In this document: in pieces, positions 1 through 64,000 of the stretch
Position numbering within the stretch: position 1 is the first letter of the stretch
How the letters are laid out: each line of letters begins with the position of its first letter
Assembly: GCA_944363565.1 (NCBI GenBank)
Contig: CALVUI010000002.1
Span: forward strand, 124,001-188,000
Direction of reading: 5' to 3'
Source: an uncultured Bacilli bacterium
GTDB taxonomy: Bacteria; Bacillota_I; Bacilli_A; RFN20; CAG-826
Length of the DNA: 64,000 nucleotides
Notes under the pieces: generated by a model
What the model saw: the letters and a program-made list of their open reading frames with translations, nothing else
Told to the model about the DNA's origin: nothing
Database searches by the model: none
Translations under genes and position numbers: made by a program

Positions 1-981
1 CTTCCTTCACGGCGTGCTCGTAGCACTCCAAGGTGAAGCTTCTTCCCATGAAGGCCGAGACCAACATGACCAGGGTCGATTTTGGCAAATGGAAGTTGGT
101 GATGAGGGCGTCGATGGCCTTATATTCATAGCCCGGTTGGATGAAGATATTGGTCGGTTCCTTGGTGGCTTTAAAAATCCCGTATTTTTGGAGGTTAGCT
201 TCCAAAGAACGGACCGAAGTCGTCCCTACGGCGATGATCCTCCGGCCTTCTTTTTTGGCGAGGTTAAGACACTCTGCGGCTTCTTCCTTGATCTCGTAGA
301 GCTCGCTATGCATATGGTGGTCCTTAGTGTCTTCGACCTTGACCGGCCTAAAGGTTCCAAGACCAATATTGAGGGTGATATCAATGATTTCAATGCCTTT
401 TTGCGTTATTTTCTCTAGCAAATCATCGGTAAAATGGAAACCAGCGGTCGGAGCGGCCGCGCTCCCAGGCACTTTGGCGTAGACGGTTTGGTAGTCACTA
501 TTGTCGCTGACCTGACGATGGATATAGGGCGGTAAGGGCATGTGGCCGATGCTTTCTAGGACCTCAAGGAAGATCCCTTGGTAAAGGAATTTGAAGTGGC
601 GGATTCCCTCATCCAAGACCTTGGTGCAAACGGCCTTTAATTTTCCATCGCCGAAGGTACACTCGGTCCCGAGGTGAACGCTTTTGGCGTGCCCCACCAG
701 ACACTCGTATTCATCGTTCCCGAGGTCCTTCAAAAGGAGGACTTCGACCACTCCGTGGGTCTTGGTTTTATAGCCAAGAAGGCGGGCCGGAATGACCTTG
801 GTGTTGTTCCTGACCAAGACGTCCCCGGGCTTTAGGTAATCGATGATGTCGCTGAAGAGATGGTCCTCGTAGGTCCTCTTTTCGCGGTCGATGACCAGCA
901 TCCGGCAGGCATCGCGCTGCTCAGAAGGGCTTTGGGCGATCTGTCCTTCGGGCAGGACGAAGTCAAAGAGATTGATATCCA

Positions 982-982
<1 letters not shown>
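1..982 (-). CDS. queA: S-adenosylmethionine:tRNA ribosyltransferase-isomerase (QueA), C-terminus cut by window edge
   Basis: QueA transfers and isomerises the ribosyl part of SAM onto preQ1 at tRNA position 34, giving epoxyqueuosine. The minus strand reads MDINLFDFVLPEGQIAQ at the start and later PGSAAAPTAGFHF and GTFRPV, all typical of QueA. About 327 residues are visible; the family is about 340-350, so only a short C-terminal piece is lost off the left edge. The ATG at 982-980 shares one base with the tgt stop (TGATG), so translation is probably coupled to tgt. With tgt and queT it forms a queuosine block. No 7-deazaguanine synthesis genes are seen here, so salvage of preQ1 is inferred. 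Confidence 0.95.
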
Positions 983-2115
<1,133 letters not shown>

Positions 2116-2135
2116 GACCGAAAGGGCCCTTTCCT

Positions 2136-2648
2136 CTACCACTTGACGTCGACATGGCGGCTGAAGGCAAGGGCTTCGCTGAAGCCCTTCCTCCTAATTA
2201 GCAATAACAAGAGGACATAACCGACGGCAATGACCGCCAGTTCCCCTCCCCCGACGGTCAGGAAATTGAGCCAAAAGGGGGTCTCGGTGATGATCCAAAG
2301 TTCGAGTCCGATGACCACCGCGTTGACCAACACCGGCCAAACGGCGGCCGCCAAAAGACGGGGCGATAGATAGGCGGCCCCAACCGCCGCGATGAGGGTG
2401 GCCAGGGTCCCGAAGATCATGTCCCAAGGGCCAAGCAAGGAAAGGGACATGATGTTGGCGAGGAAGGTCCCGATCGTCACCCCGTAGATGAAATCGGGAC
2501 GGAAGAAGCAGAGCAATACCAGCATTTCCGAAAGCCGGAATTGGATGGGCCCATAGGCAAATTCCCCGCAAAGAAGGCATAAAACAAAATAAATCGCAGC
2601 CAACAGGGCGTTGACGACGATTTTCTTGGTGAGATTCTGATCGCGCAT
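2136..2648 (-). CDS. queT: QueT family queuosine-precursor ECF transporter S-component
   Basis: A 170-residue membrane protein of the QueT family, the substrate-binding subunit of an energy-coupling-factor importer for queuosine precursors. After a short N-terminus it has about five to six hydrophobic helices and family features such as FAYGPIQFRLSEML and FRPDFIYGVTIGTFLANI. It sits between prs and tgt/queA on the same strand. Its ATG at 2648 is preceded by a strong AGGAGG seven bases upstream, embedded in a preQ1-type riboswitch, so expression should fall when preQ1 is plentiful. The shared EcfA/EcfT energising module is not in the window. Confidence 0.9.
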   Translation of the reverse strand: MRDQNLTKKIVVNALLAAIYFVLCLLCGEFAYGPIQFRLSEMLVLLCFFRPDFIYGVTIGTFLANIMSLSLLGPWDMIFGTLATLIAAVGAAYLSPRLLAAAVWPVLVNAVVIGLELWIITETPFWLNFLTVGGGELAVIAVGYVLLLLLIRRKGFSEALAFSRHVDVKW

Positions 2649-2655
2649 ATTGCGA

Positions 2656-2695
2656 CCTCCTTGTTTTTTAGACGTGGTTCAGAGGAAGAACACGT
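2656..2695 (-). promoter_or_regulatory. preQ1 class I riboswitch candidate controlling queT
   Basis: On the minus strand a stem ACGTG (2691-2695) pairs with CACGT (2672-2676). TTC follows the 5' arm, and the 3' arm is followed by CTAAAAAACAAGGAGG. The A-rich tail running into the Shine-Dalgarno site is the pseudoknot-forming tail of preQ1-I aptamers, and queT is a classic target. Because the SD (2656-2661) is in the tail, control is probably translational. A GC hairpin at 2698-2712 lies just upstream. A plain hairpin is the alternative; the match was judged by eye. Confidence 0.75.
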
Positions 2696-2729
2696 TTGGC
2701 CGTTTGCCGGCCGCTATTCTAAAACAAAA

Positions 2730-3689
2730 TCAATAAAATGCCATCCAGGAATCGGGGATGTCGCCTCCGTCTTCGCTCACTTCGATGAGGCGGGCGATCA
2801 TCGGGGCGATGGAGATGGTGTGGACCCCGGGAATTTCGCTTTCGATGGAATTGGTGACCACGAGGTCGGAAATCCGGCTTTCCAGTAGCTCAATGCTACT
2901 TTGCTTGCTGAAGATCCCATGGGTCCCGCCGACCAAGACGGCCTTGGCCCCATGTTCGTAAAGGGCAGCCACCGAAGCCAAAACCGTACCCCCGGTATCG
3001 ATGATGTCATCGATCATGACACAGGTCTTGCCCTTGACTTCGCCAACGACGTTGACGACCTCGGCCGTATTGGGGGCCGGGCGCCTTTTGTCGATAATAC
3101 CGAGTTGGCTATCGGGGATTTCGCTGGCCAGGTCCCGGGCCCTATGGATCGATCCGTGATCGGGCGAAACCACAACGACATCCTTGGTTTTTACGTGGAT
3201 TTCTTTTAATTTCTGACGATAGTACTGTCCGAACAAAGGGATCGGAGAAAGGTCATCGACCGGGACCGAGAAGAAGCCGGTGATCTGGGGCGTATGGAGG
3301 TCCATGGTCATGATCCGTGAAACCCCGACGGTCTCCAAAATTGTCGCCACCAACTTGGCGGTGATGGGCTCGCCGCGCTTAGCGATCCGGTCCTGACGGC
3401 AGAAGCCGTAATAGGGAATGACAAGGTTGATTTCCTTGGCCTTGGCCTTCTTGAGGGCGTCGATGAAGACTAGTAACTCCATCAGGCGTTCGGCGACCGG
3501 GGTAGCCGTCGACTGGATGATGTAGATCTTTTTGTTCCGGACGTTGTTGGAAGTGCGGGCCATGACCTCGCCGTCGGCAAAGTGGCTGACCTGGGCTTGC
3601 TGAAGGGGCAGGCCGAGGATGTCGGCCACTTCTTTGGAAAGACCCGGGTTGGCGGTCAGGCTATAAAGAAGAACGTTGTTGCTATCCAT
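2730..3689 (-). CDS. prs: Ribose-phosphate pyrophosphokinase (PRPP synthetase)
   Basis: Makes phosphoribosyl pyrophosphate from ribose-5-phosphate and ATP for nucleotide, NAD, His and Trp synthesis. The 319 residues show the flexible loop YYGFCRQDRIAKRGEPITAK, the conserved MTMDLHTPQITGFF, and the PRPP-binding loop VMIDDIIDTGGT. Length is standard for class I enzymes. The start ATG at 3689 has TAAAAT with an upstream TGA (extended -10) ending seven bases before it and no Shine-Dalgarno site, so the mRNA is predicted leaderless. The gene lies upstream of the queT riboswitch on the same strand. Confidence 0.97.
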   Translation of the reverse strand: MDSNNVLLYSLTANPGLSKEVADILGLPLQQAQVSHFADGEVMARTSNNVRNKKIYIIQSTATPVAERLMELLVFIDALKKAKAKEINLVIPYYGFCRQDRIAKRGEPITAKLVATILETVGVSRIMTMDLHTPQITGFFSVPVDDLSPIPLFGQYYRQKLKEIHVKTKDVVVVSPDHGSIHRARDLASEIPDSQLGIIDKRRPAPNTAEVVNVVGEVKGKTCVMIDDIIDTGGTVLASVAALYEHGAKAVLVGGTHGIFSKQSSIELLESRISDLVVTNSIESEIPGVHTISIAPMIARLIEVSEDGGDIPDSWMAFY

Positions 3690-3696
3690 TTGGGGT

Positions 3697-3702
3697 ATTT
3701 TA
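3697..3702 (-). promoter_or_regulatory. Extended -10 of prs, leaderless spacing
   Basis: Minus strand TGA-TAAAAT ends seven bases before the prs ATG. It directly abuts the stop codon of the upstream gene. Confidence 0.55.
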
Positions 3703-4296
3703 TCACTGATAATCCTTGACCACCCTAAGGACGATGGCCTTTTTGGCTTCGAGTTCGGTATAGGGGACGAGGTGACTCACGTCATAACCGAGGTCTTTGA
3801 GATGTTTGATTCCCTCTTTGGTCCGCATCCAAAGGGCGATGTCGCCCCTTTCGAAACGTTCCTCTTCCTTGAGGGGCTTGAACGAGGTCCCAAAATAAAA
3901 CATCCCCTTACGGCCGTAGAAATAGTTCTCGGGCCTAAAGTCGATCGTGAATTTGCTAAGCCTTGCGAACTTGGCCAGACGGAAGATTTCCTCGTAAATC
4001 CCCTCTTCTATTTCTTCTTTTAGCAAAAGTCCGGGAACGGGAGCGACCTCGACGTATTTCATGAGGATAACTCTGTTATCTCCATCGGCCTTTTTGATCT
4101 TCGGCCCATCGACCCCGATCTTCTTGAGGAATTTCTTGGCCTTCAAAACCTCCTCGTAACGTCCTTCCTGGGGGATGGCCAGGAAGTATGGCTTTCCCTT
4201 CTTGTCCTTGCAGATATAGACATCATGATCATAGCCCTTGAAGAAGAGGTCGCCTTCTTCATAAAAATAGGTTTTCGATCCGACTTTCTTTTCCAT
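3703..4296 (-). CDS. Hypothetical protein, possibly a small degenerate protein-kinase-like fold
   Basis: I do not recognise a named family. The 197 residues are soluble and charged. An N-terminal beta-rich part (VYICKDKKGKPYFLAIP) is followed by a helix and a hinge-like RVILMKYVE. The segment FTIDFRPENYF near residue 130 has the D-x4-N spacing of a kinase catalytic loop, followed by GMFYFGTSF where a DFG would be expected. This suggests a pseudokinase-like fold, but that is inference. The ATG at 4296 is chosen; an in-frame GTG at 4314 would add six residues. It is divergent from the P-loop kinase at 4377 and lies immediately upstream of prs. Confidence 0.7.
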   Translation of the reverse strand: MEKKVGSKTYFYEEGDLFFKGYDHDVYICKDKKGKPYFLAIPQEGRYEEVLKAKKFLKKIGVDGPKIKKADGDNRVILMKYVEVAPVPGLLLKEEIEEGIYEEIFRLAKFARLSKFTIDFRPENYFYGRKGMFYFGTSFKPLKEEERFERGDIALWMRTKEGIKHLKDLGYDVSHLVPYTELEAKKAIVLRVVKDYQ

Positions 4297-4363
4297 AGCG
4301 CCATTTAAGGGCACCTTCTTGCTAAAAGCAAGATAGGTGTTTCCCCCATTCCCTTGAAGGTGA

Positions 4364-4369
4364 TATATT
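4364..4369 (+). promoter_or_regulatory. Extended -10 of the P-loop kinase gene at 4377
   Basis: TGA-TATATT ends seven bases before the ATG at 4377. The alternative TTG start at 4368 falls inside this hexamer and is therefore disfavoured. Confidence 0.55.
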
Positions 4370-4376
4370 GCAGGCG

Positions 4377-4886
4377 ATGCGGACTCTAATCCTCCTAAGC
4401 GCGATTCCCGGATCGGGGAAATCGACCTACGCCAAGCACTATGCGGCCACCCACCCCAATACCTACATCGTCTCCAGCGACGAAGTGAGAAAAAGGATCG
4501 CCGGGTCCTTAGCCAAGTTCGACAAGGAACCCGAAGTCTGGGAAACCTTCCTAAGTGACATCAATTCGTACGCAAAGAAGTTCGAAGACGTCACCGTCAT
4601 TGCCGACGCCACCAATCTCCAGAACAAGTACCGTCGTTATTACTGCGAGGCCACGCCGGCCTTCGACCGCCACGTCCTGGTTTACTTCGACATCCCCTTC
4701 GAGGTCTGCCTGGTCCAAAACAAAATGCGGGAAGGTGACCGGGTTGTCCCCGAAAAGGCGATGCTCAAATTAAAGGAAGAATTCGAACCCGTCAGCGAGG
4801 AGGTCAAAGCCCTCTATGACGAATACATCGTTTTGGGTCCCGATTACGTCTCTCCCCTCATCAAGAAGATCAGGGGTGAGAACTAG
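4377..4886 (+). CDS. AAA_33-type P-loop kinase (polynucleotide kinase/zeta-like NTPase), paralog A
   Basis: A 169-residue single-domain P-loop protein. It starts MRTLILLSAIPGSGKST, so the Walker A motif occupies residues 10-16. VSSDEVRKRI follows, as in polynucleotide-kinase/zeta-like NTPases, where the Asp contacts Mg or substrate. VIADATNL is the second family signature, and a lid with REGDRVVPE follows. Such proteins phosphorylate small molecules or RNA ends; the substrate cannot be read from sequence. It resembles the protein at 8974-9462. Its 3' end overlaps the convergent gene at 4883 by four bases. Confidence 0.85.
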   Translation: MRTLILLSAIPGSGKSTYAKHYAATHPNTYIVSSDEVRKRIAGSLAKFDKEPEVWETFLSDINSYAKKFEDVTVIADATNLQNKYRRYYCEATPAFDRHVLVYFDIPFEVCLVQNKMREGDRVVPEKAMLKLKEEFEPVSEEVKALYDEYIVLGPDYVSPLIKKIRGEN

Positions 4887-5260
4887 CCTTTGATCTTTTT
4901 GCGCATATAGACCGCTAAGGAAACGTAGATGAGGTCGCTATCTTCGACCAGATAGGCCAGACGCTCTCCCGCTTCCAGACCTTTTAGATAAATGAGGGCG
5001 GTTTTGCCTAGTTTTTTGAGATTCACTACCTGGTAGGCCTTTTCATGGTTATGAAGTTCGGCCTCTTTGAGGAAGCAACCCTTGGGACGGAAATCGAGGG
5101 TGGCCTTATGGACATCCCCCATGGAGATGGGCTCGAAGGAGGTGAGGATCTCCCCACTTTCATCGACCAAATCGACGGCCTTCCAATCGACCACTACCTT
5201 GATCTTATCACCCTTGCTTAGCTTCTTTTCCCTCGAAAGGGGGAAGACATTCTCCGTCAC
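4883..5260 (-). CDS. Hypothetical protein, about 125 residues
   Basis: Not recognised. The predicted product is beta-strand-rich and charged, with no membrane segment or signal peptide. It contains KGDKIKVVVDWKAVDLVD, ATLDFRPKGCFL, and a C-terminal half with LGKTALIYLKGLE and DLIYVSLAVYMRKK. The start is uncertain: I use a GTG at 5260. The open frame continues upstream through a terminator and into the end of the next gene, which is unlikely to be coding. It lies downstream of the membrane protein gene at 5346, separated by a terminator. Confidence 0.55.
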   Translation of the reverse strand: MTENVFPLSREKKLSKGDKIKVVVDWKAVDLVDESGEILTSFEPISMGDVHKATLDFRPKGCFLKEAELHNHEKAYQVVNLKKLGKTALIYLKGLEAGERLAYLVEDSDLIYVSLAVYMRKKIKG

Positions 5261-5302
5261 TGCTTCTTTGAAGAAATAAATCGGTACTCGCGCGGGCGCA
5301 AG

Positions 5303-5325
5303 AAAAATCCCCCTTGAGGGGGATT
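5303..5325 (-). terminator. Rho-independent terminator of the 5346-6272 gene
   Basis: A perfect eight-base-pair stem AATCCCCC/GGGGGATT (5306-5313 and 5318-5325) closes a four-base loop. On the minus strand it is followed by a T-run (plus-strand A at 5303-5307), 20 bases after the stop of the membrane protein gene. Confidence 0.8.
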
Positions 5326-5345
5326 GATCGTTGCAGTTACTTTCC

Positions 5346-6272
5346 TTAGGCTTTCTTGCCTTCGGTTTGCCAGGGCTTGTAGAGGATACAGAGGCAGGCG
5401 ATGCCGGCCACGGCGACGGCGGCCCCGATGATGAGGGCGGCGATGCCATAGCTATTGGCCCCTTCGGCCAGATTCATGGAAGTCTGCCAGCTCGAGAAGT
5501 GGAAGCGGCCGTAGTTGCCCCAGCCGATTTCAAGGCCACCGATGGTGGCGAAGGAGGCCCCGGCGGTCAGAACCGCGAGGGATCCGAGCAACCCGGACAG
5601 TTGCCCTTTCTTTTCGATCAGCTTGCCGCAGAAGAGGCAAAGGAGGGCGACCGCGAGGGAGAAGGCGACATAGACGACCAACATGATGACGTTGTTGGCG
5701 GTGATGGAATTGGGACTGGCGAGGAGGGTGATGAGGCTGATGGCGCTGAAGAGGGTGATGGCGAAGGCATTGACGGAAACGCCATAGGCGATGCCCCTAT
5801 ACATGGAAGCGGAGTTCTTGTTATCAAAGAGGCGGACCATCGGGACGTTGGCGGCGATCAATAAGCCGATGGCGACGATGATGGCAACCACGATGATGAA
5901 GGCCGGGTTCTCTTCGCCGGCGGTGAGGCCGAAGAAAACGGTGCCGTTGAGGAAGAAGAAGATGGCGCCGAGATACCCCATGACGATGAAGGCGGCAAAG
6001 CTCTTGAGGACCGGAGCGTCGTCGCTGGGATTGGCGAGGGCCTTCATGGCCTGATAGAAGCCATAGCCGGAGACCAGGGCCCCGGTGAGGCCGAAGACCG
6101 CCAACTCAAGCTTGAGGTTGAGGGGCAGGTAGGTCTGGACGAAGGCCGTGGCATTGATGAAGTGGGTCGGTAAGACGAAGAAACCAAAATAAGCGGCCAA
6201 AACGATGCCCCCAAGGGCGAGGATCCCATGGAAAAGGGCGCATAGGGTCCGTGATGTGCTTCCGTATTTCAT
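5346..6272 (-). CDS. Polytopic membrane protein of unknown function
   Basis: 308 residues with about eight hydrophobic segments separated by short loops, for example GGIVLAAYFGFFVLP, AIFFFLNGTVFF, AFIIVVAIIVAIGLLIAA, NNVIMLVVYVAFSLAVALLCLFCG, and a C-terminal GIAALIIGAAVAVAGIACLCIL. There is no cleavable signal and no recognisable transporter motif. The ATG at 6272 has AGAGGTA seven bases upstream, a good ribosome binding site. It is a single-gene unit ending at the 5306-5325 terminator. The small residue-rich, repetitive helix pattern gives no clear family. Confidence 0.8.
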   Translation of the reverse strand: MKYGSTSRTLCALFHGILALGGIVLAAYFGFFVLPTHFINATAFVQTYLPLNLKLELAVFGLTGALVSGYGFYQAMKALANPSDDAPVLKSFAAFIVMGYLGAIFFFLNGTVFFGLTAGEENPAFIIVVAIIVAIGLLIAANVPMVRLFDNKNSASMYRGIAYGVSVNAFAITLFSAISLITLLASPNSITANNVIMLVVYVAFSLAVALLCLFCGKLIEKKGQLSGLLGSLAVLTAGASFATIGGLEIGWGNYGRFHFSSWQTSMNLAEGANSYGIAALIIGAAVAVAGIACLCILYKPWQTEGKKA

Positions 6273-6358
6273 AAATAAGTACCTCTGGCGTCGGCTTCGA
6301 GGCGAATGCCAAAACGCGCTTTCCTATTTAAAGTCAAACATAGTTTGGTGTCAACGTG

Positions 6359-6388
6359 AAAAGTAGGGCCAAACCATAGGTTTGTCCT
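6359..6388 (-). terminator. Weak terminator after the BaiN-like gene
   Basis: A stem-loop with CAAACC (6370-6375) pairing to GGTTTG (6379-6384), flanked by partly paired GGGC/TCCT. It is followed on the minus strand by a short T-run, just past the stop at 6391. Confidence 0.45.
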
Positions 6389-6390
6389 AC

Positions 6391-7563
6391 CTAGAGGGAG
6401 GAGGCCAAAAGGTAGGAAGAAAGAAGGCACCAGGAAAGGTTGAAGCCGCCGCAGAGGCCGTCGACGTCGAGGACTTCCCCGATGAAGGCGACGCCGGACT
6501 CCCTCGTACTCCTCATCTTTTCGTCTATTTCCGAGAGATCGACCCCACCCAGGGTGACCTGGCTATGGGCGAAGCCGCTAGAGCCTTGGTAGGCGAAGGA
6601 CATGTCCTTGAGATAAGAAGGGACATCCTGGGGAGCGAGGCTTTCGACGAACCTGCAAAGCGAAGGATCGAGGAAGGCCAAAAGGGCCTTGGGGCCGTGA
6701 CTTTTGAGAGCTTTCTCATACATGGCCCTTAAATCTTCGAGCGACAAATCGGGGAAAAGATCTAGGACGACGCGATAGTCCTTTCCCTTTTGGTAATGCC
6801 TCTCAATCGAGGATTCGGCATTCATGACGCAGATACCGGATAAGCCGTCGTTACGGAAAAGGACTTCCCCGGTTTCCTCATAAAGGAGGTTCTCCCCTTC
6901 GTAGGCCTTCAAGTGGCAAGGGTGACGGGAACCGTCCGCCAAGACGGGACGGGGATTGGTCTTGATGGAAGTAAGTCCCGGTCGGGGCCGGACGATTTGA
7001 TAACCGTGCTTCCTAAGAACCCCGAAGAAGGATCCGTCGCTCCCGAGGTTCGGGCTCGAGGCCCCGCCGCAGGCGATGACCAAGAGATCGCATTCGTATG
7101 TTCCGTTATTGGTCTCTACCCTAACCCTCTGACCATTGGAGACATAGTCTTCGACCTTGGTATCGAGGACCACATCGACCCCGTTGGACCTAAGCCCATT
7201 CTCCAGCAAGGCCAAAAGCGAAGAGGCGGAAAAAGAGAGGGGATAGAGGAGTTCGCCGCGGTTTTGCGTCAATATTCCCATCGCCGATAGCATTTCGTCC
7301 AACCAGCGATTATCGGCCAAAGCAAGGCACTTCTGCAGGTATTCCGGATGATTGTAGGCCTTGGGTTCGATATGGAGCCGGGAGATGTTGCAGTGCCCGT
7401 TCCCGGTGGCAAGCAACTTCTTCCCGAGCTTCTTTTCCTTCTCCAAAACCGTTACTTTGGCCGGCGGCAAAAAGTGCTTGAGGACGGTGGCAAAGAAGAG
7501 GCCGGCGGAAGATCCCCCGATCACGACGACTTCTAATGGTTTAGATACTTTTTGATTTCCCAT
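6391..7563 (-). CDS. BaiN/RdsA-like FAD-dependent oxidoreductase (HI0933 family)
   Basis: About 390 residues of an FAD flavoprotein family that includes YhiN, HI0933 and the bile-acid enzyme BaiN. The Rossmann start is EVVVIGGSSAGLFFA. The family signature KKLGKKLLATGNGHCNIS follows near residue 50, and LLVIACGGASSPNLGSDG and a C-terminal GEVLDVDGLCGGFNLSWC close the FAD site. The reaction in this organism cannot be assigned. The ATG at 7563 lies inside glnA, overlapping its 3' end by 31 bases, so the two genes are one transcription unit. Why a flavoprotein follows glutamine synthetase is unclear. Confidence 0.88.
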   Translation of the reverse strand: MGNQKVSKPLEVVVIGGSSAGLFFATVLKHFLPPAKVTVLEKEKKLGKKLLATGNGHCNISRLHIEPKAYNHPEYLQKCLALADNRWLDEMLSAMGILTQNRGELLYPLSFSASSLLALLENGLRSNGVDVVLDTKVEDYVSNGQRVRVETNNGTYECDLLVIACGGASSPNLGSDGSFFGVLRKHGYQIVRPRPGLTSIKTNPRPVLADGSRHPCHLKAYEGENLLYEETGEVLFRNDGLSGICVMNAESSIERHYQKGKDYRVVLDLFPDLSLEDLRAMYEKALKSHGPKALLAFLDPSLCRFVESLAPQDVPSYLKDMSFAYQGSSGFAHSQVTLGGVDLSEIDEKMRSTRESGVAFIGEVLDVDGLCGGFNLSWCLLSSYLLASSL

Positions 7564-8867
7564 TCCGTAACCAGGCCACGGTAATTGTCCCACTCAATCT
7601 GCTTGGCCGTCACGTATTTCTCGAAACAATGGTCCCCGAGGGTCTCCCGCATGAGGGGATCGGCCTTGAGGGCCTTGACCGCGTCCTTGAGGTTTTCGGG
7701 AAGGTTCTCGATACCCCTTTCTTCCCTTTCGAGGCGGCTTAAAGCGAAGATGTCGTCATAGACCGGGGGTACGAGGTCTTTTTCGGCGGTATTGGCAATC
7801 CCATCGAGGCCACTGGCAAGAATGGCGGCCAAGGCCAGATAGGGATTGGCGGTCGGATCGACGTTCCTGATCTCAGTCCGGGTCGCCGCCCCTTTGGCGG
7901 CCGGGATCCTGATCATGGCCGAACGGTTGCAGTCGCTCCAGCAGACATAACAGGGGGCTTCGTAACCGGGAATCAGTCTCTTGTAGGAATTGACGGTCGG
8001 ATTGGTGAGGGCCGAGAAGCCGCGGGCGTGGCGGATGATGCCGCTGATCCACTGGCGGCAGAGGAGACTCAGTCCCATCTTATCCTTGGGGTCATAGAAG
8101 ACGTTTTCCCCTTTCGGTCCCCCGATCGAACAGTTGGTGTGCATCCCTGAGCCGTTGATGCCGGCAATCGGCTTGGGCATGAAGGTGGCGAGGTAGCCCC
8201 TCTTGCGGGCCACGAACTTCACGACCTGCTTGAAGGTCTGGACGTTGTCGCAGGCCATGACGACGTCGGAGAAGCGGAAATTGATCTCGTTTTGGCCGGG
8301 AGCCACCTCGTGATGGGCGGTCTGGATGACAAAGCCGAGCTTTTCGAGTTCCATCGCGATGTCGCGCCGGACGTACTCGCCCCCGTCCATCGGGGAAAGG
8401 TCGAAATAAGAGGCATGGTCGATGGTGTCGATGATCGGTTCCCCATGACTGTCGAGTTTGAAGAGAAAGAATTCCGGCTCGAAGCCGACGTTGAGGCTCT
8501 CTAGGCCCATCGAGCGCATCTTCTTGACCGCCCTTTTGAGGATGTAACGGGGATCGCCCTCGAAGGGCTCGCCCTTCGCGGTGTAGACGTCGCAGATGAG
8601 GCGGGCGACCTTGCCATAGGTCTCGTCCTCGAAGCCGAGGATCATCCAGGTATCGAGGTCGGGATGGAGGAACATGTCGGCTTCTTTGATGCGGACGAAG
8701 CCCTCGATCGAGGAGCCGTCGAACATGATCTTGTTATCGAGGGCCTCCTCCAATTGGCCGACCGAAATCTCAACCGCCTTGATGGTCCCCAAGATGTCGG
8801 TGAATTGGAGACGGACGTAACGGACGCCCTCCTTGGCCGCGTTTTCCAATATGGCTTTCTTGTCCAT
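7533..8867 (-). CDS. glnA: Glutamine synthetase type I
   Basis: ATP-dependent synthesis of glutamine from glutamate and ammonia. The 444-residue length and C-terminus (VTEWEIKKYLNH) fit the feedback-inhibited Firmicutes GSI-alpha group, which lacks the adenylylation loop. Visible are FDGSSIEGF, the active-site GFEPEFFLF, NGSGMHTNCS, the ATP-site HARGFSALTNPTVNSYKRL, and NRSAMIRIPA. A GAGGGGG Shine-Dalgarno sequence precedes the ATG. No glnR gene is adjacent. It is the first gene of a unit with the BaiN-like gene and is divergent from the P-loop kinase at 8974. Confidence 0.97.
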   Translation of the reverse strand: MDKKAILENAAKEGVRYVRLQFTDILGTIKAVEISVGQLEEALDNKIMFDGSSIEGFVRIKEADMFLHPDLDTWMILGFEDETYGKVARLICDVYTAKGEPFEGDPRYILKRAVKKMRSMGLESLNVGFEPEFFLFKLDSHGEPIIDTIDHASYFDLSPMDGGEYVRRDIAMELEKLGFVIQTAHHEVAPGQNEINFRFSDVVMACDNVQTFKQVVKFVARKRGYLATFMPKPIAGINGSGMHTNCSIGGPKGENVFYDPKDKMGLSLLCRQWISGIIRHARGFSALTNPTVNSYKRLIPGYEAPCYVCWSDCNRSAMIRIPAAKGAATRTEIRNVDPTANPYLALAAILASGLDGIANTAEKDLVPPVYDDIFALSRLEREERGIENLPENLKDAVKALKADPLMRETLGDHCFEKYVTAKQIEWDNYRGLVTEWEIKKYLNH

Positions 8868-8961
8868 TGCCTGTCCCCCTCAAATTTACGAAATATGATT
8901 AACCCGGCTTTTACCTCGTTCAAGAGAAAAATTCCTCGTGGAAGAAATGGCTTATTGGCCC

Positions 8962-8967
8962 TATCAT
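8962..8967 (+). promoter_or_regulatory. -10-like hexamer of the kinase gene at 8974, leaderless spacing
   Basis: TATCAT ends six bases before GTG 8974. This supports the GTG as start rather than the in-frame GTG 8938 or ATG 8947. Confidence 0.45.
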
Positions 8968-8973
8968 TGCCAC

Positions 8974-9462
8974 GTGAAGAAACTCCTACTGATCTGTGGG
9001 CCGGCCGGGATCGGAAAATCAACCTTCGCCCGCAAATACGTCGAAGAGCATCCCCTCGAAAACTGCCTCATCATCGCTGCCGACGAAGTGCGGAAGGAGA
9101 TGTGCGGCTCCTACAAGGATTTTCCGCCGGGGAAAAACATGATGCCGATCTACGACAAGATGATCGAACTGGCCAAGAAGGCCTATGAGGAATCCCCTTC
9201 CTTGACCCTCATCTTTGATACGACGATGCTCTATGACGAGAGGCGTCTATATTTCATCGACAACCTCCCCCACTTCGACGAGATCGATCTCTATTTGCTG
9301 AAGATGCACGACTACTCGGGCTGTCTGACCAGGAACAAGCAAAGGATCGAGGAAAAGCAGGTCCCGGATGAAGTCATCGAATCGATGGCCCAAAACTACG
9401 AGGACCCCGGTGAGGAAGTCCACGACAAAGTCACCCGCATCATCACCCTTTATCGGGATTAA
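8974..9462 (+). CDS. AAA_33-type P-loop kinase, paralog B
   Basis: 162 residues beginning (V/M)KKLLLICGPAGIGKST, with Walker A at residues 9-17. IIAADEVRKEM parallels VSSDEVRKRI in the kinase at 4377, and LIFDTTML parallels its VIADATNL. A lid region with EEKQVPDEVIE follows. The GTG start at 8974 makes the N-terminus match the paralog exactly in register and has a leaderless -10. Likely a small-molecule or RNA-end kinase; substrate unknown. It is convergent with the GtrA gene, with a four-base overlap of 3' ends. Confidence 0.85.
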   Translation: MKKLLLICGPAGIGKSTFARKYVEEHPLENCLIIAADEVRKEMCGSYKDFPPGKNMMPIYDKMIELAKKAYEESPSLTLIFDTTMLYDERRLYFIDNLPHFDEIDLYLLKMHDYSGCLTRNKQRIEEKQVPDEVIESMAQNYEDPGEEVHDKVTRIITLYRD

Positions 9463-10166
9463 ATGTTTTCTTTGGGCTTACGGAAGATGAAGAGCTTCCG
9501 GCTCACGTAGTTGTAGACCATCGTGACCGCGGTTTTGATCACGAAGACGACGAGGAAGGCGAGAATCGTCATGTACTCCCCGCTTTGGAGGATACTGAGG
9601 GCCCCGGTCGTCAGGTTCCCAAGATCGATCCCGAAGGAAACGTCGACGACGTAATTGCCAAGGAGCTGAAGGCCGATACCTAAGCCAAGGCCGATGGCCG
9701 AGAGCAAAGTAAAGACCGTCAGGGCCTTGAACGAGCGCTTGGTCTTTTTCCTATCGACGTTTTGGAAAACCCAAATAAAGGAAAGGAAGTAGTTGGCCAG
9801 ATTCGAAACCAGGAAGCCAACCGCGACGGCGATGGCCCAGATGATGTAGGAACCGGTCTCCGCCATATCGACCAGGGGGGTGTAACCAAGGACGTAGACG
9901 ACCACCAGCTCCACCACCAAATCGATGAGGGTGGCCACGACCCCGACTACCACGAAACGCAGCAATTCCCCCCAGATGTTTTTGTTCTTCGGCTTGGTTT
10001 CTGCGGGGATATCGTCCTTGACGGTTTCCTTTACGTCTTCGACGGGCTTCTCTTTTAAAGCCTTGGAAGGCCGCAAAATGACGACGGCCTTGTCCTTGGC
10101 TTTGACGGGCCTACCCTCTTCCGCTTCCTTCTTGGCGGCTTCTTTTTTGATCTGGCTCAATTTCAT
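9459..10166 (-). CDS. GtrA family membrane protein with charged N-terminal extension
   Basis: 235 residues. Residues 1-80 are a lysine/glutamate-rich cytoplasmic segment. The rest is a four-helix GtrA-like domain starting LLRFVVVGVVATLIDLVVE. It contains the family features NYFLSFIWVFQN between helices two and three and YNYVSRKLFIF at the C-terminus. GtrA proteins move or present polyprenyl-linked sugars for cell-surface glycosylation. A partner glycosyltransferase is not adjacent, though glycan genes lie at 43-52 kb. The start ATG 10166 is supported by TGG-TATATT seven bases upstream. Confidence 0.85.
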   Translation of the reverse strand: MKLSQIKKEAAKKEAEEGRPVKAKDKAVVILRPSKALKEKPVEDVKETVKDDIPAETKPKNKNIWGELLRFVVVGVVATLIDLVVELVVVYVLGYTPLVDMAETGSYIIWAIAVAVGFLVSNLANYFLSFIWVFQNVDRKKTKRSFKALTVFTLLSAIGLGLGIGLQLLGNYVVDVSFGIDLGNLTTGALSILQSGEYMTILAFLVVFVIKTAVTMVYNYVSRKLFIFRKPKENI

Positions 10167-10173
10167 AGGGGGA

Positions 10174-10179
10174 AATATA
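10174..10179 (-). promoter_or_regulatory. Extended -10 of the GtrA gene, leaderless spacing
   Basis: Minus strand TGG-TATATT ends seven bases before the ATG at 10166, and no Shine-Dalgarno site is present. Confidence 0.55.
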
Positions 10180-10201
10180 CCAACTTGAAGACAAATGTCA
10201 C

Positions 10202-12292
10202 CTAAAGGGTGTCGATTTCCTGTAGATACAGGGCCGCACTGGCGTCGCTTGGCATCCGCCAATCACCGCGCGGGGAAATGGCGACGGTCCCGACCTTGGC
10301 CCCATCGGGGAGGCAACTCCGTTTGAACTGGTTGGCGAAGAAGCGCCGGAAGAATTCCCTTAACCATTTCTTGATGAAGGGCGGTTCATAGATTCCCTTA
10401 AAGGTTAGGCAGGCCAGCTTGTAGAGCTTCCGCGGACGATAGAGATAACGGAGATAATGGTAGATGAAGAAGTCGTGGAGTTCGTAGGGCCCGATCTTGT
10501 CCTCCGTCTTCTGGGCGATGTTCCCTTCCTTGTCCGGTGGGAGGAGTTCCGGGGAAATGGGGGTCTCGGCGATGTCACTGAGGGCGGTGGCCGCTTCCGG
10601 ATGCATGAGGGCATAGCCCATCACCAGATACCTGACCAAGGTCTTGGGGATCGAGGCGTTGACCCCATAGGAGGACATGTGGTCACCGTTGTAGGTGGTC
10701 CAACCCAGGCAAAGTTCCGATAGATCACCGGTCCCGATCATGAGGGCGCCCCGCGAATTGGCGATATCCAAGAGGACCTGGGTCCTCTCCCTAGCCTGGG
10801 CATTTTCGTAGGCGATGTCCCCAAGGTCCTGGTCATGTCCGATATCCTTGAGGTGGAGGGAGACCGACTCCTTGATGTTGATCTCCTCGAAGGACACTCC
10901 GAGGGAAGAGGCCAAGAGTTCGGCGTTGTCATGGGTCCGTTTGCTGGTCCCAAAGCACGGCATCGTGATCGCGGAGATGTCAGAAAGGGGGAAGCCTTCC
11001 AATTTGAAGGCCTCGACCGCGACCAAGAGGGCCAAGGTTGAATCGAGGCCTCCGCTGAGGCCGACCACGGCCCTATGGGAATGGACTGCCCTGAGTCTTT
11101 GGGCCAATCCTTCGGCTTGCATCCTCAGGATGGTCCTAACCCGTTCCAAATCGATCTTCCCCTCCGGGACGAAGGGGTTCCTTTGGTATCTCCTTAATAG
11201 ATGATCAGGCTCCTTGATGGGCAAGGGGAAATAGACCTGGTCATAGGTCGAAGAATCTTTCCAAACCGAAGTCAGACGCCTTCTTTCGGCAAGCAAAAGC
11301 TCGAGATCGATGTCCGCGGTCGCTTTTTCCATTTCGAAGACCGGGGTGGAAGAGAGTTTCTTCCCGTTTTCGTAAATGAGACAATGGCCACCGTAGACGG
11401 TGTCGGTCGAGGACTCCCCTCGTCCGGCCGAAGAGTAGGCGTAGGCCGCTAGGAGGCGGGCCGAGGTACTTCCCACCAGTTCCTCCCGGTAGGCGGCCTT
11501 CCCGACCGTTTCGTTGCTGGCCGAGAGATTGAGGATCAAGGTGGCACCTTCCTGGGCCAACTTGGTGGAGGGCGGATCATTGACCCAGAGGTCCTCGCAG
11601 ATTTCGATCCCGATCTTGAGGGAGGGATAATTGGCGTCCACGAGGATGGTCTTGTTGCCAAAAGGCACGAGGTCTTCCGCGAACCTTAGGTTCACGTTAC
11701 TTTCGGGAGCCACCGCGAAATAACGGCCCTCGTAGAATTCCTTGTAACTGGGCATGTTGGCCTTAGGAACAAGGGCCAAGAGGTGGCCGCCCTTGACCGC
11801 GGCCGCAACGTTATATAGACGTCCCCCAAAGAGGAAAGGCAGGCCGATAACCGTCAATAATGATTCATAATCCTTGGATTTTGCGATGATTTTCCGCAAA
11901 TGATCCTCCGCGGAAGATAGCAACGTCTGGTCATAGAAAAGGTCGCCGCAGGTATAGGCGGTCAGACAAAGTTCGGGCAGGACCAAGACATGGACTTCGT
12001 CCTTATGGGCCTCCTCCATCGCTTCGAGGATCTTCTCATAGTTATGCTTCACATCCCCGACCTTGATCTCGATGGGGGCCGCCCTGACCCTTACGAAGCC
12101 CAAGGGGTCGCTTGGTTCCCCAACCCTGTCCCCGTAGATATGAGCCTTTGAATCGGCACTTGTGTCTTTATCTGGAAGGCTGATTACCATGGCTTCTTCC
12201 CCGTTTTTGGTAATGATCAGGGGCTCGCCGTCTTCGATGAGACGGGAGATTTCCTTGGGATCCCTGAGTAAGGTAATGGGTTTGATTTTCAT
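10202..12292 (-). CDS. nadE: Glutamine-dependent NAD+ synthetase with N-terminal Phd/YefM-like domain
   Basis: Converts nicotinate adenine dinucleotide to NAD+ using glutamine. 696 residues. The nitrilase-type glutaminase domain starts near residue 64 (GFVRVRAAP), with the triad Glu107 (LPELCLTAY), Lys177 (VPKANMPSY) and Cys232 (GIEICEDLW). The synthetase domain has the PP-loop GLSGGLDST at 411-419. Unusually, residues 1-45 (KPITLLRDPKEISRLIEDG, then LIITKNGEEAMVI) look like a Phd/YefM antitoxin DNA-binding domain, absent from normal NadE. An 18-base inverted repeat covers the promoter, so autoregulation is possible. No toxin gene is next to it. Confidence 0.94.
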   Translation of the reverse strand: MKIKPITLLRDPKEISRLIEDGEPLIITKNGEEAMVISLPDKDTSADSKAHIYGDRVGEPSDPLGFVRVRAAPIEIKVGDVKHNYEKILEAMEEAHKDEVHVLVLPELCLTAYTCGDLFYDQTLLSSAEDHLRKIIAKSKDYESLLTVIGLPFLFGGRLYNVAAAVKGGHLLALVPKANMPSYKEFYEGRYFAVAPESNVNLRFAEDLVPFGNKTILVDANYPSLKIGIEICEDLWVNDPPSTKLAQEGATLILNLSASNETVGKAAYREELVGSTSARLLAAYAYSSAGRGESSTDTVYGGHCLIYENGKKLSSTPVFEMEKATADIDLELLLAERRRLTSVWKDSSTYDQVYFPLPIKEPDHLLRRYQRNPFVPEGKIDLERVRTILRMQAEGLAQRLRAVHSHRAVVGLSGGLDSTLALLVAVEAFKLEGFPLSDISAITMPCFGTSKRTHDNAELLASSLGVSFEEINIKESVSLHLKDIGHDQDLGDIAYENAQARERTQVLLDIANSRGALMIGTGDLSELCLGWTTYNGDHMSSYGVNASIPKTLVRYLVMGYALMHPEAATALSDIAETPISPELLPPDKEGNIAQKTEDKIGPYELHDFFIYHYLRYLYRPRKLYKLACLTFKGIYEPPFIKKWLREFFRRFFANQFKRSCLPDGAKVGTVAISPRGDWRMPSDASAALYLQEIDTL

Positions 12293-12293
12293 A

Positions 12294-12311
12294 ATGACAA
12301 TATAATGTCAT
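12294..12311. promoter_or_regulatory. Inverted repeat over the nadE -10 region (candidate operator)
   Basis: ATGACA (12294-12299) and TGTCAT (12306-12311) form a perfect six-base dyad with a six-base spacer. It overlaps the nadE -10 TATATT (12299-12304, minus) and also contains TATAAT on the plus strand (12301-12306). A protein bound here would block nadE. The Phd-like domain at the NadE N-terminus is a natural candidate, which is inference. Confidence 0.5.
12299..12304 (-). promoter_or_regulatory. -10 of nadE, leaderless spacing
   Basis: Minus strand TATATT ends six bases before the nadE ATG at 12292. It lies inside the inverted repeat. Confidence 0.5.
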
Positions 12312-12355
12312 AAGTCTGCCTAATCTTCCACCTTAACGGTGCCTATCCTTTTGTG

Positions 12356-12361
12356 GATAAT
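12356..12361 (+). promoter_or_regulatory. -10-like hexamer of the RimK-like gene, leaderless spacing
   Basis: GATAAT ends six bases before GTG 12368, favouring that codon over the in-frame GTG at 12353. Confidence 0.45.
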
Positions 12362-12367
12362 AGGCCC

Positions 12368-13249
12368 GTGAATTTTCAGGGTCTTTGCATCATCAACGCT
12401 TTCTCCCCTTCTCCCTCCATCCCTCATTTCTATGAAAGGATGAAGGAGGAACTGGGGCAACTTTCCATTTCCCTTGAGCTCAAGACCAGCGACGAGGTGA
12501 TGGCCCTCATCAACCATGATGGGTCTTTGGAGACCCGTCTTCCCAAATACGATTTCGTTCTTTATCTCGACAAGGACCTCTATCTTTCGACGATGCTCGA
12601 AAGAGCCTGTTACCGCTTGTTCAATAGGGCGGGCGCCATCGCTTTATGCGACGACAAGATGCTGACCCACATCACCTTAAGCGGCCATGGCATCAAGATG
12701 CCGAGGACCGTTTCCGCTCCCCTCAATTACACCGGGATCTCCACCGCCTCCTTCCTCGACAACTTAGAAAGGGAAATCGACTACCCGATGGTGGCCAAAA
12801 GCAACTTCGGGAGCCTTGGCAAGCAAGTCCACCTTTTGAAAAACCGGGAGGAACTCGAAGACTTCGAAAGGCGGATGGTCTTATCCCCGCGCCTCTACCA
12901 GGAATTCATCAAGGAGAGCTTCGGGTTCGATTATCGGATCATCGTGATTGGCGGGAAAGTTGTCGCGGCCATGGAAAGACTCAACCGAACCGGCGACTTC
13001 CGTAGCAACATCGCGATGGGTGGTAAGGGCAAGAAGGTCACCCTGACCAAAGAACAAAAAGAAACCGCCGTCAAGGCGGCGGGGATCCTCGGCTTGGACT
13101 ATGCCGGGATCGATCTTTTGATGGGCAAGGATGGGGAAACCATCCTCTGCGAGGTCAATTCCAATGCCTTCCTAAGCGAAATCGAACGGGTCTCGGAAGT
13201 AAACGTGGCCAGGGCCTACGCCCTCCACATCGCTACTTCTTTAGCCTAA
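12368..13249 (+). CDS. RimK-like ATP-grasp ligase
   Basis: 293 residues of the RimK/LysX ATP-grasp type, which joins amino acids to carboxylates or peptides through an acyl-phosphate. The N-terminal pre-ATP-grasp domain starts (M)NFQGLCIINAF. ATP-grasp features are YPMVAKSNFGSLGKQVHLL (ATP lysine), YQEFIKESFGFDYRIIVIGG, and a C-terminal GLDYAGIDLLMGKDG then LCEVNSNAFL, the Mg-binding E-x-N. The substrate is unknown; ribosomal S6 or a cofactor tail are family precedents. It is divergent from nadE, and its 3' end overlaps the Nudix gene by 17 bases. Confidence 0.87.
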   Translation: MNFQGLCIINAFSPSPSIPHFYERMKEELGQLSISLELKTSDEVMALINHDGSLETRLPKYDFVLYLDKDLYLSTMLERACYRLFNRAGAIALCDDKMLTHITLSGHGIKMPRTVSAPLNYTGISTASFLDNLEREIDYPMVAKSNFGSLGKQVHLLKNREELEDFERRMVLSPRLYQEFIKESFGFDYRIIVIGGKVVAAMERLNRTGDFRSNIAMGGKGKKVTLTKEQKETAVKAAGILGLDYAGIDLLMGKDGETILCEVNSNAFLSEIERVSEVNVARAYALHIATSLA

Positions 13250-14057
13250 ATAGGAAGCGATGGGCTGCTTCTAGGACCGTCCGGTCGCTATTGTGGGACA
13301 AACACCGATAGGCGTCCTTTGGCACTAGCCAATAGGCATCGGCCACTTCTTCCTTTTGGGTAGTCAAAGGACTCTTGTCCTTGACCTTCCCCAAATAGAA
13401 ATGGACGTCCTTCCTGATTCCTTCGTAAGGGCTATAACGGATGATCTTCTCAAAGCCAGGGATCACTTCAAATTCTAGATTGAGTTCTTCTTTGACCTCC
13501 CGCCTGGCCGTGTCGAATAAATCCTTGTCTTCATTTTCGACGTGGCCCTTGGGCAAGGAATAATGGCCTAGGGCCATGTGCTCGATGAGATAACGGCCCT
13601 CCTCGTCGACGAGGACGGCCCCGGCTGAGGTCTCGGGACGGCCAAGGTAATTGGCAAGGGTACGGAATTCATCGTCTTCGATCCCAATGTTTTCCAAATA
13701 CTCCTCGAGGGAGCCATGGTGCTTCAGGATGTCGTCCTCATAGGCCTTGATCTCTTCTTCCTTTAACCCTAGGCGTTCGGCGATATCCTTGATGTCGCAT
13801 CCTTGAAGAAGCAAGAGGAAGGAAAGAAGGCCTTTGGCTTCTTTTTCTCCCTCAATCAAACAGGGGGCTTTTGCCTCAAGTAGAAGCATCAAAGCCTTCC
13901 TTATCCCCGCAAAATCGCCAAATAATTCTAGAAAGTCGTTATTGTTGGAAAATGAAACCTCTTGGCCGGCAATAGAAAAAGGGGACCGTTCTTCGTATTG
14001 AAGAAGGCCGGCTTCCGTTTGACCGTACCGGCACTTCAGACCCCCGAGATCAATCAC
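13233..14057 (-). CDS. Nudix hydrolase with N-terminal helix-turn-helix-like region
   Basis: 274 residues in two parts. Residues 1-140 are not recognised, but [25 protein letters not shown] (written across residues 82-106) looks like a sigma-region-4-type helix-turn-helix. Residues 141-274 are a Nudix domain like diadenosine-tetraphosphate hydrolases, with [13 protein letters not shown] then ARREVKEEL. The Nudix box has one extra residue and Asp at its first Glu position. The GTG at 14057 overlaps the mscL stop by eight bases, so it is translated with mscL. It may be a regulator sensing a nucleotide (inference) or simply a hydrolase. Confidence 0.85.
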
Positions 14058-14742
14058 TTCTTTTCCCTTTGGAGTTGTTCTTGCGCAGTTCGTCGCGGAT
14101 TTGGATCAACAAATCGGTTTCGCTGAGAACCGGGGCGTTGGGCTTGGGTTCCTCGGGCCGCTCTTCAGGATGCCTCTGGTAGTAGGCTTCGATTTGGGCC
14201 TTCTTGACCATTTCGGTCTTATCACGGACAAGGTTGATGACCTTGACGATGAGGAAGAGGACGACGGCGATGAGGAGGAAGGTGATGACGGCGTTGAGGA
14301 AGGCGCCCCAGTCGATGAGGTTGGCCCCATTGTAGTAATAGGTGCCACCGTGGTTGGTGTAGTTGGAGAGAAGAGCGTTTTGGAAGTCCATGAAGTTGGA
14401 ACTATCGGCGGTGATTTCGCTGCCACGGCTGGCGGCGAAAGCGATGGTGGCTTCTTCTAGACCGGAAGCGGCAAAGCTTTGGCCAATGCCATCGACCCCG
14501 GCTTGGGCCGAATTGGCGGCCGGGAGGCAAGTCACGAGGCCGCTGAGGCCACCGGGGATGCCCCAGGTGCAGATGCTGAGGAAGATGTTGGTCACGGAAG
14601 TGACGATGGTGGAGAAGGCACCGCCGATGATGACACCGACGGCCAGGTCGACGACGTTCCCGCGGCTGATGAATTTCTTGAATTCGTTGATGACGCCCTT
14701 GCCTTGTTCGCGGCGGTGACGCCTTTTTTCTTCTTTTGTCAT
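14050..14742 (-). CDS. mscL: Large-conductance mechanosensitive channel MscL with enlarged loop
   Basis: Releases solutes during hypo-osmotic shock. The N-terminus [23 protein letters not shown] is the signature of MscL, giving helix S1 and TM1. TM2 is [23 protein letters not shown], followed by a charged C-terminal helix. At 230 residues it is much longer than the usual 130-150. The extra length is an extracellular loop of roughly residues 60-155 rich in Ser, Gly, Ala and Asn, unlike standard MscL. The ATG has AAAGGA six bases upstream. A minus-strand TATAGT at 14783-14788 could be its -10, giving a leader of about 35 bases. Confidence 0.92.
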
Positions 14743-15090
14743 TTTGATTCCTTTCCCTAGGGGAGATTACTTGGCCCCGGCCACTATACACGCCCGGCAA
14801 AAAAGTGGATAGTGAAATGGCAAGGGATAAGCATTGAAATTCCCTATACAGTGTCCAAGGGTCGATATTTTAATGTTCGGTATCGTACGAGTAGACGGAT
14901 TTTCCGCATCGGGCATAACCTTTTTCTACTAGTCAATGAATGTAAAGGTATTTGTTATGAAAAAAGCGTTGCAATTCCTTTTGAAAATAATTTTCGGTGC
15001 CATAAGATAAGCGGGCACGGAAGGTTATATTTCCACCGTAAGAGGCATTTGCGGTTTTTATGGCCCCCGTCATACAAGGAGTCATCATCT
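14743..15090. other. Intergenic region between mscL and nrdD
   Basis: 348 bases separating divergent genes. It is more AT-rich than the surroundings. It holds the mscL leader and TATAGT, and a plausible nrdD promoter (TTGAAA at 14981-14986, 16-base spacer, TAAGAT at 15003-15008). I see no structured RNA I can name. Two TATACA-containing stretches near 14785 and 14842 vaguely recall NrdR boxes but are not spaced like a NrdR pair. Confidence 0.6.
14981..15008 (+). promoter_or_regulatory. Possible nrdD promoter
   Basis: TTGAAA, a 16-base spacer and TAAGAT. The leader to the nrdD ATG would be about 75 bases. Confidence 0.35.
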
Positions 15091-17481
15091 ATGGTACAAA
15101 TCAAGAAAAGAGATGGATCTGTCGTCGCCTTCGACATCAAGAAGATCGAAGCGGCCATGAAGAAGGCCTTCATCGCCGAACACAAGGAAATCAACGACGA
15201 CATCATCGAACTTTTGGCCCTCAGGGTCGTCGCCAAAACCAATAGCAAGGTCAAAGACGGCCTCCTCGAAGTCGAGGACATCCAGGACGGAGTCGAATTC
15301 GTCTTGGTCGAAAGCGGTTATAGCGACGTTGCCAAGTCCTACATGGACTACCGCAAGAAGCACCAGACCCTCAGGGAAATCAAGGCCACCAACCTCGACT
15401 ACAAGTCGGTGGTCGACAACTACCTGAAGATCAATGACTGGCGGGTCAAGGAAAACTCGACCGTCACCTATTCGGTCGGCGGCCTCATCCTTTCCAACTC
15501 CGGTGCCGTCACCGCCAACTATTGGCTGAGCGAGATCTACGACAAGGAAATCGCCGACGCCCACCGCAACGCCGACATGCACATCCATGACCTCTCGATG
15601 CTGACCGGTTACTGCGCCGGCTGGTCTTTGAAGCAGCTCATCCGCGATGGCCTCGGCGGCGTCCCGGGCAAGATCACCTCTTCCCCGGCCAAACACCTCA
15701 TGACCCTCTGCAACCAGATGGTCAACTTCCTCGGCATCATGCAGAACGAATGGGCCGGGGCCCAGGCCTTCTCGTCCTTCGATACGTATCTGGCTCCTTT
15801 CGTGAAGGCCGACAACCTCTCCTACCGTGACGTCAAGCAAGCCATCCAAAGCTTCATCTATGGGGTCAACACCCCGAGCCGTTGGGGGACCCAGGCGCCC
15901 TTTACCAACGTCACCCTCGACTGGACCGTGCCCAATGACATGGCCAACCTCAATTGCATCGTCGGCGGGAAGGAAATGGACTTCAAGTACCGCGACTGCG
16001 TCAAAGAAATGGCGATGGTCAACAAGGCCTTCATCGAAGTCATGATCGAAGGGGACGCCAACGGACGCGGCTTCCAATACCCGATCCCGACCTACTCCAT
16101 CACCAAGGACTTCGACTGGTCGGATACCGAGAACAACCGCCTCCTCTTCACCATGACCGCCAAGTACGGGACTCCTTATTTCTCCAACTACATCAATAGC
16201 GACATGGAACCCAGCGACGTCCGTTCGATGTGCTGCCGTCTCCGCCTCGACCTCAGGGAACTCCGCAAGAAATCCGGCGGTTACTTCGGGTCCGGCGAAT
16301 CGACCGGCTCGATCGGGGTCGTGACCCTAAATATCCCGCGTATCGCTTATCTGGCCACCGACAAGGAAGACTTCTACAAGCGCCTCGACCACCTGATGGA
16401 CGTCGCGGCCAGGAGCCTCGACATCAAGCGCAAGGCCGTCACTTCCTTCCTCGAAGCCGGGCTTTATCCCTACACCAAGCATTACCTCGGCACCTTCAAC
16501 AACCACTTCTCGACCATCGGTTTGGTCGGCATGAACGAAGCCTGCCTCAATGCCCGTTGGATCAAGGCCGACCTCTCCCACAAGGAAGCCCAGGACTTCA
16601 CCGTCGAGGTCCTCAACCACATGCGCAACCGTTTGAGCGACTACCAGGAACGCTTCGGTGACCTCTATAACCTCGAAGCCACCCCGGCCGAATCGACCGC
16701 CTATCGTCTGGCCAAGCATGACAAGGAACGCTACCCCGGCATCATCACCGCCGGCGGACCCGGTGCCACCCCCTATTACACCAACTCCAGCCACCTCCCG
16801 GTCGGCTACACCGAGGACATCTTCCAGGCCCTCGACATCGAAGACCGCTTCCAGACCCTCTACACCTCCGGGACCGTCTTCCACGCCTTCCTTGGACAGC
16901 GTCTACCCTCTTGGCAGTCCTGCATGTCTTTGGTCAGGAAGATCGCCGAGAACTACAAGCTCCCCTACTATACGATGTCCCCGACCTACTCGGTCTGCGA
17001 AGACCACGGTTACATCTCCGGGGAAGTCTACAGCTGCCCGCACTGCCATAAGGAAACCGAGGTCTACAGCCGCATCACCGGCTACTACCGTCCGGTCAAG
17101 AACTGGAACGACGGCAAGCGTCAGGAATTCGCCGACCGCAAGACCTACGCCATCAACGATGCCGAGGCTCCCAAGATCGAAGAGGGCGATGCCTGCAACC
17201 TCAAGACCGACGTCAAAAAGCATGAGCGGCCCTGCCTCACGGAACCCCTCCTCTTCACCTCGCCCACTTGCCCCAACTGCAAGATGGCCAAGATGATGCT
17301 CGACAAGGAAGGCTTTGCCTACCGCAACGTCGACGCCATGGAAAACAAGGAGCTGGCCAACGCCTTCGGCATCATGAAGGCCCCGACCCTCGTGGTTCCC
17401 AACGGCGAAAGCTTCGACATCTACGAAAACGCCTCCCTCATCAAAGGTTACATCGAGACCCACAAAGGACATGCTGCCTAA
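15091..17481 (+). CDS. nrdD: Anaerobic (class III) ribonucleoside-triphosphate reductase with fused thioredoxin-fold domain
   Basis: Reduces NTPs to dNTPs by a glycyl-radical mechanism. 796 residues. An N-terminal ATP-cone (KKRDGSVVAFDIKKIEAAMKK) precedes the catalytic barrel, with TGSIGVVTLNIPRI. The C-terminal zinc site has Cys636, His639, Cys649 and Cys652. The glycyl radical is at Gly675 (NWNDGKRQEF). Residues 712-796 add a glutaredoxin/thioredoxin-like domain with TSPTCPNCKMAK (Cys727, Cys730). The fusion and the adjacent trxB suggest thiol rather than formate as reductant. The ATG at 15091 has AAGGAG upstream; an open frame runs 93 codons further 5' but looks non-coding. Confidence 0.95.
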   Translation: MVQIKKRDGSVVAFDIKKIEAAMKKAFIAEHKEINDDIIELLALRVVAKTNSKVKDGLLEVEDIQDGVEFVLVESGYSDVAKSYMDYRKKHQTLREIKATNLDYKSVVDNYLKINDWRVKENSTVTYSVGGLILSNSGAVTANYWLSEIYDKEIADAHRNADMHIHDLSMLTGYCAGWSLKQLIRDGLGGVPGKITSSPAKHLMTLCNQMVNFLGIMQNEWAGAQAFSSFDTYLAPFVKADNLSYRDVKQAIQSFIYGVNTPSRWGTQAPFTNVTLDWTVPNDMANLNCIVGGKEMDFKYRDCVKEMAMVNKAFIEVMIEGDANGRGFQYPIPTYSITKDFDWSDTENNRLLFTMTAKYGTPYFSNYINSDMEPSDVRSMCCRLRLDLRELRKKSGGYFGSGESTGSIGVVTLNIPRIAYLATDKEDFYKRLDHLMDVAARSLDIKRKAVTSFLEAGLYPYTKHYLGTFNNHFSTIGLVGMNEACLNARWIKADLSHKEAQDFTVEVLNHMRNRLSDYQERFGDLYNLEATPAESTAYRLAKHDKERYPGIITAGGPGATPYYTNSSHLPVGYTEDIFQALDIEDRFQTLYTSGTVFHAFLGQRLPSWQSCMSLVRKIAENYKLPYYTMSPTYSVCEDHGYISGEVYSCPHCHKETEVYSRITGYYRPVKNWNDGKRQEFADRKTYAINDAEAPKIEEGDACNLKTDVKKHERPCLTEPLLFTSPTCPNCKMAKMMLDKEGFAYRNVDAMENKELANAFGIMKAPTLVVPNGESFDIYENASLIKGYIETHKGHAA

Positions 17482-18385
17482 GAAAGTCGTCATAATCGGT
17501 GGCGGACCCGCCGCCCTCACCGCCGCCATCTATCTAAGGCGCGGTGGGGCGAGTGCCACCATCCTTGAAAAAGAGGCCCTCGGCGGTCAGATCGCCGACT
17601 GCCCGAAGGTCGACAACTACCCGGCTTGCCCTAGTATCAGCGGACTCGAACTCGCCGACAAGATGGCCAACCAGGCCATGGAACTCGGCGCCGAGATCGA
17701 GCTTGACGAAGCCCTTTCCCTCCAAAAGGAGGGCGGGCTTTTTTCCGTGAAAGGCAACTACGGGACCTATACGGCCGACGCCGTCATCATCGCCAACGGG
17801 GCCAAGCACGCCCACCTTGGCGTTCCGGGGGAAGACCGCCTCAGCGGACGGGGCGTTTCCTACTGCGCCGTCTGCGACGGGGCCTTCTTCAAGAACCAGG
17901 AGACGGTGGTGATCGGGGACGGCAATAGTGCCCTCCAATACGCTATCCTCCTCTCGAGCCTTTGCAAGAAGGTCACGGTCCTCACCCTCTTCGACCGCTT
18001 CTTCGGTGAAGAAAGCCTCGCAAAAACCCTCTCTTCTTTGCAAAACGTGGAAGTCATCCACAATGCCTCCACCACCGAATTCCTCGGTGAAAATAAGCTC
18101 GAGAAGGTTCTCTATCTCGATAAGGTCGGCAGTGAAACCAAGGAAGCCCCTTGCCAAGGGGCCTTCATCGCCATCGGGCAAAAACCCGACAACGATCGTT
18201 TCCGCCCCCTGGTCGAACTGGACAAGGGCTACATCGTCACCGACGAAACGATGGCGACCCTGACTCCGGGGTTATACGCCGCCGGCGACACCAGGGTCAA
18301 AAAAATCCGCCAGGTCGTGACGGCGGATTCGGATGGGGCCATCGCGGCCCTCAGTGCCCTCTCTTATCTCAAGAATCAATCGTAA
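17471..18385 (+). CDS. trxB: Thioredoxin reductase-like flavoprotein
   Basis: NADPH-thioredoxin reductase type, 304 residues. It starts KKVVIIGGGPAALTAAIYL (FAD site) and has the redox pair Cys132/Cys135 in YCAVCDGAFF. A second nucleotide site VVIGDGNSALQYA and the C-terminal LYAAGDTR complete the pattern. The start overlaps the end of nrdD by 11 bases, so the two are translationally coupled. The nearest obvious electron acceptor is the CPNC domain at the NrdD C-terminus. Its 3' end overlaps convergent nrdG by 10 bases. Confidence 0.93.
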   Translation: MLPKKVVIIGGGPAALTAAIYLRRGGASATILEKEALGGQIADCPKVDNYPACPSISGLELADKMANQAMELGAEIELDEALSLQKEGGLFSVKGNYGTYTADAVIIANGAKHAHLGVPGEDRLSGRGVSYCAVCDGAFFKNQETVVIGDGNSALQYAILLSSLCKKVTVLTLFDRFFGEESLAKTLSSLQNVEVIHNASTTEFLGENKLEKVLYLDKVGSETKEAPCQGAFIAIGQKPDNDRFRPLVELDKGYIVTDETMATLTPGLYAAGDTRVKKIRQVVTADSDGAIAALSALSYLKNQS

Positions 18386-19071
18386 CCCCTGAGGGACGCC
18401 TTGATTCCCGCTTCTTCCAAAATGGCCCTGAACCGCAGGGCCTTTTCTTTTTCGACCATATGGAAGCCATGCTCGATGCATCCTTCCCGGTCCTTGTAGC
18501 CTTGGATGAAGTAACGCTTGGCCCCTTTGACCCAAGCGGCGATGTCCTTGAAGGACTCCTCGTCATGGAACTCCTCCATGACCGTGGTCCTCAGCTCATA
18601 GTCGACATGGTCACCTAGGAGATAATCGAGACTTTCCTGAATCGGAGTTAGATCAAAGGATTTGAGGCCGATGGTTTCGGCATAACGGGCCCTCGAATTC
18701 TTGATGTCCATGGCCACATAGTCGACGAGGCCGCTTTCAACCAGGTGCTTCATGAAGGCAGGGAAAGACCCATTGGTGTCCAGTTTGATCATGTAGCCGA
18801 GCTTCTTGATGGCGGCGATCTTCTCTTCGACGTCGGGATGGATGAGGGGCTCGCCACCGCTGATGGTGACGGCGTCCAGCATCTTCCTCCTTCTTTCCAA
18901 ATAGGAATAGACCTCGTCCCAATTCAGTTTCGGGGAAAGCTCGGGATGGAGGACCAATTCCCCGTTATGGCAAAAGGGGCAACGGAAGTTGCACCCGGCC
19001 GTAAAGAGGGTGCAGGTGATCTTGTCGTCGAAGTCGACGAGGGAAAGTTTTTCTAAGCCAGAGAAGTCCAT
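18376..19071 (-). CDS. nrdG: Anaerobic ribonucleotide reductase activating protein, radical SAM
   Basis: Generates the glycyl radical in NrdD using SAM and a 4Fe-4S cluster. 231 residues. The cluster motif Cys27-x3-Cys31-x2-Cys34 is in AGCNFRCPFCHNGEL. TISGGEPLI is the SAM-binding GGE motif, and VDYVAMDIKN fits the longer NrdG2-type activases. I start at the ATG at 19071, with TTGGAG six bases upstream. It overlaps the upstream membrane protein gene by 19 bases and is convergent with trxB, so activase and reductase are neighbours but not co-transcribed. Confidence 0.92.
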   Translation of the reverse strand: MDFSGLEKLSLVDFDDKITCTLFTAGCNFRCPFCHNGELVLHPELSPKLNWDEVYSYLERRRKMLDAVTISGGEPLIHPDVEEKIAAIKKLGYMIKLDTNGSFPAFMKHLVESGLVDYVAMDIKNSRARYAETIGLKSFDLTPIQESLDYLLGDHVDYELRTTVMEEFHDEESFKDIAAWVKGAKRYFIQGYKDREGCIEHGFHMVEKEKALRFRAILEEAGIKASLRGYD

Positions 19072-19475
19072 GTTTGCTCCAAATAAGGTAGTAAGGCATA
19101 AATGGCGTAGGCCGCGGCCGCAAGGGAAACGAGGGCCACGAGGAAGGCCAGGAAATTGGTCAGGTGGTTCTTGGGGACGAAGATCCCGATGAAGCCAGTC
19201 ACGAGGACGATGATTTGGGAGACGACCCCTTGGATCACAAAGTAGATGGCGAGGAAAATGGCCACGGCGATCCCGACGATGATCCCAATCCCATAGAGGA
19301 GGTTTTGGGTCATGTAGGCCGCGAAGTTTTGGATTCCCCAATAGATGAAGAGGACGAGGCCGACCGCGATGGCCACGAGAAGGATGTGGAGAAAGGAATA
19401 AGCCAGACGCTTCTTGCCATTAGCGACCGTTACTTTTCCGACGTGGGCGAAGAGGCGGAGAATCGAGGAAATCAT
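19053..19475 (-). CDS. Small four-helix membrane protein, unknown
   Basis: 140 residues with about four transmembrane helices: SFLHILLVAIAVGLVLFIYW, LLYGIGIIVGIAVAIFLAIYF, VVSQIIVLVTGFIGIFVP and LTNFLAFLVALVSLAAAAYAIYA. The N-terminus is basic (HVGKVTVANGKKR). No family recognised. The ATG at 19475 has TATAAT eight bases upstream on the minus strand and no ribosome binding site. Its end overlaps nrdG by 19 bases, so it probably drives nrdG expression as the first gene of the unit. Confidence 0.75.
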   Translation of the reverse strand: MISSILRLFAHVGKVTVANGKKRLAYSFLHILLVAIAVGLVLFIYWGIQNFAAYMTQNLLYGIGIIVGIAVAIFLAIYFVIQGVVSQIIVLVTGFIGIFVPKNHLTNFLAFLVALVSLAAAAYAIYALLPYLEQTWTSLA

Positions 19476-19483
19476 AGGCCCAG

Positions 19484-19489
19484 ATTATA
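19484..19489 (-). promoter_or_regulatory. -10 of the 19475 gene, leaderless spacing
   Basis: Minus strand TATAAT ends eight bases before the ATG at 19475. Confidence 0.55.
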
Positions 19490-19531
19490 CCTTAATCCTC
19501 TTAGGCCGAACCCGCTTTTCCTCACTTGGAA

Positions 19532-19566
19532 TAAAAAAAGAACCTATGGCGTCGCCACCATAGGTG
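19532..19566 (-). terminator. Rho-independent terminator of tRNA-Ala
   Basis: ACCTATGG (19542-19549) pairs with CCATAGGT (19558-19565). On the minus strand the stem is followed by a run of seven T (plus A at 19532-19539). Confidence 0.85.
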
Positions 19567-19576
19567 TCCGTCTTCT

Positions 19577-19652
19577 TGGTGGAGCCGACGAGGATCGAAC
19601 TCGCGACCTCCTCGATGCGAACGAGGCGCACTCCCAGCTGTGCTACGGCCCC
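19577..19652 (-). tRNA. tRNA-Ala, anticodon CGC
   Basis: The minus strand folds as a complete cloverleaf. The acceptor is GGGGCCG/CGGCTCC with the G3:U70 pair that identifies alanine tRNAs. The D arm contains AGCTGGGAG. The anticodon stem CCTCG/CGAGG encloses the loop TTCGCAT (anticodon CGC, reading GCG). The T arm contains GTTCGATCC. The discriminator A and a 3' CCA (plus TGG at 19577-19579) are encoded. It is a stand-alone gene with its own terminator. Confidence 0.96.
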
Positions 19653-19810
19653 AAAAGCGGGCCTTATTATAGGGGTGAAAAGGGACGACAACAAGGCCGG
19701 AGGGTCCTTTTCCCCTACCACACGAAGCAAGAAACCGAAAGCGGAAAAATATTGTGGGCCTAAATGGGGACTTTGCCAAATGCAAGACTGGAGTGCGATT
19801 TTCCCTTACC

Positions 19811-19816
19811 TAAAAT
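19811..19816 (+). promoter_or_regulatory. -10-like hexamer of the Y-family polymerase gene, leaderless spacing
   Basis: TAAAAT ends six bases before ATG 19823. I see no Bacillus-type LexA box (CGAAC-N4-GTTCG) nearby. Confidence 0.5.
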
Positions 19817-19822
19817 GGCCCC

Positions 19823-21064
19823 ATGGAGAAAACGGTCGCCGTCATCGATCTCAAGAGCTTCTATGCTTCGGCCGAATGCGCGGTCCGGCACCTCGATCCC
19901 TTCAAGACGCCCTTAGCCTGCGTCGACCCCAACCGCGGCCCCAACACGGTCGTGATGTCGGTCACCCCCTACCTCAAGGAGGTCTATGGCCTTAGCAACG
20001 TCTGTCGGAAGAAGGACCTCCCCAAGATCAAGGGTTTGATCTACGCCGTCCCCCGCATGGAAATGTACCTTCGCCTTTCGGCCAAGGTCGTCTCGATCTT
20101 TTTGGATTACGTGGCCGAGGAAGACCTCCACGTCTACTCGGTCGACGAATCCTTCTTGGACCTTACCCCCTATGGGTGGCTCTATGACGAGGGCCCCATC
20201 AGACTGGTAAAGGAAATCCAAAGCAAGATCTACGAGAAGACGGGGCTCATCGCCACCGCCGGCTTGGCTCCCAATCCTTTTCTAGCCAAGGTCGCCCTCG
20301 ACGTCGAGGGCAAGAAGAAGGCCCCTTACATCGCCAAATGGACCTACGATGACGTCAAGACGAAGCTATGGAGGATCGAGCCGATCGAAAAGATCTGGGG
20401 CATCAGCCACGGCATCAAGTCCCACCTCTCGCGGATCGGGATCAAAAGCCTCTACGAACTGGCCCAGGCCGACGATGGCCTCTTGGCCAAGGAATTCGGG
20501 ATCATCGGGGAACAACTCAAGAGACTGGCCAACGGCTTGGACGATTCGAAGATTTCCGAAAAATACGTCCCGGAAAACCCGAGCTTCAACTATGGCCAAA
20601 CCCTCTACCGCCCTTATTCGAAAAAGGAAGGAGAACTGGTTCTTAGGGAAATCGTCGACGAACTCGGCTACCGCCTGAGGAGGAATGCCAAGGAGTGCAA
20701 GAAGATCGCCCTCTTCGTCCTCTTCGCCGGAGGCGGGGCCTACCAAAAGCAAAGAGCCCTGCCCTTCAAGACCAGCGATGTCGATTTGCTTTACGAACAC
20801 GCCTTGGACTTATATCGCCAAGCCGAGGATTCAGACATCATCGGACTCTCCGTTTCCCTCGGGAATTTGTCGGAATATTGTCCTTTTGCGCAGTTTTCGT
20901 TCCTAAGCGATGCCGAAAAATACCAGAAGGACGAACGTCTTAGCTACGCGATGGACGCCGTCAACGAAACGTTTGGGAAGAGCACCTTGCTCAGGGCTAC
21001 GTCTTTATTGCCCCACTCAATGATCAAGGAAAGGCATGAGCAGATCGGAGGCCACAGAAGATGA
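19823..21064 (+). CDS. Y-family translesion DNA polymerase (UvrX/YqjW-like)
   Basis: 413 residues. The palm motifs are VAVIDLKSFYASAEC (metal-binding Asp9) and YSVDESFLDL (Asp108, Glu109). A finger-like NTVVMSVTPYLKEVYG separates them. A thumb with two helix-hairpin-helix-like turns (IWGISHGIKSHLSRIGI) follows, then a little-finger domain. It resembles the Bacillus UvrX/YqjW group rather than DinB. The next gene, yolD-like, overlaps by four bases (ATGA); this pair is the Gram-positive counterpart of UmuC/UmuD. Role: error-prone bypass of DNA damage. Confidence 0.92.
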   Translation: MEKTVAVIDLKSFYASAECAVRHLDPFKTPLACVDPNRGPNTVVMSVTPYLKEVYGLSNVCRKKDLPKIKGLIYAVPRMEMYLRLSAKVVSIFLDYVAEEDLHVYSVDESFLDLTPYGWLYDEGPIRLVKEIQSKIYEKTGLIATAGLAPNPFLAKVALDVEGKKKAPYIAKWTYDDVKTKLWRIEPIEKIWGISHGIKSHLSRIGIKSLYELAQADDGLLAKEFGIIGEQLKRLANGLDDSKISEKYVPENPSFNYGQTLYRPYSKKEGELVLREIVDELGYRLRRNAKECKKIALFVLFAGGGAYQKQRALPFKTSDVDLLYEHALDLYRQAEDSDIIGLSVSLGNLSEYCPFAQFSFLSDAEKYQKDERLSYAMDAVNETFGKSTLLRATSLLPHSMIKERHEQIGGHRR

Positions 21065-21414
21065 GCGACCGCGGGATGATGAAGTGGCTCCCCTACAAGT
21101 CCCTCAACGAACAGGGGGACTTCCTTTCGAAGATGCTCAAAGACAAGGCCAAGAAGCCCAAGCCCCTGATCTCCAACGACCTAGCGGAGGACATCAACCG
21201 GGCCCTCCTGGCCTATAAGGGCGGACCTTCGGAGCTGACCTACTACGAGGAAGGGGAAATCAAAAAAGATGACTCCGGCCTCAAGCGGGTCGACCTCCTC
21301 TACAAGAAGGTCTACCTCAATGACGGCCTCGTCATCGATTTGACGGACGTCCTCGACTTCAGAATCGAGGAAGACCTATTTGGTGAGGGGGACGAAGCTC
21401 TTCCCGCCGATTGA
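21061..21414 (+). CDS. YolD-like protein
   Basis: 117 residues. The N-terminal DRGMMKWLPYKSLNEQ matches the YolD-like family signature (RGxxKWxPF). A short helix and a beta-rich C-terminal domain follow. YolD-like proteins are found next to Y-family polymerases in Bacillota and are thought to be the regulatory counterpart of UmuD. The start overlaps the polymerase stop by four bases. The 3' end overlaps the convergent GH3 gene by 39 bases. Confidence 0.82.
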   Translation: MSDRGMMKWLPYKSLNEQGDFLSKMLKDKAKKPKPLISNDLAEDINRALLAYKGGPSELTYYEEGEIKKDDSGLKRVDLLYKKVYLNDGLVIDLTDVLDFRIEEDLFGEGDEALPAD

Positions 21415-23613
21415 GGCATTGGCCTCCTCGATGGCCCTGAGGATCTCATCGCGATCGAACCCATCATGGGTGAAGATGATGCGGATCGGCTCCTCGGTGT
21501 GGATGAACCACTGGTACTCCCCCTCATCCCTGAAGAGATCCTTGTGGCGTTTGAAGTAATCGCTGACGTAGCAGAAGGCGGCAGCCGGGCTATCGATCGT
21601 GAACTTGTATTCGTAATCGTAATGCCGCCTCTCGAGTTTTTCCGGAGCCGGCATGGCCTTGGCTTTTTTGCCCCTAAGTTCCAACTTGGCTTCAAGGGGC
21701 AGGATCGAAACCGAGGGTCCGGCGGAAATGGTATAAGTCCCTTCCTCGATGAAGCCCGGTTCGCCCTTCCCTTCGTAGACCATGAACATCTTCTTCGAGA
21801 GTTTGACGCCGACGAGGACTTCTTCCCCGGCCTTGACGAAGGCCTTGGCGAAGCCGACGAGAGCGTGTTTTTCACGGTAGAGGGCACTCTTCTCCTTGGA
21901 GGCGAAGACGAGGGCCAGGGCCTCCCCGTCGACATCGGAGGTATTGCGGATCTTGATCCTGGCTTCGTAACCACCCTTGGTGGGCACGACCTTCATTTCC
22001 TCATAGGAGAAGGTCGAATAGGAAAGCCCGTGTCCAAAGCAATAGGCGACCGGGATATCGTAGGTATCGTAATAACGGTAGCCGACATAGATGTCTTCGT
22101 CGTAATAGCTATGATAGGGATCCTCGTGCCAGGTGGCATAGAGGGGATTGTCCTTCAAAGAGAAGGGCCAGGTTTCCGCCAAATGGCCCGAGGGATTGGA
22201 AAGGCCGAAGATCAGGTTATAGAGGGCTTCGCACATCCCTTCGCCACCGGGATAAGCCAAGAACATCCCCTTCACGTGGTCCTTGAACAAGGAGACGTCG
22301 AGGGGGGAGCCGCTTTCCACCACCACCCCGACCCGGGGGTTGACGGAAAGGCAGGCGGCCAAGGCCAAAAGCTGTTCGCGGTGGATCGAAATGTCCTTGC
22401 GGTCATAGCCTTCCGATTCATCGCCGAAGTAAGAGCCAAGGAAGAAGAGGATCTTGCGGTGGCTCTTGGCTAATTCCTTCAGGGATTTCTCGTCCAAGGT
22501 CTCGTTGGGCCGGTAGCCGTCGATGTAGACGTAGCGGTGCCCCTTGGCATTGAGGATGTCGAGGAAGTTCTTCTTGATGGCGGCCTCGGTGGCGCCCGAA
22601 CCCCCGCCGACGTAGAAGGGCTGTTCGGCTAAATACCCGACCACCAAGACATCGTCGTCTTTGCTTAAGGGGAAGAAGCCTTCGTTTTTGGCTAGGACCG
22701 CGCACTTTTCATATAAGCGGACCGCGGTCGCATAGTCCCCTTTAAGATCATCGGCCTCTGCCATCTGGCGGTGGCGTTTGACAAAAGAGAAGAAGCGTCC
22801 GATCTCGGTCAGGCGGTTCTTGAGGTCATTCTCGCTGAAGGTCTTCCCATAACCAGCGGTGTAATCCTCAAGGGCCGAGGCCCGATAGGGCATTTCGACA
22901 TCGAGGCCGGCGGCGAAGAAGGAGCCGTCGTTGTTGGTAGCGGCATTCCAGTCCGACATCAAAAGGGAGTCGAAGCCGAATTCCTTCCTCAAGAGGTCAT
23001 TGACCAAATAGGAAGAGGCGTTGACGTATTCCCCGTTGACCCGGTTATAGGAACTCATGATGGCCGCGGGTTTCGAATTGTCGAGGGCGATCTCAAAACT
23101 CTTGGCGTAGATCTGCCTGAGGGCCCGGTAGGAAAGGACCGACTCGTTGACGTGACGGTAGTATTCCTGGTTGTTGCAGAGGTAGTGCTTGAGGCAAGCC
23201 CCGACCCCCGCTTGTTGGAGGCCGTTGACGGCCGAAGCCGCCATCATCCCCGAGAGATAGGGGTCTTCGCTATAGTATTCCCAGTTCCGCCCGCAGAGGC
23301 AGCTCCGTTTGATATTGCAGGCCGGGGCCAAGGCCACATCGACCTTGGCATTGGAAAAGTTATGGCCTATGGCGGCACCGGCCTCGAGGGCGACCCCGAG
23401 GTCGAAGGAGCAGGCCAAAGCCGAAGCGCTGGGATAAGACGAAGAGGGGACGTTATGCCAGGCCCTGGCCGTATCGTCGATCCTGAGGCCCGTAGGACCG
23501 TCATGGAGAATGGCCTTTTCATTGAAGGGGGAAATGATTTCCCACCCGGAAATGCCATTGAGGCACTTCAAATAAGATAGACCGTCGAAATGTTCCTTGG
23601 ATTTTCTGCCCAT
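21376..23613 (-). CDS. Glycoside hydrolase family 3 (beta-glucosidase-like)
   Basis: 745 residues, no signal peptide, so cytoplasmic. The GH3 N-terminal barrel has DGPTGLR, LAPACNIKRSCLCGRNWEYYSEDP split across residues 95-118, a KHYLCNNQE stretch, and the nucleophile Asp221 in LLMSDWNA. The alpha/beta sandwich domain (ESGSPLD, AYPGGEGM) and a fibronectin-III-like domain follow. The C-terminal 140 residues are additional. It probably cleaves short beta-glucosides. The start is ATG 23613: TATACT ends six bases upstream, and an in-frame TTG at 23631 would lie upstream of that promoter. Confidence 0.92.
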   Translation of the reverse strand: MGRKSKEHFDGLSYLKCLNGISGWEIISPFNEKAILHDGPTGLRIDDTARAWHNVPSSSYPSASALACSFDLGVALEAGAAIGHNFSNAKVDVALAPACNIKRSCLCGRNWEYYSEDPYLSGMMAASAVNGLQQAGVGACLKHYLCNNQEYYRHVNESVLSYRALRQIYAKSFEIALDNSKPAAIMSSYNRVNGEYVNASSYLVNDLLRKEFGFDSLLMSDWNAATNNDGSFFAAGLDVEMPYRASALEDYTAGYGKTFSENDLKNRLTEIGRFFSFVKRHRQMAEADDLKGDYATAVRLYEKCAVLAKNEGFFPLSKDDDVLVVGYLAEQPFYVGGGSGATEAAIKKNFLDILNAKGHRYVYIDGYRPNETLDEKSLKELAKSHRKILFFLGSYFGDESEGYDRKDISIHREQLLALAACLSVNPRVGVVVESGSPLDVSLFKDHVKGMFLAYPGGEGMCEALYNLIFGLSNPSGHLAETWPFSLKDNPLYATWHEDPYHSYYDEDIYVGYRYYDTYDIPVAYCFGHGLSYSTFSYEEMKVVPTKGGYEARIKIRNTSDVDGEALALVFASKEKSALYREKHALVGFAKAFVKAGEEVLVGVKLSKKMFMVYEGKGEPGFIEEGTYTISAGPSVSILPLEAKLELRGKKAKAMPAPEKLERRHYDYEYKFTIDSPAAAFCYVSDYFKRHKDLFRDEGEYQWFIHTEEPIRIIFTHDGFDRDEILRAIEEANASIGGKSFVPLTK

Positions 23614-23619
23614 GGGGAA

Positions 23620-23625
23620 AGTATA
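23620..23625 (-). promoter_or_regulatory. -10 of the GH3 gene, leaderless spacing
   Basis: Minus strand TATACT ends six bases before the ATG at 23613. Confidence 0.55.
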
Positions 23626-23694
23626 AGACAAGTGCCTATTTCCCTAAAGGGAAATCGGAAGGAAAGTGCGAAAATCACCGCGCAAGAACGTAAA

Positions 23695-23718
23695 GAAAAA
23701 CCCCGCTTTGCGGGGTTA
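23695..23718 (-). terminator. Rho-independent terminator of the M29 aminopeptidase gene
   Basis: AACCCCGC-TTT-GCGGGGTT hairpin (23699-23717) followed on the minus strand by a T-run (plus A at 23696-23700), just after the stop at 23727. Confidence 0.88.
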
Positions 23719-23726
23719 TCGTTATT

Positions 23727-24956
23727 TTAGATGGCCCAGTTCCCGTTGACGAAGATCGGGATTTCCTTGCCGTCTTTGTCGATCCCGGTGATCGAGAGGT
23801 CGCGGCTCCCGATCATGAAGTCGACGTGGCTGGTCGAGGTGTTCATGCCCCGTTTATGGACCTCGTCGTCCCCGAGTTCGTCATAACCCGGATAGAGGGT
23901 TTCGAAGCCCCTGCCGAGGGCCAAGTGGCAGGCGGCATTCTCATCGTAAAGGGTATTGAAGAAGAGGATGCCCGACTGGTTGATCGGGGAATCGAAGGGG
24001 ACGAGGGCACATTCCCCAAGGTAAGAGGAGCCTTCGTCGATATGGAGGATCGACTCGAGGGCTTCCTGGCCCTTCTTGGCCTTGACCTCGACGGCTTGGC
24101 CCTTGTGGAACCTAACCGAGAAATCTTCGATCAGGGTCCCGTTGTAACTGAGTGGCTTGGTGCTATAGACGATGCCTTCGGCCTCGCCCTTCATCGGGGA
24201 GGTGAAGCATTCTTCGCTGGGAATGTTGGGTTCGAACATCGTCTTCCCGCCGCGGGTATATTCACCGCCGGCTTCGAAGATGACGCCCGGGATGAGGCCG
24301 ACTTCGAAGTCGGTACCGTTGCTGCTTTTATAGACCAGTTTCCTAAGATTCAGGGCATTGAGCTTGGCCTTCTTTTCCTTAAGGTTGGCCTCGTGCTTTT
24401 TCCAGTTTTCGACCGGATCGCCTTCGTAGGCCCTGGCCACCTTGAGGATGGCGGTCCAGAGGGCTTCGACGGCCTCTTCTTCCTTGAGGTCGGGGAAGAC
24501 CTTGCGGGCCCAGGCCTTGCCCGGGACCCCGGCGATGCACCACTGGTAACGGTTTTCCCTTTGGGCCCGATACGGCTTGATGGCGAGCTTCCTGGCTTTG
24601 AGGACACGGGAGAGCTTCCCGCCGTCGACGCCGGAGAGGCCATCGGGATCATCGCTTTCGAGGTAGATCATGACCGGGAGGCGGGCATTGAGGTAGTTCT
24701 GCATCCCGATGTCGGCTTCGTTGAGGCTCGAGAGCTTCTCCTCGTCGGCATATTGGTAGCCGAGCTTCTGGAGCTCTTCGTTTTCCCATTCGACGATGAC
24801 GCGGCTGGCCCCGCATTCGTAGCAATGCTTGGCCACCAAAGCGGCGAAATCGGCGATTTCGGTCGAGGCCTGGATGTGGACTTCCTGGCCTTTTTGGACC
24901 GCCCCGCCGCTGACGGCGATGAGGCGGGCATAGTTATCAATCAATTTCTTGTCCAT
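23727..24956 (-). CDS. M29 family metallo-aminopeptidase (AmpS/PepS-like)
   Basis: 409 residues, cytosolic, normal family length. It removes N-terminal residues from peptides with a two-metal centre. Ligand regions visible are NIPSEECFTSP (Glu), YLGECALV (Glu), NAACHLALG (His) and STSHVDFMIG (His, Asp). The ATG at 24956 has AGGAGT six bases upstream, an ordinary Shine-Dalgarno start. It is a single-gene unit with its own terminator, divergent from the membrane protein gene at 25011. Confidence 0.92.
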   Translation of the reverse strand: MDKKLIDNYARLIAVSGGAVQKGQEVHIQASTEIADFAALVAKHCYECGASRVIVEWENEELQKLGYQYADEEKLSSLNEADIGMQNYLNARLPVMIYLESDDPDGLSGVDGGKLSRVLKARKLAIKPYRAQRENRYQWCIAGVPGKAWARKVFPDLKEEEAVEALWTAILKVARAYEGDPVENWKKHEANLKEKKAKLNALNLRKLVYKSSNGTDFEVGLIPGVIFEAGGEYTRGGKTMFEPNIPSEECFTSPMKGEAEGIVYSTKPLSYNGTLIEDFSVRFHKGQAVEVKAKKGQEALESILHIDEGSSYLGECALVPFDSPINQSGILFFNTLYDENAACHLALGRGFETLYPGYDELGDDEVHKRGMNTSTSHVDFMIGSRDLSITGIDKDGKEIPIFVNGNWAI

Positions 24957-25010
24957 GGATACTCCTATTCTGGGCTAATATATACCTACTTTAAGAAAGG
25001 CTCTAGCATC

Positions 25011-25802
25011 ATGGACAAGACAACCATCAAAATGACCAAGAAACTCCCGACTTACATCGCGATTTGGAACTACATCGAAGCCGTCATTCTCTTGGCGGCC
25101 GGCATCTGTTTCCTGGCCTTCTGCAACAACGAAACGATGAAGGACATCTTCCTCATCGTGGTGGGAGCCCTCTTGCTAGCCGATGGGGCCCTCCGCATCA
25201 TCGGGGACTTCCTCCCCCTCTTCTACAAGAAGGACAAGAAAGACTTCCATTTCGGGAACATCATCCCCGGGGCCTTTGAATTAGCCCTCGGCATTACCTT
25301 CGTCTCCACCGACATCATCGCCGTCGTCGGGATCTTCGCCACCTTCATCGGGGTCCTGATGGTGGTGGGCGGGGCCTTCTTCATCGTCTTCGGCATCGCC
25401 TTCATCGTCCGTAAACTCTACAAGATCTACATGCCGGTTTCCGAGATCGTCCTCGGGGTCGTCCTCGCCGTCCTCGGTTCCTTGGTTTTGGCCTTCGTCA
25501 ATGGCGACATGATGCTCACCATCTTCCTCGTGGTCCTCGGCCTCCTCTTCGTCGTGGCCGCCGTCGCCCTCACCGTCTACACGACCACCACCCTCAAGGC
25601 CATGCGGGCCCTCTCCAAGGCCTTCCGTGAAGAAGCCAAGAAGGCTGAAGAAGCGGAAGAAATGGCGGAAACCAAAACCGTCCCCGATGCCGAGTTCGAC
25701 ATGACTAAAGAGGAAAATAAAGAAGAAGAACCCAAGGCCATCGAAGAAGAAAAGCCGGCCCTTGAAAACAAGGAAGACAAAGAAGAAACCCCGCAGAACT
25801 AA
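25011..25802 (+). CDS. DUF308/HdeD-like membrane protein with acidic tail
   Basis: 263 residues. Six hydrophobic helices in three pairs (LLAAGICFLAFCN, IFLIVVGALLLADGALRII, LALGITFVSTDIIAVVGIF, LMVVGGAFFIVFGIAF, IVLGVVLAVLGSLVLAF, IFLVVLGLLFVVAAVAL) have the repeated GxxxxxxG pattern of DUF308 proteins. A 60-residue Glu/Lys-rich C-terminal tail follows. The ATG at 25011 is preceded by AAGAAAGG ten bases upstream. Function unknown. It ends at a strong terminator. Confidence 0.78.
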   Translation: MDKTTIKMTKKLPTYIAIWNYIEAVILLAAGICFLAFCNNETMKDIFLIVVGALLLADGALRIIGDFLPLFYKKDKKDFHFGNIIPGAFELALGITFVSTDIIAVVGIFATFIGVLMVVGGAFFIVFGIAFIVRKLYKIYMPVSEIVLGVVLAVLGSLVLAFVNGDMMLTIFLVVLGLLFVVAAVALTVYTTTTLKAMRALSKAFREEAKKAEEAEEMAETKTVPDAEFDMTKEENKEEEPKAIEEEKPALENKEDKEETPQN

Positions 25803-25818
25803 GACCTATTAGAGGAAA

Positions 25819-25841
25819 GACCGGCCGAAGCCGGTCTTTTT

Positions 25842-25842
<1 letters not shown>
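25819..25842 (+). terminator. Terminator between convergent genes
   Basis: GACCGGC-CGAA-GCCGGTC hairpin followed by six T on the plus strand, ending the DUF308-like unit. The minus strand is followed by a weaker TTTCCTC, so it may serve ligA as well. Confidence 0.88.
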
Positions 25843-30133
<4,291 letters not shown>

Positions 30134-30148
30134 AGTTTAATTCCCTCT

Positions 30149-30166
30149 CCGCTTTCTAGAAAGCGG
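30149..30166. promoter_or_regulatory. 18-base perfect palindrome upstream of pcrA
   Basis: CCGCTTTCTAGAAAGCGG is fully self-complementary and lies 15 bases upstream of the pcrA ATG. It could be a protein operator or, in RNA, a stem with a minimal loop next to the pcrA ribosome binding site. It does not match the Bacillus LexA box. Confidence 0.45.
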
Positions 30167-30237
30167 TTAGCGGTCCTTTGTCAGAAAATAAGGTCCTTTA
30201 CCGTTTCCTTTTCCTTCCTTAGGGCCCATATTTAGGC

Positions 30238-31143
30238 ATGGCCTTTTGGGAAGAGAAGAAAACACCGGTCCAAAACATCGCCTTCATCTCCGTCTTTGCC
30301 GCCGTCAGCGTCGTCTTTTCCCTCATCGCCGCCTTCTTGCCCTTAGGAAGCCTCATCCTCATGGTCTTCCTTCCGACCACCGGGGCCTTGGTGGCCCTCC
30401 TAGCCAAGGGTCGCTACGTCATCGTCTACGCCTTTGCCGCCCTCGGCCTCTCCTTCGCCGTCACGGCCTGGAACATCCAAAACACCCTTTTCTATACCTT
30501 TCCATCCCTCCTGGTCGGCCTCTTCATCGGCTTCTTTTCAAAGAAGGGTCTCCCCGCTTCCCTCTTGACCTTACTCTCGGCTTTCTTCTACATGGGGATC
30601 GTCTACGCCCTATCACCCCTCAGCCGTTTCCTTTATGGCCTGACCCCCTTGTCACTTCTCTATGAACTGACGGGCCTTGCCCAAAACCCTCTGAAGGACG
30701 CCCTCTCGCCCACCATCATCTTGGCCTATTCCTTCTTGGCCAGCGCCACTGCCAGCTTCATCATCCAAGAGGAATTTGAGAAAATCGGTGCCATTTTTGC
30801 GGACGAAACGAAGACGGAATTGGTTTTTCCCATTTTGACTTTCGTCTTTGGAATCACGGCCTTGGTCTCCGCCTTCTACCTTCCATCCCTAAGCTACATC
30901 TCGATCCTCATTGCCCTCTATGCCGGAGTCCTATCCTTCCTTCCGATCCTCATGGCGGGAAGGAAGTGGCTTTATCTCCTTCTCGGGGCTTTGCTACTCG
31001 CCTCCCTCTTCCTCATGGCCTTTTTCTACACCAGTTTCCCTTATGAGACGGCTCTATCGACCCTTTGCTTTTACTTCTTCTCATTGGGAATCGGGGGCCT
31101 AATCGGTGGTATCATCTTGAGGCTAGGGGAAAAGACATGCTGA
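30238..31143 (+). CDS. Polytopic membrane protein, possibly DUF2232/ECF S-component-like
   Basis: 301 residues with about nine to ten helices: AFISVFAAVSVVFSLIAAFLP, LILMVFLPTTGALVALLA, VIVYAFAALGLSFAVT, FPSLLVGLFIGFF, LLSAFFYMGIVYAL, AYSFLASATASFII, VFPILTFVFGITALVSAFYLP, ISILIALYAGVLSFLPIL, LYLLLGALLLASLFLMAFFY and a last Gly-rich helix. The layout recalls DUF2232 (YybS) or ECF S-components, but I cannot assign it. CATATT five bases before the ATG gives a borderline leaderless start. It is the first of three overlapping membrane-protein genes. Confidence 0.75.
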   Translation: MAFWEEKKTPVQNIAFISVFAAVSVVFSLIAAFLPLGSLILMVFLPTTGALVALLAKGRYVIVYAFAALGLSFAVTAWNIQNTLFYTFPSLLVGLFIGFFSKKGLPASLLTLLSAFFYMGIVYALSPLSRFLYGLTPLSLLYELTGLAQNPLKDALSPTIILAYSFLASATASFIIQEEFEKIGAIFADETKTELVFPILTFVFGITALVSAFYLPSLSYISILIALYAGVLSFLPILMAGRKWLYLLLGALLLASLFLMAFFYTSFPYETALSTLCFYFFSLGIGGLIGGIILRLGEKTC

Positions 31144-31652
31144 AATTCATCAAGTCATTCGGGCTCGGGCTTCTCTACATGCTCCTTTCGCCCTTTTTGC
31201 TTTTGATTCTTTTGGCCTTCGCCCTCTATGGGATCTTCAACTTCTTCCTCGTCCTCGGCCAGGGCCTCGTCCGTTTCTTCAAGGGTCAGCCCTTCTTCCC
31301 GCCTTTCGAGGAAGATGAAAAGGCCGAGAGGATGCTCAACCGCGGCCTCGAGGAAAAAGCGGAAACCGCCCCGGTGGCCGGTACAAGCGCCGGGACCACC
31401 AACGTCTACGTCCAACAAAACATCTACCAAGGAACCGCTCCGACGAATAGCCAGGTCCCACCTTTGCCTTCGGCCCGGATCCCCGACATCCCCGGGGTCG
31501 ACCCCAAGGTCATCGAGGACGTGTCAAGCAAGATTCCCCCCTTGCCCCAAGAGGCCCAATACCAACAAATCGAAGATGCCAAGCCCCTGCTTTCCGAGAA
31601 CAATGAAGAGGAGGCCATCGACCTAAGGGAGGACGCCAGCGATGGACAATAA
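31137..31652 (+). CDS. Single-span membrane protein with proline-rich acidic tail
   Basis: 171 residues. One hydrophobic hairpin or long helix near the N-terminus (LGLLYMLLSPFLLLILLAFALYGIFNFF) is followed by about 130 residues of probably disordered sequence rich in Pro, Glu, Gln and Ser (NVYVQQNIYQG, QVPPLPSARIP, SKIPPLPQEAQ). No enzyme motif. The start ATG 31137 overlaps the upstream stop by seven bases, and its stop overlaps the next gene by 11 bases. Probably a membrane-anchored scaffold, but that is a guess. Confidence 0.75.
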   Translation: MLKFIKSFGLGLLYMLLSPFLLLILLAFALYGIFNFFLVLGQGLVRFFKGQPFFPPFEEDEKAERMLNRGLEEKAETAPVAGTSAGTTNVYVQQNIYQGTAPTNSQVPPLPSARIPDIPGVDPKVIEDVSSKIPPLPQEAQYQQIEDAKPLLSENNEEEAIDLREDASDGQ

Positions 31653-32319
31653 CGACCGGAAGCTACTCATCGCCCTCCTTGTCATCTTCGTCGTCCTTTT
31701 CGTCGTCCTCGGCCTCATCGGAATGGCGGTCCGCAAGCTCATGGAAATCCAAGGCAACCGCCTCGATCGCGAAATGGGGAAACCGGCCCGGGCCGGGGTC
31801 GTCTACGATGCCGCCTCCTTCAAGAAGTTGGCGGGCGAGAAGAACAGAAGGATCTATTTCAAGGAATCGCTCATCCCCTTCGGCTTGGCCTTCCTGGGTC
31901 TCTTGGTCTTCCTCATCGGCAACGCCATCACGAAGGAATGGGATGCCAATCTACTAGGGAGATTCGGGACCTTGTTCTACCGCTTCGACTGGAACAATCC
32001 CGACAACTTCCACGAGTTCTTCGGAATCAACATCATCTGTCGTTTCCCGCCTTTGGTGGAGGACGCCCATGGGGGCCTCCCCTATGTCGATCCCTCCTAT
32101 TGGCTGGCCTATACGGTGGTCCCGATTTGGGGCATCGCCCTCGTCTATTACCTGGTCGTCTCCCTCGGTTTCCTTTCCCGTCTACTGAGGATGAACAAAA
32201 GGGCCTCGACCATCTACGACCACAAGCTCGAGGACTTCAATTACTACGATGCCTTTGCCTTGAAGGGCAATCCCGCAAAGAAAAAGGAAGCCGATGAGGC
32301 TTCCCCTTCAAAGGAATAA
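31642..32319 (+). CDS. Membrane protein of unknown function, third gene of operon
   Basis: 225 residues with three hydrophobic segments: LLIALLVIFVVLFVVLGLIGMAV at the N-terminus, LIPFGLAFLGLLVFLIGNAI in the middle, and YTVVPIWGIALVYYLVVSLGFL near the C-terminus, which ends in a charged tail. A conserved-looking outside loop contains RFDWNNPDNFHEFF. Not recognised. Its 3' end overlaps the convergent 56-residue gene by 12 bases. Confidence 0.75.
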   Translation: MDNNDRKLLIALLVIFVVLFVVLGLIGMAVRKLMEIQGNRLDREMGKPARAGVVYDAASFKKLAGEKNRRIYFKESLIPFGLAFLGLLVFLIGNAITKEWDANLLGRFGTLFYRFDWNNPDNFHEFFGINIICRFPPLVEDAHGGLPYVDPSYWLAYTVVPIWGIALVYYLVVSLGFLSRLLRMNKRASTIYDHKLEDFNYYDAFALKGNPAKKKEADEASPSKE

Positions 32320-32478
32320 TTCGACGATCTCCCAGACGATCAGGGCGGCGATAACCACGCAGAGCCCGACTATCAGGAAGAATATCCGCTTTCTGGAAAG
32401 CTTTTCTTCCGCCAGTTTCTTCGGGCTTTTGGCCTCCTGGGCCTCGTCCTGGATCAGGGGGTTTCTTTCGTCCGCCAT
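32308..32478 (-). CDS. 56-residue single-span membrane protein coupled to asnS
   Basis: The short frame begins MADERNPLIQDEAQEAKSP, continues with a basic stretch (KLAEEKLSRKR), and ends in one transmembrane helix (IFFLIVGLCVVIAALIVW) with EIVELFL at the C-terminus. Its ATG shares one base with the asnS stop (TGATG), the same coupling seen for queA/tgt. A typical tail-anchored layout: soluble charged N-terminus, C-terminal helix. It overlaps the convergent gene by 12 bases. Function unknown; coding is supported by the coupling and the clean amphipathic design. Confidence 0.6.
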   Translation of the reverse strand: MADERNPLIQDEAQEAKSPKKLAEEKLSRKRIFFLIVGLCVVIAALIVWEIVELFL

Positions 32479-33851
32479 CAGTACTTGAGGTTCCCGTAGT
32501 TCCGCGGATAGGGTTCGGTATCGCGGATGTTGCCCACGCCGGTGATGTAGGAAAGGAAGCGGTCAAAGCCGAGGCCGAAACCGCTGTGGGGGCAGCCCCC
32601 GTAACGCCTGAGGTCGAGGTACCATGATAAGCCTTCGATATTCCCGGCCTTTTCCATCTTGGCCTTGAGGACTTCGTAGATGTCTTCCCTTTGGGAACCG
32701 CCGACGATCTCCCCTTCTTCCGGGACCAAGAGGTCGCAGGCCGCCACCGTCTTGCCGTCGGGGTTTTCCTTCATGTAGAAGGCCTTGATCTCCTTGGGGT
32801 AGTCGATGAGGAAGACCGGTCCCCCGACCACGACTTCGGTAAGATAGCGTTCGTGCTCGCTTTGGAGGTCCATCCCCCATTCGATCTTCGAGTAGTCGAA
32901 GTGGCGTCCTTCCTTCACGGCCTTTTCCAAAATGACGATGGCCTCACTATAGGTCATGACCTTGAACTCGCTATGGAGGACCTTGTGGAGTTTCTCCTTG
33001 AGGCCCTTGGCCACAAACTTGTCGAAGAAATCCATCTCATCGGGGCAATGCTCCTCGACGTAGGCGATGCAGTGCTTGACCAGGGCTTCGATGATGGCCA
33101 TGTCACCACTAAGGTCACAGAAGGCCATCTCCGGTTCGATCATCCAGAATTCGGAGGCGTGGCGCGGGGTATTGCTCCTCTCAGCCCTGAAAGTGGGACC
33201 GAAGGTATAGACGTTGCGGTAGGCTAGGGCAAAAGGCTCGACGTGGAGTTGGCCCGAGACGGTCAAGGACGCCGGGACCCCATAGAAATCGGTATATGGG
33301 TTCTTCGACCTGGTGACGACCTCAAAGGACTGTCCGGCCCCTTCGGCATCGTTGGTGGTGATCTCCGGGGTATGGACGTAGACGAAGCCTCTCTCGAAGA
33401 AGAAGGAATGGATGGCATAGGCCAAGACCGAACGGACCCGGTAGAGGGCGTTGAAGGTATTGGTCCGGGGACGGAGATGGGCGATTTCCCTTAAGAACTC
33501 GAAACTATGGCGTTTCTTCTGGAGGGGATAATCGTCGGCGACATCGCCGATCAGTTCGAAGCCCGTGACCTTCAGTTCGAACGGTTGAGGGGCATTGGGA
33601 GTGACGACCAGTTTCCCAGTCAGGGAGACAGCCGCCCCGGTCCGGGCTTTCTTCATCTCCTCATAGAGGGGGTTATCCCCGCCATAGACGGCTTGGAGGT
33701 TGAGGAAAGAAGTCCCGTCGTTGAGGGAGAGGAAGCCGATCTTCCCGGAATCGCGGTTGGTTTTGACCCAACCCTCGACTTTGATATCCCCTTCGGCGAG
33801 CGTTCCCTCGTGGAGGGAGGCAAAAAGGTCTTTGATCAAGGTTGCTTGCAT
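32478..33851 (-). CDS. asnS: Asparaginyl-tRNA synthetase
   Basis: Class IIb synthetase, 457 residues. It has an N-terminal OB-fold anticodon domain (DIKVEGWVKTNRDSGKIGFL). Motif 1 lies near FVYVHTPEIT, motif 2 is FGPTFRAERSNTPRHASEF, and motif 3 is GFGLGFDRFLSYITGVGNI. RAERSNTPRHASEFWMIE marks AsnRS rather than AspRS. The start ATG 33851 has TGC-TATAAT ending seven bases upstream, so it is leaderless and has its own promoter just downstream of the tsaD stop. Confidence 0.97.
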   Translation of the reverse strand: MQATLIKDLFASLHEGTLAEGDIKVEGWVKTNRDSGKIGFLSLNDGTSFLNLQAVYGGDNPLYEEMKKARTGAAVSLTGKLVVTPNAPQPFELKVTGFELIGDVADDYPLQKKRHSFEFLREIAHLRPRTNTFNALYRVRSVLAYAIHSFFFERGFVYVHTPEITTNDAEGAGQSFEVVTRSKNPYTDFYGVPASLTVSGQLHVEPFALAYRNVYTFGPTFRAERSNTPRHASEFWMIEPEMAFCDLSGDMAIIEALVKHCIAYVEEHCPDEMDFFDKFVAKGLKEKLHKVLHSEFKVMTYSEAIVILEKAVKEGRHFDYSKIEWGMDLQSEHERYLTEVVVGGPVFLIDYPKEIKAFYMKENPDGKTVAACDLLVPEEGEIVGGSQREDIYEVLKAKMEKAGNIEGLSWYLDLRRYGGCPHSGFGLGFDRFLSYITGVGNIRDTEPYPRNYGNLKY

Positions 33852-33858
33852 GGTTGGA

Positions 33859-33864
33859 ATTATA
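33859..33864 (-). promoter_or_regulatory. Extended -10 of asnS, leaderless spacing
   Basis: Minus strand TGC-TATAAT ends seven bases before the ATG at 33851. This is a perfect consensus hexamer. Confidence 0.65.
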
Positions 33865-33872
33865 GCAGTCTC

Positions 33873-34889
33873 CTAGGAAAGTTTCCGATAGTCTTCGATC
33901 TTCCAATTGGGATCGGGCGAGATATCGAGGGGGGCGAAGAAATTCATGTCGTAGAGATGGGAGGCGACCTTGGCGATCATGGCCGCGTTGTCGGTCGTGC
34001 ACCAAAGGGGCGGAAGCAAGACCTCGATCCCCGAATTCAAAAGCCTTCTTTCCATTTCCTGACGGAGATAGGAGTTGGCGCTGACGCCACCCGAAAGGAC
34101 GATCTCCTTGACGCCTTTGTCCCCAGCCGCCTTCAAGGCATGGCCGACGATCATCTCGATGGCCCGGTCCTGGAAGCTCCGGCACATGTCGGGAACCCGG
34201 ATCTCCTCGCCCCGGCTTTTCAAAGTATGGACGAGGTTGATGACCGCGGTCTTGAGACCCGAATAGGAGAAGTCATAGGTCCCTTCCTTACGCAGAGGCA
34301 AGGGAAGGTCATAGGTCGGCTTTCCGATCTTGGCGTTTTGGTCGATCGGTAGGCCGCCCGGATAAGGAAGGCCCAGTACCCTCGCCACCTTGTCGTAGCA
34401 CTCCCCGACCGCATCGTCGCGGGTCTGGCCGATGACTTCGAATTCCATGTGGCGCGGCATGTAGACCAGTTCGGTATTGCCACCCGAAACGACGACCGCC
34501 AGAAGGGGGAACTTCAATTCCCCGATGTACTCGTTGGCGTAGATATGGCCCGCCAAATGGTGGACGGCGATGAGGGGCTTGTCGTAAAGAAGAGCCAGGG
34601 TCTTAGCGGCCTGGAGGCCGACGTGGAGGCAGCCCACAAGACCCGGACCCCGGGTCACTGCGAAGGCATCGAAGTCCTTGAGATCCATTTTGGATTTTTT
34701 CAAAGCTTCCTGAAGGCAGACCCCGATGTTTTCGACGTGGAGCCGCGAGGCGATCTCCGGCATCACGCCCCCGTATTTCCGGTGGACGTCGATCTGGGAA
34801 GAAATGACGTTGGCCAAAAGTTCGTCGCCCTTCAAGACGGCGACCGCGGTTTCGTCACAGCTGCTTTCGATTGCGAGAATGTTGCTCAT
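33873..34889 (-). CDS. tsaD: tRNA t6A threonylcarbamoyltransferase TsaD
   Basis: 338 residues. It transfers threonylcarbamoyl to A37 of ANN-decoding tRNAs together with TsaB and TsaE. The N-terminal MSNILAIESSCDETAVAVL is diagnostic. The metal-binding HxxxH is His111/His115 in VHHLAGHIYANE. VTRGPGLVGCLHVG and VVSGGNTELV (ATP site) follow, and VLSGGVSANSYLR is in the second half. It overlaps rimI by four bases. It is last in the operon tsaE-tsaB-rimI-tsaD. Confidence 0.97.
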   Translation of the reverse strand: MSNILAIESSCDETAVAVLKGDELLANVISSQIDVHRKYGGVMPEIASRLHVENIGVCLQEALKKSKMDLKDFDAFAVTRGPGLVGCLHVGLQAAKTLALLYDKPLIAVHHLAGHIYANEYIGELKFPLLAVVVSGGNTELVYMPRHMEFEVIGQTRDDAVGECYDKVARVLGLPYPGGLPIDQNAKIGKPTYDLPLPLRKEGTYDFSYSGLKTAVINLVHTLKSRGEEIRVPDMCRSFQDRAIEMIVGHALKAAGDKGVKEIVLSGGVSANSYLRQEMERRLLNSGIEVLLPPLWCTTDNAAMIAKVASHLYDMNFFAPLDISPDPNWKIEDYRKLS

Positions 34890-35332
34890 AAACCCTTCAC
34901 CATGTAGAGGGCGTCCTTCTTCCCTCCGTAATATCCTTTCTTTCTGGTCGCTAGGACATAGCCCCGGCTTTCGTATAAGGCGATGGCGGCCTTGTTCCCC
35001 TCTTCGACTTCGAGGGTCGAGGTCGAGACCCGTTCCGGATAGTCCTTGAAACTCTTCTCCATTTCGTCGAGGAGGGCTTTCGCGTAGCCTTTGCGCCTAC
35101 TCTCTGGCTTGACCCCGAGGCGGTAGATGGTCGAGGAGTCGAAGGTCACCGCATATTGGAGGTAAGCTTGAATGCCTTCCTCGTCATCGAGCCGCAAAAA
35201 GACCGCAAAAGGGTTGTCCTTCAATTCTTTTTTCAAATATCCGGCATCCCAAGGGGCTTCGGGGAAGCAGGCGGCTTCCACCTCCGCAACCTCCTCCATG
35301 TCCTTTTCTTTGCACCTAGAGATGCGGTACAT
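34886..35332 (-). CDS. rimI: RimI-like ribosomal-protein N-acetyltransferase
   Basis: 148-residue GNAT. FPEAPWDAGYLKKEL is typical of RimI. The acetyl-CoA loop is LGVKPESRRKGYAKALL (R/Q-x2-G-x-A type). LEVEEGNKAAIALYESRGYVLATRKKGYY is the C-terminal signature, seen at residues 109-137. It acetylates N-terminal amines, classically of ribosomal protein S18. The gene sits between tsaB and tsaD, its usual place in Bacillota, overlapping both. Confidence 0.92.
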   Translation of the reverse strand: MYRISRCKEKDMEEVAEVEAACFPEAPWDAGYLKKELKDNPFAVFLRLDDEEGIQAYLQYAVTFDSSTIYRLGVKPESRRKGYAKALLDEMEKSFKDYPERVSTSTLEVEEGNKAAIALYESRGYVLATRKKGYYGGKKDALYMVKGL

Positions 35333-35984
35333 CGTAGGTCTCCTTGAGGTAGCTGGGCTTCGCGGACAAGGGATCGGTCAGATAGATCTTCTTCACCCCG
35401 TCTATGAGGTTATGAAAAACGCCATCTTCGGGATTCTCGAGGCCCAGATATCCGACTTCCCCACCGACCCGGTAACCGGGGTGGTCCTTGAGGATCTTCA
35501 GGGCTTCCGCGTTTTCCATCGCCTGGTCGGGAAGGAGGCAATTGTCCCCTTGATAGACGGCTACGTAACTCCTCGAGTTCCGTGCATCCATGAAGACCAT
35601 CGTCGGTACTTCTCCTTTCTTGAGGAGATAAAGGGAAGAAACACAGTAGAGGGGACACTTCAGGGCCAGGGCCACCGTCTTGGCGACCGTCAGACCGACC
35701 CGGACCCCGGTGTAGGAACCAGGACCCTTGCCGACCACGACATAGGCTATGTCGAGAGGGGCAAAGCCGCCTTCTTCAAGGAGGGCCTTGATGGAGGGAA
35801 CCAAGAGTTCGCTTTGCTTTTTGAGGACGTCTTTCTCTTCGACGTAATGCAGAATCCCATCCTTATAAAGACCGACCGCCAGGTTCTTCGAAGAAGTGTC
35901 GAGCAAGAGGCCAAGCCCCTCCTTCAGACACGGATCGCTAGAGGCCGGGAAATACCCGACTTCCTTTCTTTTGACTTCGATCAT
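35316..35984 (-). CDS. tsaB: tRNA t6A biosynthesis protein TsaB
   Basis: 222 residues. It is the non-catalytic partner of TsaD. GLGLLLDTSSKNLAVGLYK corresponds to the usual N-terminus, and VVVGKGPGSYTGVRVGLTVAK is the family signature. The protein has about 23 extra residues before the normal start; no closer start codon is apparent, and the ATG at 35984 overlaps the tsaE stop by four bases, so the extension is probably real. It overlaps rimI by 17 bases. Confidence 0.93.
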   Translation of the reverse strand: MIEVKRKEVGYFPASSDPCLKEGLGLLLDTSSKNLAVGLYKDGILHYVEEKDVLKKQSELLVPSIKALLEEGGFAPLDIAYVVVGKGPGSYTGVRVGLTVAKTVALALKCPLYCVSSLYLLKKGEVPTMVFMDARNSRSYVAVYQGDNCLLPDQAMENAEALKILKDHPGYRVGGEVGYLGLENPEDGVFHNLIDGVKKIYLTDPLSAKPSYLKETYDVPHL

Positions 35985-36460
35985 AGGAAAGCCTCCAATT
36001 TCTTCAAAACTTCGACGTACTTCTCGCCCTTGGCCGCCAAGGTGAACTCCCTGGTGTTTTCGCCAGTCGGTTCGATGGAAATCTCGAGATGGTTATCGGG
36101 GATATAGGAAGCGATGAACTCCGGCCACTCGATGGCCGAGACCCCGTCCCCGAAGAGATAGTCCTCGAGGCCGATGTCGGCGGACCCTTGGTTCAGGCGG
36201 TAGGCATCGATGTGGTAGAAGGGCAGCCTCCCTTCCTCGTAGACCTTGAGGATGTTGAAGGTCGGGGAGGTGATGGCTTCCTCGATCCCAAGGCCCTTGG
36301 CTAGGCCTCCGCAAAAGAGGGTCTTGCCGGCCCCGAGATCCCCGTTTAGGAGGACGATGGCACCCGGGAACAAAAGGTGGCCGAGCTTCTCTCCGAGCGC
36401 CAAGGTCTCCTGAGGCCCCTTGGAGAGGCATTTGATTTCAAAAAAGGAACTGTTACTCAT
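35981..36460 (-). CDS. tsaE: tRNA t6A biosynthesis ATPase TsaE
   Basis: 159 residues. Walker A is LNGDLGAGKTLFC near residues 40-47. AITSPTFNILKVYE and the Tyr/Asp-rich FYHIDAYRLN are TsaE hallmarks, and AIEWPEF follows. Its ATPase drives turnover of the TsaBD complex. The start is ATG 36460; a longer frame to 36478 would run through the promoter. TGG-TATACT ends eight bases upstream. First gene of tsaE-tsaB-rimI-tsaD, divergent from the ferredoxin reductase gene by only 38 bases. Confidence 0.95.
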   Translation of the reverse strand: MSNSSFFEIKCLSKGPQETLALGEKLGHLLFPGAIVLLNGDLGAGKTLFCGGLAKGLGIEEAITSPTFNILKVYEEGRLPFYHIDAYRLNQGSADIGLEDYLFGDGVSAIEWPEFIASYIPDNHLEISIEPTGENTREFTLAAKGEKYVEVLKKLEAFL

Positions 36461-36468
36461 TCTTGCCA

Positions 36469-36474
36469 AGTATA
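36469..36474 (-). promoter_or_regulatory. Extended -10 of tsaE, leaderless spacing
   Basis: Minus strand TGG-TATACT ends eight bases before ATG 36460 and lies partly within the palindrome at 36471-36488. Confidence 0.6.
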
Positions 36475-36488
36475 CCACTAGTGGTATA
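36471..36488. promoter_or_regulatory. 18-base perfect palindrome joining two divergent promoters
   Basis: TATACCACTAGTGGTATA is exactly self-complementary. Each half contributes the extended TGG and most of a -10 hexamer, for tsaE to the left and the ferredoxin reductase to the right. The two predicted start sites are only about 38 bases apart, so one polymerase or one repressor bound here would exclude the other direction. Confidence 0.6.
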
Positions 36489-36490
36489 AA
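36485..36490 (+). promoter_or_regulatory. Extended -10 of the ferredoxin reductase gene, leaderless spacing
   Basis: TGG-TATAAA ends eight bases before ATG 36499. Confidence 0.55.
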
Positions 36491-36498
36491 AATCTTCC

Positions 36499-37374
36499 AT
36501 GCGTGAATTCATCATCGTCGGTGGGGGACCGATCGGACTATATATGGCCGGGGTTTTGGAAAGCCATGGAAGGGACTACCTCCTTTTGGAAGCCAATAGG
36601 AGCGGAGGCCAGATCCACCTCTACCCCGAAAAGCTGGTGACCGACGTCCCGGCCTTTGGTTCCCTAAAGGCCAAGGAAATCCTCAGAAAACTCCTAAAGG
36701 ACATCGATTCTGCAAGGATAATCGAGGGCTGCACCGTTAATTCCATCAGGAAAAACACCGTCGAAACTTCCCTCGGGACCTATGGGGCCAAGACCATCAT
36801 CATCACTACCGGACGGGGCCATTATGAGCCCCGGAAGCTGGGACTTGAGGGCGAAGAAAAAGCCTCCAACATCCTCTATGCCCTCCTGAGGCCCGAAGAG
36901 CTTAGGGGAAAGAAGGTCCTCATCTTCGGAGGCGGTGATTCCGCCCTCGACTGGGCCAAGGAGCTAAGCGATATTTCCGAGGTTCACCTGATCCACCGGA
37001 GAAGGGAATTCCGGGGCAATCCCAAAACCATCGAGGGGGCAAGGGTCAACCTCCATCTCCCCTATATTCCCTATGAACTCGAGGTTAAGGGTTCTTTGGT
37101 CAAGGCGGTCATCATCGAAAATGTCGAGACCAAGGAACATCTGTCTTTGCCTTGCGACGTCGTCTTGGTCAACTTCGGGGCCGTTCCGAAAATCGAAACC
37201 TTCGGCCTTCCCTCCAGGGAGGACCATCTCGGTTTCTCGGTCGATGATCATTTCAAAGTCGAGGAAGGGATCTACGCCTGCGGCGACTGCGTGCAGGTCG
37301 AGGGCTACGCCAAAAGGATGGCGCCCGGCTTTAAGGAAGCAGACGCTATTTTGCAGGAGGTACTTTCGGCTTGA
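36499..37374 (+). CDS. Ferredoxin--NADP+ reductase, thioredoxin-reductase-like
   Basis: 291 residues with the two-dinucleotide-domain layout of thioredoxin reductase. FAD site IIVGGGPIGLYMAG, LLLEANRSGGQIHLYPEK, NADPH site VLIFGGGDSALDWAKEL with HRRREFRG, and YACGDCVQVEGYAK. It lacks the CxxC redox pair (compare the protein at 17471), so it is the Bacillota YumC-type ferredoxin/flavodoxin reductase, which could supply electrons to anaerobic enzymes such as the NrdG activase (inference). The 3' end overlaps the convergent Ntdp gene by 29 bases. Confidence 0.88.
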   Translation: MREFIIVGGGPIGLYMAGVLESHGRDYLLLEANRSGGQIHLYPEKLVTDVPAFGSLKAKEILRKLLKDIDSARIIEGCTVNSIRKNTVETSLGTYGAKTIIITTGRGHYEPRKLGLEGEEKASNILYALLRPEELRGKKVLIFGGGDSALDWAKELSDISEVHLIHRRREFRGNPKTIEGARVNLHLPYIPYELEVKGSLVKAVIIENVETKEHLSLPCDVVLVNFGAVPKIETFGLPSREDHLGFSVDDHFKVEEGIYACGDCVQVEGYAKRMAPGFKEADAILQEVLSA

Positions 37375-37969
37375 TCACGGGCTTGGTTTCCCGTTCGAAT
37401 TTCGAAAATAGGCGCAAAACCTCCTTCTCGTCAAAGGGAAAGGCCCTTTTCTCGAGAAGCTTCTCGGTCTTCCGGAAGCTACGCTTGATGGCCCGCATCA
37501 GGTCCTCGTCATAGCCATAGCTCTTGGCGTTTTGGGCATATTCCTCGACGTCGAGGACCTTCTCCTTCCCATCGGGTAGGAGCTTGAGGTCGAGGTCATA
37601 GTCGATGTACTTGATGATGCCTTTGTCCAAGATGGCCGGGGAGGCTATGTTGGCGTAGAAGCAGATCCCCGATTCCTTGAACATCGAGATGACATTCATC
37701 CATTCGTGCTTGAAGAGATAGAAGACCGCGTGTTCCTTGGTGATCCATTCCCGCCCGTCGGCTTCCCTAACCAAAGAGGCCCGACTGGCCAAGGCCCAGT
37801 ATTCGGGGGTTTCCTCGACCACATAGGCCGGAGACCAAAGACGGTGGATTTCCCCATCGTGTTTGTAGGCCATGACGGTCAGCCATTTTTTCAAAAAATA
37901 CGGTTTGGGAGCGTTCTGCACGTTAGGGATTATATCCGTTGGGGGGCGTTTACAAAATCTCTTTGTCAT
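37346..37969 (-). CDS. Nucleoside tri-/diphosphate phosphatase (DUF402, Ntdp-like)
   Basis: About 207 residues. YKHDGEIHRLWSPAYVVEE, READGREWITKEHAVFYL, WMNVISMFKESGICFYANI and KYIDYDLDLKLLPDG match the Staphylococcus Ntdp/DUF402 fold along its length. It hydrolyses nucleoside tri- and diphosphates. The ATG at 37969 has AAGGAGG eleven bases upstream; an ATG at 37978 is only two bases from it. The first 27 residues exceed the normal N-terminus. Conserved Asp/Asn/Tyr residues are intact. Confidence 0.85.
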   Translation of the reverse strand: MTKRFCKRPPTDIIPNVQNAPKPYFLKKWLTVMAYKHDGEIHRLWSPAYVVEETPEYWALASRASLVREADGREWITKEHAVFYLFKHEWMNVISMFKESGICFYANIASPAILDKGIIKYIDYDLDLKLLPDGKEKVLDVEEYAQNAKSYGYDEDLMRAIKRSFRKTEKLLEKRAFPFDEKEVLRLFSKFERETKPVIKPKVPPAK

Positions 37970-38059
37970 ATAGGCCATGGCCTCCTTGGCGATAAGGATA
38001 GAGGCGATGAAGGCTCTTTGACCGAGGAATTAAAAACAGTGGGAATCACCGCTTGATAT

Positions 38060-38086
38060 AAAAAGAGGATGGGCTCGGCCCACCCT
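38060..38086 (-). terminator. Terminator of the deleted lipoprotein-like gene
   Basis: Minus strand GGGTGGGC-CGA-GCCCATCC stem followed by TCTTTTTATA. It still marks the end of the remnant at 38087-38234. Confidence 0.75.
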
Positions 38087-38234
38087 CAGGTAACCGGACC
38101 GATTGTTGGTCCCGATCACGGTGTAGTAGCCGTTCTCGCTGAACGCCTCGGTGTAGTTCTTGGTGAAGGTAATGTCTTCATCGAGGATCTCGATGACCCA
38201 GGGATCCGCTCAGTAGTAGCTTTTTCCTATTCAT
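38087..38234 (-). pseudogene. Deletion remnant of a secreted protein gene
   Basis: A good ribosome binding site (GGAG six bases upstream) and start MNRKKLLLSGS, like the start of a signal peptide, run out after 18 codons. In another frame the sequence at once reads DPWVIEILDEDITFTKNY, then FSENGYYTVIGTNN, which looks like the C-terminus of a real protein, and then meets a terminator. I read this as an internal deletion that joined the first codons to the last 40 or so. The parent family is not recognisable. Confidence 0.6.
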
Positions 38235-38320
38235 GGTTATCTCCTAAACGCCACTTTCAAGACCCCCCGTTTTTTCAAGGCCCAGATGGCTAGGGCATTC
38301 ACCCTCCTTCCCTTCCTTCC

Positions 38321-38326
38321 TATAAT
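38321..38326 (+). promoter_or_regulatory. -10 of the GH31 gene, leaderless spacing
   Basis: A perfect TATAAT ends six bases before ATG 38333. Confidence 0.65.
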
Positions 38327-38332
38327 CAAGCC

Positions 38333-40273
38333 ATGGCAAGCAAGTTCACTTACGGGACCCCCTACGAACCCGAACCCCTCCTCGGCGAGTTTTCCGGCGA
38401 CGTGGAAAACCCCTTCGTTCTCAAGGAAGAAGGGAAGGCCAAGACCTTCCTTTATCGCCTTGACGAAAATGACGTCGTCTATGGCCTCGGGGAGAGCATG
38501 CGGGGCATAAACAAAAGGCCCGGCCTCTACATTTCCTACAACTGCGACAACGGCCATCAGGAAGACGACACCAAGTCCCTTTATTCCTCCCACAATTTCA
38601 TCATCGTCTTCGGCAAGAAGACCTTCGGGGCCTTCTTCTCGACCGGGGGAAGAGTGACCTTCGACATCGATTCGAAGGGCAACTCAATCCTAAGGATCAC
38701 CGCCGAAAGCGACCTAAACCTCTACCTCTATGAGGGGAAGGATCCCCTGAGCATCGACCGTCAGTTCCTCTCTTCCTTCAAGAGAAGCTTCATCCCGCCC
38801 CTTTGGGCTTTTGGCTATGGGCAAAGCCGCTGGTCCTACAAAAACAAGACGGAAGTGAGGAAGATGGTGGAGAAACACAAGAAACACGGCTTCCCCCTCG
38901 ACTACGTTTGCCTCGACATCCATTACATGAAGGGCCTAAGTGACTTCACCTTCTCCCCCAAACGCTTCCCTCACCCCAAGAAACTAATCGGGGAACTAAA
39001 AGAACAAAACATCTACGTCGTCCCGGTCGTCGACGCCGGGGTCAAGATCGCCAAGGACGAAAAACCCTACCAAGAAGGAATCCATGAAGGGGCCTTCTGC
39101 CTCAACCACGAAGGAAAGCCCTTCATCGGTTACGTCTGGCCCGGCCAGACCCACTTCCCCGACGTCCTCAACAAAAAGGGAAGGGAATACTTCGGGCGCC
39201 AATATGCCTACTACCTCGATCTAGGGATCGAGGGCTTCTGGAACGACATGAACGAACCTTCGATCTTCCTCAGCGAATACACCAAAGGGAAGAGAAGGAA
39301 CGAAAAAAACACCAAGGGGGACAATCCCAATTGGGAAGGGGTCGGCTTCAACGAAGACTACCACCACTTCTACCAGGTCGATGACGAAGGGAACAGGTAC
39401 CTCCACCACGAGGTCCACAACTACTACGGGGGCCTCCAGATCCAAGGGGTCCACGAATACCTCGAGGAAGTGACCAAACGTCGCTACCTCCTCTTTTCCC
39501 GTAGCTCCTATATCGGTAGCCATGTCTACGGGGGCCTCTGGACCGGGGACAATAGAAGCGACTTCGAACACTTGGCCCAAAACCTCCGGGAACTGCCCTC
39601 CATTTCCATGGTCGGCTTCCTCTACACCGGGGCTGATACCGGGGGCTTTGCCGGCAATTGCGACAAGGAATTGATGCAGCGCTGGCTCGAACTTTCCCTC
39701 TGGGCCCCTCTATACCGGAACCATTCCTGCATCTTCACCAAACGCCAGGAACTCTACCGTTACCGCCATCCCGAGGATTTCCTCGCACCCCTAAGGGCCC
39801 GTTATGCCCTCTTGCCCTACATCTATAGCGAGTTCATGAAGGCGGCTTTGAGGAAGGAGCCCCTCATCCGGCCCCTGGCCTTTGACTATCCGGAGGACAA
39901 GGAGGCGAGAAACATCGAAGACCAGATCCTCTTCGGGGAGGGAGTCATGGTGGCCCCGATCATCAAGCGGGGCGCCACTTCCAGAACCGTCTACCTCCCG
40001 GAAGACATGACCAAGGTCACCTACGACGGGGAGAACTTCCTTGAAGAAGAGCTCGAAAAGGGAAATCAAGAAATCGAGATGCCCCTCGGGAAGATCATCT
40101 TCTTCATCAAAAAGGATAAGGCCGTCATTTATGGGAAACCGGCCTCCAACACCGCCGAACTCAGACTCGAAGAGGTCTCCTTCCTAGGCCAAGGGAAAAC
40201 CTACGACCAATACCTCGACGACGGCTTCACCAAAGAGGTCGACGAGAAGAAGATCAGACGCCTCAAGAAATGA
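38333..40273 (+). CDS. Glycoside hydrolase family 31 alpha-glucosidase
   Basis: 646 residues, no signal peptide, cytosolic. The N-terminal beta-sandwich precedes a TIM barrel with PLWAFGYGQSRWSY, DYVCLDIHYM, the nucleophile Asp305 in FWNDMNEPSIF, and the acid/base Asp406 in GLWTGDNRSDF. GFLYTGADTGGFAGN and LYRNHS follow. It probably releases glucose from alpha-glucans or maltose-like oligosaccharides. Single-gene unit with a leaderless start. Confidence 0.94.
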   Translation: MASKFTYGTPYEPEPLLGEFSGDVENPFVLKEEGKAKTFLYRLDENDVVYGLGESMRGINKRPGLYISYNCDNGHQEDDTKSLYSSHNFIIVFGKKTFGAFFSTGGRVTFDIDSKGNSILRITAESDLNLYLYEGKDPLSIDRQFLSSFKRSFIPPLWAFGYGQSRWSYKNKTEVRKMVEKHKKHGFPLDYVCLDIHYMKGLSDFTFSPKRFPHPKKLIGELKEQNIYVVPVVDAGVKIAKDEKPYQEGIHEGAFCLNHEGKPFIGYVWPGQTHFPDVLNKKGREYFGRQYAYYLDLGIEGFWNDMNEPSIFLSEYTKGKRRNEKNTKGDNPNWEGVGFNEDYHHFYQVDDEGNRYLHHEVHNYYGGLQIQGVHEYLEEVTKRRYLLFSRSSYIGSHVYGGLWTGDNRSDFEHLAQNLRELPSISMVGFLYTGADTGGFAGNCDKELMQRWLELSLWAPLYRNHSCIFTKRQELYRYRHPEDFLAPLRARYALLPYIYSEFMKAALRKEPLIRPLAFDYPEDKEARNIEDQILFGEGVMVAPIIKRGATSRTVYLPEDMTKVTYDGENFLEEELEKGNQEIEMPLGKIIFFIKKDKAVIYGKPASNTAELRLEEVSFLGQGKTYDQYLDDGFTKEVDEKKIRRLKK

Positions 40274-40306
40274 AAAAAGCTGCGCAAATCAGGCGCGGCT
40301 TTCTTT
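40274..40306 (+). terminator. Probable terminator of the GH31 gene
   Basis: AAGCTGCGC and GCGCGGCTT form an imperfect stem followed by TCTTTG, starting at the GH31 stop codon. Confidence 0.5.
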
Positions 40307-40319
40307 GATAATCGAATTA

Positions 40320-41531
40320 TTAGGCTTTGGGAAGTTCGGGTTTTTCTTCGGGCTTTTTCCCGGGTTTTGCCTCGGGTTCTTCTTTGGATTCTTCCATGAT
40401 TTCGGCCTCGGCCTCCTCGAGGGTCTTGCGCGGACCCTTGAGACCGTCGATGGCGTCCACCAGGGCGAAGACCTTCTTCATGTCGGCCCGGTAATGCTCG
40501 GTCGGATAGGGATTGAAGGGCTTTTCCATCGGAAGGACCATCAAGGTATCCTCATAGCCAAGTAAGACAAAGGTCCGGCCTTCTTCGATCTTGATGGTGA
40601 CATCGACCAGGGTGTCATCGGTCCTGATGGCCTTGACCGCATCGCGGAGGCGCTTGGTGAAATACTTCTTGGCCAAGTTGGAACCACGGACCACCATTTC
40701 CTTGTCCTCGTGGATGATGGGAAGGCCGTCGATGTTGGTGGGAGGCAAGGCCCGGTCGTTGCCCTTGAGGTAGATGACGAGGGGGTCGCCCTTGTAGGCA
40801 TTGGGGGCCCGGAAGAACTTCCCGACGAAGACGGTGAGGGCGGCTTTCTGCCCCCGGATCTGGGCGGCGGCATCGGCGATTCCGCATTTCTTGCCCCCGT
40901 ACTTGAAGACGAGGGAGGCCCTTGAGCCGACGCTGAAGACGTCCTTGTAGAGGTCGCATTCGTCGAATTCTTCTTTGCTTAGTTTGCTATCGATGTTCCC
41001 TTCGAGGTTGGTAACCCCGGTCCCATGGAAGACGTACTCGTCAGTGTAGGTATAGAACTTCCCGAAGTAGTCCTTCATCATCGCGTTGGTCTTCTTCCTC
41101 TTGAGGAAGGAAAGGACCAACATGACGATGAGCAAGACCCCGACGATCCCTAGGGACAAGCCAAGGGCGAGGCCCGAGGTGTCATTGGGCATGATGACCC
41201 CGGGGATGAGCCAGGCCAAGACGATGCCGGCGATGAGCAGCAAAGTCGGGATGAAGGTCCACTTCCCCATTCCCTTGTAGGATTTGAGGAAGGCGGCCCG
41301 GGCCGCTTCGATGTTGGCGAGGTTGGGATCGTCGTAGGTATAGACGACCGGTTCCTCCTTCTTCTTTTCTTCCTTGGGGGCCGGGGCTTCTTTCTCCTTC
41401 GGCTCTTCCTTTTCTTCTACTGCTTCTTCCGGTTTTTCTTCCGGTTCCTCGATCTTGAGGGCATCGGAAAATTCGCTTTCTTCTTCCGGCACGGAAGGGG
41501 CCGGGGCCGTTTTCTTTTCTTCGTTATCCAT
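40320..41531 (-). CDS. Two-span membrane protein with acidic Pro/Glu-rich ends
   Basis: 403 residues. Residues 1-65 are a low-complexity Glu/Pro/Lys tract. Two transmembrane helices follow (FIPTLLLIAGIVLAWLIPGVI and LGIVGVLLIVMLVLSFL), then a soluble domain of about 200 residues (YTYTDEYVFHGTGVTNLEG, LVIYLKGNDRALPPTN), and another Glu/Pro-rich C-terminus. No family recognised. TATATT on the minus strand ends 12 bases before the ATG, giving at most a very short leader. Confidence 0.75.
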   Translation of the reverse strand: MDNEEKKTAPAPSVPEEESEFSDALKIEEPEEKPEEAVEEKEEPKEKEAPAPKEEKKKEEPVVYTYDDPNLANIEAARAAFLKSYKGMGKWTFIPTLLLIAGIVLAWLIPGVIMPNDTSGLALGLSLGIVGVLLIVMLVLSFLKRKKTNAMMKDYFGKFYTYTDEYVFHGTGVTNLEGNIDSKLSKEEFDECDLYKDVFSVGSRASLVFKYGGKKCGIADAAAQIRGQKAALTVFVGKFFRAPNAYKGDPLVIYLKGNDRALPPTNIDGLPIIHEDKEMVVRGSNLAKKYFTKRLRDAVKAIRTDDTLVDVTIKIEEGRTFVLLGYEDTLMVLPMEKPFNPYPTEHYRADMKKVFALVDAIDGLKGPRKTLEEAEAEIMEESKEEPEAKPGKKPEEKPELPKA

Positions 41532-41579
41532 GTTGCAACGAAAAATATAACTTAGGTTTTGTCTAGTGACAAAAGTATT

Positions 41580-42590
41580 TCAATGGAGGCTACTTCTTTT
41601 GAGGGCGTAAAACCGATTCAAACGGGATAGGGGTTTGTAGAGGGCGACCATGACGACGAAGCCGAGGGCCATGGTCGGGAGGCAATAGGTGGCGTTGTAG
41701 GCCATCCCTTCATAGAAGGTAAAGCCATAGAAGACGATGGAGCTGACGGTTCCGCCGATCATCCTGATCAAGGTCGAAAGCAAAAGGGCCAAGGAGAGCA
41801 TGAGGAGGGACAGCGGGTTGTAACGGTCGCTTTCCTCATCAAAGATGAATTTCCTAAAGAAGCCGATGATGCCGATGCTCCCCCAGCCGATCAGATAGTC
41901 AAAGGGGTAGTAGTAAAGGCCATAGCCGTCGGTCAGACAGGTGATGAAGCCAAAGACGATGCCCCCGGCGACGAAACCCTTGGCCGGACCCGACCTTAGG
42001 GCGATGACATAGAGGGGGATGATGCAGAAGTTGAAGGAACCCCCGGTCGGCCCGATGTCGATCGAGACATAGATGTCGAGGACGACGGCCAGGGCCACGA
42101 GGACCGCCATTTCCCCGATCTCCCCGATCGATAGGGGATCGAGGCGGTTGACGGAGATGAGGTCGCCAAAGGCGGCCAGGAAGATGAACACGGCCGAGAC
42201 GATGAGGGACCAGCCGTAGGCCGAGACCGCCACCCCGTCGGCGTTGAGCCCGTTTTGGAGAAGGACGTAGTCATAAAAGGATGGGGAAGCGATGAGGAAG
42301 CAGGCGCCCACGAAATAAAGGATCATCCCGATGGTCGAAAATTCCTTCTTCTTGAAGCCGAGGGAGGAGAAGAAGAGGCCAAGAAGCAGGAGGATGAGGG
42401 TAAAGAGGAAGCCGAGGGAGAAATAGGCTCCTCCCCCAAGGAGGGAAATGAGGGAAATATCCATCATCGCCCCGTTAGATCCATAGGATTGGAACAAAGG
42501 CCCGAAGAGGAAAGCCAGGGCCACGAGGCCAAAGGCCGTCCCGAGCCAGGGCAAGGCCGGGGCCAGCTTCTTGCTTAGATCCTTATTCAT
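41580..42590 (-). CDS. ThiT-like thiamine transporter with extra N-terminal membrane domain
   Basis: 336 residues. Residues about 160-320 match the ThiT ECF S-component: ALAVVLDIYVSIDIGPTGGSFNF (GGS substrate loop), PLYVIALRSGPAKGFVAGGI, DGYGLYYYPFDYLIGWG. The first 155 residues are an additional membrane domain of four to five helices not normally part of ThiT (about 180-200 residues). A TPP riboswitch and terminator lie immediately upstream, which supports thiamine uptake. The shared EcfA/EcfT module is not in the window. The ATG uses the GGAGG in the terminator stem seven bases upstream. Confidence 0.87.
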   Translation of the reverse strand: MNKDLSKKLAPALPWLGTAFGLVALAFLFGPLFQSYGSNGAMMDISLISLLGGGAYFSLGFLFTLILLLLGLFFSSLGFKKKEFSTIGMILYFVGACFLIASPSFYDYVLLQNGLNADGVAVSAYGWSLIVSAVFIFLAAFGDLISVNRLDPLSIGEIGEMAVLVALAVVLDIYVSIDIGPTGGSFNFCIIPLYVIALRSGPAKGFVAGGIVFGFITCLTDGYGLYYYPFDYLIGWGSIGIIGFFRKFIFDEESDRYNPLSLLMLSLALLLSTLIRMIGGTVSSIVFYGFTFYEGMAYNATYCLPTMALGFVVMVALYKPLSRLNRFYALKRSSLH

Positions 42591-42591
42591 G

Positions 42592-42614
42592 AAAAAACCT
42601 CCGCGACCCGGAGG
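42592..42614 (-). terminator. Riboswitch expression-platform terminator that contains the thiT Shine-Dalgarno site
   Basis: Minus strand CCTCCG-GGTCG-CGGAGG hairpin followed by six T, ending two bases before the thiT ATG. The 3' arm GGAGG is also the only Shine-Dalgarno sequence, so the hairpin both stops transcription and hides the ribosome site. Confidence 0.85.
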
Positions 42615-42720
42615 GAAAAGGCTCTTTTGCCTCCGCCGGAATTATCCGGATCAGGTCATTCCGTCGAACCCGAAGCAGGGTTCCTCTCAGCCGCCTAATG
42701 GGCAGCTCCGGCAGCCAAGA
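42615..42720 (-). promoter_or_regulatory. TPP (thiamine pyrophosphate) riboswitch
   Basis: The minus strand contains GGCTGAGAG (the CUGAGA motif), a P3 hairpin AACCC...GGGTT, and ACCTGATCCGGATAATTCC followed by GGCGGAGG, the hallmark 3' half of the THI element. High TPP should favour the downstream terminator and shut off thiT. Confidence 0.95.
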
Positions 42721-42727
42721 TGATACC

Positions 42728-43393
42728 TTAGCTGTTGACCCAGTCAATAGGGGCCACCCCATGATCGGCCAAATAGGCATTGGCTCGCGAAAACTGATGG
42801 AGGCCAAACCACCCCCCACGGTTGGCACTTAGGGGCGAAGGATGGACGCTTTCGAGGACCAAACGGTTGGAATTCGTGATTTTGGTGGCGTATTTGCGGG
42901 CAAAAGAGCCCCATAAGAAGAAAACGATGGGCTGGTTCAAGGTGTCGATGTAGGAAAGGGTGAGGTCGAGGAAGGCCTCGTATTCCTTCCTTTTGTGGCT
43001 GAGGGGTTTATGGGCTTCGACCGTCAGATAGGCATTGAGGAGGAGGACGCCTTGGGTAGCCAAATACGTTAGATCACCGGACTCGAAGTCCATCTTGACC
43101 TTGAGGTCGTTTTCGATCTCCTTGTAGATGTTGATGAGGGAAGGGGGAACGTCGAGACCCCGGGGGACCGAAAAGCTCATCCCCATGGCTTCCCCGGGAT
43201 TGTGGTATGGGTCCTGGCCGATGATGACGGCCTTAAGGGTTTTGGGATTCGTGAAGCGGAAGGCCTGGAAGATCATGTCCTTGGGCGGATAGATGGTTTT
43301 GGAGGCATATTCCTCATTCAAAAATGAGGAAAGGGCCTTGGCCTCGGAGGTCTTTTTAAAGGCCTGGAAGAGGGGCGACCAGTCTTTGAGCAT
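42728..43393 (-). CDS. ung: Uracil-DNA glycosylase
   Basis: Family 1 UDG, 221 residues, removing uracil from DNA. The water-activating motif is GQDPYHNPG (Asp61, His64), with GMSFSVP, GVLLLNAYLTVE, FFLWGSFA, and the second catalytic motif HPSPLSANRG (His184). The ATG at 43393 has GATACT ending six bases upstream and no ribosome binding site. It precedes the thiT riboswitch on the same strand and is divergent from the glycosyltransferase gene at 43456. Confidence 0.96.
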   Translation of the reverse strand: MLKDWSPLFQAFKKTSEAKALSSFLNEEYASKTIYPPKDMIFQAFRFTNPKTLKAVIIGQDPYHNPGEAMGMSFSVPRGLDVPPSLINIYKEIENDLKVKMDFESGDLTYLATQGVLLLNAYLTVEAHKPLSHKRKEYEAFLDLTLSYIDTLNQPIVFFLWGSFARKYATKITNSNRLVLESVHPSPLSANRGGWFGLHQFSRANAYLADHGVAPIDWVNS

Positions 43394-43399
43394 AAAGGG

Positions 43400-43405
43400 A
43401 GTATC
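43400..43405 (-). promoter_or_regulatory. -10-like hexamer of ung, leaderless spacing
   Basis: Minus strand GATACT ends six bases before ATG 43393. Confidence 0.45.
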
Positions 43406-43442
43406 GCCCTTTCTTTCTCTTTTTGGAAGATGGTTTATTGCC

Positions 43443-43448
43443 TATACT
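43443..43448 (+). promoter_or_regulatory. -10 of the glycosyltransferase gene at 43456, leaderless spacing
   Basis: TATACT ends seven bases before ATG 43456. Confidence 0.55.
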
Positions 43449-43455
43449 TCTAGCG

Positions 43456-44559
43456 ATGAAAATCCTTTGGGTCTTCAACCACCCGGCCCCGTATAAAGTC
43501 GATTTCTTCAATGAACTCGGAAAGCACGCCCAACTGCGGGTCCTCTTCGAACGGGGACGGGAGACCGACCGCGAAAAGGCCTTCTATTCCTCTAGGCCCC
43601 TCAACTTCGAGGCCGTCTTTCTCAAATCCCTGTCCCTTGGGCCCCACAATTCCTATAGTTTCGGTTTGTTGCCCTACCTTAAAGAACCCTATGACGTCAT
43701 TGTCATCAACGGGTGGTCGACCTTCGGGGAAATGAAGGCCATATCCTACTTGAGGAAAAAGGGGATCCCCTATGTCTTCGCCATCAATGGGGGGATCATC
43801 AAGAAACATGGCTGCCTTCCCCTGGAGAAACTCAAGGAACATTACATCAAGGGGGCCGACCTCTATCTCTGTCCCGACCAAAACTCCGCCCGTTACCTGA
43901 CCCATTACGGGGCAGAGGAAAACCGCATCCGGTTCTTCCCCTATTCCACCGTCTTCCAAAAAGACGTAAGAAAGGCCTCCCTGACGAAAGAAGAAAGAAG
44001 GGCATTCTATGAACAAAGGGGGATCAAGGCCCGGAATGTCTATGTCTCGGTCGGCCAATTCATCAAGAGAAAAGATCCCTTGACCCTCATTGAATACTTC
44101 AAGGACGCCCCCAAGGAAGACGCCTTGGTTTTGCTCGGCTCCGGACCCTTGAAAGGCAAGATGGAAAAGGAGATCAAAAAACTTGGTCTCCATAACGTCT
44201 ACCTGCCCGGCTATAAGGACCGGGAGGAAACCTTGGCTTACCTCGCCCACACCGAGGCCTCGATCTTCCTGACAAAAGAAGACATCTACGGCCACGTTGT
44301 CAATGAATCCCTGAGCCAGGGTACCCCGGTCATCGCCTCCCCCTTCAGCAACGCTGCCCTTAAACTCATCAAAGACGGGTCCACGGGCTATATCATCAAA
44401 AACAAAGATGAATTTTTAATGGCGTTGCAAAATAGCCTAAACGAAGACATCCGTGAAAACTGTCTAGTACAAAGCCAAGAAGAAACCATCGAAAAGATGG
44501 TTGAAAGTCATCTGGCCATCTTTGAGGAATACCTGCATGAAGATCATCTATCTCGGTAA
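43456..44559 (+). CDS. Glycosyltransferase family 4 (surface glycan)
   Basis: 367 residues, GT-B fold, starting MKILWVFNHPAPYKVDFF. The C-terminal Rossmann half has YVSVGQFIKRKDPLTLIEYF, LVLLGSGPLKGKM, VYLPGYKDREETLAYL, and the nucleotide-sugar site with the E-x7-E pattern around EDIYGHVVNESLSQGTPVIAS, followed by STGYIIKNKDEF. Cytoplasmic, retaining. It overlaps the next transferase gene by 23 bases. Sugar specificity unknown. Confidence 0.88.
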   Translation: MKILWVFNHPAPYKVDFFNELGKHAQLRVLFERGRETDREKAFYSSRPLNFEAVFLKSLSLGPHNSYSFGLLPYLKEPYDVIVINGWSTFGEMKAISYLRKKGIPYVFAINGGIIKKHGCLPLEKLKEHYIKGADLYLCPDQNSARYLTHYGAEENRIRFFPYSTVFQKDVRKASLTKEERRAFYEQRGIKARNVYVSVGQFIKRKDPLTLIEYFKDAPKEDALVLLGSGPLKGKMEKEIKKLGLHNVYLPGYKDREETLAYLAHTEASIFLTKEDIYGHVVNESLSQGTPVIASPFSNAALKLIKDGSTGYIIKNKDEFLMALQNSLNEDIRENCLVQSQEETIEKMVESHLAIFEEYLHEDHLSR

Positions 44560-45658
44560 TTTCTACTCGCCGAAAGCCTATGAAGAACTCTTGGCCCTCA
44601 GCCAAAGCCAGCTCAACCCTTCCGGGCAGAACTTCCACGCCCTCTTAGCCAAGGCCCTGGCCCTCAATTTCGAGACCTCGGTCATCTCCTTTAGCCCTCC
44701 GCCTTCGGTGGAAGAGAAAACACAGAATCCGACTTACCATTATCTGGGAGAAGAAAAGAATGGGTTTTCTTTGATAAAGAAATCCTTGCAAAAAATCTTG
44801 GGAATCAAAGATAACGATGGGATTTGCGTCTTTTTTGACGCCCTCAGCATCAAGGCTGCGAAAGTGGCCAAGATCCTAAGGACCAAATATATCGTCAGGA
44901 CCGTCGGTGTTATAACCGACAAGGCCGATAACATTTCCAAGACCTTCCCCTTTTATCCTTCCTTGGTCCGTTCCTACCTTTATTACCCGGATGCCTATAT
45001 CTGCGTGACCAAAGGGCTCAACGACCACTACAACACGAAACGGAAACCCTGCCTCATCCTTCCTGGTATCATCGACCACCGCCCGATTAGGAAGGTCCCT
45101 TACGAAGAAGGCAGCTACATCTTCTTCGGAGGGGCTTTAAGCGACAAATTCGGGGCCCTCAATTTAATCAGGGCTTTCAAGAAACTCCAAAGCTCCTATC
45201 ACCTTGTTGTCGCCGGCCACCGGCCTGACAAACAACTTCTCAGTGAAATGGAGGGCATCGAGAAGATCCATTTCCTCAGCCTCATCAGTCCGAGGCTTTT
45301 CCATGACTATGCTTCCCAAAGCGCCCTCAACGTCAATCCCCGGCCCTATGACCGGAAACTCGATCCTTACTGCGTCCCCTCCAAGCTAGTCGAATTCCTG
45401 TCCGTTCCGGTCCCGGTCCTTTCGGGGGAATGCGGTCCCCTAAGGAAAACTTTCGAAGAGGACGTCAATTGGTTGAGCGACGTTTCGGAAGAGGGTTTGA
45501 GGCGCTATCTGCAAAAACACATCGGCAAAAAAGGAACCTTCGTCCGTCTCATCCAAAACGAAGGCATGGCCAAAATAAAAAGGGCTACCGCCCTCGTCAA
45601 TGTCGCCAAAAACCTTCAGTCCTTCCTCGAAGACTTGAGCAAGACGTTCTCCAACTGA
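44537..45658 (+). CDS. Glycosyltransferase, GT4-like
   Basis: 373 residues starting MKIIYLGNFYSPKAYEELL. A Rossmann-like N-terminal half is followed by GSYIFFGGALSDKFGALNLIRAF, YHLVVAGHRPDKQLL, IHFLSLISPRLFHDYAS and VNPRPYDRKLDPYCVPSKLVEFLSVPVPVLS, the usual order in GT4 C-terminal domains. Catalytic residues are less clear than in the neighbours. It is coupled to the transferase upstream by a 23-base overlap. The 3' end overlaps convergent 45616 by 43 bases. Confidence 0.82.
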   Translation: MKIIYLGNFYSPKAYEELLALSQSQLNPSGQNFHALLAKALALNFETSVISFSPPPSVEEKTQNPTYHYLGEEKNGFSLIKKSLQKILGIKDNDGICVFFDALSIKAAKVAKILRTKYIVRTVGVITDKADNISKTFPFYPSLVRSYLYYPDAYICVTKGLNDHYNTKRKPCLILPGIIDHRPIRKVPYEEGSYIFFGGALSDKFGALNLIRAFKKLQSSYHLVVAGHRPDKQLLSEMEGIEKIHFLSLISPRLFHDYASQSALNVNPRPYDRKLDPYCVPSKLVEFLSVPVPVLSGECGPLRKTFEEDVNWLSDVSEEGLRRYLQKHIGKKGTFVRLIQNEGMAKIKRATALVNVAKNLQSFLEDLSKTFSN

Positions 45659-46821
45659 TCCATGATGTGCCGGAAATCAAAATACCGGTCGTAGTAAGCC
45701 CGGTTGGCTTCTCCCATCTTTTTCAGTTCTTCTTTCGGCTTATGAGCCAAGGACAATACGGCTTCAGCGATATCCTTGGGATCTTCGCTTTTAGACAAAA
45801 CGGCCCCGCCGGCTTCCATGAGGGTATCACGCCCATCCCCTCCGATGATGCCAAGGATGGGGCGCCCGTGATATAGGGAGGTCAGAAGTTTATTGGGCAA
45901 GGTCCGGGAAACGCTGGACCCGTCATCGTGGAGGGAGACGATTAGGCCATCGGCCTCATCGAGGTAACCCGCCACTTCCTCGGCATCCAAACGGCCATAA
46001 AGGGACACGGAATTCTGAAGACCGAGTTTCTCGATTTTGGATACGACTTCATTGAGGCAGCTCCCGCCTCCGATGACGTGGAGACGGACGGGGAAACCCT
46101 CCGGCAAGAGGGCCATGGATTCAAGGATGTTTTCCAAAAGTTGGAGCTTTCCGACATTCCCCGAGTAAACAAGGTTGAAGACTTCATGGGAAAGATTCGG
46201 CCGATGGTCGGAAGCGATGGCCAAGGCCGGTTGGGGAACGTAGATGATTTCCTTGTCCTTGATCTCCAAAACATCGTGGAAATAATCCCGGAAGGAAGGG
46301 GAAGAAATCAAAATCGTATGGGCCTTCTTGTAGATGCTCCGGCTCCAAAGGTAGAGGAAATGGTAAAAGAGGGAGCCTTCTTTGACTGCCCCGACGGCAA
46401 CCGGGGAGGCCGGCCATAGGTCCAGGACATGGAGGACGTTTTGGACCTTGTTCTTCTTGGCATAGACGTTGGCGGCCACGACCCCGATGAGGGGCGAAAA
46501 AGACATCGAATAGACAACGTCGAAAGAAGGGGGAAGAGACCGCACCCTCTTCTTGGAATTCCGCCAGAAGATCAGGTAGTTGAGAAGAAGGTCCTTGAGA
46601 GAGCCGTTGCCCCGGGGATGGGTCTTGACCCGGTGGATCTTGAGGCCGTTCCATTCCTCTTCGAAGACATTTTCATAACCCTCTTTGATTTTCCCGAAAC
46701 CATAGTTTGGTTGGCCGGTCAAAACTTCGACTTCATGACCCCTCCTCATGAGCTCGAGGGCCATTTGGTTGATGGCGAAGTTCTCGGGATAGAAGTATTG
46801 GGACACCAAGAGGATCCGCAT
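45616..46821 (-). CDS. Glycosyltransferase family 4, WbuB/WcaI-like
   Basis: 401 residues starting MRILLVSQYFYPENFAINQMALELMRRGHEVEVLTGQ at residues 1-37, typical of the WcaI/WbuB branch. The C-terminal half shows NLVYSGNVGKLQLLENILES, LHVIGGGSCLNEV, SLYGRLDAEEVAGYLDEAD and SVSRTLPNKLLTSLYHGRPILG. The start ATG 46821 is set by TGG-GATAAT ending six bases upstream; the frame extends further 5' without reason. Monocistronic on this strand. Confidence 0.88.
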   Translation of the reverse strand: MRILLVSQYFYPENFAINQMALELMRRGHEVEVLTGQPNYGFGKIKEGYENVFEEEWNGLKIHRVKTHPRGNGSLKDLLLNYLIFWRNSKKRVRSLPPSFDVVYSMSFSPLIGVVAANVYAKKNKVQNVLHVLDLWPASPVAVGAVKEGSLFYHFLYLWSRSIYKKAHTILISSPSFRDYFHDVLEIKDKEIIYVPQPALAIASDHRPNLSHEVFNLVYSGNVGKLQLLENILESMALLPEGFPVRLHVIGGGSCLNEVVSKIEKLGLQNSVSLYGRLDAEEVAGYLDEADGLIVSLHDDGSSVSRTLPNKLLTSLYHGRPILGIIGGDGRDTLMEAGGAVLSKSEDPKDIAEAVLSLAHKPKEELKKMGEANRAYYDRYFDFRHIMDQLENVLLKSSRKD

Positions 46822-46827
46822 GCGGTG

Positions 46828-46833
46828 ATTATC
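46828..46833 (-). promoter_or_regulatory. Extended -10 of the 46821 glycosyltransferase, leaderless spacing
   Basis: Minus strand TGG-GATAAT ends six bases before the ATG. Confidence 0.5.
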
Positions 46834-46942
46834 CCATAAGTTCACGATAGGGGCGAGGTTAAAGATAGAAAAAATAAGGAAAGAAGACATCAAAAACGGT
46901 AAATACTTAATTTAAAATATCCGCAAAACCTAGATATTTATC

Positions 46943-47669
46943 TCAAAAGAGGTTCGTATAACTACTATCGGTATCGTCAAAGGGATAGTAAGCGAAATGA
47001 TGGTCGAAATAAATCGTGAGGGCATCACAATATAACTTTTGAGACTCGCTGGTGGGATCACCTGAGGTACCAACCGCGAGGGAAAACTCCATGACCCCAG
47101 GCAAGACATAACGATGCCAGGAGAAGGTATAGGCCACTCCTTCTATTTCCTTATCGTAACTAGGTTCCTCGCTGGTCTCTTTCTTGAAAGAAGCATCCCT
47201 CATTTCTGCGGTTAACAAATATCATCCACCGAAGAGGCAGAAGACATATCGACAGATTGCCCGGGGACAATCCGAAGTTGTCGCATTCAACGGTTCTCAA
47301 ATCGGTCTTGAAATAATAGGGCTTCCCGTCCCCGAAACGATCAATGCCGACCTCTAGAAACAATGAAGGAGCCTTTTCGTTGTAACTACTCATCGTCTCC
47401 AAACGGTAGATCTGCATTCCGTCCTCTCTAACCCAGGCTTTTTTCAGGCCGGGATTATCAACTAAATAAGCGTGGTCTGTATGACTGAATTCAGTATCAA
47501 AAGAAATCGGAAACTCGTCCCAACTCGCACAATAGGAATCGATGACGGTGCGGGCGTTTTAAAGGTTTGCCGCCTCCGGATCCCCGCATCCCGATAAAGA
47601 AAGGAGGGCGGCAATCGCCCAGGGGGCTATTAATTTTCTGACCTTGACAAGTCCTGGATTAGAAAACAT
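46943..47669 (-). pseudogene. Decayed lipoprotein gene (nonsense codon plus frameshifts)
   Basis: From ATG 47669 (GGAGGAG upstream) the minus strand reads a lipoprotein signal ending ALLSLSGCGDPEAANL, then TAA. The same frame continues as coding-like NARTVIDSYCASWDEFPI, then IYRLETMSSYNEKAPS and VGIDRFGDGKPYYFKT. Near 47200-47260 the frame shifts twice (SVDMSSASSVDDI, then LTAEMRDASFKKE) before ending at 46943 with YYPFDDTDSSYTNLF. The parent was a secreted lipoprotein of about 240 residues of unknown family. The region is more AT-rich than its surroundings. Confidence 0.75.
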
Positions 47670-47796
47670 TGTCTCCTCCTTCTCCACCTCAGGTGGTTCC
47701 TTATGAAAGCAATTTAAAATACAAAAAGAGGATATTTTTCAATGATTAATTTCCCCTTCGAACTTCCCTTTTCTTTGCAAGAAAAGAGCGATGTCT
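47670..47796. other. AT-rich intergenic region
   Basis: Between the decayed lipoprotein gene and the TupA-like gene. It holds a 13-base palindrome CCACCTCAGGTGG near 47685 and the TTGCAA -35 of the rightward promoter. No small gene seen. Confidence 0.5.
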
Positions 47797-47802
47797 TATA
47801 CT
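47775..47802 (+). promoter_or_regulatory. Promoter of the TupA-like gene, leaderless spacing
   Basis: TTGCAA (47775-47780), a 16-base spacer and TATACT (47797-47802), ending six bases before ATG 47809. The in-frame ATG at 47791 lies upstream of the -10 and is unlikely to be used. Confidence 0.6.
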
Positions 47803-47808
47803 TCCTTT

Positions 47809-48720
47809 ATGCTAGCGAAAAGACTGCACGAAAACAAAATTAAACGCTTCTTTCTCGCGCCTCTTAGGCCTCTTGTAAAAGCCATTTCCCCGGTCGCTTA
47901 CGTCAAGGCGGAATATCATTACATCACCCACCACCGCCTTAACCTCAAAAACCCGGTCCGCTACACCGAAAAGCTCCAATGGCTCCGCCTCTATGGCTAT
48001 CCCAAGGACCCACGGGTCATCCGCTGTGCCGGTCGGGCCACGGTCAGGGACTATGTCGAAGAACTGGGTCTAGAGGACATCCTCATCCCCGTCTACGGGG
48101 TCTATGACCGCTTCGAGGACATCGACTTTGCCACCCTTCCCAAAAGCTTCGTCATCAAATGCACCCACGCCTCGGGCTATAACGTAATCGTCCTGGATAA
48201 GGACAAGCTAGATCTTGAGACAACGAAACAGAAATTCCATAAGTGGCTAACGACTGACTACGGAAGGAAAACCGTCGAGCCCCATTATTCGAAGATCAAA
48301 CCCCAAATCATCATCGAAGAATACATCGGGGGAAAGACCCTTCCGACCGAATACAAGATCCATGTCTTCAACGGGATGGCCAAAAGCCTCTATGTCGTGA
48401 CGGGCCGCGGGAGCGACATCCGTTACAACAACTACTACATCGACTGGACCCCCTTCGACGGAAGCCAGTTCAATGGTTGGCTGAAGACCGAAAAACCATT
48501 GGAAAAGCCTTCAAATTTCGAAGATATGGTGAAAATCGCCGAAACCTTGGCGGCCCCCTTCCCCTTCGTCCGGGTCGACCTCTATGACATCGATGGCAGG
48601 ATCTATTTCTCCGAAATGACCTTCACGCCGGCCAAAGGGACCCTGATCTTCGACGACGACCGTGCCGACTTCGAAATGGGCAAATGGCTGACCCTTCCTA
48701 CTTCCAGGAAGAGTCGATGA
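47809..48720 (+). CDS. TupA-like ATP-grasp protein (glycan/teichuronopeptide-type)
   Basis: 303 residues. Family features: KNPVRYTEKLQWLRLYGY, SFVIKCTHASGYNVIVLDKDKLD, EEYIGGKTLPTEYKIHVFNGMAK, and VDLYDIDGRIYFSEMTFTPAKG, the metal-binding end of an ATP-grasp fold. TupA-like proteins occur in capsule, exopolysaccharide and teichuronopeptide loci and are thought to ligate amino acids or similar groups to glycans. Start ATG 47809. The 3' end overlaps the convergent lipoprotein gene by 23 bases. Confidence 0.85.
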   Translation: MLAKRLHENKIKRFFLAPLRPLVKAISPVAYVKAEYHYITHHRLNLKNPVRYTEKLQWLRLYGYPKDPRVIRCAGRATVRDYVEELGLEDILIPVYGVYDRFEDIDFATLPKSFVIKCTHASGYNVIVLDKDKLDLETTKQKFHKWLTTDYGRKTVEPHYSKIKPQIIIEEYIGGKTLPTEYKIHVFNGMAKSLYVVTGRGSDIRYNNYYIDWTPFDGSQFNGWLKTEKPLEKPSNFEDMVKIAETLAAPFPFVRVDLYDIDGRIYFSEMTFTPAKGTLIFDDDRADFEMGKWLTLPTSRKSR

Positions 48721-49621
48721 ACATCACTTCGTAGACCGAGAAGCCGAAGAAGGGTCCTTCCTCGGCATAGGAGAAACGATAGTTTTCATAGCCTTCGAAA
48801 TAGCCTTCTTCCGGCATCTCGAAGGAAATCGCATATCCGACGATCCCTTTCTCGAAGAAGGACTCCCCGAAGGCATCGAGGAGGCTACTGCCGACCAAAG
48901 AGACGGCGCTGCCCCCGGAATTGATCGGAAACATGGCCTTTTCGTAAACCAGTTCGTAGTAGTCGTAGACCCCTTCGTGGTCGACATAGAAACGTAAGAC
49001 CACGTCGGCGGTCACGAAACGGGCCTCCGTATTTTCGGAAGTATTGCCCCTAAGGCTCAAGGCGAAGACGTCCCCATCGACCAGGGTCTTGGGCAAAAGG
49101 GTCTTGAAGCCTTCTTCTTCCATTTGGACTCTGGCATTCGCGTACCAACTATGGCACTCGAGTTGGCCATTGTAGAGCTTGCTGAGGACCCCTTGCTTGA
49201 AGCCCTCATCGACATGGGCCAAGGCATGGTCCTTCCCGAAGGAGCGTTCCCCCTCGTCATCCAAACGCGAAGCGATGGAGTCGAGGCGCTCGTAGGGAAC
49301 CACCTTCCCATCCGCATCGGTGTAGGTGAAGAGTTCGGGATAACGGTCTTTCATCCCAAAGGAAGGGAAGGAATCGCTTTGGCTTTCCTGATCCCCGTCG
49401 AAGAAATAAGCTTCCCCGTCTTCGTAGGCCTCGGTCGCCCTTTGAAAAACGACACGCTCGCCGATCAAAGAACATTCCTTGTCCCCGATTTCGTCATAAT
49501 TCCGGAGATAGTTCTCCTCGAACAACGACCCATCGTAGGCCGGCGGGGCATAAAGGGGGTTGGTGGAACAGGAGCAAAGGAAGAAAGAGAGAAGAAGCAA
49601 AGGCAGACGTTTGGTTTTCAT
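48698..49621 (-). CDS. Lipoprotein of unknown function in glycan locus
   Basis: 307 residues. N-terminal MKTKRLPLLLLSFFLCSCS is a lipoprotein signal; Cys18 is the likely lipidation site, with Cys16 an alternative. The mature part is soluble, acidic and beta-rich (RVVFQRATEAYEDGEAYFFD, ADVVLRFYVDHEGVYDYY). No known domain. The ATG shares one base with the stop of the upstream polymerase-like gene (TAATG), so it belongs to the operon starting at 51989. Confidence 0.8.
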   Translation of the reverse strand: MKTKRLPLLLLSFFLCSCSTNPLYAPPAYDGSLFEENYLRNYDEIGDKECSLIGERVVFQRATEAYEDGEAYFFDGDQESQSDSFPSFGMKDRYPELFTYTDADGKVVPYERLDSIASRLDDEGERSFGKDHALAHVDEGFKQGVLSKLYNGQLECHSWYANARVQMEEEGFKTLLPKTLVDGDVFALSLRGNTSENTEARFVTADVVLRFYVDHEGVYDYYELVYEKAMFPINSGGSAVSLVGSSLLDAFGESFFEKGIVGYAISFEMPEEGYFEGYENYRFSYAEEGPFFGFSVYEVMFIDSSWK

Positions 49622-51060
49622 TAGGCTTTGACCTCCTCTTCCATGACCTTCTTTTCTTCTTGGCCCGGGGTATAGGTATAACCGAGGATCAAGAGGAGGA
49701 CCAATGGCCAGAAAGAATTAAACAATGGCGAAAAATAAGAAGAAGCGGTAAAGCGGTTGACCGCGAAGGGCAGGGCGTCGTAACCGAAGGTATAAAAGAA
49801 GAAGATGCCAAGGACTAGGGCCACGAGGCCGGCTTTGCCGGCATCGTCCTTCCCCCTAATTAGGTAACGCCTCAGGGAGCCGGTGCTATATAGAATAAGG
49901 ATGATCATGGCGACAAAGGGGACGAAGCCACCCTCGAGGAGGATCTCGAATTCAAAGGAGAAGTTGGAGAGCTCGGTGATCGGAAGGGGCGAGCCCCCGC
50001 CGAAGACGGTATAGGAGTCATGGTAGACCCCGAAGAGGATGCTGAGGATGACATCACCGGTCGAAGCCCCGGCGTAGGAGCCCCCGTGGAAGAGGGCTGA
50101 GACCGTCTTGTTGATGGAAGAGAAGCGACCCGAATTGAAGATGGCATCGAGGAGGGGGCTTGAAGAGATGAACGAGAATTCGAAAGCCCCGTTGAGGATA
50201 ACGAGGAAGAGGAACAAAAGTCCGAGTCCGATGACGGTCCAAAAGGCGATGGTCGGGACCTTACCCGGCTCTTCCTTGACCTTGAGGTAACGGTAGAGAA
50301 CCAAGATGAGGATGGCTAGAAGCGAGAGGCAGATCCCTTTGACATCCACCATTGAGAGAAGGAAGAGCCAGCCGATGGCAGACGTAAGAGCGTTCACCGC
50401 GATTTCCGCCTTGTTTTCCTTCTTCCAATAAAAGAGGGAAGCGGCGCCGGAGGCCAAGACGGCGGCCGGCCCGACCGCCACATCGGGTTTCACCAAAGTA
50501 AGGGTGAAGTTATAAAGGTAATTGGATTCATTGCCGATGCGATGTGGGATCCCTTCGTAAAAGTAGACGTAGGACGAATGGGTAAGGGGATAGAACAAGG
50601 GATAAGAAGCGAGGTTGGCGATGAGGTTGACGCTGACAAGCAAAGCCAAACCAAGAAGAATGGCAAAAAAGAGGCATTTCGGTTTAAAGACCTCCGAATT
50701 GCGGAGAAAATAGCCAACTAAGAAGCTCGAAAACAGACCGACGAAGAGAAGGAGGCAGCTGGCGAAGGCCCCGAAGGAATCGACATAGAAACGGTTGATC
50801 GAGGCAAAGAGGAGGAAGACCAAAAGGGGAATGAAATAGGAGAGCCTTAAGCCCCTTTCGGCCTTGGGCCCGAAGAGGGGACCGTTGGAGAAAATCGCGA
50901 GGCCCGCCGCCAAGACGAAGAAGAGGATCCAATAGACCAAGAGGCCGTTGCCCCGGTCCCCGGCCCCGAAAGAAAGAAGGAACAAGAGGGCCAAGACCAC
51001 AAACGGCACTCCATACCGCTTGAGGCTTTCCATGTTCAGAAATTTCTTCACCAGTAGCAT
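49621..51060 (-). CDS. O-antigen polymerase/ligase-like membrane protein
   Basis: About 479 residues with roughly eleven to twelve helices and a large outside loop in the second half (residues about 300-360, with NSGRFSSINKTVSALFHGG and VFGGGSPLP). This is the pattern of Wzy polymerases and WaaL-like ligases. Helices include VPFVVLALLFLLSFGAG, YFIPLLVFLLFASINRFYV and FVPFVAMIILILYST. Start uncertain: ATG 51060 overlaps the upstream stop; a GTG at 51051 and an ATG at 51033 are alternatives. Co-transcribed with the GT-D-like gene and the lipoprotein. Confidence 0.75.
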   Translation of the reverse strand: MLLVKKFLNMESLKRYGVPFVVLALLFLLSFGAGDRGNGLLVYWILFFVLAAGLAIFSNGPLFGPKAERGLRLSYFIPLLVFLLFASINRFYVDSFGAFASCLLLFVGLFSSFLVGYFLRNSEVFKPKCLFFAILLGLALLVSVNLIANLASYPLFYPLTHSSYVYFYEGIPHRIGNESNYLYNFTLTLVKPDVAVGPAAVLASGAASLFYWKKENKAEIAVNALTSAIGWLFLLSMVDVKGICLSLLAILILVLYRYLKVKEEPGKVPTIAFWTVIGLGLLFLFLVILNGAFEFSFISSSPLLDAIFNSGRFSSINKTVSALFHGGSYAGASTGDVILSILFGVYHDSYTVFGGGSPLPITELSNFSFEFEILLEGGFVPFVAMIILILYSTGSLRRYLIRGKDDAGKAGLVALVLGIFFFYTFGYDALPFAVNRFTASSYFSPLFNSFWPLVLLLILGYTYTPGQEEKKVMEEEVKA

Positions 51061-51989
51061 CCCCCTTCGATCTTCTGATAGCCGGCCGGCTTTTTGCTGG
51101 GCCTTATCCAATATTCATTGACGTATTTGGCGACGTGCTCGCGGTTTTCCCACCTCTTGCCCATGATCCCGAAGAGGGTCTGGGTGGCCCCGCCGGTTTG
51201 TAAGGCCATCTTGCCGAGACTTTTGATATAGAAGCAAAGGAGGGCGCCGTAGGCCCCGGCCCCGATGAGGGCGATGTCGAAGTCGATGAGGCGGATCCTC
51301 TCTTCCATCTCCTCGAGGTAACGCATGAAAGAAGGGAAACGTTCGTCGACCACGTCCCCGCAGGTCAAAGGGGCTTCGAGGACCTTGAGGTCAAATTCCG
51401 GGAGGATGTTCGAAGAAGGGGGAAAGAGTTTCTCGCGTTTCGTATATTGCTTTTGGATGTCGTCGGCAAAGCCGGAGACAACCAGGACTTTCTTGCCCGC
51501 GAGCAAGGGAGTCCAACCCCCGAGCAGGGGTTCAAGGGCCCAGTTCTGGATGGCCTTCGCCTTCTTCATGTATTTGGCGGCAAAATAGTCCTCCATGTGG
51601 ATGCCGGTGATCCCCAAGAGATCGCAGTTGGCACACTTCTCAAAGAAGTAGTGGCTATATTCGCTTAGATGCCGGTCCCCGGTCGGGTAATAACCGGCCC
51701 TCTCCTTCATGGCGATCCTCACCGCCTCCTTATAGGTTTTCTTGAAGCCGAGGTCGATCTTTTCGGTAGCATTGAGGCACCCTAGTTCCGAGGCTCCGAA
51801 ACGAACCGCGCAGAAAGGCTCTCCCCTTTCGATGTATTCCTTGATCAGGGCTTTGGAATACTCGAGGGTGATGCCTTTTTGGCCATTGAAGGAGGTGAGG
51901 TCCCTCCCCTTATGGAAAAAACGGACCCCCACCGCGGTCGGGACGTTTTCTAGGAACGAGGCGATGTAGGAGAGACGACCGCTACTCAC
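51048..51989 (-). CDS. GT-D-like glycosyltransferase candidate (DUF1792-related)
   Basis: 313 residues. FCAVRFGASELGCL resembles the RFGDGE motif of GT-D (DUF1792) enzymes but with Ala-Ser-Glu instead of Asp-Gly-Glu. YPTGDRHLSEYSHYFF, KKVLVVSGFADDI, and IALIGAGAYGALLCFYIKSLGK followed by QTGGATQTLFGIMGKRW fit a Rossmann-type fold. GTG start at 51989, with TAAAAT ending six bases upstream. First gene of the glycan operon. The family link is by motif resemblance only. Confidence 0.68.
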   Translation of the reverse strand: MSSGRLSYIASFLENVPTAVGVRFFHKGRDLTSFNGQKGITLEYSKALIKEYIERGEPFCAVRFGASELGCLNATEKIDLGFKKTYKEAVRIAMKERAGYYPTGDRHLSEYSHYFFEKCANCDLLGITGIHMEDYFAAKYMKKAKAIQNWALEPLLGGWTPLLAGKKVLVVSGFADDIQKQYTKREKLFPPSSNILPEFDLKVLEAPLTCGDVVDERFPSFMRYLEEMEERIRLIDFDIALIGAGAYGALLCFYIKSLGKMALQTGGATQTLFGIMGKRWENREHVAKYVNEYWIRPSKKPAGYQKIEGGCYW

Positions 51990-51995
51990 GGGAGT

Positions 51996-52001
51996 ATTTT
52001 A
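51996..52001 (-). promoter_or_regulatory. -10-like hexamer of the GT-D-like gene, leaderless spacing
   Basis: Minus strand TAAAAT ends six bases before GTG 51989. Confidence 0.5.
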
Positions 52002-52052
52002 CTCTCTATTGAACTTAAATTCGCTCTACTTTCTTCGCGGGCCTTTTGACCC

Positions 52053-52058
52053 TATAAT
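52053..52058 (+). promoter_or_regulatory. -10 of enolase gene (leadered)
   Basis: TATAAT lies 47 bases upstream of ATG 52106. The leader carries AAGGAG (52091-52096), nine bases before the ATG. This is a contrast case to the leaderless genes. Confidence 0.55.
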
Positions 52059-52105
52059 TTATCCGGCTTACAAAGCAAGGAAAGCCATGTAAGGAGAAAT
52101 ACTAG

Positions 52106-53404
<1,299 letters not shown>

Positions 53405-53423
53405 GGTCTTACTCCAAGGGAAG

Positions 53424-53448
53424 AGCCCCGCTTCGGCGGGGCTTTTTT
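53424..53448 (+). terminator. Enolase terminator
   Basis: AGCCCCGC-TTCG-GCGGGGCT hairpin with a stable C(UUCG)G loop followed by six T. Confidence 0.93.
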
Positions 53449-53459
53449 CTTGGTCAAAG

Positions 53460-53484
53460 AAAAAGGCCGCCTCTAGGGGCGGCC
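53460..53484 (-). terminator. Terminator of the glucan operon
   Basis: Minus strand GGCCGCC and GGCGGCC stem followed by TTTTTC, 12 bases after the stop of the ATPase gene. It ends the roughly 10-kb operon that enters from the right edge. Confidence 0.85.
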
Positions 53485-53496
53485 CCTACATCTCAA

Positions 53497-54921
53497 TCAA
53501 AGAATCCTTAGGCCGGTCGCAACATCGAAGAGATGGTGTTTCCCTTTCTTGAAGCTGAGTCCGACAGTCGGCTTCCCGCTATGGAAGTCGCTGGCCGATA
53601 TCTTGGCCACGATCTTCTGGCCGGCGAAGGCCACGTGGACGTAGTACTCGGCCCCGAGGAGTTCGGCGACGTCGATGGTTCCTTTGTGGGTCCCTTTGGG
53701 TCCTAGGACGATGTCTTCGGGACGGATCCCGAAGTAGATGTCCCCACCCTTCTTTTCAAGGAAGGCCTCCGCGCTGGCGATTTCCTTCTTGAGTTGGCTT
53801 TCCTCCTCATCGTAATGGGGAGGCAGGGTTCCGAGGATCTTCTTTTCCTCCGCCATCTGTTCCCGGGTTTTCCGATCGGCTCTCAAGGCCTCCAGGCGTT
53901 CCTTGAGTCTACTGACCTCGTTTTCGTAATAGGCAAGGATCTTCTTCCCTTCCTCTTTGAGATCGAGCGCGCTTCCGTCGGCAAAGCGGATTTGTCCTTC
54001 CTCATAGACGGCCTTCACGATGTTCATGGTCGGGGAACCAATGAAGGTGGCGACGAAGACATTGCGGGGATGGTCGTAGATCTCCCTCGGGGTTCCGACC
54101 TGTTGGATGTAGCCGTTTTTCATAACCACGATCCGGTCCGCCATCGTCATGGCCTCGGTCTGGTCATGGGTGACGTAGATCATCGTGTTCTTGAGGCGGT
54201 CATGGAGCTTGATGAGCTCGCTCCGCATCTGGACCCGGAGTTTGGCGTCGAGGTTGCTGAGAGGCTCATCGAGCAGGAAGATCTTGGCATTGCGGACAAT
54301 GGCACGGCCCAAAGCCACCCGTTGGCACTGGCCACCCGAAAGGGCGGTCGGCTTCCGGTCGAGGTAGGGGGTGATTTCCAATAACTCCGAGGCCTCCTTG
54401 ATCCGGCGGTCGATCTCTTCTTTCTCGAGGCCGCTTAAGCCGAAGGCCATGTTGTCATAGACGCTCATATGGGGATAGAGGGCGTAGCTTTGGAAGACCA
54501 TCGAGACCCCTCTTTCCTTTGGCAGGAGCTCGTTGCTATAACGGCCCCCGATGTAGAGGGATCCGTAGGTGATGTCCTCGAGGCCGGCGATCATCCTTAG
54601 GGTCGTCGACTTCCCGCAGCCCGAGGGCCCGACCAAGACGATGAACTCCCCGTCCTTGATGTCGAGGTTGAAGTCATGGACGGCCTCGACCCGGTTGGCA
54701 TAGATCTTGGTGACGTTTTCGCACCTCAAAAGGACATCGTCGCCCTTTTGGACGGCCGAGGCTTCCTTCTTGAGGGAGGCGGCGGCCTTGTCGACCGCTT
54801 TGGCGTAGGCGCTGTTGCGGTTGAGGATCCGGGTTTCTTCCTCGAATTCCTTCTGCTCTTCCTTGGCCTTGGCCTTATGCCTTTCGAAGAAGGCCTTGAT
54901 CTTTTCCTTGTCTAATGCCAT
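53497..54921 (-). CDS. MsmK/UgpC-type sugar ABC transporter ATPase with N-terminal extension and coiled insertion
   Basis: 474 residues, against about 370 for typical MsmK/UgpC. Walker [11 protein letters not shown] (98-107), signature [15 protein letters not shown], Walker [18 protein letters not shown]-loop [11 protein letters not shown]. Residues 1-62 are an added charged helical segment. Residues about 330-400 insert a predicted coiled coil ([18 protein letters not shown]) into the regulatory OB domain. The ATG at 54921 has GGGGAGG five bases upstream. Powers the permease pair at 61472-63454, probably for beta-glucan oligosaccharides. Confidence 0.92.
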
Positions 54922-54935
54922 CTTGCCTCCCCTCC

Positions 54936-55820
54936 TCAAAGATAATCATTCCACTGATAGACGCGGACGTAATCGATTTTGAACTCGGCCGATTCGAAGT
55001 CACGGGGCGGCATGGTGCCATTATCGAAGTTGCCCCCGACCGCGAGGTTCAAAAGGATGTGAAAGTCACGGTCGAAAGGGGCTCCGTCATCATCGGGATA
55101 GACCCGTCCGCCGTCGGGATGCCAGGTCCTTAAAGGCACCGTGAAGAAGTTTTCGTCATCGACGAACCAGTTGATCTCCTCCTCGTCCCATTCAATCGCG
55201 TAGACGTGGAAGTCGGTATTGCTCTCCCCGTTCCTTCTCGAGAAGGACTTGGTCCCGGTTTGGTAGGTATGGCCCGAGAGGGTCGCGTAATGGAGGGCCC
55301 CGGAGGTGGCGAGGTCGCTAGACCCACGGGCTTCCATGATGTCGATCTCACCGCTATCGGGCCAGCCGCGGCCATTGTAGGGTTCTTCCGGAAGCATCCA
55401 GAAAGCCGGCCACATCCCATCGACCTTCGGTAGAGCCATCCGGGCCTCGAAACGACCGTAGGTCCAGGCCACCTTCTGGTAGGTCCTGATCCGGGCGGAA
55501 GTGTATTCAAAGGTCTTCCCTTCCCCTTGGACCGCTTCTTTCTTGGCGGTGATGACCATGTTCTCCCCGTCGAAGGAAATGTTGTCTTCCTGGTACCACT
55601 GGGCTTCGCTGTTGCCCCAGCCGGGGTTGCCGAAAGCCGCCCCGTTCCCGGTCATGACATCCCAATAGTCCTTGTTGAGGGTACCCTCATTGAATTCATC
55701 GCTCCAAACCAGGGTGAAATCACCGTTGGTTTGGGTCGGATTGTCCCCGCAGGAAGAAAGGCTTATAAGCGGCAACAAGGCCAAAATCCATGCAAAATAG
55801 GCGTATCTTTTAGTTTTCAT
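54936..55820 (-). CDS. GH16 lipoprotein, laminarinase-like
   Basis: 294 residues. Lipoprotein signal ends LISLSSC, with Cys24 as anchor. The jelly-roll catalytic domain contains [34 protein letters not shown] and the active-site [10 protein letters not shown] (Glu158, Asp160, Glu163). The E-I-D-I-M-E spacing with the extra Met is that of laminarinase-type GH16 rather than lichenase-type. It cleaves beta-1,3-glucan at the cell surface (inference). It overlaps the neighbouring GH16 gene by 11 bases. Confidence 0.93.
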
Positions 55821-56790
55821 AAACCCTCACATAATCAACTTGCATCTGGCAGGGGAGGTTGGCGTCGTTAGGCAACTGGCCACCGATGAAGTTCCCGCCG
55901 ATGGCGAGATTGAACAAGATGAAGAAGTCCTGGTTGAAGGGGGCGGCGCTCCCTCCGTAGGCACTCCAGGTTTGCCACTGGTAACTATAGACGGTGTGGA
56001 AGGTCACCCCGTCGACATAGAAGGAGATGTGGTCTTCTTGCCAGTCGACCCCATAGACGTGCCAATCGGTGACCGAGCTAGATAAGCGGTGGTCACCGGA
56101 AGTGAACTGGCAGGACCACCAGTCGCTTTGGTTCTCGTTTCCGGTATGGAGGGTCGAGAGGTATTCATAGGGTTGGTTACCCCGGTTTTCCATGATGTCG
56201 ATCTCCCCGTTCCAGGGCCAACCGCGGCCCTGGTAGAGGTTTTCCGGCAGCATCCAGAAGGCCGGCCAACTGCCGGTGATGCCGGGTAGACGCATCCGGG
56301 CTTCGATCCGCCCATAGGTGAAGAAGGCCTTGCCTTGGGTCTTGATGCGGGCCGAGGTATACCTCATACCCCCATAGTCCTCGCGCTTGGCGGTGATGGT
56401 CAGATAGCCACCCCCGACCGTCGCGTTTTCGGCCCGGTAGTACTGCTGTTCGTTGTTACCCCAGCCATCGCCCCTAGTCCCCGTCTCGCAGGTCCAGTAG
56501 GCTGGATTGAGGGCATTCCCGTCGAATTCGTCCTGCCAGATGATCTTGTCCCCCTCACTGGTGGAGGAACTGGTCTGGGTCTCTCCTCCGGTCGAGGTGG
56601 AACTCGAACTCGTCTCCTTCTCCCCGTCCTCGCTCGAAGTCGTATCTTCTTCGGGCTCCGAAGAAGTCGAAGATTCGGAGGGAATGGGTTCCTCGCTGGT
56701 CGAGGTCTTCTGGGGTCCAAAGGTAAAGGTGCAGGAACTGAGGCTTAAGACAAAGAGTCCAAGCAAAGAAGCCAAATATGATTTCTTCAT
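55810..56790 (-). CDS. GH16 lipoprotein with Ser/Thr/Glu linker
   Basis: 326 residues. The lipoprotein signal ends FVLSLSSC (Cys20). Residues 25-80 are a flexible Ser/Thr/Glu-rich linker that would hold the enzyme away from the membrane. The GH16 domain has [37 protein letters not shown] and the catalytic GEIDIMENRG (Glu196, Asp198, Glu201). A second laminarinase-type enzyme in tandem with 54936-55820. It starts inside the phosphorylase stop (ATGA). Confidence 0.93.
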   Translation of the reverse strand: MKKSYLASLLGLFVLSLSSCTFTFGPQKTSTSEEPIPSESSTSSEPEEDTTSSEDGEKETSSSSTSTGGETQTSSSTSEGDKIIWQDEFDGNALNPAYWTCETGTRGDGWGNNEQQYYRAENATVGGGYLTITAKREDYGGMRYTSARIKTQGKAFFTYGRIEARMRLPGITGSWPAFWMLPENLYQGRGWPWNGEIDIMENRGNQPYEYLSTLHTGNENQSDWWSCQFTSGDHRLSSSVTDWHVYGVDWQEDHISFYVDGVTFHTVYSYQWQTWSAYGGSAAPFNQDFFILFNLAIGGNFIGGQLPNDANLPCQMQVDYVRVYEN

Positions 56791-59700
56791 CGAGAGATCC
56801 TCACCACGAGTTTCTTGATCTCGCCGTTTCTTAAGCGAAGGGCATCCTCGCCCTTTAGATCGGAGCTTTCCTTCCCATCATAGACGTAGGTCAGGTGATA
56901 GTCCTCAAGCAAGGTATCGATCTTCTCGGGATTGCTATAGGTCACCAGGGTCTGGCCGAGGAAGGTGAAGCTGGCCTCTCCTTTCTCATCGTAAAGGGAG
57001 AGGGGGAGACGGGGCTTGAGATTCAAGGAGAGTTCGCCGTCCCTCAATTCAAAGGCCTTTTCCCCGGCGAAGAGGATGACGTACATGTTGAGCATCTCGG
57101 CGTTGGCCCCACTCAAACGGGCGAAGAAGCCACGCCCGTGTTTGCTCGGATCGGGGTTGCAGGTCGGGACGATGAAGGAGGAGGCCTCGGTCGGATTGCG
57201 GCCATAGACCTTGGGATCGAGGTTCATGGTCAAATTGGTGGCCGCTTCTTCTTCCCATTCCTTGTAGTACCCGGCCTTCAGTAGACCCAGGAGGTACTTG
57301 TAGGACATATGGAGGAAGTCACATTCCCTCTCGAGCCAGCCCTTGGTAAAGGCGTGGACCCTTCCGATCTCGAAGGGGACCTCGTCGATGGCGGCGCAGG
57401 TCTTGTAGATCTTGAGCTTTTGGTCATAGAGGCCGCTTTCCTTGATGACCTGGAGATCCTTCTTTTCGATGAACTCGGGACCCAGTTTCAGGGCTCTCGC
57501 ACTGGCTTCGAGGAAGGGCGGGGTGGTTTCGAGTTCGAAGGAGGTAGCCTTGACGGTCTGATAGCCAAGGTGGTTAACGTGCTTCAAGGGTTCGTAGGTC
57601 TTGACCCGGTAGATGAGGTAGGAAGGAAGGATCCCGTTCCCGGCTTCCTTGGCCCGCTTGATTCCGGAGGTCAAAACCTTGTCAATCGAGGAAAGCAAAG
57701 AGAGGATGGAGGAAACATCGAGGGCTTCCTTCTTCCCGTCGACGTGGTAGCGGCATTTTTCCCTTAGGGTTTCCCGCGCCGAAGTAACCGCGTCCCAGTA
57801 ATCGAAACGCGAGACCTTGTCGTGGAGGAGGTAACGAAGGTTCTTTTCCAGTTCCTGATAGAGTTCGTACTGTTCTTCCAAAAGTTCGACTTTCTTGTCT
57901 CCGGGAACCTTCTCGAGGGCGCTTGCCAAGAAGCGGACCGAACGCAGGAGTTCGACCGTTTCGCTGAGGCCCGAGGCAAAGAGGCCCGGGAGGCCGTTCA
58001 TGGCGTCGTTCCAGCCCGGCTTCTCGCACTCCATCTCGACCCCCATCTGGAGGGAGTCCAAAGTTGAGAACTTGACGAGAATGAGGGAGAGGAGTTTCTC
58101 CGCCAAAGAGGCGTCGACACGGTGGCCTTCCTTATCGGTCAGCCAAGCGGTTTTCGTCAAATCGATGTTCTCTTTGCGGCAATATTCATGTAAACCCTTG
58201 AGGTCGATGGCCCCGTATTGCCTGATCCGCCCGTCGGACAAGAGGCAATACTTCTCGGACCGCGGTTCGACATAGACCGGGCTATAGAAGTAGTGATAGC
58301 CCTTCTCAAACAGGAGGTCGCTCAGCTTATCGGGATAGATGGAGGCGTAGTTCTCCAAGAGATCGACGTTGTAGGTCCAGTGGTCGATCCAATAGCCTTC
58401 CGCGAAGTTGGCTTCGATTTCCTGATGGCATTCCGGAAGGAGTTCTTCCAGCATATCGGAGGCCTTCCACTTTTCCAGCTTGGCCTCGTCGATGAGGTAG
58501 GTCAGAACTTCCCGCGGTTCGAAAGGACGGGAAAGGATCTTATTGAGGCCTTCCTGGGACTTACTGGGAACCTTCTTGAGGAACTTCTTGGCTCCGTCTT
58601 TCTTAGACAAAACAAAGGTCTCCGGTTTGACGTTGAGGGGATTCTGCCCATCGATCTGGATGAGGCTATAGAAGAGGCGGATGTTGTAATCGCCGACGAA
58701 GGGGGCGAAGAAGAGATCGTTCCGTCGGTTCTGGTTGACGTCCCGGAAGTTCCCAGGGCCGGAGGAATAATAGGAAGCCGGGATCACGAAGTCGTTGTAG
58801 TCCCGTTCCATATCCCCGTGCTTACGGCCATAAAGGTAATAAGGAACCCCTGGGGCGATGAGGCTCGGAAAACCACCACGCAGGTTGTTGTCGAGATAGC
58901 TTTGGGCCACGAAAAGATCGAAGGTCTCGTTGCCGCTATGGCAATAGGCCGGGCCGACCAAGGAAGTGACGAGTTCCTCGTTTTGTTCCCTGAGGGTTTC
59001 GATGTAACGAACCCCGAGGCGGCTTTCGGCTTCCCGGAAGGAGGCTTCGTCGACGAAGCTCCCGAAGACCTCGTAGGCGGTGTAGGTCTCCCCCGGCTTC
59101 AAGGTGGTGGCGAAGGCGAAGAAGGCCGAGGGCAGTTTGTTTTCCCTCTGTTGGGGGGTCTTGGTGAAGGAGGAATAGTTCTTCTCGAAGAAGGGCTTCG
59201 CGGTCAATAAAGAGAGGTCATCCCCGAAGACCATCGCCGGATCGGCGATCGGTAATAACAACCGCCCATCCTGGTCCTTGGCGAAGTAGCCATTGCCTTT
59301 CTCATTGAGGGCCACGACGGAATTGTCCCCGGTCGAGGTCTTGAACTTGGCGAAAACCAGACGGTCCCCGAGGCCATTGACCTCGCAATAGGCCTCCATC
59401 AGGGAGACCAGTTGCTTGTAGTCCCCATTGGAAAGACCGAGGGGGAAGAAGATCGGAAGGCCATCGACCCCGGAGACCGAAACGGTCTGATCAGAGTTAT
59501 TGGTCAATTCCATCTTCCGGATGAGACCCGGGAAGCTTTCGTGGGGGATGCCGGAGTAGGTGAAGGCGATGGTATAGCCTTCCCCGATTTCCTCGATCTT
59601 GAGGTCATAGAGGGAAGTCTCCATGTTCCGCTTGGCGCTCGATTCCCCGAAGAAGGGAGTGAGGTGGAGATCGCCGAACTTCAGGAAGGTCCTAAAGCCC

Positions 59701-59927
59701 CTGATTCCGATGTTTTCATAGGCCAGATGGGCCGAATCGAAGGGGACGATCGGGGTTTGCTTGCTGGTGGCACCGAAGCCCCCCATGGCCTGCCCCACCG
59801 AGGCATAGAAGGCCCAAATGGGCTTGCCTTCCTTCCCGGCCACCGCCGGAAGGAAGGAACAAAAGGGCGTTGCCCTTTGGAAGTCCTCGATGATGAACTT
59901 CCGCTTGTCAAAACGATAATTGGCCAT
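56787..59927 (-). CDS. GH94/GH149/GH161-type beta-glucan phosphorylase
   Basis: 1046 residues, cytosolic. An N-terminal beta-sandwich (FDKRKFIIEDFQRATPFCSF) precedes an alpha/alpha-barrel. KPGWNDAMNGLPG near residue 640 fits the catalytic-acid region (WND) of inverting phosphorylases in this clan. Length over 1000 and the GH16 neighbours favour a beta-1,3-oligoglucan phosphorylase (GH149 or GH161) over cellobiose phosphorylase. It would release glucose-1-phosphate from imported oligosaccharides, saving ATP. The ATG at 59927 has GGAG upstream. The exact family is inferred. Confidence 0.8.
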   Translation of the reverse strand: MANYRFDKRKFIIEDFQRATPFCSFLPAVAGKEGKPIWAFYASVGQAMGGFGATSKQTPIVPFDSAHLAYENIGIRGFRTFLKFGDLHLTPFFGESSAKRNMETSLYDLKIEEIGEGYTIAFTYSGIPHESFPGLIRKMELTNNSDQTVSVSGVDGLPIFFPLGLSNGDYKQLVSLMEAYCEVNGLGDRLVFAKFKTSTGDNSVVALNEKGNGYFAKDQDGRLLLPIADPAMVFGDDLSLLTAKPFFEKNYSSFTKTPQQRENKLPSAFFAFATTLKPGETYTAYEVFGSFVDEASFREAESRLGVRYIETLREQNEELVTSLVGPAYCHSGNETFDLFVAQSYLDNNLRGGFPSLIAPGVPYYLYGRKHGDMERDYNDFVIPASYYSSGPGNFRDVNQNRRNDLFFAPFVGDYNIRLFYSLIQIDGQNPLNVKPETFVLSKKDGAKKFLKKVPSKSQEGLNKILSRPFEPREVLTYLIDEAKLEKWKASDMLEELLPECHQEIEANFAEGYWIDHWTYNVDLLENYASIYPDKLSDLLFEKGYHYFYSPVYVEPRSEKYCLLSDGRIRQYGAIDLKGLHEYCRKENIDLTKTAWLTDKEGHRVDASLAEKLLSLILVKFSTLDSLQMGVEMECEKPGWNDAMNGLPGLFASGLSETVELLRSVRFLASALEKVPGDKKVELLEEQYELYQELEKNLRYLLHDKVSRFDYWDAVTSARETLREKCRYHVDGKKEALDVSSILSLLSSIDKVLTSGIKRAKEAGNGILPSYLIYRVKTYEPLKHVNHLGYQTVKATSFELETTPPFLEASARALKLGPEFIEKKDLQVIKESGLYDQKLKIYKTCAAIDEVPFEIGRVHAFTKGWLERECDFLHMSYKYLLGLLKAGYYKEWEEEAATNLTMNLDPKVYGRNPTEASSFIVPTCNPDPSKHGRGFFARLSGANAEMLNMYVILFAGEKAFELRDGELSLNLKPRLPLSLYDEKGEASFTFLGQTLVTYSNPEKIDTLLEDYHLTYVYDGKESSDLKGEDALRLRNGEIKKLVVRISR

Positions 59928-59970
59928 GGGGTTGCTCCAGAATTGAGATTGATTGATGGGGTTTTTGCGC

Positions 59971-61437
59971 TTATTCCGCGTCTTCGAAGCTGACTTCGTT
60001 GTAGATCCGCTTGAGGGTCGGGACCTTGCCGTCTTCGATGTTCCAGATCTCGGAATCGAAGGCGCCATAGGTGGCGGCCTCCTTCATTTCCGAGGCGCTG
60101 TAGACGTCGGAATTCTCAATGGTCCCGAGGTCGGTCTCGCCGCTGGTCGGCTTGTTGGCCCCGACGTGGGTCTGACCGAAGTAGGCTTCCCGCGGCATCC
60201 CGTTCATCGGGGTGATGTTGAAGGAGAGGGCGACGCAGTTTTCGATGCTCCCCCAGACCTTGCCGGCGAAGGCATATTGGCCGTTGGTGGGGGCACCGTT
60301 GCTATCGGTGATGGCACTGCCATTCTCCGCGGTCTTGTCGACCCCGGCAAAACGCCACCAGGGATCGCTTAGATCGCCGACGTCGGACCCATCGGCCGCC
60401 GGGTGGTCCCAGCCGTTGCCGGCCTGGCCGACATAATCCTCGCCGAAGTCGAGGTAGACCCCGGGTTCGACAGATAGGCTATGGCCATTGTAGGTATAGG
60501 TGCTATTGGAAGGGGCCCCGAGTTGGAGGTGGTCGACTTCGCTGATGACGTTGCGGACCTGGCCCGAACCGGCCACGATCCCGACGACCCCGCCCATGTT
60601 GCAGTCATCGTCGTAGAAGTGGGTCGACATTTCGACGTCGCAGTCCCCGACGTAGACGTCATGGACGTTGCCCATGATGTTGCCGGCCAAGGCCCCGACG
60701 ATGGTCCTACCGCGGACGTGGATGTCATCGAGGCCGAGGTGCATGACCTCGCCCGAAGAACCGATGACCTGGAAGAGGCCGATGTTGTCCCCGGCCACGT
60801 GGCAGTCTTCCTCGAAGCGGGTGGAACCGGTGTTGGCATAGACGTTGTAGTTGCTGGCCACCGAGTCGCTATAGAGGACCTTGGCCCCGGAGACGGTGTA
60901 GCCATTGCCGTCCAAAACCCCATGGAAGTATTCGTTGCGGGTATCGGTCTCGCTATAGAGGCGCCCGAGGGGCTCGAAGTTATCGATGTCGCTTAGGTCG
61001 ATGTCGTTGCCGAGGATGTAGTAGCCGTCCAAACGGTCGTTGATGTTCTGGAAGTCCTCGGCCGTCTTGATGACCTTGTTGACCAAATAGGCATCGACGG
61101 TGACGGTGCCCTCGCTGGTCTCGACCTTGAGGGTCTTGACCCCGGCGGTCAAAGAGGAAATAAATTCGCCGGAGATGGTGAGGATCCCATCGCGGTTGAT
61201 GAACTGGCCGGCTTCGGCCTTGTTGCGGCCACTGCTTAGGGACGTAACTGTGGCCTTGGTCCCGATTTCGACCGAGACGTTATAAGGGGTTTCGACCGAG
61301 GTGTCGTAATAGAACTTCCCGTTTTCGAAGTAGGTCGTGCCTTGTTCCGGCCCGGCCGGGGAACAGGAGGCGAGGGAGAGTAAGAGGAGGGAGGCGGCCC
61401 CGTAGAAGGCCGGTTTCTTGTAAAGTTTCTTGGTCAT
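59971..61437 (-). CDS. Surface lipoprotein with GLUG-like beta-helix repeats
   Basis: 488 residues. The signal ends LLLLSLASC (Cys25). An N-terminal Ig-like or beta domain is followed by GDID-type strands: IKTAEDFQNINDRLDGYYIL, and repeated Gly-rich turns TIVGALAGNIMGNVHDVYV, GGVVGIVAGSGQVRNVIS and FAGKVWGSIENCVALS, the pattern of GLUG/pectate-lyase-like beta-helices. No catalytic motif seen. By position between the permeases and the glycoside enzymes it may bind glucan at the surface. AAGGAG precedes the ATG. Confidence 0.8.
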   Translation of the reverse strand: MTKKLYKKPAFYGAASLLLLSLASCSPAGPEQGTTYFENGKFYYDTSVETPYNVSVEIGTKATVTSLSSGRNKAEAGQFINRDGILTISGEFISSLTAGVKTLKVETSEGTVTVDAYLVNKVIKTAEDFQNINDRLDGYYILGNDIDLSDIDNFEPLGRLYSETDTRNEYFHGVLDGNGYTVSGAKVLYSDSVASNYNVYANTGSTRFEEDCHVAGDNIGLFQVIGSSGEVMHLGLDDIHVRGRTIVGALAGNIMGNVHDVYVGDCDVEMSTHFYDDDCNMGGVVGIVAGSGQVRNVISEVDHLQLGAPSNSTYTYNGHSLSVEPGVYLDFGEDYVGQAGNGWDHPAADGSDVGDLSDPWWRFAGVDKTAENGSAITDSNGAPTNGQYAFAGKVWGSIENCVALSFNITPMNGMPREAYFGQTHVGANKPTSGETDLGTIENSDVYSASEMKEAATYGAFDSEIWNIEDGKVPTLKRIYNEVSFEDAE

Positions 61438-61471
61438 AATGACTCCTTTGCTATAAAAGGCGCGAGGCCCA

Positions 61472-62419
61472 TTAGCCTTTGAGACCGCCGACGGCGGTGT
61501 TTTCCATGATGGTTTTGCTGAAGAAGCAGAAGACCAAAAGGATCGGGATGAGGGTGACGATGACGACGGCGAAGAAGAGGGGGTATTCGCTCGAGGTCTC
61601 GAGCATCGTCTGGCGGATGGCGTTGATGCCGTAGGCGATGGTCGGTTGGTCCTTCAAGAAGATCGAAGGATTGAAGTAGTCGTTCCAGAGACCGATGAGG
61701 GACAAAATCCCGACCGCGATGATCGGGCCCTTGGCCATCGGGACGATGATCTGGAAGAAGATGCGGACGTCGCTGGCCCCGTCGATTTTCGCGGCTTCGA
61801 CATAGGTCCAGGAGAGGTTCTTGAAGAAGCTATAGAGGAGTAGGAAGTTGCTCCCGAAGCCCCCGGAGTAAAGGAAGATGAGGCCGATGACCGTTTGGTC
61901 GAGACCCATCCCCTGCATCAACTGGATCTGGCTAGGCAAGGAGCCGACGATCGGGACCGTCATCGAGAAAATAACGACGGCGAAGATGAAGGAACGGCCC
62001 GGGAACTTGTACTTGGCCACGACGTAGGAGGCGCAGCTCGAAGTCATGACGGTGGCGAGGGTCCCGAAGCCGGCCACGATAAGCGACATCCCCATCATCT
62101 GGAAGACGTTGAAGTTCCTGGTCGTGATGTTGCTGAAGGTGGCGGCCGCCACGAAGTTGTCGAAGTTGAAGGAAGTGGGCCAGCTCATGAAGTCGCGGGC
62201 GAACTCGGCCTTGGTCTTGAAGGAGTTCATGAGCATCCAAAGGAAGGGGAAGATGAAGGTGATGGCGAAGACGGCGAAGATGATGAAGACGAGGACGAAG
62301 GCCGCTTCGGTCCCGCCTTTGCGCTTGAAGAGCAAGTCGTGCTTGCGCTCGTAGCTTTCCTGGCGCGAAGCCGCCTGCTTGCTTCTGATCTTCCGTCTCA
62401 AGGCAACGATGACATTCAT
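61472..62419 (-). CDS. Carbohydrate ABC transporter permease, MalG-type
   Basis: 315 residues with six helices. It has the cytoplasmic EAA loop EAAKIDGASDVRIFFQIIVPMAKG that docks the ATPase (residues about 205-229). FPFLWMLMNSFKT at the N-terminus and a C-terminal NTAVGGLKG are usual in this family. The ATG at 62419 lies four bases after the stop of the partner permease. Imports oligosaccharide, with the binding protein at the right edge and probably the ATPase at 53497. Confidence 0.93.
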   Translation of the reverse strand: MNVIVALRRKIRSKQAASRQESYERKHDLLFKRKGGTEAAFVLVFIIFAVFAITFIFPFLWMLMNSFKTKAEFARDFMSWPTSFNFDNFVAAATFSNITTRNFNVFQMMGMSLIVAGFGTLATVMTSSCASYVVAKYKFPGRSFIFAVVIFSMTVPIVGSLPSQIQLMQGMGLDQTVIGLIFLYSGGFGSNFLLLYSFFKNLSWTYVEAAKIDGASDVRIFFQIIVPMAKGPIIAVGILSLIGLWNDYFNPSIFLKDQPTIAYGINAIRQTMLETSSEYPLFFAVVIVTLIPILLVFCFFSKTIMENTAVGGLKG

Positions 62420-62422
62420 AAA

Positions 62423-63454
62423 TCAGAACCCCACGTTTTTGTAGCAACGGTTCATCAGCGACCTCACCCCCATGATGATGGGAGCCACGACGATCGAGCA
62501 GAATAGGCCGAGGGTGGCCGGGGTCTGGAGGGCGCCGCTACCGGATTGCGACTGGTTGTAGATGTGGAGGCCGATCGTCTCCGTCCCCTTGTTGCCCGGG
62601 GTCAAGAAGAGGGGCTGGAAGGTGGTCGAGAAGATGGCCATCATCCCGAAGACGAAGAGGGTGGTGATGGTGGGCCAGACCAGAGGAATGATGATGCGGA
62701 AGAATTCCTTGAAGGAACCGACCCCGTCCATCTTCACCGATTCGAGGATGTCGCGGGGGATCCGGCTCATGGCGGCCGTCAACAGAATGACGTCGTAGCC
62801 GATCCCGCTCCAAATGCAGAAGATCCAGACCATCCAGGAGGAGGATTGGCCAAAGCGGTTGCCGATAAACAAACTGGCAAAGAAATTCCCCGTATCGATT
62901 CCCAGTCCTTGGAAGATACCGGGCAAGATGCCCCCTTCGGCGTTGAAGCTCAGCGAATAGGCTTGGCACAAAATGAAGAGAGGCAAAATCGAAGGCAGGA
63001 AGAAGATGACCTTGAAGAAGGCCGCTCCCCTGATCTTCTTGAAGACGAAGTAGGAGAAGACGAGGGCGATGGGGAGGGTGACGAAGCAAGCCAGGCCGAA
63101 GTAGACGACCGAGGAGGCGAACATGTCCTGGATGTCGGTCTGGCCGAAGGTCTTGAAGAGTTCCCCGTAGTTGTAGAAGAGGGTCTCGAAGAAGTTGCCG
63201 TTGTTGGCGGCGCTATCGAAGACCCAAACCAGTTGGAAGCGTTCGTAGACCTTGAAGGTCAAGAGGATGGAATTGATGTTGACCCCGAACCACATGATGC
63301 AGAACTGGGCTACCGGGTATAGGAGCATCAGGATGATAAAAAGGTAAACCCGCCAGTGGGAAGCGGCCTTCGAGCCGCTCCCCTTCTGGCGTTTGATTGA
63401 ACGAGGCTTCTCCTTTTTGGGAGCTTCTATCACCGGAGCGAGGGCTTCGGTCAT
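62423..63454 (-). CDS. Carbohydrate ABC transporter permease, MalF-type
   Basis: 343 residues. After a basic N-terminus (RSIKRQKGSGSK) come six to seven helices. The EAA loop is LESVKMDGVGSFKEFFRIIIPLVWP. It pairs with the MalG-type permease to form the membrane channel. It starts six bases after the stop of the binding-protein gene. First permease of the operon. Confidence 0.93.
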   Translation of the reverse strand: MTEALAPVIEAPKKEKPRSIKRQKGSGSKAASHWRVYLFIILMLLYPVAQFCIMWFGVNINSILLTFKVYERFQLVWVFDSAANNGNFFETLFYNYGELFKTFGQTDIQDMFASSVVYFGLACFVTLPIALVFSYFVFKKIRGAAFFKVIFFLPSILPLFILCQAYSLSFNAEGGILPGIFQGLGIDTGNFFASLFIGNRFGQSSSWMVWIFCIWSGIGYDVILLTAAMSRIPRDILESVKMDGVGSFKEFFRIIIPLVWPTITTLFVFGMMAIFSTTFQPLFLTPGNKGTETIGLHIYNQSQSGSGALQTPATLGLFCSIVVAPIIMGVRSLMNRCYKNVGF

Positions 63455-63460
63455 GGTCGC

Positions 63461-64000
63461 TTAGTCCCTGAGACCGGCCGAACCCAGCCACGAATCCCAG
63501 TGGCTCTTGGCGTATTGGTAGACGGCATCACCGACGATTTCCGGGGTGTTGGCCGAAGGATTCTCGCAGGCGCCTTGGTAATAATAGACGTTGCCGGGCC
63601 AGGGCATGACCTGGTCGACGGTGGCGTAGGTGATGGGGTTTTTGGAAACGCTGCTGAAGTTCTGGGCTCCAAGTTTCTCGTGGACGCTCTTGACGTAGGT
63701 GTCGGTGGCTTCGAGAGCGGAAAGATCGACGTCTTCGTAGTCGAAGGCCAAGAAGGCCCCGTGGCTCTTCTCGACGAAGGTGGCGCAGCTTTCCTCGGTG
63801 GCCATGAAGTTAATGAACTGCTTGGCGGTTTCGATGTTCGGGCTATTGGCCGGGACGATCATCGAATCGCCGAAACCGACCATGTAGTTGACGTCGATGG
63901 CGTCGGCCGTGGCCTTGGGGGTCGACATCATGGCGACGTTGAAGTCGAGCTTCCCTTCATCGGTCACTTCCTCGAGTTCGTACTTGGCCCATTGGGCATA
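63461..64000 (-). CDS. Sugar ABC transporter substrate-binding protein, N-terminus outside window
   Basis: The C-terminal 179 residues run off the right edge. They read YAQWAKYELEEV at the edge, then AMMSTPKATADAIDVNYMVGFGDSMIVPANSPNIETAKQFINFM across residues about 24-66 of the fragment, typical of the second lobe of family 1 (MalE/UgpB-like) binding proteins. The middle has NPITYATVDQVMPWPGNVYYYQG. Presumably a lipoprotein, but the signal is not visible. It heads the operon as far as can be seen. Confidence 0.88.
   Translation of the reverse strand, partial: YAQWAKYELEEVTDEGKLDFNVAMMSTPKATADAIDVNYMVGFGDSMIVPANSPNIETAKQFINFMATEESCATFVEKSHGAFLAFDYEDVDLSALEATDTYVKSVHEKLGAQNFSSVSKNPITYATVDQVMPWPGNVYYYQGACENPSANTPEIVGDAVYQYAKSHWDSWLGSAGLRD

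Follow-up and report, generated by a model that had tools for sequence, protein, structure and literature searches.

The reverse strand of the window (the whole 64,000-nucleotide stretch analyzed here) carries nadE as an ORF at 10202–12292 (−) that encodes a 696-residue protein, as the original prediction had it. Most of this protein is a glutamine-dependent NAD synthetase (residues 65–696; 10205..12100, (−)): residues 64–695 match the NCBIfam NAD(+) synthase model NF002730 with 780.6 bits, against an equivalog cut-off of 473. The glutaminase triad falls at E107/K177/C232 and the synthetase motif SGGLDS at residues 413–418, and the catalytic columns show no variation in A4, so that the complete glutaminase-synthetase claimed to follow a linker is indeed present. 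The enzyme part, catalytic residues included, is the same as in the long glutamine-dependent NadE proteins of the M. tuberculosis type (NF002730). It is preceded by a variable linker (residues 46–64; 12101..12157, (−)), whose length differs among relatives, and by an N-terminal segment (residues 1–45; 12158..12292, (−)) that had been proposed to resemble Phd/YefM antitoxins. An inverted repeat just upstream of the start codon is a candidate operator, and a RimK-family glutamate ligase gene (TIGR00768; 12353–13249 (+)) is divergent from nadE.

Taken alone, the window’s N-terminus is only suggestive: residues 1–37 match the Pfam model PhdYeFM_antitox (PF02604) with E-values of 9e-5 to 2e-3 and 18–23 bits, beneath the curated cut-off of 29.8 bits, and the match to TIGR01552 (phd_fam) is also weak. 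The domain is among the more diverged ones, and its sub-threshold PF02604 score is a point against our main reading. The assignment is made firm by the profile matches of the relatives, by the antitoxins that they retrieve and by those found with Foldseek. Thirteen of 16 fused N-termini match PF02604, the best with an E-value of 1e-9, and a standalone relative, L088, clears the cut-off at 35.2 bits. The next matches in the family to a profile of the fused N-termini are standalone antitoxins of 80–125 residues, and the same profile retrieves Phd/YefM/RelB antitoxins in the PDB. Had profile searches shown no Phd similarity, the original prediction would have fallen; they did show it. Padloc gave no match for the N-terminal domain, and PHROGs gave a weak antitoxin match alone.

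AlphaFold (AF2) predicts a beta-alpha-alpha-beta-beta fold for residues 2–37 with a pLDDT of about 80 (strand 2–5, helices 6–10 and 12–19, strands 25–29 and 32–37); no ordered structure is predicted beyond the third strand, and pLDDT is low at residues 40–47. Because Foldseek E-values were weak (at least 0.03), as expected for 40 residues, we take the composition of the list rather than the E-value as evidence: ranks 1–41 for the model were exclusively Phd/YefM-type antitoxins, with probabilities of up to 1.00. VIA gave Z up to 5.5 for the domain model. The N-terminal fold and the DNA-contact positions are as in E. coli YefM, phage P1 Phd, and M. tuberculosis VapB46 and Rv2865. In YefM, R10 and R31 are indispensable for operator binding (PMC4803016). 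All 70 fused proteins keep Arg10 and have lysine or arginine at the R31 position, and the basic residue of K/R-N-G is equally universal, K-N-G itself being nearly invariant; the register of R31 comes from an HMM alignment to E. coli YefM chain 2a6q, and that of R10 from its position and the common N-terminal fold. Profile, fold and conserved DNA-contact residues agree, confirming that NadE residues 1–45 are the N-terminal domain of a Phd/YefM antitoxin, and conservation in 70 genomes excludes a chance similarity. One NadE chain combines full catalytic machinery with a Phd/YefM-type domain, one of the two marks of a trigger enzyme of the PutA/BirA kind, the other being repression that switches with a metabolite.

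The same fusion, sought in relatives, was found in 70 of the 279 genomes of one order, in four families, with each start read; within the window’s genus, 29 of 37 genomes have the N-terminal extension. In evenly drawn samples of the class (395 genomes) and the phylum (392), which contain in-order and shared genomes as well, no match to the domain outside the order lay in an open frame of more than 206 residues. In the 80 best loci of a species-genome scan, the alignment of long NadE proteins from Clostridia, Actinomycetota, Spirochaetota and other groups begins only at about residue 65, as does that of the NF002730 members fetched from outside the order, which have no extra domain; the fused genes among these 80 are L173, L174, L186 and L218, the last of which is titled Bacilli bacterium.

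If translation began near residue 60, which the original prediction had named as grounds for abandoning the idea, the first 45 codons would be free of constraint at the protein level. Pooled over 13 pairs of relatives, however, pN/pS was 0.17 for residues 1–46, 0.51 for the linker and 0.19 for the enzyme. The domain is thus constrained as much as the enzyme, and these values together with the conserved starts exclude a start near residue 60. They also bear on the best-surviving alternative, in which the domain is left over from the fusion event that brought the promoter, no longer binds DNA and merely extends the protein. The divergence of the window’s domain and the existence of relatives that keep NadE without the domain would suit such a relic, but its enzyme-like constraint, the universal Arg10 with the nearly invariant K-N-G, and the retention of the operator motif together with the domain make this alternative improbable.

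The original prediction also expected a palindromic operator at 12280–12320. We find one at 12294..12311 (unstranded), ATGACATTATATTGTCAT, an inverted repeat ATGACA-N6-TGTCAT whose 6-bp arms are perfectly complementary; it ends one base before the start codon and has no second exact copy in the 1.26-Mb genome. Between its arms lies a candidate −10 element, TTATAT (12300..12305, (−)), which is proposed by comparison with TGnTATAAT in the relatives and was not called as a −10 by a promoter scan. A possible third, weaker half-site, AGGCA (12317..12321, unstranded), is placed 11 bp upstream of TGACA (12306–12310), with TGTCA at 12295–12299, a phasing that matches the one seen in relatives. In the window (12290–12312) and its relatives within the genus, the operator abuts the ATG and leaves no room for a ribosome site, which suggests that the nadE transcript may be leaderless there; in several other genera a GGAGG-like stretch lies between operator and ATG.

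This motif tracks the domain across the four families. Upstream of all 57 dereplicated fused genes there is an aligned near-palindrome, gaCAtAATaATGnTATAATtATGtCa, with a self-complementarity correlation of 0.83. A matrix trained without the window’s genus recovers 17 of 20 genes of that genus and none of 29 unfused nadE genes. Of the 57 fused genes, 31 have TGNYA pairs spaced by 11 bp, where 0.5 were expected; none of 26 unfused genes has such a pair. Two points count against reading the motif as an operator: its center, TGnTATAAT, doubles as an extended −10 promoter element, and many of the unfused controls sit immediately downstream of a nadD-like gene, where they possibly have no promoter. 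Because of the former, the flanks were also scored without the center: 51 of the 57 fused genes ranked above 95% of flank shuffles (with the matrix trained on the same set), and a matrix-free count found a CA half-site 11 bp before TGNYA in 46 of the 57 fused genes and in none of the 29 unfused ones.

Regulon scans, which were pattern searches, suggest that the motif serves nadE almost exclusively. Over the 37 genomes of the genus, a 27-bp operator pattern gave 18 matches, 16 of them at nadE, and the reversed control gave none. The two other matches, L171, which falls within a coding region, and L172, which has an insertion-sequence-like gene nearby, were judged to be chance, and we rejected a wider regulon. 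These results weigh against a second alternative, in which the domain mainly dimerizes or scaffolds NadE and the upstream motif is a strong promoter or the site of another protein. The N-terminal domain of Phd is a dimerization domain (PMC4803016), and an extended −10 element does lie within the motif; beyond that element, the flanks are nevertheless conserved, phased by 11 bp and absent from unfused genes, the motif is nearly exclusive to nadE, and we found no Phd-family match other than NadE in the window’s genome. We consider this alternative a shade less credible than that of a relic.

The divergent RimK-family gene is found at about 33 fused loci, 37–139 bp from nadE, and the operator could act on it too. 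Sharing the operator with this gene is not a requirement, since fused loci of other genera keep the operator without a match to the gene.

The tree of NadE contains a clade of 12 unfused genes that adjoins the fused L027 and is nested among fused genes (support 96/92). Most of its members follow immediately on a nadD-like gene and have no operator, which looks like a joint loss of domain and operator, although transfer is also possible. The tree needs six label changes, has weak support at depth and does not establish that the fusion arose only once.

Several relatives depart from the common architecture. Four congeneric loci (L112–L115, in G028, G029, G031 and G022) have an unfused, shorter NadE of 553–565 residues with a diverged N-terminal half. 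In L024 and L030, which retain both Phd domain and operator, the glutaminase cysteine of NadE is substituted (ELSED, EVADE); these two enzymes may run on ammonia. At L136 (G243:C9:83000-84600), an NadD-like nucleotidyltransferase (CTP_transf_like, 61.4 bits) is in frame with NadE in an open frame of 856 residues, which places the last two NAD-synthesis steps on a single polypeptide. At L109 (G117:C52:10371-13000), an N-terminal Cro/C1-type HTH (HTH_3, 42.4 bits, over the cut-off) replaces the Phd domain, and an inverted repeat, ACCCAtTGGGT, stands just before TATAAT. Here NadE seems to have gained a DNA-binding domain in a separate fusion event, which suggests that the wiring of NadE to such domains evolved more than once.

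A likely source of the 5′ end of the fused genes is found elsewhere in the class, where standalone antitoxins of the same subfamily have the same upstream motif (15 of 20 above shuffles; for example GTCATAATTATGCTATAATTATGTC at L256). Most of these antitoxin genes are followed by a ParE/RelE-like gene, as read by eye rather than by profile. The operators of YefM are paired TGTACA palindromes placed 12 bp apart over the −10 (PMC7730913, PMC4803016). Since the motif is common to fused nadE and standalone antitoxins and resembles YefM operators, nadE most likely took over its 5′ end from an antitoxin operon, complete with promoter, operator and DNA-binding domain, and the enzyme replaced the toxin-binding tail. 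Phased palindromes over a promoter beside the gene start are the arrangement of autoregulated Phd/YefM operons; the fused nadE shows it and, like the antitoxin genes, is first in its transcription unit.

We therefore propose that the fused NadE represses its own promoter after capturing the 5′ end of an antitoxin operon, and give this reading a probability of roughly 0.8. By gene fusion, nadE would have gained the promoter, the operator and the DNA-binding domain together, and the enzyme would have taken the place of the antitoxin’s toxin-binding tail. Glutamine-dependent NadE enzymes are oligomers. Within such an oligomer the Phd domains would dimerize, and the dimers would bind the half-sites that are phased by 11 bp across the −10 region; the bound NadE would then repress its own transcription, which at a minimum would hold NadE at a set level. 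The original prediction of a Phd/YefM domain, a palindromic operator and repression of the protein’s own gene is supported by these observations, with DNA binding and the link to NAD levels as its inferred parts.

What sets the fused NadE apart from Phd/YefM antitoxins is a 630-residue NAD synthetase in place of the toxin-binding C-terminal segment, and the lack of any toxin partner that we could find. The ParE, YoeB and Fic/Doc toxin families had no match in the window’s genome, and no toxin gene was recognized beside nadE. Repression by antitoxins is usually strengthened by their toxin, so the missing partner is a point against autorepression. It also tells against NadE acting as an antitoxin that holds a toxin through its domain or linker, a very remote prospect that has the domain’s family membership in its favor and, against it, the missing toxin-binding tail, the weakly constrained linker and the toxin families sought without success. 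With the toxin-neutralizing tail replaced by linker and NadE and no toxin families found, we regard the protein as a Phd/YefM member at the level of the domain and not as an antitoxin.

Among characterized proteins, close parallels are the trigger enzymes PutA and BirA, which act as repressors (PMC6978683). PutA, a proline dehydrogenase, represses put, and BirA, a biotin ligase, represses bio; each has its own DNA-binding domain, like NadE, and represses genes of its own pathway, as the fused NadE is a candidate to do. The fused NadE differs in its antitoxin-derived fold, in its enzyme and in that the sole target found is its own gene. Ligand control operates in PutA and BirA and is an inferred possibility for NadE, where binding of substrate or NAD may modulate repression as a third step. 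In such a sensor-repressor, binding of NAD, NaAD, ATP or glutamine would alter the Phd dimers on the operator, and NadE would read NAD status and set its own transcription accordingly; we offer this tentatively, at somewhat less than even odds.

The NAD regulators named in the literature searched are NadR, NiaR and NrtR. NadR of enteric bacteria is an HTH joined to NAD-pathway enzyme domains. All three resemble the proposed system in controlling NAD synthesis transcriptionally, and NadR also in combining a DNA-binding domain with enzymes of the pathway, but they belong to other families and act on other steps or on salvage, whereas here the candidate repressor is the last enzyme of the pathway. 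We found no report of an NAD synthetase with a Phd/YefM domain, another DNA-binding domain or a fusion in the literature searched, which covered few subscription journals; the absence of a report there is weak evidence.

If our reading is true, it would reveal a new way in which the essential cofactor NAD is controlled throughout an order whose members are mostly uncultured gut bacteria. The start of a toxin–antitoxin operon would have been domesticated for housekeeping, its promoter, operator and repressor domain having moved jointly and stayed linked across families. The coupling of DNA-binding domain and enzyme is open to direct test, with the unfused and differently fused relatives as natural controls. 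If NadE were in addition a sensor, the last enzyme of NAD synthesis would sense NAD status through a domesticated antitoxin operon start.

Follow-up and report, generated by a model that had tools for sequence, protein, structure and literature searches.

The intergenic spacer between the divergent genes tsaE and FNR (ferredoxin-NADP reductase) probably consists of two separate, back-to-back promoters of the sigma-A type, both predicted to be leaderless and both expressing their units constitutively. Each promoter would carry the extended -10 element TGGTATA, and the opposition of the two elements at a distance of 4 bp would itself generate the palindrome at the center of the spacer. The spacer lies in the window, by which we mean the whole stretch of 64,000 bases that was analyzed; the window belongs to a genome of 1,258,617 bases (G000), of which 464 kb, made up of the window and 20 stretches, was sampled.

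Gene Arrangement and Predicted Promoters

The spacer (TCTTGCCAAGTATACCACTAGTGGTATAAAAATCTTCC) occupies positions 36461–36498 (38 bases) and is flanked by the ATG of tsaE at 36460 on the minus strand and the ATG of FNR at 36499 on the plus strand, from which the two genes diverge. The genes on either side are as follows.

36499–37374, plus strand: FNR, a ferredoxin-NADP reductase (thioredoxin-reductase-like type), 291 amino acids, predicted leaderless
35981–36460, minus strand: tsaE, 159 amino acids, PF02367 and TIGR00150 above cut-off, first gene of the t6A operon, predicted leaderless
35316–35984, minus strand: tsaB, TIGR03725 above cut-off, overlapping tsaE by 4 nt
34886–35332, minus strand: rimI, TIGR01575 just above cut-off
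33873–34889, minus strand: tsaD, TIGR03723 above cut-off
32478–33851, minus strand: asnS, TIGR00457 above cut-off, 21 nt downstream of tsaD

FNR was identified by means of a profile of 13 relatives, the best matches of which were the solved ferredoxin-NADP reductases 6gas and 3lzw. Based on its spacing, asnS is probably carried on the tsaE-tsaB-rimI-tsaD transcript. The t6A operon and FNR are both housekeeping units. The starts at 36460 and 36499 match the proteins of relatives. A GTG at 36478 was ruled out as the start of tsaE; alignment with G007, the closest species, places the start at the ATG of 36460, and the GTG falls within the promoter. At the far end of FNR, its 3′ end overlaps that of a convergent NtdP-like (DUF402) gene by 29 bases (window positions 37346–37374).

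A sequence-only reading of this DNA had claimed a perfect 18-base palindrome between the genes that supplies an extended -10 to each strand. The palindrome is present, and each of its halves forms an extended -10 situated 14 nt, a leaderless distance, from the corresponding ATG. The elements of the spacer are listed below.

36471–36488, both strands: perfect 18-base palindrome TATACCACTAGTGGTATA, two back-to-back TGGTATA extended -10s around CTAG
36482–36490, plus strand: extended -10 of FNR, TGG TATAAA, hexamer at 36485–36490, first base 14 nt from the FNR ATG
36469–36477, minus strand: extended -10 of tsaE, TGG TATACT, hexamer at 36474–36469, first base 14 nt from the tsaE ATG
36463–36468, plus strand: likely -35 of FNR, TTGCCA, matching the consensus at 5/6 positions, 16 bp from the FNR -10
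36479–36480, both strands: central TA of the palindrome, with T at the predicted -18 position on each strand

The two -10 hexamers (36469–36474 and 36485–36490) are separate, lying 10 bp apart with no overlap. From the positions of these hexamers we infer transcription starts at approximately 36497 on the plus strand and 36462 on the minus strand, separated by some 35 bp and each roughly 2 nt upstream of its own ATG. Transcription would begin some 1–3 nt from each ATG, and both mRNAs would be leaderless or nearly so. The -35 of FNR would sit beside the region in which tsaE transcription begins. No Shine-Dalgarno-like sequence was found before the start of either gene, nor was a -35 recognizable for the tsaE promoter, where the best candidate matched at 3/6 positions with an unsuitable spacing of 19. 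A strict two-hexamer scan of the spacer gave no promoter on either strand because the scan demands a final T, which is missing on the plus side, and a -35, which is missing on the minus side. MerR-type regulators need a long promoter spacer, and control of this type was ruled out by the 16-bp spacer of the FNR promoter.

Conservation in Relatives

A search with the FNR protein gave matches in 58 of 61 genomes, from which 30 loci (L002–L031) were obtained, 25 of these (L002–L026) being strong matches. An adjacent, divergent tsaE was present at 20 of the 25 strong loci, comprising all 16 loci of the genus and L023–L026 from three other families. At L018 tsaE is found 1.1 kb from FNR, and no tsaE was found within the fetched 1.5 kb at L014, L019, L020, and L021; the weaker FNR matches (L027–L031) are without tsaE.

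Among the FNR starts of the genus, 14 of 16 reach a -10 score of 4 or more at 10–16 nt upstream (TG counting as one point), and none of the 16 has a Shine-Dalgarno sequence at the chosen start. For tsaE, a good -10 is positioned at 13–16 nt in 8 of the 16 loci, seven loci have a TATAAT-like hexamer further up (giving a short leader), and the G015 locus has a Shine-Dalgarno leader. In the other families, FNR has a Shine-Dalgarno sequence in L023–L025, and in L026 its start is preceded at 12 nt by a -10-like hexamer. The spacers of L023–L026 measure 55, 84, 193, and 193 bp, indicating that close packing of the two genes is not required.

The exact palindrome occurs in G000 and G007 only. The G004 spacer has TATACCACTAGGGTATA, which is one base shorter, and 13 of the 16 loci in the genus lack the palindrome; these retain -10-like hexamers near the starts but not the symmetry. 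Conservation, proposed earlier as a check on the palindrome, is thus lacking in most of the genus, and in the closest species G007 it extends well beyond the -10 halves. The conserved segment is a single block.

36462–36488, both strands: 27 bases identical between G000 and the orthologous G007 spacer

When the 464 kb of G000 were compared with 80 kb of G007, this block was the longest exact noncoding match outside of tRNA-Ala and tmRNA, longer exact matches occurring in coding DNA. The adjoining 60-base gene-start windows of the two genomes are 42–60% identical (37–87% over the windows of both genes). Twenty-seven identical bases amid gene starts of 42–60% identity indicate that this block is under constraint. 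The block includes the tsaE -10, both TGG motifs, the FNR -10 at four of its six positions, the -35 (identical in G007 and missing in G004), and the two -18 T positions, and takes in almost all of the bases that a pair of interleaved promoters would require.

Predicted Leaderless Starts across the Genome and Genus

Genes in the 464 kb of G000 were called with our own simple hexamer caller, and the leaderless fractions reported here are rough for this reason. We defined a unit-first gene as one that either diverges from its upstream neighbor or lies 60 or more bases away from it, and a good -10 as one with at least 5/6 matches to TATAAT, counted within a window 11–15 nt before the start. A good -10 was found in this window for 31 of 160 unit-first genes, compared to 7.1 expected from random 5-nt bins; a count of 31 was never reached in 20,000 permutations. 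The -10 is at 12 nt in 15 of these genes, at 13 nt in 11, and at 14 nt in 4, such that the distance found for tsaE and FNR is rarer (4/31) than the modal 12–13 nt. FNR itself is not among the 31 because its TATAAA lacks the final T.

A similar result was obtained for five relatives within the genus, which when pooled had a good -10 in 33 of 183 unit-first genes (8.2 expected; 0 of 20,000 permutations). The individual values were 10/36 for G007, 9/45 for G004, 6/30 for G018, 5/32 for G029, and 3/40 for G015, the last of these showing no clear excess when taken alone. Five genomes from three other families of the order gave 17 of 165 at 11–15 nt compared to 20.8 expected, no excess overall, with a spike of nine -10s at exactly 12 nt. 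Within the units of G000, 98 of 186 genes have a Shine-Dalgarno sequence by a loose pattern. These data suggest that leaderless first genes and inner genes using Shine-Dalgarno sequences coexist in the genus, and the leaderless starts look real. The claim that tsaE and FNR are both leaderless draws support from this genome-wide signature, from the lack of a Shine-Dalgarno sequence, and from the -10 distance, for which about 12–14 nt before the start codon would be expected and 14 nt was found on both sides; the starts themselves remain predicted. In the openly available literature we found no report of leaderless genes in this lineage, and the accessible portion of one paper (PMC5397173) treats the Firmicutes at the phylum level only.

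Divergent pairs were also scored, a -10-like hexamer here being one with a score of at least 4 with TG counted. Among the 32 pairs in the 464 kb, such a hexamer was present at 11–15 nt on both sides in 9 and on one side in 12. One more tightly spaced pair, likewise with each -10 at a leaderless distance, was found at G000:C1:45067-45101 (L125:5067-5101), with a spacer of 35 bases. This second pair has GATAAT at 12–13 nt from each start, and is not palindromic; one of its products is a putative membrane protein, the other a short protein resembling an acetyltransferase. Within the window, the divergent pairs at 43393–43456 and 4296–4377 (spacers of 62 and 80 bases) also have a -10-like hexamer near each start.

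Origin of the Palindrome

Two opposed TGGTATA elements with a 4-bp gap account for 14 of the 18 bases of the palindrome, indicating that it arises mainly because two identical extended -10s are placed in opposite orientation, with only the central CTAG as an extra. In the accessible text of PMC10268837, a T at -18 is reported to aid promoters that rely on the -10, and the central TA of the spacer would place such a T on each strand. The C and G of CTAG, which are kept in G000, G007, and G004, would be superfluous if the sequence served as promoters only. A cruciform or RNA hairpin was set aside, the predicted transcripts beginning outside the palindrome.

We consider it unlikely that the symmetry is due to chance, that is, that two ordinary promoters simply happen to match. 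In favor of chance, two similar extended -10s already yield 14 of the 18 bases. Once the two TGGTATA elements are in place with 4 bp between them, the center would be palindromic by chance with a probability of about 0.07. Perfect palindromes of at least 18 bases are also not unique in G000, 12 being present in the 464 kb. What speaks against chance is that the sequence is conserved exactly in G007 amid diverged gene starts. When the 38-base spacer was shuffled, a palindrome of at least 18 bases was recovered in 28 of 200,000 base shuffles. We regard as quite unlikely the alternative in which a dimeric regulator binds the palindrome as its operator, controls the two genes together, and represses through the overlap with the -10s. 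The perfect dyad symmetry would suit such a regulator, as would the conservation between G000 and G007 past the -10 halves, the retention of the central CTAG in G004, and the number of intergenic palindromes of at least 18 bases, which at five is above the approximately 0.2 expected by chance. However, the G004 center is one base short, shifting the halves against each other, and 13 other genus loci keep the gene pair without the palindrome. The neighboring genes (tsaE, tsaB, rimI, tsaD, asnS, FNR, and the NtdP-like DUF402 gene) include no regulator. A regulon search that allowed up to 3 mismatches in the G000 genome and up to 2 across 37 genomes of the genus identified only the tsaE/FNR locus and its G007 ortholog; G000 thus has no second site, and the site is found in 2 of the 37 genomes, once in each. 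It is this occurrence once per genome that makes a shared-regulator operator unlikely, leaving an operator private to this locus as a small possibility.

We also searched the 37 genus genomes for other symmetrical promoters, as the earlier reading had suggested, using the pattern TATANCA, 0–14 bases, TGNTATA, with the reversed pattern as the control. There were 45 forward sites and 54 reversed-control sites; with no enrichment over the control, the search gives no indication of a class of symmetric double extended -10 sites. The 19 pattern loci that were fetched (L173–L191) were mostly coding, one-sided promoters, or terminator-adjacent, and none of them had the tsaE/FNR layout. Only L175, L182, and L190 had frames of at least 60 amino acids starting close on both sides, those of L190 being short and probably spurious.

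Other repeated or conserved sites were observed in the course of these searches. A 16-base site exemplified by TATATCAAATGATATA is conserved in several genus genomes; it was seen around position 1501 of L174, L177, L184, L187, and L189. The site adjoins a probable terminator, lies 27 nt before the gene for a probably exported protein of 448–491 amino acids, and resembles a promoter in a single direction. Motifs of the form GGAAATCGGTTTC / GAAACCGCTTTCC recur a short way outside the window, at L119:932-950, L119:1062-1079, and L119:12434-12454, and are also present in G007; we take these motifs to resemble the operators of LacI-type sugar regulators. No match to GGAAANCGNTTTCC at 1 mismatch was found within the window.

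Possible Mutual Exclusion at the Two Promoters

In geometric terms, each -10 is located approximately 23–28 bp upstream of the opposite predicted start, a distance that is inside the usual footprint of polymerase. One polymerase should therefore cover both promoters and probably exclude simultaneous occupancy. Polymerase at either promoter would cover the other, making occupancy exclusive; at ordinary promoter strength this exclusion would probably cost little, and both housekeeping units would be expressed constitutively. The proposal that polymerases could not initiate both ways at once is thus plausible with respect to the proximity of the promoters, and its regulatory consequence is unsupported.

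That consequence would be a true mutual-exclusion switch, in which polymerase occupancy reciprocally sets the two promoters and so couples t6A synthesis to ferredoxin redox supply. We consider such a switch very unlikely, even with predicted starts only about 35 bp apart, an FNR promoter that has both a -35 and an extended -10 and could be strong enough to compete, and a gene pairing that is old, being found at all 16 genus loci and at a further four loci from three other families. Most of the 16 loci of the genus do not keep the symmetry and tight spacing, the spacers of the other families reach 55, 84, 193, and 193 bp, and both gene sets are housekeeping. Competition was also negligible at basal activity among five E. 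coli bidirectional promoters with closer starts, 10–23 bp apart; as described in the available part of PMC12825309, output in one direction changed little when the opposite direction was weakened and was suppressed only when the opposite direction was strengthened. The coupling of t6A modification to a redox gene that had been suggested for this locus accordingly went unsupported, and regulatory coupling of tsaE and FNR is possible at most. We are just as doubtful of a version in which selection keeps a symmetric pair of strong leaderless promoters such that polymerase serves either the t6A operon or FNR at any one time, a reciprocal switch that would need no regulator, in a genus where starting first genes without a leader would have become a main mode. 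Two separate constitutive promoters remain the preferred explanation.

Comparison with Known Systems

The tsaE/FNR locus provides a natural compact case, with two complete and separate promoters within 38 bases and both mRNAs predicted to be leaderless, outside the class with starts 7–25 bp apart. It would cleanly test when competition between promoters begins to matter. A wider point, which may be worth more, is that this genus of uncultured Bacilli seems to start about one-fifth of its unit-first genes leaderless, a habit that contrasts with the sampled relatives from other families.

Bidirectional promoters with a shared -10 were described by Grainger and colleagues, with divergent starts 7–25 bp apart according to the accessible text of PMC10268837. 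As far as can be judged from the available portions of PMC12825309 and PMC10268837, the tsaE/FNR spacer is like these promoters in having symmetric -10 DNA and, as predicted here, divergent mRNAs, use by one polymerase at a time, and a T at -18. It differs in the distance of about 35 bp between its predicted starts and in having separate -10s, 10 bp from each other, placing it outside the shared -10 type on both start distance and -10 overlap. In M. tuberculosis, the accessible sections of PMC3898074 describe closely juxtaposed divergent promoters, a leaderless divergent pair formed by prpD and its regulator, and an increase in promoter activity due to an extended -10. The resemblance lies in transcription of both genes from their start codons (predicted here) and in promoters driven by the -10; unlike the M. 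tuberculosis pair, tsaE and FNR belong to a different phylum, are two housekeeping units without a regulator, and have palindromic promoters. Overlapping and mutually exclusive divergent core promoters are also found in the EcoRV restriction-modification system (PMC5333194, available part), to which the exclusion predicted here is comparable, whereas EcoRV relies on a C protein to shift the balance and has a transcript with a leader. The kind of layout is thus already known in bacteria, and the tsaE/FNR locus is a very compact and unusually symmetric case of it.
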